DNA of 25,042 nt from a virus. Within the stretch, counting starts at the first letter, position 1. Each line of letters begins with the position of its first letter. Of this stretch, positions 1 to 25,042 are shown in pieces. The notes under the pieces are model-generated. The model made no database searches. It saw only the letters and a program-made list of their open reading frames with translations, and was not told where the DNA came from. Position numbers and translations under genes: made by a program. Location: positions 1-25,042 of the IMG/VR virus record IMGVR_UViG_3300010885_038339; one strand, written 5' to 3'.

Positions 1-140
1 AAGACAAAGGCGATAGTGCTAGACACGGAATACCCAAACATGCCACCATGGCTGAACTTGAAAAGGCCAGTCATGCTGACGGACGCAAAGGACAGTTGGC
101 TCGTTGGCAATTAAATATGCGCAGAGGACATAAAAAATGA
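1..140 (+). CDS. C-terminal end of a small basic phage protein (partial)
   Basis: An open frame enters from the left edge (first full codon at 3) and ends at TGA 138-140. The visible 45 residues are lysine/arginine rich, with a helical KHATMAELEKA segment and a GRKGQLARWQLNMRRG tail. I recall similar basic tails at the C-termini of proteins in related aquatic T4-like phages, but cannot name a function. The TGA overlaps the ATG of the next gene (ATGA), so the two are probably translationally coupled. An internal ATG at 48 could in principle start a short protein, but the frame is open upstream, so a truncated longer gene is the simpler reading. Confidence 0.65.
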   Translation, partial: DKGDSARHGIPKHATMAELEKASHADGRKGQLARWQLNMRRGHKK

Positions 141-1300
141 GAATCAAACAAATTGTAGAAGTTGCCGAACGTGGTCCAACCCTGGGTGGATTCCCCATCA
201 AAGTGTTGAATGTGGAACACGGTGCCACAGATGAAGCACTCAAACTGGATGCACCACAACAAGCTTGGTCAAAACAAGACATGCAAGACTATGCTACTCG
301 TATCAAGACTGGCTCTAAGACCAAGGCTGACCGGTTCCGGCCCATCATACACGGCAGCAATATCAAGGCTATCACCCGAGATGACGGTGGTACAGAGTGG
401 GACCTGGATGATTTAAAAAGTCAGATCATGCAACCGCCAAGACAGATCTTGGGCACCAATGCCAAAATGGCCAAGAGCAAACAGGAAGGTGCCATCACAT
501 ATGACTTGACACTGCCTGCACTGAGTGGCATTGTGGTGGATGAAGACACCGGCGAGTTTGTGGAAGTCATAACCTGCCCTGGTGCTGGCGAATGCCAAAC
601 CTACTGCTATGCTAGAAAAGGTGGCTATGTGATGTTCCCAGCCAGCTCAATGAGCGCGGCACAGGCCTTAAACTTTCTTGTGAACCATCCTTCAGACTAC
701 ATGGAGAAGTTTGACAGCGAAGTCAAAAAAGCAGCGGCCTTGGCCAAGAAGAATGGCATCAAGCTCTTGGTGCGCATACACGATGCTGGTGACTTCTTCT
801 CAAAAGAATACTACGACTTGATGATGAACGTGGCCAAGAACAACCCTGATGTGAAGTTTTATTTCTACACCAAGATGGGTGAAATAGTCACAGACCCCAG
901 TGCTCCGCCCAATGTGGTCAAACAGTTCTCACCAGGTGCCAAGAGTCGCGAAGTCAAAACTGTACAAGTACACAAAAACGCTGGCAATCATGTCAAAGAT
1001 GCTGTGACCTTGCCCAAGGACATGTTCCGTGATTTGTTTGTGACCGATGCCAAGGGCAAGTATGTGAAAGATGAAAAAGGCCGCACACAGGTTCGAAGTG
1101 CCGAAGCATGGCAACAGTTCCGTCAAGAGCTGGGTGCCAAGTACAACATTGACCCCAACACAGTGATCACATACGATGAAATGAACCGCATACCCGAAGG
1201 TCCTGCCCCTAAATGGAACGTTGTGGTATTCCCTGCAGGACATGGGGACTTGGGTGCCAGCAGACTGGACGTGGCCAATCAATTCCTAATGTTCCATTAA
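137..1300 (+). CDS. Gp88-like phage protein with a cysteine cluster
   Basis: 387 residues, starting at the ATG that overlaps the previous stop. The middle holds CPGAGECQTYCYARKGGY (Cys147, Cys153, Cys157), followed by RIHDAGDFFS (residues 213-222) and FYFYTK. This order of a Cys cluster, an H-D-x-G-D-F motif and a tyrosine-rich strand is what I know from the phage 'gene product 88' family, whose biochemical role is unknown to me. The cysteine spacing is Cx5Cx3C, so it is not a standard radical SAM site. The N-terminus MRIKQIVE|V loosely resembles the capsid-targeting leaders of later genes, with a possible IVE processing site, but it lacks the EF core. The family assignment is from memory of motif layout, not a search. 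Confidence 0.55.
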   Translation: MRIKQIVEVAERGPTLGGFPIKVLNVEHGATDEALKLDAPQQAWSKQDMQDYATRIKTGSKTKADRFRPIIHGSNIKAITRDDGGTEWDLDDLKSQIMQPPRQILGTNAKMAKSKQEGAITYDLTLPALSGIVVDEDTGEFVEVITCPGAGECQTYCYARKGGYVMFPASSMSAAQALNFLVNHPSDYMEKFDSEVKKAAALAKKNGIKLLVRIHDAGDFFSKEYYDLMMNVAKNNPDVKFYFYTKMGEIVTDPSAPPNVVKQFSPGAKSREVKTVQVHKNAGNHVKDAVTLPKDMFRDLFVTDAKGKYVKDEKGRTQVRSAEAWQQFRQELGAKYNIDPNTVITYDEMNRIPEGPAPKWNVVVFPAGHGDLGASRLDVANQFLMFH

Positions 1301-1320
1301 GATAACACAAAGGACAAGTT

Positions 1321-2463
1321 ATGAAAGCAAATGAATTTTTAACAGAAAAGTGGAGCCAGAAGTACAAGAGCTCAATCAACTGTAGCCATCCCCGAGGTTT
1401 TAGTCAACGAGCACACTGTGCTGGCAAGAAAAAACACAATGAAAGTGTTGAGATGGAAATGGTGTGTGAAGACTGCGGCATGTGTCAAACACATGGCAAT
1501 CTCACTGAACTTCGTAAAGGTGAAAAAGACAGTAATGGCTATACCAGATGCTGGCCAGGCAAACACGCAGAAGGTACCAAGCGGGGCAAGAATGGCGGAC
1601 AGGTTCGTAACTGTGTGCCCAATGAAAGTGAGGAACTCGACGAGATTGATCGCCGAGGATTTTTAAAAGGATTAGGTGCTACAGCAGGTCTGGCTGCTAT
1701 GGGTGGTGCTAAGGGACAAACTCCTGACTATGCTAAATTAGCAAAATATACAGCAGAATGCACTGGCACATTTATGATGGCGCAGAGTTTTTACAAAAAT
1801 ACACAACCAAGAGATGATGCATTTTTACAAAAATTAGATCAGCTTGGAAATAAAGCCTTTAATGCATCTCAAGCATTTGCAAGAGCCGCCGGATTACCAA
1901 GTGATTTTAGTGCTGAAACTACAAAATCATTTGCTAAAAATATTGCACCAATGGCAAAGAACGATAGAGAAATGTTTGTGCAGTTTTTAAACTCATCTGC
2001 GGCTGGATGTAAAAATATACTTGATCGATTTAACGAAAGCGTGGAACTTGCGGAAGAGTTTGATCTGATTGAATCGATCATTGAAGATTTGGCTCAAAGT
2101 AACGGTGTAGATAGTGAAATGATCTGGGAAGATTTAGAAACCCTAGATGATGACGAGCTGTATGTGTTTGCAACCACTAGCACCATAATGGAAACCGAAG
2201 CCTGGCAAAAGGCCAACAATCGTGATCGAACTGACGGCATGAGCCGCAAAGCAGTCAATACCTATCGCAGAGAACACCCTGGCTCAAAATTGCAAACTGC
2301 TGTGACCACAAAGCCTTCAAAACTAAAGAAAGGCAGCAAGGCCAGCAAGCGTAGAAAAAGTTATTGCAGCCGCAGTCGTGGACAAATGAAAATGCACAAC
2401 ATCAGTTGTGCCAAGACTCCAGACAAGGCCATTTGCAAAGCACGCCGTCGTTGGAACTGTTAA
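1321..2463 (+). CDS. Mosaic capsid-cargo candidate: targeting leader, Cys-rich module, Tat-like module, basic C-terminal module
   Basis: 380 residues; AAAGGA at 1309-1314 supports this start. Four parts are visible. Residues 1-9 (MKANEFLTE) match the T4 internal-protein capsid-targeting pattern, with cleavage expected after LTE. Residues 15-100 are a cysteine-rich module (Cys21, 33, 49, 52, 55, 77, 98), possibly metal binding. LDE at 106-108 is followed directly by IDRRGFLKGLGATAGLAA, a twin-arginine-like signal, then a helical module with Cys147 and Cys230, rich in A+T. Residues 294-380 form a basic module ending in a pattern (KRRKSYC, then RRRWNC) that I know from several virus proteins of unknown function. 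Hand counts give 19/60 G+C at 1921-1980 against 32/60 at 2221-2280, so the modules differ in origin. Packaging and export are inference. Confidence 0.7.
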   Translation: MKANEFLTEKWSQKYKSSINCSHPRGFSQRAHCAGKKKHNESVEMEMVCEDCGMCQTHGNLTELRKGEKDSNGYTRCWPGKHAEGTKRGKNGGQVRNCVPNESEELDEIDRRGFLKGLGATAGLAAMGGAKGQTPDYAKLAKYTAECTGTFMMAQSFYKNTQPRDDAFLQKLDQLGNKAFNASQAFARAAGLPSDFSAETTKSFAKNIAPMAKNDREMFVQFLNSSAAGCKNILDRFNESVELAEEFDLIESIIEDLAQSNGVDSEMIWEDLETLDDDELYVFATTSTIMETEAWQKANNRDRTDGMSRKAVNTYRREHPGSKLQTAVTTKPSKLKKGSKASKRRKSYCSRSRGQMKMHNISCAKTPDKAICKARRRWNC

Positions 2464-3192
2464 ATGACAGTGACCATTTCAGGCGGATCTGTTGTGGCCG
2501 ATGGCGACTACACTGTGGCCACTTTTACCAATGATGGCACAGTCACCGTAACTGGCAATGCTGTTGCCAATGTGCAATACCTGTTGATTGCCGGTGGCGG
2601 CCGTGCCAGTTTGCCCGACGGCACTTATGTGTCAGGTGGTGGAGCCGGTGGAGTAATGACCAGCAACATCACAATCGCACCGGGATCCTACCCAGTGACC
2701 ATAGGCGCACCCGGCAACAACAGTTCGTTTATGACAATGACCACAGTGGGCGGTGGAGTAGGCGGCTGGATGGGCAACGGCAATCCTGGTGGATCTGGCG
2801 GCGGTGGCGGAGTGCAAGGCACCATCCATTTGAGGTTCAACAATTTCTACGGCGGTGCCGGAACCCAGGGATTTGCAGGTGGTGCACCTTTTGGTGGTGG
2901 CTATCCTGGAGCCGGTCCCGGTGGTGGTGGTGGAGCCGGTGGTGCCGGCGGCAGGGGCACAGACAGTGTGGGCGGTACAGGTGGTGCCGGCATTGCCAGC
3001 AACGTGACTGGCAACACAGTTTATTATGCTGCTGGCGGATCAGCCAAGGGCCCGGGCGGCATTGGCGCCAGCGCACCTGGATTCTACAACTACGGTGCTG
3101 GTGGTGGATACAGTACCGATCCTGACTATCAGTACGGCAGCCGCGTAAATCCACAACCGGGTGTGTTGATTTTACGATACCCAACTGCCTAG
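2464..3192 (+). CDS. Glycine-rich adhesin-like protein
   Basis: 242 residues, starting immediately after the preceding TAA (TAAATG, no gap). After a short beta-rich N-terminus (TFTNDGTVTVTG), the sequence has a VQYLLIAGGG segment and long glycine runs, with blocks such as GGGGG and GGAGG, and it ends in GVLILRYPTA. This layout is typical of glycine-rich domains on phage tail fibres and adhesins, where Gly-rich loops or polyglycine helices present receptor-binding surfaces. It has no targeting leader, no signal peptide and no trimerisation or chaperone domain of its own. It might act as a separate adhesin, like gp38 of T2-type phages, or decorate a fibre encoded elsewhere. No other tail gene is visible nearby, so its place here is odd. 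Confidence 0.65.
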   Translation: MTVTISGGSVVADGDYTVATFTNDGTVTVTGNAVANVQYLLIAGGGRASLPDGTYVSGGGAGGVMTSNITIAPGSYPVTIGAPGNNSSFMTMTTVGGGVGGWMGNGNPGGSGGGGGVQGTIHLRFNNFYGGAGTQGFAGGAPFGGGYPGAGPGGGGGAGGAGGRGTDSVGGTGGAGIASNVTGNTVYYAAGGSAKGPGGIGASAPGFYNYGAGGGYSTDPDYQYGSRVNPQPGVLILRYPTA

Positions 3193-3206
3193 CACAAATA
3201 CTGCTG

Positions 3207-3213
3207 CTAAATA
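3207..3213 (+). promoter_or_regulatory. CTAAATA motif, weak late-promoter candidate
   Basis: CTAAATA lies in the 25-base gap before the gene at 3218. It resembles the T4-type late promoter (TATAAATA), but a start 6-8 bases downstream would fall on the ATG and give a leaderless message. The motif is short and A+T rich, so chance is a real alternative. Confidence 0.2.
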
Positions 3214-3217
3214 CAGC

Positions 3218-3511
3218 ATGACCAAACAATTTGTTCGTGTGCTGTGTGATGTCAACTGCGAATGGGAAAGTTTTCCTCCCACATATCGCGCCTATGTCAA
3301 TGACGAATTGTTTACTGAGCGCACCTATTTGTGGAGCGAATGCTACCTCGAAGAACTGTTGCAAATTGAAGCCGAGCCCGGTGAGTATACCATACGCTAC
3401 GAGCTGGTTCCTCCACATCTAGCACGATTGTCCGTGAGCAACATACGCATAGACCACGGGCCTGCAACAGTGGAAAACAACCAAATAAGGATACACGATG
3501 CGGTTGCATGA
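3218..3511 (+). CDS. Conserved small phage protein, probable beta-sandwich
   Basis: 97 residues (11 kDa range) with alternating hydrophobic strands and no helix-rich stretch. Notable segments are CEWESFPPTYRAYVNDELFTERTY, split here as PPTYRAYVNDELFTERTY, then GEYTIRYELVPPHLARLSV and IDHGPATVENNQIRIH. The pattern suggests a compact beta-sandwich similar to small decoration or carbohydrate-binding folds. I recall near relatives in aquatic T4-like phages, always uncharacterised. It has no targeting leader or signal peptide. The last 14 bases overlap the start of the next gene, so the two are probably cotranslated. Confidence 0.6.
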   Translation: MTKQFVRVLCDVNCEWESFPPTYRAYVNDELFTERTYLWSECYLEELLQIEAEPGEYTIRYELVPPHLARLSVSNIRIDHGPATVENNQIRIHDAVA

Positions 3512-3692
3512 ATTTGTTGATTTACGAGAAAATGCCACAATCACCTCAGGCAGCATAGCCACAGTGAGCATGCCGCTGGGTGCTGTGATTTCCAGAAATG
3601 GCGGACATTTCTTCACAGGAACTAAATACACTACCGGCGATTCTACACCGAACACACCGGCGGAATACAAAAAGTATAAACGGAAAAAATGA
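3498..3692 (+). CDS. Small protein with capsid-targeting-like leader
   Basis: 64 residues beginning MRLHEFVDLRENATITSGS. The first residues share the M-R-x-x-E-F-V pattern of the leaders at 1321, 7937 and 8641; a processing site is less clear (VDLRE). The centre is hydrophobic and small-residue rich (SIATVSMPLGAVISRNGG) and the tail is basic (YKKYKRKK). The start overlaps the preceding gene by 14 bases and the stop overlaps the next ATG (ATGA at 3689-3692). It could be a small internal capsid protein delivered with the DNA; no enzymatic motif is visible. A CTAAATA sequence lies inside the gene at 3622-3628. Confidence 0.6.
   Translation: MRLHEFVDLRENATITSGSIATVSMPLGAVISRNGGHFFTGTKYTTGDSTPNTPAEYKKYKRKK
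3622..3628 (+). promoter_or_regulatory. CTAAATA motif upstream of dps, weak late-promoter candidate
   Basis: CTAAATA sits inside the small gene at 3498-3692, about 60 bases before the Dps-like gene. A transcript starting 6-8 bases downstream would have a leader of roughly 50 bases. Only the short -10-like box is seen, so this is tentative. Confidence 0.2.
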
Positions 3693-4132
3693 TGCTGACT
3701 GATTTGTTAAAGACCTTGTTGGGAACTCAATTTGCCTACTATGTGAAGGCACACGGTTTCCATTGGAATATTGAAAGCCCTGACTTTTATCAATACCATA
3801 CATTTTTTCAAGCAATTTATGAAGATGCCTACAGCGCAGTAGACCCCATTGCAGAATACATACGTGCCTTAGATGAATACGCCCCCGGCAGTTTAGATCG
3901 TTTTTTAGAACTCAGCATAATCTCAGGGCAAAGCAAAGTGCCCCGTGCCCGACTCATGGTTGAAGAATTACTGGCCAACAGCGAACAACTGGTTGATCTG
4001 TTGAATCAATGTTTTGCTGCTGCCACTAACGAAAACAAACAAGATGTAGCAAACTTTATCGCGGAACGACTGAGCCAGACCAACAAGTTTGCCTGGCAGT
4101 TGCGCAGCAGTTTAAAGGAAGCAAGGGCATGA
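3689..4132 (+). CDS. dps: Dps/ferritin-like protein
   Basis: 147 residues, all-helical, with the Dps signature AHGFHWNIESPDFYQYH followed by a long helix ending in VDPIAEYIRALDE. Dps proteins form 12-subunit shells that oxidise iron with peroxide and protect DNA. Compared with the E. coli Dps ferroxidase residues, His25 and His37 match His51 and His63, and Asp52 and Glu56 match Asp78 and Glu82. The position of Asp67 is Gln41, so activity may be altered. The protein is shorter than E. coli Dps (167) and lacks its lysine-rich N-terminal tail. It starts at the ATGA overlap with 3498-3692; a second Met directly follows. Lying among cargo-like genes, it may protect phage DNA or act in the infected cell; it has no targeting leader. 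Confidence 0.8.
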   Translation: MMLTDLLKTLLGTQFAYYVKAHGFHWNIESPDFYQYHTFFQAIYEDAYSAVDPIAEYIRALDEYAPGSLDRFLELSIISGQSKVPRARLMVEELLANSEQLVDLLNQCFAAATNENKQDVANFIAERLSQTNKFAWQLRSSLKEARA

Positions 4133-4133
4133 T

Positions 4134-4784
4134 ATGGCAATTACACACAACGACATCTATTCAATAGTAGAACGACTACGAGCTTTGGAGGAAGGCCTTA
4201 CAGCCGACCAACGAGAGGTCGATCAACTGGGTGCCACTTTTAAACCAAAGACCGTGGCAGTATTGACCGCCAAAACAGATCCAGACAATCCCATGGCGGG
4301 CAAGCTGGTGGGCGGCTGTGAAGAAAGCATACAGGAAGATGACGTGAGTGAAGACCGACTGAAAAAGGCCAAATCTACCCTGGCCGATTATCTCAAAGGC
4401 GTAGAAGACCGCTACAAAGATTCTCATCTAAGAAATCGCGCCAAGGCCAGTGACATCAAACCCAAAGACAAAAGAGATCGTGATCTGATCAAAAAAGAAA
4501 ACAATGAATTGAGTGCAGCCTTGAGTGGTGTTGTTCCGGCTGAACAACCGGCTGGAGAACCCGGTGTCAGCATGCGAGAGTCTGCACCGGTCAAGTCTGT
4601 TCAAAACGAATGCGGCCTATGGGAAATGCACGGCGACGAACAGGCTGGTTTTGAAATACGCAATGGTAGTCGTTGTTTGCCCACAAGATTTCGCAATTTA
4701 GATGAAGCCGAAACAGCACTTGAAATGTTTAGACTACATCGCCAGAAACAACAACAATCACAAGATTATCTAGACGAAGCCTAA
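4134..4784 (+). CDS. Hydrophilic, charged phage protein of unknown function
   Basis: 216 residues, very hydrophilic, rich in Lys, Asp and Glu. The N-terminal half has IYSIVERLRALEEG and then ATFKPKTVAVLTAKTDPDNP; the related phrase VTDPNHPMVSKRGE occurs in the next gene, so the two share a module type. The middle is a charged, probably disordered or coiled stretch. The C-terminal quarter (LWEMHGDEQAGFEIRNGS, then LPTRFRNLDEAETALEMF) looks like a small folded alpha/beta domain. LEEG near residue 20 would fit an (I/L)-x-E processing site. A scaffold-like or internal capsid role is possible but unproven. It starts two bases after the dps stop. Confidence 0.6.
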   Translation: MAITHNDIYSIVERLRALEEGLTADQREVDQLGATFKPKTVAVLTAKTDPDNPMAGKLVGGCEESIQEDDVSEDRLKKAKSTLADYLKGVEDRYKDSHLRNRAKASDIKPKDKRDRDLIKKENNELSAALSGVVPAEQPAGEPGVSMRESAPVKSVQNECGLWEMHGDEQAGFEIRNGSRCLPTRFRNLDEAETALEMFRLHRQKQQQSQDYLDEA

Positions 4785-4793
4785 GGAAATAAA

Positions 4794-7700
4794 ATGTTTA
4801 CATTGGATCTATTCAACACTCGTTACGAAAAACAGTTGCACGAAGGTGCTGTAGATCGCGAGGAACAAAACCGTTGGCAAGCACATCAGCGTGGCGAACA
4901 AGATTTTAAACGTCGTGAACAAAATGCCGGCTTGGGAGACGAAGACTTTGGCACCTACAGTATCTGGACCCAAGGTACCAAAGATGCTGAACCCAAGAAG
5001 ATTCAGACCAAACAGTGCAGTATGAATGCGGTCAGACAACATGCCGAAAACATCAAACAAAAATACCCAAGTTTGCGTGTTTGGTGGCAGGCCCACCACC
5101 TGGGCAACAGCCGATTTGAAGTTGACGAATGCATGGGCTATGGTGGCCTAGCCGGTGAAGAGCTAAATGAATTTGCTCCAGGGCAAGGTGGCAGTTCAGG
5201 CAACTATTTCCAAGCCTTGGCCAGTGCTTGGTATAATGGCGCCTTTGATAGTGGCAACCTGCAAAAAGGTATCAAGAGTAAAGAAGATGTAGAACGTTTA
5301 TTACAACGTGGCGTTGTGTGCCCAGACGGTGTCACTCGCAAGTTCAACATAGATTACAATTCTGACTTTGATGGTGTGGTAATTTTTAGTGATGATTACT
5401 ACGAACATGGTGATCATGACGAAACTGACAGTCGTACCGGCCAACCATTTGGTCCATATGACTATATGGAGTTTGGTGACGATGACCTAGACGAATCGGC
5501 CAAGTGGCGTGATCCCAAATACAAAGGTCAGTTGTATACACAAGAAAAACCCGACTATCGCGACACACGTGAGTATGATCGTGCCCGGTGGGATCCAAAA
5601 CCCAAAGGTTATCCTGGTAGAAAAGAACTTGCCGGTGGCAGCGAATACAGCGACCCAGATCCACTGACCAGAGGATTTGGGCGCTCGGGAATTAAACACA
5701 GCATACTTGATAGGGGCAAGCGTAAAGGCCTTCCATCAAGAGATCAGATCACCAGTCTAAAGGGCAGTATTCGAGATGCTCATGGCCAACACACAGAACC
5801 AAATTTACCAGAGCAGGATGAGTCTAACGGCTTGCCCACAGTGCACCGCATTGGTCTCACAGTGACTGACCCCAACCACCCCATGGTTTCGAAGCGTGGC
5901 GAAACCGTACAAAAGACTGTGCGGGTTAAAGGTGACGATCGTGAAAAAGCCATCAATTCGGCCATTGCACACCTGCGCAGAAAAGGTTACAAAGTACATG
6001 ACCATCATTATATTGGCACAGTAGACCAAGGTGTGGCGGAAGGCTTTGAACACAATTCTCAAGATCTAGCCGATGTTGCAGATTGGATGCAAACCACTCC
6101 CGATAAACTATCAGTTGAAGTTAGGCAAGAACCTATTGAGAAGTTTATTAAACAGATTCGTGAAATGTACGGAACATATGATGAATTTCCTAAAGATGAA
6201 GAACGTACTAACCGTATTTTGAAGTTGTTAAGGCGTGGCGCTAACCCTTTACCCATCTATGTAGAAGCAGGTGACCCCCATCTATTTGTCATGGAAGGCC
6301 GTCATAGAATGGTGGCGTTTTGGTTAGCAGAGATGAAAACTATTCCAGTTGCCTATGTTAGTATCAAAGGTCAGCAAGTTGTGGCGGAAGGCTTGTCAGA
6401 GATGGACAAATCACAAACTCCTCCAGGCCGTGACGGCAGCAACGATCCTGACGCCGGCAAGAAAGAATACACTGCCAAAACCATCACACCCAAAAAAGCA
6501 GCCAAGGATGCTGTAAAGATTCTAAACAAAGTTTTCAACAAGAAAAAAGGTGTGGCGGAAGGCTCCTTGAATGAATTTGCGATACCTAGTGGTAACGATG
6601 GTGATTCAGGACGTTGGTATAACGATGACGAGCTTGCTGATATCATTGGTGATGATTGGTTTGAAGACTTTGATGTCAGCAACGATGGATTTAACATTGA
6701 TGCCTACGGCGAAAAGGCCAAGAAGAATTTAGTGGGCTATGCAAATTCATGGTTTGATGACAAAGGTTATGATGTTCACGTAATGGGTGTAGAACACAAT
6801 GATGTTGATCATGATTTACAATGGTACATTGTTGGTAGTTTCCATAATCCCCGCTTTGCCAATGAAGGTGTGGCGGAAGATAACTTAAATGAATTAGATA
6901 CGTTTGCACCAGTGACCACTTATGTTAGATTGGCCAATGGCACATACGTTGCAGCCAACTGGCGTCGCAACCAAAATTTATCTACTGCAAGTAATTCAGC
7001 ATCATTTATTGACATAAAACCCTTGGCTCCTGCAGCCGCTAAACAATTGGGATTAGATCAAAGACTAAATGATCCAGAAAAAAAATATACAGGTGCTGCA
7101 ACAATTTCATCGGGTGGCCCTATTCAAGCAAGCGGCCCATTGGCTGATAGAACGATCAACGTAGTTGATATTAGAGATCCAAAGGCTGCCAAGGATTCTG
7201 GTGTTCCTGACACACTCTTTGGTAAAATTGCTCAATGGGCACAACAGCAAAGTCAAAAACAACCGGGTGTGGCAGAAGGCGTGATGTATGGCGCAGAAAA
7301 TCTCAACGTTGGAGACAATGTTGTGATCAGTGGTGATGTCAATCTCAAAGGTGCCACTGGTGTAATTGACAGTTTTGGTCGAGACAAACGTTTTGTTGTT
7401 GTGGACTTGTACAATCATGGTCGTCACAGTTTCCATTCAAGTGATGTCAGTGCCAATGATTATGATAATGATGAACACAATGACCTAGATGAAACACGCA
7501 AGGGTCAAGTGCCAATGACCCTAAAGCCCGGTGAAACTGACAATCTTGAACCCGAAGACTCTACAGGTTTCAAAAAGTTACCAGCATACCAGCAAGGTCA
7601 GGCAGCACAGCAAAAAGCCGGCAAGCAACTGATACAAAAAAGTCCGTACACTTATCAAAGTGATCAAGACTGGGCATATCGTAACGGTGCAGCCGATGCA

Positions 7701-7940
7701 CAACGGCAAGCAATGTTTGCCAACTTTGGCGGCACCAAGCCACTGACTGCCACCGAAGGTGAGCAACAGCCGGGCGCTGACTATCGTGACCCCAAAGAAG
7801 TTGACTACGATGCCATCGGACACGATGACATGGTTGCCCGAGTTAAAAAGCTGGCCGGGCTTGGCCCTATGAAAACTGTGTACGATCCTGCCCGGCGACA
7901 GTATCGTAACATGCCCACAGCACAACAGCCTAAAAAATGA
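4794..7940 (+). CDS. Giant modular protein with repeated VAE joints, candidate prohead-protease polyprotein
   Basis: 1048 residues; AAGGA at 4783-4787 supports the start. Five joints, (G/V)VAE at residues 413-416, 529-532, 586-589, 692-695 and 825-828, divide the C-terminal 60% into dissimilar blocks of 116, 57, 106, 133 and 220 residues. Further L-x-E sites precede or follow blocks: LNE 124-126, LDE 232-234, LNE 592-594, LNE 698-700, LDE 898-900. Block 417-532 is ParB-like, with EGRHR at 501-505. Block 590-695 is very acidic. Residues 829-900 look like a small beta-barrel (VGDNVVISGDV). Residues 343-413 form an alpha/beta module ending in GYKVHDHHYIGTV. No membrane segment or signal is visible. 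T4 gp21 cuts after (I/L)-x-E, so cleavage into separate proteins inside the prohead is inferred. The blocks differ in G+C by eye. Confidence 0.75.
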   Translation: MFTLDLFNTRYEKQLHEGAVDREEQNRWQAHQRGEQDFKRREQNAGLGDEDFGTYSIWTQGTKDAEPKKIQTKQCSMNAVRQHAENIKQKYPSLRVWWQAHHLGNSRFEVDECMGYGGLAGEELNEFAPGQGGSSGNYFQALASAWYNGAFDSGNLQKGIKSKEDVERLLQRGVVCPDGVTRKFNIDYNSDFDGVVIFSDDYYEHGDHDETDSRTGQPFGPYDYMEFGDDDLDESAKWRDPKYKGQLYTQEKPDYRDTREYDRARWDPKPKGYPGRKELAGGSEYSDPDPLTRGFGRSGIKHSILDRGKRKGLPSRDQITSLKGSIRDAHGQHTEPNLPEQDESNGLPTVHRIGLTVTDPNHPMVSKRGETVQKTVRVKGDDREKAINSAIAHLRRKGYKVHDHHYIGTVDQGVAEGFEHNSQDLADVADWMQTTPDKLSVEVRQEPIEKFIKQIREMYGTYDEFPKDEERTNRILKLLRRGANPLPIYVEAGDPHLFVMEGRHRMVAFWLAEMKTIPVAYVSIKGQQVVAEGLSEMDKSQTPPGRDGSNDPDAGKKEYTAKTITPKKAAKDAVKILNKVFNKKKGVAEGSLNEFAIPSGNDGDSGRWYNDDELADIIGDDWFEDFDVSNDGFNIDAYGEKAKKNLVGYANSWFDDKGYDVHVMGVEHNDVDHDLQWYIVGSFHNPRFANEGVAEDNLNELDTFAPVTTYVRLANGTYVAANWRRNQNLSTASNSASFIDIKPLAPAAAKQLGLDQRLNDPEKKYTGAATISSGGPIQASGPLADRTINVVDIRDPKAAKDSGVPDTLFGKIAQWAQQQSQKQPGVAEGVMYGAENLNVGDNVVISGDVNLKGATGVIDSFGRDKRFVVVDLYNHGRHSFHSSDVSANDYDNDEHNDLDETRKGQVPMTLKPGETDNLEPEDSTGFKKLPAYQQGQAAQQKAGKQLIQKSPYTYQSDQDWAYRNGAADAQRQAMFANFGGTKPLTATEGEQQPGADYRDPKEVDYDAIGHDDMVARVKKLAGLGPMKTVYDPARRQYRNMPTAQQPKK
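6030..7280 (+). repeat. Five dispersed in-frame copies of a 15-base joint (GGTGTGGCGGAAGGC)
   Basis: Copies lie at 6030-6044 and 6549-6563 (exact), 6378-6392 (one change in the first codon), 6867-6881 (last two bases changed) and 7266-7280 (GCA for GCG). Spacings are 348, 171, 318 and 399 bases, all multiples of three, so the frame is kept. The valine and glutamate codons are identical in all copies, and the alanine codon in four of five. Such conservation suggests either recent copying or use as short homology for module exchange. This is not a CRISPR array, since the units between are coding and of unequal length. Confidence 0.85.
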
Positions 7941-8644
7941 GAGCACAAGAGTTTTTGATTGAACGGTGGACTCGACGCACTGTCGACAATTACTTTGACA
8001 ACAAAAAACAACCCAAGCTCTCCCGCAGAGATTTTTCAATTTCACGTCCACAGGACGGATGTGTGTTGTTGAAGTTCAAAACTATTCCCGATCTTACCAA
8101 AAGTTTTTTTCGTATGGCCGAATATTACGAAGGACATCGTTACAGTGCCAAGAAACAACATGTTGGCATGGCTGAGTTCTTGGACAACTGGATGGACCGC
8201 GAAGGCAATGCAGACTATTTTAAATTCTGGGATGGTTTCAACATAACAGATTCTGCATTTCGCTCATGGTCACGTACAGTGGGACCTCTCAGTCAAGCAG
8301 AACAAACAGTGGTAGATGCCATCAACAAGGCCACAGCAGGCATGAAGAAATTCTGTGTGATAGGCATCAGCGGTGATGATCCTGCTACCTTGCAACACGA
8401 AATGTTTCATGCTAAGTATTATTTAGACACAGATTTCAAACGTCGAGTGGATCAACTGTTTGATGAATGTCGCAATGATCCTGTGATAAAAACCATGGCC
8501 AAAGTATTGAAGACCAAATTAGACTATCAAGCACATGTTGACGAAGAAGTTGCTGCCTACTTGTACGCAGGATCACAATTGAAATTGGTGTTTGGTGTTG
8601 ATGCCAAATCTTTGGTTCAGCGTTTTCAGGAATTGCACACATGA
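7937..8644 (+). CDS. HExxH metalloprotease-like protein with capsid-targeting-like leader
   Basis: 235 residues. Residues 1-9 (MRAQEFLIE) match the T4 capsid-targeting pattern, with a candidate cut after LIE. A zincin motif HEMFH lies at 154-158 within TLQHEMFHAKYYL, preceded by a beta-strand-like CVIGISGDDPA and followed some 45 residues later by HVDEEVAAYLY (Glu203, Glu204). HExxH plus a downstream Glu on a helix is the gluzincin metal-site layout, so a zinc-dependent peptidase is the best guess. The substrate is unknown. There is no signal peptide after the leader, so it would act in the host cytoplasm if injected. The ATG overlaps the TGA of the giant gene and the stop overlaps the ATG at 8641. 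Confidence 0.7.
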   Translation: MRAQEFLIERWTRRTVDNYFDNKKQPKLSRRDFSISRPQDGCVLLKFKTIPDLTKSFFRMAEYYEGHRYSAKKQHVGMAEFLDNWMDREGNADYFKFWDGFNITDSAFRSWSRTVGPLSQAEQTVVDAINKATAGMKKFCVIGISGDDPATLQHEMFHAKYYLDTDFKRRVDQLFDECRNDPVIKTMAKVLKTKLDYQAHVDEEVAAYLYAGSQLKLVFGVDAKSLVQRFQELHT

Positions 8645-9744
8645 GAGCAAGAGAATTTGTCAACGAAGATTTAACTCGCAGAGGATTCTTGCGAGGCCTA
8701 GGTGCTGCCACCGTGGCAGGTGCAGCCGGTAGTGCGCTGGCACAGAACACAGATATATCTGCTGCTTTCAAAAATATGCAACAGGATGATCCACGAGTCA
8801 GACATGCCAAAGATGTGGCTGATCTTGCCAATGCCATATATCAAAACATGGTGGCCCAACGTGGACAACCAATGGATCGTCAACAACAAAACACATGGAT
8901 GACGATAGCACACGAAAAAGCAGCGGCACGGTTCTCCCAGTACCGACCTGGAGCACAGCCCCCTGCCAAACCTGTTGCTGGATTTCCAAGCCAAGGCAGT
9001 GAATACCGCAGGTCACGTGACATTGATAATTTTGAAAGTGTTGCAGAAGCCAAAACAACTCGAGAAGAGTTCGTAACTGAAGCCGGAATGTTTGGAATTT
9101 TTTCCAAACCAGCGCCGGTCAAGAAACGACCCGAACCAGTTGATGCATTCTCTGCCAAATTGATTGCCAATCGTATGCAACAGAAACCACCGATCGCTGG
9201 CACAAAAAAACCCGAAGTTCAGCGCATAACAAGATATGCCGAATCTACCGCTGACCTGCCCGAAGGAATCCGGACGGCCTTGGGAGCGGTTGCACTGGCT
9301 GGAACCGTGGCCATGAGTCCGGCCCAGGCCCAGACATCCGGCAATGACCTATTGCCCGACATCGTGGCACATGTGGTCATGCAAATCAACGGTAAAACAG
9401 TTGAAAAAGAAATCAATCTAGGAACACAATATCAATCGCCAGGCGAAGCTCGAGATGCAGTAGCCAAATGGTTAAAAGAAAAAGGCGTCACCAACTACCA
9501 GATAAACTTGGAACGTGCTACACCAGTGAACGAAACTGCCAACGAAAATCAAGATGCCGTAGAACGTGCTATCTTAAATCGTATCATGGTTGCACACACA
9601 GACTTGTTGATGCAGTTTGGTCCAGACAAGGTCATGCAGGCCGCGGAGGAAGTGGCTTACAATGTGGGTGATGTGGATGAAATTGGTACCAGCGATGTCA
9701 GTGCCTATGTCAATCAAGTTCGACAAATCCTTGGTGCCAAATGA
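8641..9744 (+). CDS. Mosaic cargo candidate with leader, Tat-like signal and internal Sec-like signal
   Basis: 367 residues. MRAREFVNE (1-9) is a targeting-like leader; directly behind it, DLTRRGFLRGLGAATVAG and then ALAQ (33-35 region) form an almost textbook twin-arginine signal with an AxA cleavage site. A helical segment follows (36-130). VAE at 134-136 and VTE at 145-147 (within EEFVTE) are further candidate processing sites. LPE at 206-208 is followed at once by GIRTALGAVALAGTVAMS and AQAQ, a Sec-like signal sequence, then an alpha/beta module (QTSGNDLLPD onward). The last 60 residues (IMVAHTDLLMQFGPDKVM, then DVDEIGTSDVSAYV) form a helical module I recall at C-termini of related phage proteins. 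Start and stop both sit in ATGA overlaps. Packaging, cleavage and export are inferred from motif order only. Confidence 0.7.
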   Translation: MRAREFVNEDLTRRGFLRGLGAATVAGAAGSALAQNTDISAAFKNMQQDDPRVRHAKDVADLANAIYQNMVAQRGQPMDRQQQNTWMTIAHEKAAARFSQYRPGAQPPAKPVAGFPSQGSEYRRSRDIDNFESVAEAKTTREEFVTEAGMFGIFSKPAPVKKRPEPVDAFSAKLIANRMQQKPPIAGTKKPEVQRITRYAESTADLPEGIRTALGAVALAGTVAMSPAQAQTSGNDLLPDIVAHVVMQINGKTVEKEINLGTQYQSPGEARDAVAKWLKEKGVTNYQINLERATPVNETANENQDAVERAILNRIMVAHTDLLMQFGPDKVMQAAEEVAYNVGDVDEIGTSDVSAYVNQVRQILGAK

Positions 9745-10379
9745 TACTGGCTGATTTTCAAATTAGTAACCATGACAAACTAGACAGTATACTTGTAGGT
9801 CTATGTGAGTTGGTCATCGAAGGTCAAAAACGAGATCCTGCAGAATACGGCATGGTGGCGGCCGCTGTGCTTGACCCTGATAATAATTGTGTAGCTGCAT
9901 TGAACTATCAAACAGATCAAGGTGATGTTCACGGTGAACGTGCCGCAATAGATGCTTATCACCAACGCTTTGGCGAAATACCCAAGGGCAGTATTATTTT
10001 AACAACCTGTAGTCCGTGCACCGAACCTATGCCCGACCGTTACGGCGACAGCTGCAAAGACCTAATTAGTAGCACACCGGTCCACAAAGTCTATGCCGGT
10101 TATAGGGATCCTAGTCAGCAGACCACTGCCGGTAACAAGACTTATCATTTACAAATAACAAAAAATAAAAAAATACAAGAACTATGCAAATCTTTTGCCG
10201 ACACTTGGTTAAAGGACGAGTTGAATGAACTCAATTTCCTAGGAAGCCCTTGCACCAAAGACTGTTCGGGTCATAGAGCCGGCTATGCGTGGTCGCAGAG
10301 AAAAGGTGGGCGTGTGGCTCAAAGTCCATGGAGCCCCAGTTTCAACAAAGGCAGTCAACTACATGTGGATGGCAAATGA
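9741..10379 (+). CDS. Cytidine-deaminase-fold protein with a C-terminal accessory module
   Basis: 212 residues. The deaminase metal site is visible: HGE at 64-66 and TTCSPCTEPMPDRYGDSC, giving Cys93 and Cys105 as the other ligands and Glu66 as the proton shuttle. The long PC-x(11)-C spacing resembles RibD or nucleotide-deaminase forms more than APOBEC or CDA (PCxxC). Known phage relatives convert dCMP to dUMP, but the substrate here is open: free nucleotides, pteridine-type compounds or nucleic acid. LNE at 161-163 is followed by a separate module, LNFLGSPCTKDCSGHRAG, ending near residue 210; I know this Cys/His module from other phage proteins without a function. The LNE again fits an (I/L)-x-E joint. 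It has no targeting leader. The ATG overlaps the upstream TGA. Confidence 0.7.
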   Translation: MILADFQISNHDKLDSILVGLCELVIEGQKRDPAEYGMVAAAVLDPDNNCVAALNYQTDQGDVHGERAAIDAYHQRFGEIPKGSIILTTCSPCTEPMPDRYGDSCKDLISSTPVHKVYAGYRDPSQQTTAGNKTYHLQITKNKKIQELCKSFADTWLKDELNELNFLGSPCTKDCSGHRAGYAWSQRKGGRVAQSPWSPSFNKGSQLHVDGK

Positions 10380-10447
10380 ACGACTACCCAGTATACCCCG
10401 AAGATGACGGTTATGATCGCCCAAGAAATCCTTACGCACCTTGCTGA
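10376..10447 (+). CDS. Possible 23-residue protein in an ATGA overlap
   Basis: An ATG overlaps the deaminase stop in the same ATGA arrangement used throughout this block and opens a frame of 23 codons (MNDYPVYPEDDGYDRPRNPY, then APC). It is rich in Tyr, Pro and Asp and probably unstructured. It overlaps the first 44 bases of the next gene in another frame. It may be a real peptide, or simply a means to carry ribosomes to the downstream start. Confidence 0.35.
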   Translation: MNDYPVYPEDDGYDRPRNPYAPC

Positions 10448-11006
10448 AGTAGATGCCAATACCTTGTCGGGCAGCGACAGCTCAAATCTCAATCTTGAAA
10501 GATTCTGGGCCATTGCTGAACTGAGCCGGATCAAGAATTATTTTGATACCATCTATATGCTGGGATCCTGGTACGGCAATGTAGCCCTGTTGCTGTTCAT
10601 GCTGGAACGCTACATCACATTTGATCTGATTATTAACGACGACATCAATCGCGATTCTCTACGCACAGGACAACAGAAATTGGCACGCCTGGGTCTAGCC
10701 GATCGCGCTCGGCCCATGTTGAAGGATGCCAATGATTTGAACTATGAACAACTGGGTCCAGATGGCCTGGTGATCAATCTCAGCTGTCACAACATCCCCA
10801 GCTCACGGTGGTTGGATCATATACCTGTGGGCACCATGGTGGTGTTGCAGGGTCGCAGTCAGGATCCCGGAGCCATCAATCGGTATCACAGTTTTGCACA
10901 GTTTGATCAAGACTTGCCCCTGGGGCAGACTTTATATCGAGACACGCTGGAACTGACCGATTCCGACGGTGCCTACCAACAGTACATGAAGATCGGAATA
11001 CGATAG
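10404..11006 (+). CDS. Methyltransferase-like Rossmann-fold protein
   Basis: 200 residues. The frame is closed upstream by the TGA at 10377, so the start is ATG 10404 or ATG 10413. YMLGSWYGNVALLLFML resembles motif I of class I SAM-dependent methyltransferases, and DLIINDDINRDSL lies where the acidic residue that binds SAM would be expected; a strand DGLVINLSCHNIPSS could hold motif IV. A classical catalytic motif (NPPY, DPPY or PC) is absent, so the target is unknown and the protein may be non-catalytic. It lies last in the accessory block and before a strong promoter. It could also be another Rossmann-fold enzyme. Confidence 0.5.
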   Translation: MTVMIAQEILTHLAEVDANTLSGSDSSNLNLERFWAIAELSRIKNYFDTIYMLGSWYGNVALLLFMLERYITFDLIINDDINRDSLRTGQQKLARLGLADRARPMLKDANDLNYEQLGPDGLVINLSCHNIPSSRWLDHIPVGTMVVLQGRSQDPGAINRYHSFAQFDQDLPLGQTLYRDTLELTDSDGAYQQYMKIGIR

Positions 11007-11089
11007 AATTTGGCCTTAGGACCGAATGCCCGGCTGCTGGGTGAACTGATCGATTCGCTACCGTGATGTTCAAAGTGAGCAATTTTCTA

Positions 11090-11117
11090 TTGACAATATA
11101 AATTTCTGTGTTATACT
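11090..11117 (+). promoter_or_regulatory. Sigma70-type promoter upstream of dsbA
   Basis: TTGACA (11090-11095) and TATACT (11112-11117) are separated by 16 bases in the 129-base gap 11007-11135. Both boxes are near consensus, so host RNA polymerase should read it without phage factors. The start would fall near 11124, leaving a leader of about 12 bases with AGGAG (11126-11130) before the ATG at 11136. I see nothing else definite in the gap; the part before 11080 has no feature I can support. Confidence 0.75.
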
Positions 11118-11135
11118 AGCATTTTAGGAGTATAC

Positions 11136-11396
11136 ATGGATACCAAATCATTCAACGGCGACCAAAAAATCAAACTGATGCAGGTGATCAACGAAGGCAT
11201 GCAGGTCACTATGGAAATTGAAACACTACAAGGTGGACTCAATGACACTGTCAAGGCCATTGCAGAGGAATTGGACATCAAACCTGCTGTGTTGAAAAAA
11301 GCTATTAAGATAGCACACAAAGCCGAATTTGGCAAAGCCAAACAGGATCACGAACTGTTGGAAACAATTCTTGAAACTGTGGGCAAGACATTATAA
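11136..11396 (+). CDS. dsbA: DsbA-like double-stranded DNA-binding, late transcription protein
   Basis: 86 residues, close to the 89 of T4 DsbA. The segment from GLNDTVKAIAEELDIKPAVL through IAHKAEFGKAKQDHELLETI lines up by eye with the T4 protein, which has an equivalent acidic helix, a LGV-type turn and a closing helix. T4 DsbA binds double-stranded DNA and takes part in late transcription. The start is fixed by AGGAG six bases upstream. It stands alone behind its own sigma70-type promoter and immediately upstream of DNA polymerase. The assignment rests on length and remembered sequence pattern, so a different small helical DNA-binding protein is possible. Confidence 0.65.
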   Translation: MDTKSFNGDQKIKLMQVINEGMQVTMEIETLQGGLNDTVKAIAEELDIKPAVLKKAIKIAHKAEFGKAKQDHELLETILETVGKTL

Positions 11397-11399
11397 ATA
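11392..11399 (+). promoter_or_regulatory. T4-type late promoter sequence TATAAATA
   Basis: A perfect TATAAATA overlaps the stop codon of dsbA. In T4 this is the late promoter, recognised by gp55 with gp33 and the sliding clamp gp45. Transcription would start near 11405 and give a leader of about 65 bases before the polymerase ATG. In T4, gene 43 is expressed early and middle, so a late promoter here would be a difference, or the match may be chance in A+T-rich sequence. Confidence 0.45.
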
Positions 11400-11415
11400 T
11401 TGCTTTCGACAGCAA
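11400..11415 (+). promoter_or_regulatory. Small hairpin in the polymerase leader
   Basis: TTGCT (11400-11404) pairs with AGCAA (11411-11415) around a 6-base loop in the 76-base gap before gp43. The T4 and RB69 gp43 messages carry a hairpin operator used for autogenous translational control, but there it lies next to the ribosome site. Here the GGAG ribosome site is at 11465-11468, some 50 bases away, so the analogy is weak. No terminator T-tract follows. Confidence 0.25.
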
Positions 11416-11472
11416 CGAATCGTTCACGTCACGAACATGTAGCAAGGCTATACCGGCCACAAACGGAGACCA

Positions 11473-14130
11473 ATGAGTTATATTGACGCACTATTTGATC
11501 GTGAGCACGATCGCATTCACGTGGTAGAACGCCGCGATGGCAAACGGCAATACCGAGAGTATCCTGCCAATTATGTGTTCTACTACGATGACCCTAGAGG
11601 CAAATTTCAAAGCATCTACGGCACGCCTGTGTCAAGATTTTCAACACGCAACAACAAAGAGTTCCGCAAGGAAGTTCGAGCACAAAGCGGGCGACAGATC
11701 TATGAATCGGATATAAATCCCATATTCCGCTGCTTCGAAGAGAACTACAAAGACCAAGACGCACCCACACTGAACACAGTGTTCTTTGACATTGAGGTTG
11801 GGTTCGATGCGGTTCGTGGCTTTTCACCGGTAACAGATCCTTTCAATCCCATCACTGCCATATCGGTATATCTGAATTGGTTGGAGCAACTTGTAACGCT
11901 TGTGGTGGCACCACGCCACATGAGCGAGGAGACTGCTCGTGAGATCTGTGCGGAATTTGAGAACACGGTGTTGTGTGAATCTGAATCAGAAATGTTGAAG
12001 ATGTTTCTAGACCTAATTGAAGATGCTGACATCTTGAGTGGTTGGAATTCAGAAGGCTATGACATACCCTACACTATAAACCGTATAACTCGAGTGCTCA
12101 GCAAAGACGATACTAGACGTTTTTGTTTGTGGGGACAGTTTCCCAAGAAGCGTATGTTTGAACGCTTTGGTGCCGAAAATGAAACCTATGACTTGGTGGG
12201 TCGTGTGCATATGGACTATATGCAACTGTATCGCAAATACACTTATGAAGAGCGACATAGTTATAGTCTGGATGCCATTGCTGAATACGAGCTGGGCGAG
12301 CGCAAGACACAGTACGAAGGCACCTTGGATCAGCTGTACAACAATGACTTTCCAAAGTTTATTGAATACAACCGGCAAGATACCTTGTTGTTGGACAAAC
12401 TGGATAAAAAACTGCGATTCTTGGAACTGGCCAGCGAACTGGCACACGCCAACACTGTACTGTTGGCCACCACAATGGGTGCTGTGGCTGTGACTGAACA
12501 GGCCATCATAAACGAAGCACATGAACGTGGCATGGTTGTGCCCAATCGCAAGCAACGACTCACTGACGATGACACACAGGCCGCTGGCGCTTATGTGGCA
12601 TATCCTCGTAAAGGCATACACGAATGGATTGGATCCATAGACATCAACAGTCTGTATCCGTCAGCAATTCGTGCATTGAACATGGGACCAGAAACCATTG
12701 TAGGTCAACTGCGTCCGGTGATGACTGACCGTTATATCAAAGACAAAATGGCCCGGGGTGATTCATTTGCGGCCGCCTGGGAAGGTGTGTTTGCCAGTCT
12801 AGAATACACAGCGGTCATGGAACAGCAACGTGGCACCGAGATCACCATTGACTGGCAGTCAGGAGAAGAGACTGTACACTCGGGTGCTGAAATTTGGTAC
12901 ATGTTGTTTGACTCAAATCAACCTTGGATACTCAGTGCCAACGGTACCATATTCACCTACGAAAAGAAAGGCGTTATTCCTGGCCTGTTGGAACGCTGGT
13001 ATCGTGAACGACAAGAAATGCAGGCCCGAAAGAAAGATGCCCGAGATGCCAAAGAGATTGCTTTCTGGGACAAACGTCAGTTGGTTAAAAAGATTAACCT
13101 TAACAGTTTGTATGGCGCTATTCTTAATCCTGGCTGCAGGTTCTTTGACAAGCGAATTGGCCAAAGCACCACCCTTACTGGACGTAGCATTGCCCGGCAC
13201 ATGGATGCATACCTGAATGAGTGCATCACTGGTGAGTATGATCATGTGGGCCAGGCAGTGATCTACGGTGACACAGACTCCTGCTACTTTTCAGCATGGC
13301 CTGTGCTGAAACAAGAAGTTGCCGAAGGTCGCATGGCCTGGTCAAAGGAGATTTGTATTCAGTTGTACGACTCGATTGCTGACCAAGTAAATGATTCATT
13401 CCCGGCGTTTATGGAACGTGCATTCCATTGTCCCAGAGACATGGGCGATTTGATCCGAGCTGGTCGTGAAACAGTGGCTGACCGTGGCCTGTTTATCACC
13501 AAGAAACGCTATGCTGTCAATGCCATTGACATTGAAAACAAACGGCTAGACGTCAACGGTGCCATTGGCAAGACCAAGGCCACCGGCTTGGACCTGAAGC
13601 GGTCAGACACGCCCAAAGTCATTCAAGACTTCTTGTTGGAAATTCTAAATAAAGTGCTGGCTGGTAATGGTCGTGATGAAATTATCGAACGTGTGCGTGA
13701 GTTCAAGTATGAATTCAAAGAGCGACCAGGCTGGGAAAAAGGCTCACCCAAGCGTGTGAACAACTTGACCAAGTATGGCAAGGAAGAAGAACGTTTAGGC
13801 AAAGCCAACATGCCCGGGCATGTACGTGCGGCCATGAACTGGAACAACATGCGACGAATGAATTCGGACAACTATTCAATGCAGGTTGTAGATGGCATGA
13901 AGACCATTGTGTGCAAACTCAAGAGCAATGCCCTGGGTTGGACCAGCATTGGCTATCCCACAGACGAGATGCACCTACCGCAATGGTTCAAGGACTTGCC
14001 GTTTGCCGATTCGGAAATGGAAGCCACTGTGGTGGATCAAAAGATTGACAACTTGCTGGGTGTACTGGATTGGGACCTGGCAGCAGCCACCAACACAGAA
14101 AACACCTTTGAAACTTTGTTTGAGTGGTAG
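11473..14130 (+). CDS. 43: T4-type family B DNA polymerase with 3'-5' exonuclease
   Basis: 885 residues (T4 gp43 has 898), so full length and uninterrupted. Exonuclease motifs are present: FDIE with Asp106 and Glu108, NSEGYDIPY with Asp197, and YNRQD with Asp303. Polymerase motif A is DINSLYPS (Asp390), motif B is KKINLNSLYGA, and motif C is YGDTDS (Asp600, Asp602). It replicates the phage genome, held on DNA by the gp45 clamp; the C-terminal TLFEW is a plausible clamp-binding tail. GGAG at 11465-11468 fixes the start. The gene is not split and carries no intein or intron. The usual T4 neighbours (regA, 62, 44) do not follow; a methyltransferase-like gene lies between it and gp45. Confidence 0.97.
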   Translation: MSYIDALFDREHDRIHVVERRDGKRQYREYPANYVFYYDDPRGKFQSIYGTPVSRFSTRNNKEFRKEVRAQSGRQIYESDINPIFRCFEENYKDQDAPTLNTVFFDIEVGFDAVRGFSPVTDPFNPITAISVYLNWLEQLVTLVVAPRHMSEETAREICAEFENTVLCESESEMLKMFLDLIEDADILSGWNSEGYDIPYTINRITRVLSKDDTRRFCLWGQFPKKRMFERFGAENETYDLVGRVHMDYMQLYRKYTYEERHSYSLDAIAEYELGERKTQYEGTLDQLYNNDFPKFIEYNRQDTLLLDKLDKKLRFLELASELAHANTVLLATTMGAVAVTEQAIINEAHERGMVVPNRKQRLTDDDTQAAGAYVAYPRKGIHEWIGSIDINSLYPSAIRALNMGPETIVGQLRPVMTDRYIKDKMARGDSFAAAWEGVFASLEYTAVMEQQRGTEITIDWQSGEETVHSGAEIWYMLFDSNQPWILSANGTIFTYEKKGVIPGLLERWYRERQEMQARKKDARDAKEIAFWDKRQLVKKINLNSLYGAILNPGCRFFDKRIGQSTTLTGRSIARHMDAYLNECITGEYDHVGQAVIYGDTDSCYFSAWPVLKQEVAEGRMAWSKEICIQLYDSIADQVNDSFPAFMERAFHCPRDMGDLIRAGRETVADRGLFITKKRYAVNAIDIENKRLDVNGAIGKTKATGLDLKRSDTPKVIQDFLLEILNKVLAGNGRDEIIERVREFKYEFKERPGWEKGSPKRVNNLTKYGKEEERLGKANMPGHVRAAMNWNNMRRMNSDNYSMQVVDGMKTIVCKLKSNALGWTSIGYPTDEMHLPQWFKDLPFADSEMEATVVDQKIDNLLGVLDWDLAAATNTENTFETLFEW

Positions 14131-14131
14131 C

Positions 14132-15253
14132 ATGAATTTGTTAGAATTGATACGATTGAACAATCGTCTGGCCGACACCACTGTTGAAGACCTTCAACAG
14201 CATGCTCAGGCTAGATTTGAGTTTATTATGCATCATTCTGACGTTCCTGCCGCCAACGTGGATTTTGAATTTCGGCAACGCTTGACCGAAAAACATCAAA
14301 ACTTACAACAACTGTTTGCCAGCATTGAACAAGAATTGCTAGATACCAAACATCAAGTACAGCAATTGATTGATCAACAAGGCAATCTACAATTAGAACA
14401 CAACTACAACGAGTATGCCAAACGATTGGAGACCCAATATGCACAAAAACTGGACTATTTGGGATTGCATCAAAATCAACCACAACATTTGAACACCGAA
14501 ATTGAAAGTTGTCTGAGACAACGTGCAATGTTGCACTGCAACTGGAAACATCCGGCCATGATCATACATCCCATGGCAACCAACTTCACACAAGATATGG
14601 TAAGTGCCGATCCCTTGTATCTGGTAGATGAAAGTCGGTTTCTATTAGAACCAACTGTGTCGCAGTTTAGTCCACAGTATCAACAACGATTGAGAATTTA
14701 TACCATTGAAGAATCAATCAACAGTGATATTTTAAATCAGTTGCCAGATCAACAATTTGGATTTTGTTTGGTTTACAACTATTTGGATTATCGACCACTA
14801 CGATTGGTCAAACAGTACCTTGAAGAGATTTATCAAAAACTTTTACCAGGTGGCATTGTGGCCTTGACTTTCAATGATTGCGATGATTATCGTGCTATGG
14901 AATCGGTTGAACAGGGATTTGGTGGCTACACTCCAGGACATCTGATACGAGCATGTGCTGCTCAATTGGGATTTGAAGAAATTTATTGTTGTGACGACCT
15001 GGCACCATGCATCTGGATTGAATTTAAAAAGCCCGGTGAGTTGCATTCGCTACGTGGCGGACAAGCCCTGGCACGAGTATTGGCCAAAGTGCAACCTGAC
15101 TCTGCAATAGAGCCTCTGGATCGCCAAGCAATTTTAAATAGTCTAAGACAACAGGTCATGGCGTTGAACATTTACAACACCGAACTGGTGTTGCACGGCT
15201 TCAGCGAAACAAAATTAAAAGAAATTTTAGTCACACAATCCAAGAAAAATTAA
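14132..15253 (+). CDS. Coiled-coil protein with C-terminal methyltransferase-like domain
   Basis: 373 residues from ATG 14132, one base after the gp43 stop; the open frame runs further upstream inside gp43, but that part is the polymerase gene read out of frame. Residues 1-130 are Gln- and Leu-rich and probably coiled coil (QNLQQLFASIEQELLDTKHQ). Residues 180-310 look like the second half of a SAM-methyltransferase fold: FGFCLVYNYLDYRPLRLV, EEIYQKLLPGGIVALTFND and LIRACAAQLGFEEIYC. No glycine-rich motif I is obvious, so SAM binding is uncertain. The 'LLPGGIVAL' strand-turn is the strongest clue. It lacks its own ribosome site and is likely coupled to polymerase. Function unknown. Confidence 0.6.
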   Translation: MNLLELIRLNNRLADTTVEDLQQHAQARFEFIMHHSDVPAANVDFEFRQRLTEKHQNLQQLFASIEQELLDTKHQVQQLIDQQGNLQLEHNYNEYAKRLETQYAQKLDYLGLHQNQPQHLNTEIESCLRQRAMLHCNWKHPAMIIHPMATNFTQDMVSADPLYLVDESRFLLEPTVSQFSPQYQQRLRIYTIEESINSDILNQLPDQQFGFCLVYNYLDYRPLRLVKQYLEEIYQKLLPGGIVALTFNDCDDYRAMESVEQGFGGYTPGHLIRACAAQLGFEEIYCCDDLAPCIWIEFKKPGELHSLRGGQALARVLAKVQPDSAIEPLDRQAILNSLRQQVMALNIYNTELVLHGFSETKLKEILVTQSKKN

Positions 15254-15272
15254 CCGTATTCCATTGCAAAAT

Positions 15273-15279
15273 CTAAATA
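15273..15279 (+). promoter_or_regulatory. CTAAATA late-promoter-like motif upstream of gp45
   Basis: CTAAATA lies in the 59-base gap before the clamp gene; a start near 15287 would give a leader of about 26 bases containing AAGGAG (15299-15304). Of the CTAAATA copies in the window, this one is best placed for use. T4-type late promoters read TATAAATA, so it differs in the first bases. Confidence 0.35.
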
Positions 15280-15312
15280 AACCCTATACAATACAAACAA
15301 GGAGAAATACAC

Positions 15313-16035
15313 ATGAGAGATCAATTGTTAGATTTGGTTGAACACACACATGACCTGGGCGAAATTGACCTGGTCAAAATAACCGGCACTGAGACTGAGA
15401 CGCAAATCTTTGGCGTAGCAGAAAATCGCAGTGTGGTGGTCGAAGGCAAATTTTCTGGACCAGTCGCTGACTTTATAGGATTGTTTGGCATGCCGCATTT
15501 GGGCAAGCTGAAAATCTTGTTGAACCTGAGCGAATACAAAGAAAATGCCACCTTGGATATCACACGCAACGGTGCTGGAGAACCCGACGGTATCAATTTT
15601 AAAAATGCCGCTGGTGACTTCAGCAACAACTACAGATTTATGGCTTCACAAATTGTGTCTGAAAAGGCCAAGACAGTGAAATTCAAAGGAGTCAATTGGC
15701 ACATTGAATTTGAACCCACCGTGGCGGCTATTCAGAGACTCAAGATGCAGGCTCAGGCCAACGCCGAAGAACCCAACTTTCAGGCCAAGACCGAAAACGG
15801 CGACTTGAAATTTGTTTTTGGTGATCACAGCACACACTCAGGCAACTTTGTGTTTCATCCATCAGTGTCAGGACAGCTCAAACGCACCTGGTCCTGGCCA
15901 GTCAAGACCATAATCAACATCCTGGATCTCACTGGCGACAAAACATTCCGTATCAGTGACGACGGCGCAGCCCAGATCACTGTGGACTCGGGTGTGGCTG
16001 TTTACAACTATATTATTCCAGCACAAAGCAAGTGA
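15313..16035 (+). CDS. 45: T4-type sliding clamp
   Basis: 240 residues, close to the 228 of T4 gp45. The pattern of a repeated beta-rich domain fits: GPVADFIGLFGMPHLGKLKI near the N-terminus and TWSWPVKTIINIL, then TFRISDDGAAQITVDSGVAV at the C-terminus. The trimeric ring tethers gp43 to DNA and in T4 also activates late transcription with gp33 and gp55. AAGGAG at 15299-15304 gives a strong start. The gene ends in a TGATG junction with the next one. No clamp-loader gene (44 or 62) is in the window. Confidence 0.9.
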   Translation: MRDQLLDLVEHTHDLGEIDLVKITGTETETQIFGVAENRSVVVEGKFSGPVADFIGLFGMPHLGKLKILLNLSEYKENATLDITRNGAGEPDGINFKNAAGDFSNNYRFMASQIVSEKAKTVKFKGVNWHIEFEPTVAAIQRLKMQAQANAEEPNFQAKTENGDLKFVFGDHSTHSGNFVFHPSVSGQLKRTWSWPVKTIINILDLTGDKTFRISDDGAAQITVDSGVAVYNYIIPAQSK

Positions 16036-17591
16036 TGCAAGACAACTTCACAGCCAAGCAATCGGACTATGCTGTTTTTCTTCCGGCCATTTCAGGATTC
16101 TATGCCACCTTTGTAGGCAAACAACGTGATCCTGTAAAGGGTCCTTATGTGGATCCAACACGGATGCCAGCAGGTATCCAGGATATGGAACAGCTGAATT
16201 GGCTCAACAGCCAACAGGCCCTGTTTCCATACCGTTGGAGTTTGTATTCCGGTGGACACGCCAACCTGGACTTGAACAAACAAGACTGGTCGGAAGACAT
16301 GGTTCGCAATCGAGAACCCGGCACACTGATGCTGGGCGACTCGGGCGGATTCCAGATTGCCAAGGGCCTGTGGGAAGGTGACTGGAAGGCCAATTCCGGT
16401 TGTGCCAAAGCACAAAAAAAACGCGATGCTGTGTTAAAATGGTTAGATACCATCAGTGATTACGGTATGATCTTGGATATACCGACCTGGGTCATACATG
16501 ACAAAAAAGCATCAGCAGCTTGTCAGATTTCAACTTTACAAGAAGCAGTGGATGCCACCAAGTTCAACAACGATTATTTTATGGCCAATCGTCGCGGAGT
16601 CAAAAATGGCGGTGCAAGATTCTTGAACGTGTTGCAAGGAGCCAATCACCCAGATGCTGATCGATGGTATGAAACCATGAAGCACTACTGTGATCCTGCT
16701 GTGTACCCAGACCGTCATTTTGATGGCTGGGCCATGGGCGGACAAAACATGTGCGATGTTCATTTGATTCTTCGTCGATTGGTAACATTGAAGTTTGATG
16801 GCTTGCTGCAAGAGGGCATACACGACTGGATGCACTTCTTGGGCACAAGCAAACTGGAATGGGCAGTGTTGTTGACTGATATACAACGATCTGTGCGTCG
16901 ATACGTGAATCCAAATTTTACCATCAGTTTTGACTGCGCCAGTCCATTCCTGGCCACGGCCAATGGGCAGGTATATCACCATATTGATTTGCCGCACGAG
17001 GGCAAATGGTGCTACCGAATGAGTCCCATTGTGGATGATAAAAAATATGCCAACGATACCAGGCCGTTTGGCCCAGCAGTGGTAGCCGATGGCCTGATTG
17101 ATCACTTTGATGAAAGTCCACTCAGCCAACAACTTACTATGAAAGATGTGTGCCATTACGCACCTGGCGATCTCAACAAGATTGGTAAAGAAGGTAGAAC
17201 ATCTTGGGACAGTTTCAGTTATGCACTGTTGATGGGTCACAATGTCTGGACACATATTGAAGCAGTACAACGAGCCAACAGAGAATACGATGCTGGACGT
17301 TATCCGTACATGATGCGCCATGATATTCCCAGCGGCACTGGAGAATTTTTTTGCGACATAGTGGATCGTATTTTTTCTGCTGCAGATCGAGACAGTGCCA
17401 TGGCCATTGTCAACGACAGCAAGTACAGCAACGACACTGGATATTGGAATCAGATCATTGGCACTCGCGGATTCAAAGGTAAGAAATCAGTCAGCGGAAG
17501 ACCAATGTTTGATGTGCTGTTTGATTCAGTTGAAGAGTCGGAACCGGAATTTGATCAGTCTAAACTGGAAGAATTGGAAAATGCAGACTAG
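16035..17591 (+). CDS. dpdA: tRNA-guanine-transglycosylase-fold protein, probable DpdA-type DNA guanine transglycosylase
   Basis: 518 residues from ATG 16035, which shares bases with the gp45 stop (TGATG); a GTG three bases earlier is the alternative. TGT landmarks are in order: GDSGGFQ with Asp102, RFLNVLQG (195-202), GWAMGG (231-236), MHFLG (266-270) and SFDCASPF with Asp300 as the likely nucleophile. TGTs swap guanine for a 7-deazaguanine base; phage DpdA proteins do so in DNA and protect it from host nucleases. The C-terminal CxCxxC...H zinc site of bacterial TGT is not visible, which argues against ordinary tRNA queuosine insertion. A folE gene lies 6.8 kb downstream, consistent with base synthesis. 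The protein is longer than bacterial TGT (about 375); the extra C-terminal 200 residues are unassigned. Confidence 0.75.
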   Translation: MQDNFTAKQSDYAVFLPAISGFYATFVGKQRDPVKGPYVDPTRMPAGIQDMEQLNWLNSQQALFPYRWSLYSGGHANLDLNKQDWSEDMVRNREPGTLMLGDSGGFQIAKGLWEGDWKANSGCAKAQKKRDAVLKWLDTISDYGMILDIPTWVIHDKKASAACQISTLQEAVDATKFNNDYFMANRRGVKNGGARFLNVLQGANHPDADRWYETMKHYCDPAVYPDRHFDGWAMGGQNMCDVHLILRRLVTLKFDGLLQEGIHDWMHFLGTSKLEWAVLLTDIQRSVRRYVNPNFTISFDCASPFLATANGQVYHHIDLPHEGKWCYRMSPIVDDKKYANDTRPFGPAVVADGLIDHFDESPLSQQLTMKDVCHYAPGDLNKIGKEGRTSWDSFSYALLMGHNVWTHIEAVQRANREYDAGRYPYMMRHDIPSGTGEFFCDIVDRIFSAADRDSAMAIVNDSKYSNDTGYWNQIIGTRGFKGKKSVSGRPMFDVLFDSVEESEPEFDQSKLEELENAD

Positions 17592-18636
17592 TTGTTTGGC
17601 AGCACGTCACAATTTGATTCTAGACAGCACAGATCGTGTGACCTTGTGTTGCAACAGCACTCAAAATTTAGATTTTGCCAATGGCCTGGTGGATCAAGCG
17701 CTGGTTGGACATAAGGCCAAAGAAATACAGCAGGCACTGGATCAAGGCCTAGCACATGTCAACTGCGATCGATGCTGGCGCGAGCAACAGCAAGGCACTC
17801 GTAGCTATCGCGAATCCTATAATGATATGTATCCAGAATTTTCCGATCTCAAGGCCCCTCAACTAAAAACCATACATATACAAAACGATCCCACTTGCAA
17901 TCTTTCTTGTGTGTACTGTGGTCCCAGATTCAGCAGTCGGTGGGCCGACCTGCTGGGGCATGCTGAACCAATGGTCAAGACTTTGAATTTTTCTGACGAA
18001 GCATTGCACAATCTCAGCATGATCACGCTGGCCGGTGGCGAACCTGGATTGATCAAAAGCAACGTGGCTTTGTTGGATCGGCTGTTTGTGCTGAATCCTA
18101 CCTGTCAGGTAATTGTCAATACAAATCTTTTTCAGATCAACAATCCGGTGTTTAATCGTGTGTTGCAGTTTGCCAACAACACCGTGATTGCCAGTTTTGA
18201 AAGTACTGGCCCCCGTTATGATTACATACGTCACGGCAGCAACTGGACACAGTTCAGTCGAAATTTTGCCAACATTGCCAAGCAGGTTCAGCGACTGCAG
18301 GCCAGTATGATCCTGTTTCCATTGTCAGTGGCCGATCTTCCCAATGCTGTTGATTTTGCCCTGGATCATATACCAGCTACCGAAATCTACATCAATGATT
18401 ACGAAGGATCAAAACTTGCCTGGAATCAGGTAGGACAACCGGCACTGAACACGCTGAAGGAAAATCTTGTGGGTTATGCGCAAGGTGCAGATCCTGCTAT
18501 ACAGGCACAACTGTTGTCAAGACTGCCCCAAATGACTTCGACTGTGTCGGTTACTGATTTGGCTGACCTGGATCACTTTGATCAGTTGATTGGACAGGAT
18601 CATCGTCAACTGTTCCAGGAACTTTACCAAACGTAA
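17581..18636 (+). CDS. Radical SAM protein with cysteine-rich N-terminal (twitch/SPASM-like) part
   Basis: 351 residues from ATG 17581, which overlaps the end of the preceding gene by 11 bases. CNLSCVYC (Cys106, Cys110, Cys113) is the canonical Cx3Cx2C site for the SAM-bound 4Fe-4S cluster, and AGGEP (151-155) is the SAM-binding motif. The N-terminal part has TLCCN (Cys23, Cys24) and CDRCWREQQQGTRSYRESYN (Cys62, Cys65), a pattern typical of twitch-type radical SAM proteins with an auxiliary cluster. The substrate is unknown. Tight linkage to the DpdA-like gene makes further processing of a modified base, or of a protein, possible. It is not a normal QueE, which is shorter (about 210-220 residues) and lacks this N-terminal region. 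Confidence 0.8.
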   Translation: MQTSCLAARHNLILDSTDRVTLCCNSTQNLDFANGLVDQALVGHKAKEIQQALDQGLAHVNCDRCWREQQQGTRSYRESYNDMYPEFSDLKAPQLKTIHIQNDPTCNLSCVYCGPRFSSRWADLLGHAEPMVKTLNFSDEALHNLSMITLAGGEPGLIKSNVALLDRLFVLNPTCQVIVNTNLFQINNPVFNRVLQFANNTVIASFESTGPRYDYIRHGSNWTQFSRNFANIAKQVQRLQASMILFPLSVADLPNAVDFALDHIPATEIYINDYEGSKLAWNQVGQPALNTLKENLVGYAQGADPAIQAQLLSRLPQMTSTVSVTDLADLDHFDQLIGQDHRQLFQELYQT

Positions 18637-18640
18637 CAGG

Positions 18641-18656
18641 CAATTTGGACAAATTG
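18641..18656 (+). repeat. 16-base near-perfect palindrome CAATTTG-GA-CAAATTG
   Basis: It lies four bases after the radical SAM stop in the 93-base gap 18637-18729. The 7-base arms are perfect complements around GA. As RNA it would form at best a weak A+T-rich hairpin without a following T-tract, so a binding site for a dimeric regulator at the promoter next to it fits better than a terminator. Confidence 0.4.
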
Positions 18657-18659
18657 TCT

Positions 18660-18688
18660 TTGCAATTAAAACAAAAAACTGTTAAACT
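18660..18688 (+). promoter_or_regulatory. Weak sigma70-like promoter before 18730
   Basis: TTGCAA (18660-18665) and TAAACT (18683-18688) are 17 bases apart, each with four of six consensus bases. The gap, the adjoining palindrome and the AAGGA ribosome site at 18717-18721 support a new transcription unit starting here. Confidence 0.35.
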
Positions 18689-18729
18689 TAGTCAAACACA
18701 TCCCGTACTACCTCACAAGGAACAATAGA

Positions 18730-19239
18730 ATGAATCGAGCAGGACATGACAACGTTGACTTTTTTACTGGAACTGAAGTAGAACGCACACCGGCATTTGG
18801 TCGGCAAACACTGTTTGTTGTGGGTGTGCAATCAGTTGGAGATATTGCTTATCACTTTGATATGAACCCACGTGGGGTGGAACATATATTTTTTGGTGCT
18901 AATCACAGTTTTGATCCCCAAACTCCCGAAGAGTGGCGTGCTTGGGAAAGCATGATCACGTACTTTTTGGAACGTGATTATTTGTGTACTTTGGATATTC
19001 CTATTGGGGCGGTGGAACAGTTCAATGATGGTGGCTTGTGTGATTTCCGCAACTTTATTCCACAGATTCGAGTAAGTGTACCGTATACACGACTGTGGAA
19101 TTATAATACAATGTTAAAAATAGATGACAAGGACTTTGACGCTACCAATCCCGGCGTCTGGTGCCACAGTCTGCACAGCCTGATGAGCCGTGAGACTTTT
19201 ACAGGTTGGGATGACTACAAGAAAGATCAACCACTATGA
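18730..19239 (+). CDS. Conserved aquatic T4-like phage protein, unknown function
   Basis: 169 residues. RQTLFVVGVQS begins an alternating strand/helix fold, with HIFFGANHSFDPQTPEEWRA and then FLERDYLCTLDIPIGAVEQF. It closes with TMLKIDDKDFDATNPGVWCH, a phrase I recall from uncharacterised cyanophage proteins. The histidines and the repeated Asp residues could bind metal, but no catalytic motif is recognised. It is the first gene after the palindrome/promoter gap and is coupled to the next gene by ATGA at 19236-19239. A link to base modification or nucleotide metabolism is suggested only by its neighbours. Confidence 0.6.
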   Translation: MNRAGHDNVDFFTGTEVERTPAFGRQTLFVVGVQSVGDIAYHFDMNPRGVEHIFFGANHSFDPQTPEEWRAWESMITYFLERDYLCTLDIPIGAVEQFNDGGLCDFRNFIPQIRVSVPYTRLWNYNTMLKIDDKDFDATNPGVWCHSLHSLMSRETFTGWDDYKKDQPL

Positions 19240-19538
19240 AATGGTTAGACAACTGGATATTACGACGTGCCAAGCACATTAGACAACGCGGTGAAACAAT
19301 GACATCGGTGAATCGTATAGAGTCGGCAGTGTGCAAAGACGATCATCCCAGCATTGGCGCCAGCCGACACAGAATGAACTTTACTGTGTATCGTGCCAAT
19401 GGTGGTACCATAGTGGAGTACAACAGATATGATGAACGCAAGGATCAACATCACTGTGACCTGCACATTGTACACCCTGATGAAAATCTTGGTGAGGCCC
19501 TGGCCAAAATTGTTACATTTGAAAGTATAAAATCATGA
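19236..19538 (+). CDS. Small conserved phage protein, unknown function
   Basis: 100 residues. A basic amphipathic N-terminus (MKWLDNWILRRAKHIRQR) is followed by a beta-rich part: MNFTVYRANGGTIVEYNRYD, then HHCDLHIVHPDENLGEALAK. An internal ATG at 19301 could be an alternative start, which would drop the basic helix. ATGA overlaps at both ends place it in a coupled set of three small genes (18730, 19236, 19535). No enzymatic motif is seen. Confidence 0.6.
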   Translation: MKWLDNWILRRAKHIRQRGETMTSVNRIESAVCKDDHPSIGASRHRMNFTVYRANGGTIVEYNRYDERKDQHHCDLHIVHPDENLGEALAKIVTFESIKS

Positions 19539-19969
19539 ATCAAGAACAACGTGAAGTAGCCAACCGTGTGTTGGAAAAGGCACAGCGGCAGATCTGGGTC
19601 ACATGGCAACGAGAAGGCATCCATAAGTATCCTGCTGCCTTGACAGAACCTGCACTTGTTGATGTACAATTTCTTGGTTATCCTCATCGCCACATGTTTC
19701 ATTTCCGGGTGTGGATTGATGTGTTCCACAATGACCGAGACGTGGAGTTCATCCAATTCAAACGCTGGTGCGAGTCGCTGTATAGTGGCCACGGTGCTGT
19801 TCTAAGCCTTGACTACAAAAGTTGCGAGATGATGGCCGACGACCTATATATACAGATAGCTTCACGCTATCCCGGTCGTGTGGTACATATCGAAGTCGCA
19901 GAAGACGGCGAAAATGGTGCCTTAATCCGATACGAACTTACACAACCTCTCAACAACATTGTCATCTAA
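19535..19969 (+). CDS. Small phage protein with a possible PTPS/QueD-like pattern
   Basis: 144 residues. HRHMFHFRVWIDV (from His51) followed by DRDVEFIQFKRWCESL, SLDYKSCEMMADDL and HIEVAEDGENG recalls the order in QueD/6-pyruvoyl-tetrahydropterin synthase: an HxH zinc pair on a strand, a (V)-D/E-F-x-x-(L/F)-K helix, an L-D-H-K-x-L turn and a late Glu. Here His51 and His53 would be metal ligands, with His30 as a possible third. The catalytic Cys just before HxH is absent and the LDHK histidine is Tyr94, so normal QueD activity is doubtful. QueD acts after FolE in 7-deazaguanine synthesis, which makes the resemblance worth testing beside dpdA. The fold assignment is my inference by eye. Confidence 0.45.
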   Translation: MNQEQREVANRVLEKAQRQIWVTWQREGIHKYPAALTEPALVDVQFLGYPHRHMFHFRVWIDVFHNDRDVEFIQFKRWCESLYSGHGAVLSLDYKSCEMMADDLYIQIASRYPGRVVHIEVAEDGENGALIRYELTQPLNNIVI

Positions 19970-19970
19970 A

Positions 19971-20693
19971 ATGTTAAGAAAATTTTTATATACCGGGCCA
20001 AGTTGGGCAAAAAACAGCTATCCTGTTGATGCCACTACTACCAATTTAGCCCAACAATGGGGATTTGATCACATTGAACTTGCATACCCAGGACAAGGAA
20101 ATCATACATGTTTTTTAAAATTACAAGCAAAAAAATATCCAACTGATATGCCTATAGTTTGGCTGTACTGTGAACCGTTACTGAGTTTGACTCCGGCTAC
20201 TGGAATGAGCATGAACGACTTTGTTGTTTCAGAAAATTGGCAATCTATAAGAGAAACATGCAATCAGTATTGTTTAGATTTAATAAATTCTTTACCTAAT
20301 CCGGTATTTTTAATAGGTGCGCATTCAGACATTGTTAATTTTAATAATCACAAATCTACATTGCAAATCGGTGAAGCAAGCTGGCAAAGATGGCTAGCTC
20401 AACAGTCTGGATTAGTTGTTGATGATTCTATACATGTGACTCCCCAGGACGGCGGAAATTATGATTTTGACCTATGTTGGGGTGCCGAGCATGTTCATAA
20501 ATTTTTACATGAAAATTCCAATATTGATCCTGCAGCTTCTTTACTGGATGCTGTATGGGATGTTTATTATTTTTGGCAATATTTAGAAAAGCAAGGATGG
20601 TTTTTTGAAGTGCATCCTAATAGACTAGGCAATGTTAAATTTGCCGAGTTTCTTGAACCTAAAATTAAACAATTTTTAACTACCCCTAACTAA
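19971..20693 (+). CDS. SGNH-hydrolase-like protein, A+T-rich gene
   Basis: 240 residues from ATG 19971, one base after the preceding stop; an upstream in-frame TTG at 19959 is less likely. Blocks compatible with an SGNH/GDSL hydrolase are FLYTGPSWAKNSYP (Ser11 in place of the GDS serine), ELAYPGQGNH (Gly/Asn block), VFLIGAHSD and a C-terminal HPNRLGNVKFAEF with the expected His. These enzymes remove acetyl or acyl groups from sugars or lipids; in a glycosylation cassette they may trim surface glycans. Hand counting gives 14/60 G+C at 20101-20160, far below flanking genes (35/60 at 22321-22380), so recent transfer is likely. The hydrolase call is moderate. Confidence 0.5.
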   Translation: MLRKFLYTGPSWAKNSYPVDATTTNLAQQWGFDHIELAYPGQGNHTCFLKLQAKKYPTDMPIVWLYCEPLLSLTPATGMSMNDFVVSENWQSIRETCNQYCLDLINSLPNPVFLIGAHSDIVNFNNHKSTLQIGEASWQRWLAQQSGLVVDDSIHVTPQDGGNYDFDLCWGAEHVHKFLHENSNIDPAASLLDAVWDVYYFWQYLEKQGWFFEVHPNRLGNVKFAEFLEPKIKQFLTTPN

Positions 20694-20710
20694 CTCAATA
20701 GGAAACCAAC

Positions 20711-20959
20711 ATGGCAAGACCTACTTTTAAACCCAATCCCCGTGCTATCCAAGCTCTGGAGGATCTCGAACACTACCTGGAATTCTGCCGGGACTACGGA
20801 TATCGTTACCGAGAGGAAGATCTCTACAACTTCAGAAGCTATGCCTGGCAACAGTTCAACAAGTGGCATCAAGGCAAAAATGCCAAGAACATGTGGGATG
20901 AAGACACTCGTCGTTTTGCGATGCAGAGCAACAATCGTTTTGCAGGACATCGCACATGA
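20711..20959 (+). CDS. Small conserved phage protein, unknown function
   Basis: 82 residues, helical and rich in aromatic and charged residues: IQALEDLEHYLEFCRDYGYR, then LYNFRSYAWQQFNKW. I recall similar 75-85-residue proteins in cyanophage-type genomes, uncharacterised. AGGAAA just upstream (20699-20704) serves as ribosome site, so translation restarts here after the A+T-rich gene. The stop overlaps the glycosyltransferase ATG (ATGA at 20956). It might be a partner of that enzyme, but only position suggests it. Confidence 0.6.
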   Translation: MARPTFKPNPRAIQALEDLEHYLEFCRDYGYRYREEDLYNFRSYAWQQFNKWHQGKNAKNMWDEDTRRFAMQSNNRFAGHRT

Positions 20960-22158
20960 GAAAACTGTACTACATGGGGCTGGAGTCGTATGAAGCAAGG
21001 TACACTCTACAACTGACTGAATGGAATCGACGTGTGTTTGAACGTCGAGGCCTAGATGTGGTATACGTACCTGGTGTCACCATTGACAACACCCAAAGCA
21101 TCAGTGTTGGGCAAGTGTTGGATGCGCATGGTCGCAGTTATTTTTCAATGAGCCAAATGATGAACTTGGTTCAGCTGATGAAGAATGGAGAAGTCACTCA
21201 TGAAGATGTGGTCTACTTTGAAGACATGTTTCAGCCAGGTATTGAAAGTCTCCCTTACATCATGGATCAAATTGATCCTAGCCAGCGTCCCCGTGTTTAT
21301 GTTCGTTGTCTTGCTCAGGCCATTGACCCTGATGATTTTGTACATGTGTGGGGCATGGCGAACTGGATGGCAACGTATGAAAAAATGGTCAACCACTTTG
21401 TGACTGGCGTGTTAGCCACCAACGAAGAGATGGTGGCTCACATGCGTATTGCCGGCTGGACTGCTCCTATCTACAACATCAGCGGTTTAGCATTTGGCAA
21501 AGCGGAAGTGCTGGAACGCATTGGTGGTGCCAGCAACATACGACCATTTGCAGATCGACCAAGACGTGTGGGTTTTGCTGCACGTTGGGATCAAGAGAAG
21601 CAACCCGGCTTCTTCATGGACTTGATTGAAATGTATCATGAACTTAGCGCAGAACCTTGTGAGTTTGTGATCTATTCTGGTGGTGCACTGCGTAGCAACA
21701 ATCCCGAATATGTGACCCGTGCCAGAGCATTGGAAGCCGCCGGCAAGTTGAAAATTTACGACAACATCACAAAAAATGAATATTATGCTCATCTCAACAA
21801 TACTCGTGTGTTGTTTAATTGCGCTCTTCAAGACTGGGTCTCCAACACAGTTTCAGAGGCTGACACTCTTGGTTGTAATGTGTTATATCCTGCTTATCGT
21901 AGTTTCCCAGAGACTTTTGCCAATGACCCCAACAGGCTTTACGTTCCTTGGTCAATAGATGATGCTTATCACAAAATGCAAAACCTTTTACGAGAACCAC
22001 ATCACAACATGGGTCTCATATCTAACTGGACTGATGGTACTGTTGATCGCATTGTTGATATACTGCTTGGTAATGGTGAGCGGTGGAATCGTGCAGGCAA
22101 TAGATATCGTGATCATGCAGCTGAGGACAAATATCAAGTGGTAAAGATCGAATCATGA
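20956..22158 (+). CDS. GT-B-type glycosyltransferase
   Basis: 400 residues. The two-domain pattern is seen: an N-terminal half ending around VLATNEEMVAHMRIAGW and IYNISGLAF, and a C-terminal Rossmann half opening with RVGFAARWDQEKQPGFFMDL, then CEFVIYSGG, then LKIYDNITKNEYYAHLNNTR and VSNTVSEADTLGCNVLYP. The last part is the family's nucleotide-sugar-binding region (the E-A-x-x-x-G motif is SEADTLG). It would transfer a sugar to DNA, a virion protein or a host glycan; the acceptor is unknown. ATGA overlaps at both ends join it to the small gene at 20711 and to galE, which could supply UDP-galactose. Confidence 0.75.
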   Translation: MRKLYYMGLESYEARYTLQLTEWNRRVFERRGLDVVYVPGVTIDNTQSISVGQVLDAHGRSYFSMSQMMNLVQLMKNGEVTHEDVVYFEDMFQPGIESLPYIMDQIDPSQRPRVYVRCLAQAIDPDDFVHVWGMANWMATYEKMVNHFVTGVLATNEEMVAHMRIAGWTAPIYNISGLAFGKAEVLERIGGASNIRPFADRPRRVGFAARWDQEKQPGFFMDLIEMYHELSAEPCEFVIYSGGALRSNNPEYVTRARALEAAGKLKIYDNITKNEYYAHLNNTRVLFNCALQDWVSNTVSEADTLGCNVLYPAYRSFPETFANDPNRLYVPWSIDDAYHKMQNLLREPHHNMGLISNWTDGTVDRIVDILLGNGERWNRAGNRYRDHAAEDKYQVVKIES

Positions 22159-23108
22159 AAGTGATGGTCACCGGTGCCGCTGGTTACATTGGCGGACAAA
22201 CAGTGTTGGCACTAATCGATGCTGGACACCAGGTGTTGGGCGTTGATCGATCTGCTCCTAGCGATCTATTGGTCAGTTTGCCCAACACCTGGTGGAGTCT
22301 AAACGATTTTGCCAGTGATACGGCCCTGTCTGCTGTACAGATGTGGCAACCCGAAGCCATCATACACTGTGCTGGCAGCAGCCTGGTTGGGCCCAGTGTG
22401 GCTGATCCAGCAGAATACTACAACAACAATTTTGTCAAAACCAAACGCCTATTGGATTTCTTGGTTCAGGCCGGCATGACCGGGGTCCGAGTCATATTCA
22501 GTAGCAGTGCTGCCACCTATGGCGAGCCCGAAACTTTGCCTTGTGGAGAAACTGATGCTGTAGCACCAATCTCGCCCTACGGCGAAAGCAAACTGATGGT
22601 GGACTGGATGCTACAAAGCTATCACAGGGCCTATGGGCTGGATTATGTGAGTTTTCGTTACTTCAATGCCTGTGGTGCCGACAGTCGGGCTCGTCACGGG
22701 CAAACACCGGGTGCTACACACATCATTGCACGAGTGTTAGAGGCCATGAGAGATGATCGAGAATTTACACTGAATGGTATAGATTTTGCCACACCAGATG
22801 GTACGTGTGTGCGTGACTATGTGCATGTGGAAGACATTGCTCGAGCACATGTGATGGCCGTAGCGGCTGAGATTGCCCCTGGTGTGTACAATCTAGGCAA
22901 CAATGTGGGTGTCAGCAACAGAGAAATCATTGCCGCTGCCGAACGTGTAACTGGACGGAAATTAAAAGTTGTCATGGGTGCGGCTAGACCAGGAGATCCT
23001 GCTGTGCTCACGGCCAGTGCTGCCAAGTTTGGCCAGGTGGCCGAGGGGTGGCGTCAGTTTGAATTGGATCACATGATCCAACACGCTTGGGCGTGGTACA
23101 CACGATGA
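22155..23108 (+). CDS. galE: UDP-glucose 4-epimerase
   Basis: 317 residues, the usual length for extended short-chain dehydrogenases. TGAAGYIG (6-13) binds NAD; FSSSAATYG holds the catalytic Ser (116-118); YGESK gives Tyr142 and Lys146. RYFNACGAD and TCVRDYVHVEDIARAHV are typical of GalE, which interconverts UDP-glucose and UDP-galactose (or the N-acetyl forms). Start and stop lie in ATGA overlaps with the glycosyltransferase and the DegT-like gene, so this is one coupled sugar cassette. Related sugar epimerases cannot be excluded. Confidence 0.85.
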   Translation: MKVMVTGAAGYIGGQTVLALIDAGHQVLGVDRSAPSDLLVSLPNTWWSLNDFASDTALSAVQMWQPEAIIHCAGSSLVGPSVADPAEYYNNNFVKTKRLLDFLVQAGMTGVRVIFSSSAATYGEPETLPCGETDAVAPISPYGESKLMVDWMLQSYHRAYGLDYVSFRYFNACGADSRARHGQTPGATHIIARVLEAMRDDREFTLNGIDFATPDGTCVRDYVHVEDIARAHVMAVAAEIAPGVYNLGNNVGVSNREIIAAAERVTGRKLKVVMGAARPGDPAVLTASAAKFGQVAEGWRQFELDHMIQHAWAWYTR

Positions 23109-23686
23109 GTTTTCAAAAATTATTTGAGTTTGAGCAGGCCTTGGCTGACTATACCGGTGCTCCTTATGTGGTCTTGACCGACGGTTGCACTCATGCAATC
23201 GAACTGTGTATGCGATACGAACGTGTGGAGTTTTGTGCATTCACTCCATTTACCTATTTGAGTATACCTATGCTTATGCGCAACCTGGGCATCAAATATG
23301 TGTATGAAGTCGGAGATCCTGCTCAATGGGTGGGTGAGTATCGATTTAGAAAAACAAGAATCTGGGATTCGGCTCGTAGATTAGAACCCGGCATGTACCG
23401 ACCTGGTGCCATGCAGTGTCTCAGTTTTGGCTGGAGCAAGCCATTGCAGTTGGGCAAAGCGGGTGCTATCCTGCTGGACAATGCTGAGGCCTATCAGGTA
23501 TTGAGTCGACAGCGCAGTGATGGCAGGGATTTGCATGTGCCTTGGGAAACTGATGCAGGACTGATACTAGGCTATCACTATTGCCCCACCTTGGAACTGT
23601 GTGAGCGCGGCCTAGAGCTGTTGCCTCAGATCGAACCCAAATCACAACCGGGCGTCTATCCAGACTGTAGAAAAATTTTATTTTAA
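23105..23686 (+). CDS. Half-length DegT/DnrJ/EryC1-type aminotransferase-like protein
   Basis: 193 residues from ATG 23105, which overlaps the galE stop; the frame is open 18 bases further upstream but that lies within galE. DGCTHAIELCMRYE, FTPFTYLSIPMLMRNLGIKY and WDSARRL (Asp88) match the start of DegT-fold PLP enzymes, and SFGWSKPLQLGKAGAILLDN places Lys112 at the PLP-binding position. Full DegT enzymes are about 370 residues; the C-terminal small domain is missing here, replaced by YHYCPTLELCERGLELLPQI. Cyanophages encode short proteins of this kind, so it is probably a real short family rather than a broken gene. The expected role is amination of a nucleotide keto-sugar. Confidence 0.7.
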   Translation: MSFQKLFEFEQALADYTGAPYVVLTDGCTHAIELCMRYERVEFCAFTPFTYLSIPMLMRNLGIKYVYEVGDPAQWVGEYRFRKTRIWDSARRLEPGMYRPGAMQCLSFGWSKPLQLGKAGAILLDNAEAYQVLSRQRSDGRDLHVPWETDAGLILGYHYCPTLELCERGLELLPQIEPKSQPGVYPDCRKILF

Positions 23687-23692
23687 AGTGAA

Positions 23693-24346
23693 ATGAAAAA
23701 ATTGCTGGCCATTGGGGATAGTTTTACACACGGAGATGAGTTATCAAACCCGACAGTGGATGCATGGCCACACCTGCTGGCTGACCGCATGGGTTACCAA
23801 GCAGTCAATCTGAGTTGGCCCGGCAGTGGCAATGCCAAAATGGTTCGACGATTGTTTGAACAACAGATTGACGAATTTGATTTGGTCGTCATAGCCTGGA
23901 GCGGTTTCGATCGAATTGAATTTGCTGACCAGTACGGAATTTTTGATACCTGGCCTGGTGCAGTGATACGCTCGCAGCGAGTACCGCACAAGGAAGCCAT
24001 GTTCCGAGCGGAAATTATTGAATACATAACCAGGCATCACGATGATGATTACCTGTACAAACAGTATCTTGTCAATGTTATTTCGGCACAATCCTACTTG
24101 AAATTGCACAAGAAAAAGTATATAATGCTTGATGCATTTCTAAATAATCAAGGCAGTATGAGATCACAGCACAGTGAACTAGCAACACAAATTGACCAAA
24201 CACATTTTTTAGGTTGGCCCACAGAATCAATGATGGAATGGGTCGAGGGCGCTCCCAAAGGCCCACTTGGTCATTTTTTAAAATTGGGTCACAGTAAAGT
24301 AGCAGACCGACTGCATCAACACGTTGTTAACACATTTAAGGAATAA
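23693..24346 (+). CDS. SGNH/GDSL hydrolase-like protein
   Basis: 217 residues. LLAIGDSFTHGDEL gives the block I serine (Ser10); VNLSWPGSGNAKM supplies the Gly and Asn blocks (Asn47); VVIAWSGFDR sits where GxND is usual, with the Asn replaced. GHFLKLGHSKVADRL near the C-terminus supplies the His. It would hydrolyse an ester, for instance sugar O-acetyl groups. It follows the DegT-like gene after six bases, with a poor ribosome site, and ends three bases before folE. It is the second SGNH-like protein of the cassette but is not close to 19971 in sequence or base composition. Confidence 0.65.
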   Translation: MKKLLAIGDSFTHGDELSNPTVDAWPHLLADRMGYQAVNLSWPGSGNAKMVRRLFEQQIDEFDLVVIAWSGFDRIEFADQYGIFDTWPGAVIRSQRVPHKEAMFRAEIIEYITRHHDDDYLYKQYLVNVISAQSYLKLHKKKYIMLDAFLNNQGSMRSQHSELATQIDQTHFLGWPTESMMEWVEGAPKGPLGHFLKLGHSKVADRLHQHVVNTFKE

Positions 24347-24349
24347 TTC

Positions 24350-25042
24350 ATGGTATATAACAAAGCATACGAAAGCAACAACAGTGATGATGGTGTTGAC
24401 ACCAGCAAAAACCTGTCACAGGTTATCCGCAACAAAATGCGACAAGAAGGCAGACGTTTTTGGGCCGGCGACAATGTCAGCGACTACATGAGTCCAGCAA
24501 TCAAGTCTGCGCTGATTGACGAGGCCGCCGAGGCATTTGAACGAGTACTAGACGCATTACTAATTGATCGCGAAACTGATCCTAACTCACGAGGCACAGC
24601 ACGGCGCTTGGCCAAGATGTACTACAACGAAATAATGGCAGGCCGATATGAACCAGCACCAGACGCAACAGCTTTCCCAAATGATTCAACAGACCGTTAC
24701 GAAGGTATGCTGGTGGTTAGAAGTGAGCTTCGTAGTATGTGTAGTCACCATCATCAGCCTGTATCTGGGGTCGCTTATATTGGGATTATTGCTGCCAACA
24801 AACTTATTGGTTTATCTAAGTACACTCGCATTGCTCAGTGGTGTGCCCGTCGCGGTACGCTACAGGAAGAACTGTGCATTGACATAGCCAATGAAATCAT
24901 GGCCGCAACTGACAGTAAGGATGTAGGTGTTTATTTAAGAATGACTCACGGGTGTTGTGAGAACAGGGGCATAATGGCTCACGATAGTTCGACAACTACT
25001 ACAGTACTTAAAGGAGCATTTAACAGTGATGCTGGTACAAAG
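24350..25042 (+). CDS. folE: GTP cyclohydrolase I (partial, runs off the right edge)
   Basis: 231 codons are visible and the frame is open at the edge. SMCSHHHQP gives Cys131 and His134, and HGCCENRG gives Cys202, equivalent to the zinc ligands Cys110, His113 and Cys181 of E. coli FolE. GLSKYTRIAQWCARRGTLQE and SSTTTTVLKGAFNSD match the family closely. By comparison with E. coli, only about 10-20 residues are missing. FolE turns GTP into dihydroneopterin triphosphate, the first step of folate and of 7-deazaguanine (preQ0) synthesis. With a DpdA-like protein in the window, the second use is more likely. ATG 24350 follows AAGGAA at 24338-24343. Confidence 0.9.
   Translation, partial: MVYNKAYESNNSDDGVDTSKNLSQVIRNKMRQEGRRFWAGDNVSDYMSPAIKSALIDEAAEAFERVLDALLIDRETDPNSRGTARRLAKMYYNEIMAGRYEPAPDATAFPNDSTDRYEGMLVVRSELRSMCSHHHQPVSGVAYIGIIAANKLIGLSKYTRIAQWCARRGTLQEELCIDIANEIMAATDSKDVGVYLRMTHGCCENRGIMAHDSSTTTTVLKGAFNSDAGTK

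Follow-up and report, generated by a model that had tools for sequence, protein, structure and literature searches.

The open reading frame at 8641–9744 (P0001) raises the question whether an export signal can lie hidden behind the cleavage site of a phage-head protease, to become N-terminal when the protein is cut. The frame is part of a virus record of 25,042 bases (IMGVR_UViG_3300010885_038339), which is a fragment of a larger phage genome; the whole stretch was analysed and is referred to as the window. In P0001, VNE (residues 7–9) is followed by DLTRRGFLRGLGAA...ALA/Q and LPE (206–208) by GIRTALGAVALAG...AQA/Q; the full contexts are MRAREFVNE/DLTRRGFLRGLGAATVAGAAGSALA/Q and ...STADLPE/GIRTALGAVALAGTVAMSPAQA/Q, in which a slash marks a candidate cut. 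An earlier note had described these as a Tat-like and a Sec-like signal directly behind two prohead-protease sites, and its residues and their order are exact. The first segment (residues 11–33) scored 19.8 bits against the NCBIfam Tat signal TIGR01409 (cut-off 16.7), and the score of P0001 against Pfam PF10518 (15.4 bits) was under the cut-off of 22.7. The Sec-like segment starts with GIR, has an A/G-rich h-region that is less hydrophobic than that of the phages' own Sec signals, and ends in AQA/Q; the LPE site before it carries proline at P2. The total number of [LIVM]xE motifs in P0001 (7, compared to 4.9 in shuffles, p 0.19) is not above that of the shuffles, and support thus comes from the position and the recurrence of the sites, not from their count.

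Table 1. Coordinates of the features in the window, with the evidence on which each assignment is based.
Feature	Position	Strand	Evidence
380-aa ORF: targeting N-terminus MKANEFLTE, inner Tat-like cassette, DUF6321 C-terminus	1321..2463	+	
Residues 109–132 of this ORF, IDRRGFLKGLGATAGLAAMGGAKG, Tat-like signal adjoining LDE (108)	1645..1716	+	TIGR01409; L008
1048-aa multi-site protein, no signal recognised	4794..7940	+	[VM]AE count
235-aa ORF: targeting N-terminus MRAQEFLIE, HEMFH motif, no signal	7937..8644	+	
P0001, 367 aa, polyprotein proposed to be packaged in the head, two predicted export signals	8641..9744	+	ORF translation
P0001 residues 1–9, MRAREFVNE, T4-style capsid-targeting N-terminus with terminal V-x-E site	8641..8667	+	84 similar stretches; PMC9026906
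P0001 residues 10–34, DLTRRGFLRGLGAATVAGAAGSALA, Tat-like signal, predicted signal-peptidase site ALA/Q	8668..8742	+	TIGR01409; synonymous changes relative to L373
P0001 residues 35–136, first cargo, ending at site SVAE	8743..9048	+	homologues L373, L238
P0001 residues 137–147, AKTTREEFVTE, flanked by two V-x-E sites	9049..9081	+	
P0001 residues 148–208, ending at site LPE	9082..9264	+	
P0001 residues 209–230, GIRTALGAVALAGTVAMSPAQA, Sec-like signal, predicted site AQA/Q	9265..9330	+	design shared with LDE/LEE/VEE, then GWK, signals of relatives
P0001 residues 231–298, second cargo, small beta-beta-alpha-beta domain, ending at site VNE	9331..9534	+	four homologues; AlphaFold2
P0001 residues 299–367 and stop, conserved C-terminal module	9535..9744	+	present in L002–L004

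Both signals had been said to be buried in the uncut protein. This holds for the second, which is an inner signal; the first starts at residue 10, no further in than the n-regions of natural Tat signals can reach, and would not be buried. Being nine residues from the start, the first signal may act without cutting, and the case for unmasking depends on the inner ones.

The kind of phage was assessed from related sequences. The DNA polymerase of the window is nearest to those of jumbo phages, e.g. Sinorhizobium phage Phosso and Agrobacterium phage Atu_ph07 (51% at most). A T4-type prohead protease (PF03420, Peptidase_S77) was found in 8 of 15 long IMG/VR relative contigs, and the same eight encode gp23 (PF07068); the relatives of the window are T4-like phages with a predicted gp21-type protease and gp23. 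The 25-kb window itself is without genes for gp21 and gp23, and for its phage we infer both from the relatives. The relative genomes also encode small families of proteins that begin with MRAxEF[LIV]xE; 84 distinct M[KR][ASF]xEF[LIVM]xE stretches were counted among the fetched loci (L numbers), and three frames of the window, P0001 among them, start in this T4-style manner (Table 1). T4 employs a capsid-targeting sequence and a cleavage rule of L/I-x-E (PMC9026906); the MRAxEF[LIV]xE N-termini resemble the former in sequence, and would fit the latter. In cultured phages, a tblastn search with P0001 gave no match. Phosso has solely an ordinary N-terminal Tat-like signal, DSL-LC02 and BUCT-ZZ01 have no Tat-like signal above the limit, and the GH19 protein inspected in Achromobacter phage Motura does not contain such a cassette.

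To determine how often a cut site precedes a Tat-like signal, IMG/VR was scanned with an RRGFLxG codon pattern that does not contain any glutamate; mixed-source signal lists, one of which was pre-filtered for the presence of a site, were kept out of the counts. A [LIVM]xE motif was present within four residues upstream in 11 of 15 distinct internal signals. The motif is short, and 1.17 of 15 are expected at this distance if positions are drawn at random within these proteins; 11 was reached in none of 200,000 simulations. Within eight residues the numbers were 12 observed and 1.99 expected. The exceptions to the four-residue rule are L253 (site at 7), L284 (TNE), L297 (internal RRGFL, no site) and L233, which is probably a non-gene frame. 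With the same pattern, 1 of 13 N-terminal Tat-like signals in GTDB genomes had [LIVM]xE within eight residues. The inner signals start at residue 209 in P0001, at residue 109 in ORF 1321–2463 and at positions up to about 700 in relatives. The placement of xE before inner Tat-like signals is thus far above chance.

The Tat-like signal of ORF 1321–2463, absent from the earlier note, is a second case in the window: ELDE/IDRRGFLKGLGATAGLAAMGG (LDE/IDRRGFLKGLG), with 22.1 bits against TIGR01409 (cut-off 16.7) and 22.1 bits against PF10518 (under the cut-off of 22.7). At the equivalent position L008 has LDE/ISRRDFLKG. Other relatives (L005, L006, L007 and L011) carry different cassettes at this place and keep the ends of the protein; the variable cassettes are bounded by sites of the ESVAE/ESINE type and of the ELAEEFDLIE type, and the Tat-like cassette is one of the options for this middle slot (window, L008 and L064). 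These are multi-module proteins in which cassettes are swapped between xE boundaries, the cassettes ending at candidate [LIVM]xE cut sites. ORF 4794–7940 contains 17 [LIVM]xE sites, five of which are [VM]AE (0.4 in shuffles), and resembles a head polyprotein made of many pieces, in which no signal was recognised. The HEMFH motif of ORF 7937–8644 may be that of a zinc metalloprotease, with no Pfam match for this protein, and ORF 3689–4132 is a ferritin-like (Dps-type) protein (PF00210) carried by the phage genome.

The modular arrangement is also apparent from the homologues of the individual pieces of P0001. For the second cargo, four homologues were found among the fetched loci, and all five members of the family are preceded by xE and a signal: LPE/GIR in the window, VEE/GWK in L380, IEE/GWK in L349, LDE/IDRR in L303 and VAE/DISRR in L273. 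Two of the five members thus have Tat-like and three have Sec-like signals, i.e. the predicted signal type swaps on one cargo family. A cassette in L373 (signal LEE/IDRR) shares 63% identity with the first cassette of P0001 and is preceded by GVAEGSLEE rather than by an N-terminal targeting sequence; the homology to P0001 starts at the cut site, and 11 of the 14 differences over the 23 signal codons are synonymous. In L238, the first cargo directly follows VTE without a signal; the signal is therefore an optional module and export is not obligatory for this cargo. Residues 148–208 have no homologue among the fetched loci. The C-terminal module is 57–87% identical in L002–L004 and lies behind an xE site there too; the deaminase-like ORF 9741–10379 (PF00383) directly downstream of P0001 retains its place in the gene order of the same three loci. 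A PDB sequence search with the two cargos yielded nothing credible. The predicted fold of the first was of low confidence (54.8); AlphaFold2 gave a beta-beta-alpha-beta fold for the second (mean pLDDT 77.5), with no PDB match below E 0.1.

The Sec-like signals of the relatives follow a recurrent design, [LIVM]xE/GWKxxLGxAALAGxMALG...AxA. P3 was L, I, V or M in 18 of 18 signal-like EGWK cases and in 11 of 44 other EGWK matches (Fisher p 2e-8); since the search pattern itself contained the glutamate, P3 is the only independent test for this type. The signals behind the sites had median hydrophobicities of 1.6 (Tat-like) and 1.77 (Sec-like), lower than the 2.6 of N-terminal signals in the same phages (p 5e-6 for the comparison with the Sec-like ones). 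Such low hydrophobicity would fit post-translational rather than SRP-dependent export (PMC7317946). Two other kinds of segment occur behind cut sites. The 1161-aa frame of L227 (MAE/GWKGEFVGG...) and the 205-aa frame of L037 have long, glycine-rich, membrane-like segments, and these pieces may insert into the membrane instead of crossing it; a possible lipoprotein-like signal is found in L192 7037–10300 (G007), VEE/SVKSKLAAAGAAVCIAGTPGC.

The cargo behind the predicted export signals includes putative cell-wall-degrading enzymes. A GH19 lysozyme/chitinase domain lies behind a Tat-like signal in L246 and L284, and behind a Sec-like one in L006, L008, L010, L039, L060 and L450; in L373 the signal (LEE/DWK) is followed by LysM and then GH19, and in L012 MRAKEFITE/ITRR leads into an M48 protease. 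All seven carriers that were scanned (L010, L039, L060, L246, L284, L373 and L450) scored above the cut-off of PF00182 (GH19). The HES...E pair is intact in L010, L060, L246 and L373, and the second Glu is absent from L284, a 414-aa frame in which the Tat-like signal and the GH19 domain are fused behind a HAD-like domain. In L010, L039, L060 and L450 the carrier protein begins with a targeting sequence, and L010 has a GNAT domain upstream and GH19 downstream of the signal. A second, shorter GH19 frame is present elsewhere in the G001 and G005 contigs; these shorter frames are independent genes of the genomes that also encode the cassette forms, and the G001 copy as well as several copies of other relatives have no signal.

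From the order of site and signal, its recurrence, the swapping of signals, the cell-wall cargo and the protease and capsid genes of the relatives, we infer cutting at these sites, packaging, injection and export in a new host, and we assign a probability of roughly 0.6 to the following scheme. A short N-terminal sequence would direct the polyprotein into the prohead, where the gp21-type protease would cleave it at [LIVM]xE into separate pieces. In cassettes with a Tat-like or moderately hydrophobic Sec-like signal right behind the cut, cleavage would turn that signal into the N-terminus. The pieces would enter the host together with the DNA. For injected proteins export could only take place after synthesis, via the Tat or SecA route of the host; the exported pieces would be wall-acting or other periplasmic proteins, delivered early in infection, and pieces without a signal would remain cytoplasmic. 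This is in essence the two-step order, cutting in the prohead and then export, that had been suggested for P0001 alone. The order recurs in unrelated contexts with both signal types, in relatives that are T4-like and have the protease, and with wall-acting cargo; for P0001 itself the scheme is weakened by a first signal that may work uncut and a first cargo that lacks a signal in L238. Homologues with the hydrophobic segment but without the xE site and the RR pair, named beforehand as the counter-case, were not seen. For the wider proposal, a general delivery route in which the head protease makes cytoplasmic and export-tagged sets of effectors and injected enzymes reach the periplasm of the new host via Tat or Sec before phage gene expression, the chances seem to us about even.

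Cutting and export could instead take place in the producing cell, through leakage of cleavage products from proheads or trimming of precursors that were not packaged, and the exported lysozymes would then aid late lysis. Fragments of T4 core proteins do exit the maturing prohead (PMC9026906) and GH19 cargo would suit lysis, but L010, L039, L060, L450, L012 and the window ORFs have a T4-style head-targeting N-terminus, shorter GH19 endolysin genes are already present elsewhere in the genomes, and much of the cargo is non-lytic; we consider this explanation unlikely. Export without any prohead cutting, the xE being a mere linker, appears quite improbable. N-terminal signals (P0001, L012 and G042) would then act directly and inner ones via internal starts or by being accepted as internal Tat signals, which can function uncut in some proteins (Rieske example, PMC7317946). 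ATG or TTG is indeed found just before RR in some cassettes (L227, the 251-aa frame of L324, L253 and L328), and in these an internal start may be used. Elsewhere the codons upstream of the signal are free of ATG, GTG and TTG over long distances (100 codons in L246, 57 in the 435-aa frame of L324, 52 in L340 and L350, 41 in L010), and internal start codons were rejected as a general source of inner signals since several signals have no nearby start. The far-above-chance placement of xE also speaks against a linker.

The hydrophobic segments could also be membrane-active parts that function in DNA ejection or, while the head is being assembled, in attaching the core to the membrane, rather than export signals. 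Glycine-rich segments like those of L227 and L037 would suit such a role; the n-region, short h-region and AxA ending of the segments, the retention of the RR motif through synonymous change and the wall-acting cargo that follows the signals do not, and we regard this explanation as very improbable.

If the proposed scheme of prohead cutting, injection and export is correct, phage-head proteins would not be confined to the host cytoplasm and virion maturation would create export signals. An infecting phage could put lysozymes, proteases or unknown small domains into the host periplasm at once, which would point to roles in the periplasm early in infection, for example in superinfection exclusion or in remodelling of the wall. 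The scheme would also account for the long, cassette-built head proteins of these environmental T4-like phages, and would provide a simple sequence rule for sorting packaged cargo by destination.

Targeting to the head, cutting in the prohead and Tat or Sec signals have each been described before; their combination appears to be new. The earlier note knew of no example of this order, and no description of an export signal behind a prohead-protease site was found in the literature searched. T7 gp16 is an internal virion transglycosylase, a wall-degrading enzyme that travels in the head and leaves it on infection. It acts during ejection and is not known to use Sec or Tat signals; the putative wall-degrading head enzymes described here would resemble it in location and differ in having such predicted signals. 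Ejection proteins of phiKZ and SPN3US, too, are head proteins that mature through prohead-protease cleavage (PMC5694885); that paper makes no mention of export signals ('signal peptide' has 0 occurrences), unlike the situation proposed here. A further parallel is with IPI–IPIII and Alt of T4, with which the proteins studied here would share the N-terminal targeting sequence with terminal [LIV]xE, cleavage by Peptidase_S77 and the expected injection with the DNA. In the T4 proteins one short N-terminal propeptide is removed and no export signal has been described, whereas the proteins studied here have several candidate sites and a signal behind a site. The Tat-like signals themselves resemble the TIGR01409/PF10518 type, with the D[ILM][STDN]RRGFL motif, a glycine-rich and moderately hydrophobic h-region and the AxA ending; unlike usual Tat signals, which are found at the translation start, many of them lie 100–700 residues inside the reading frame, behind a predicted protease site.
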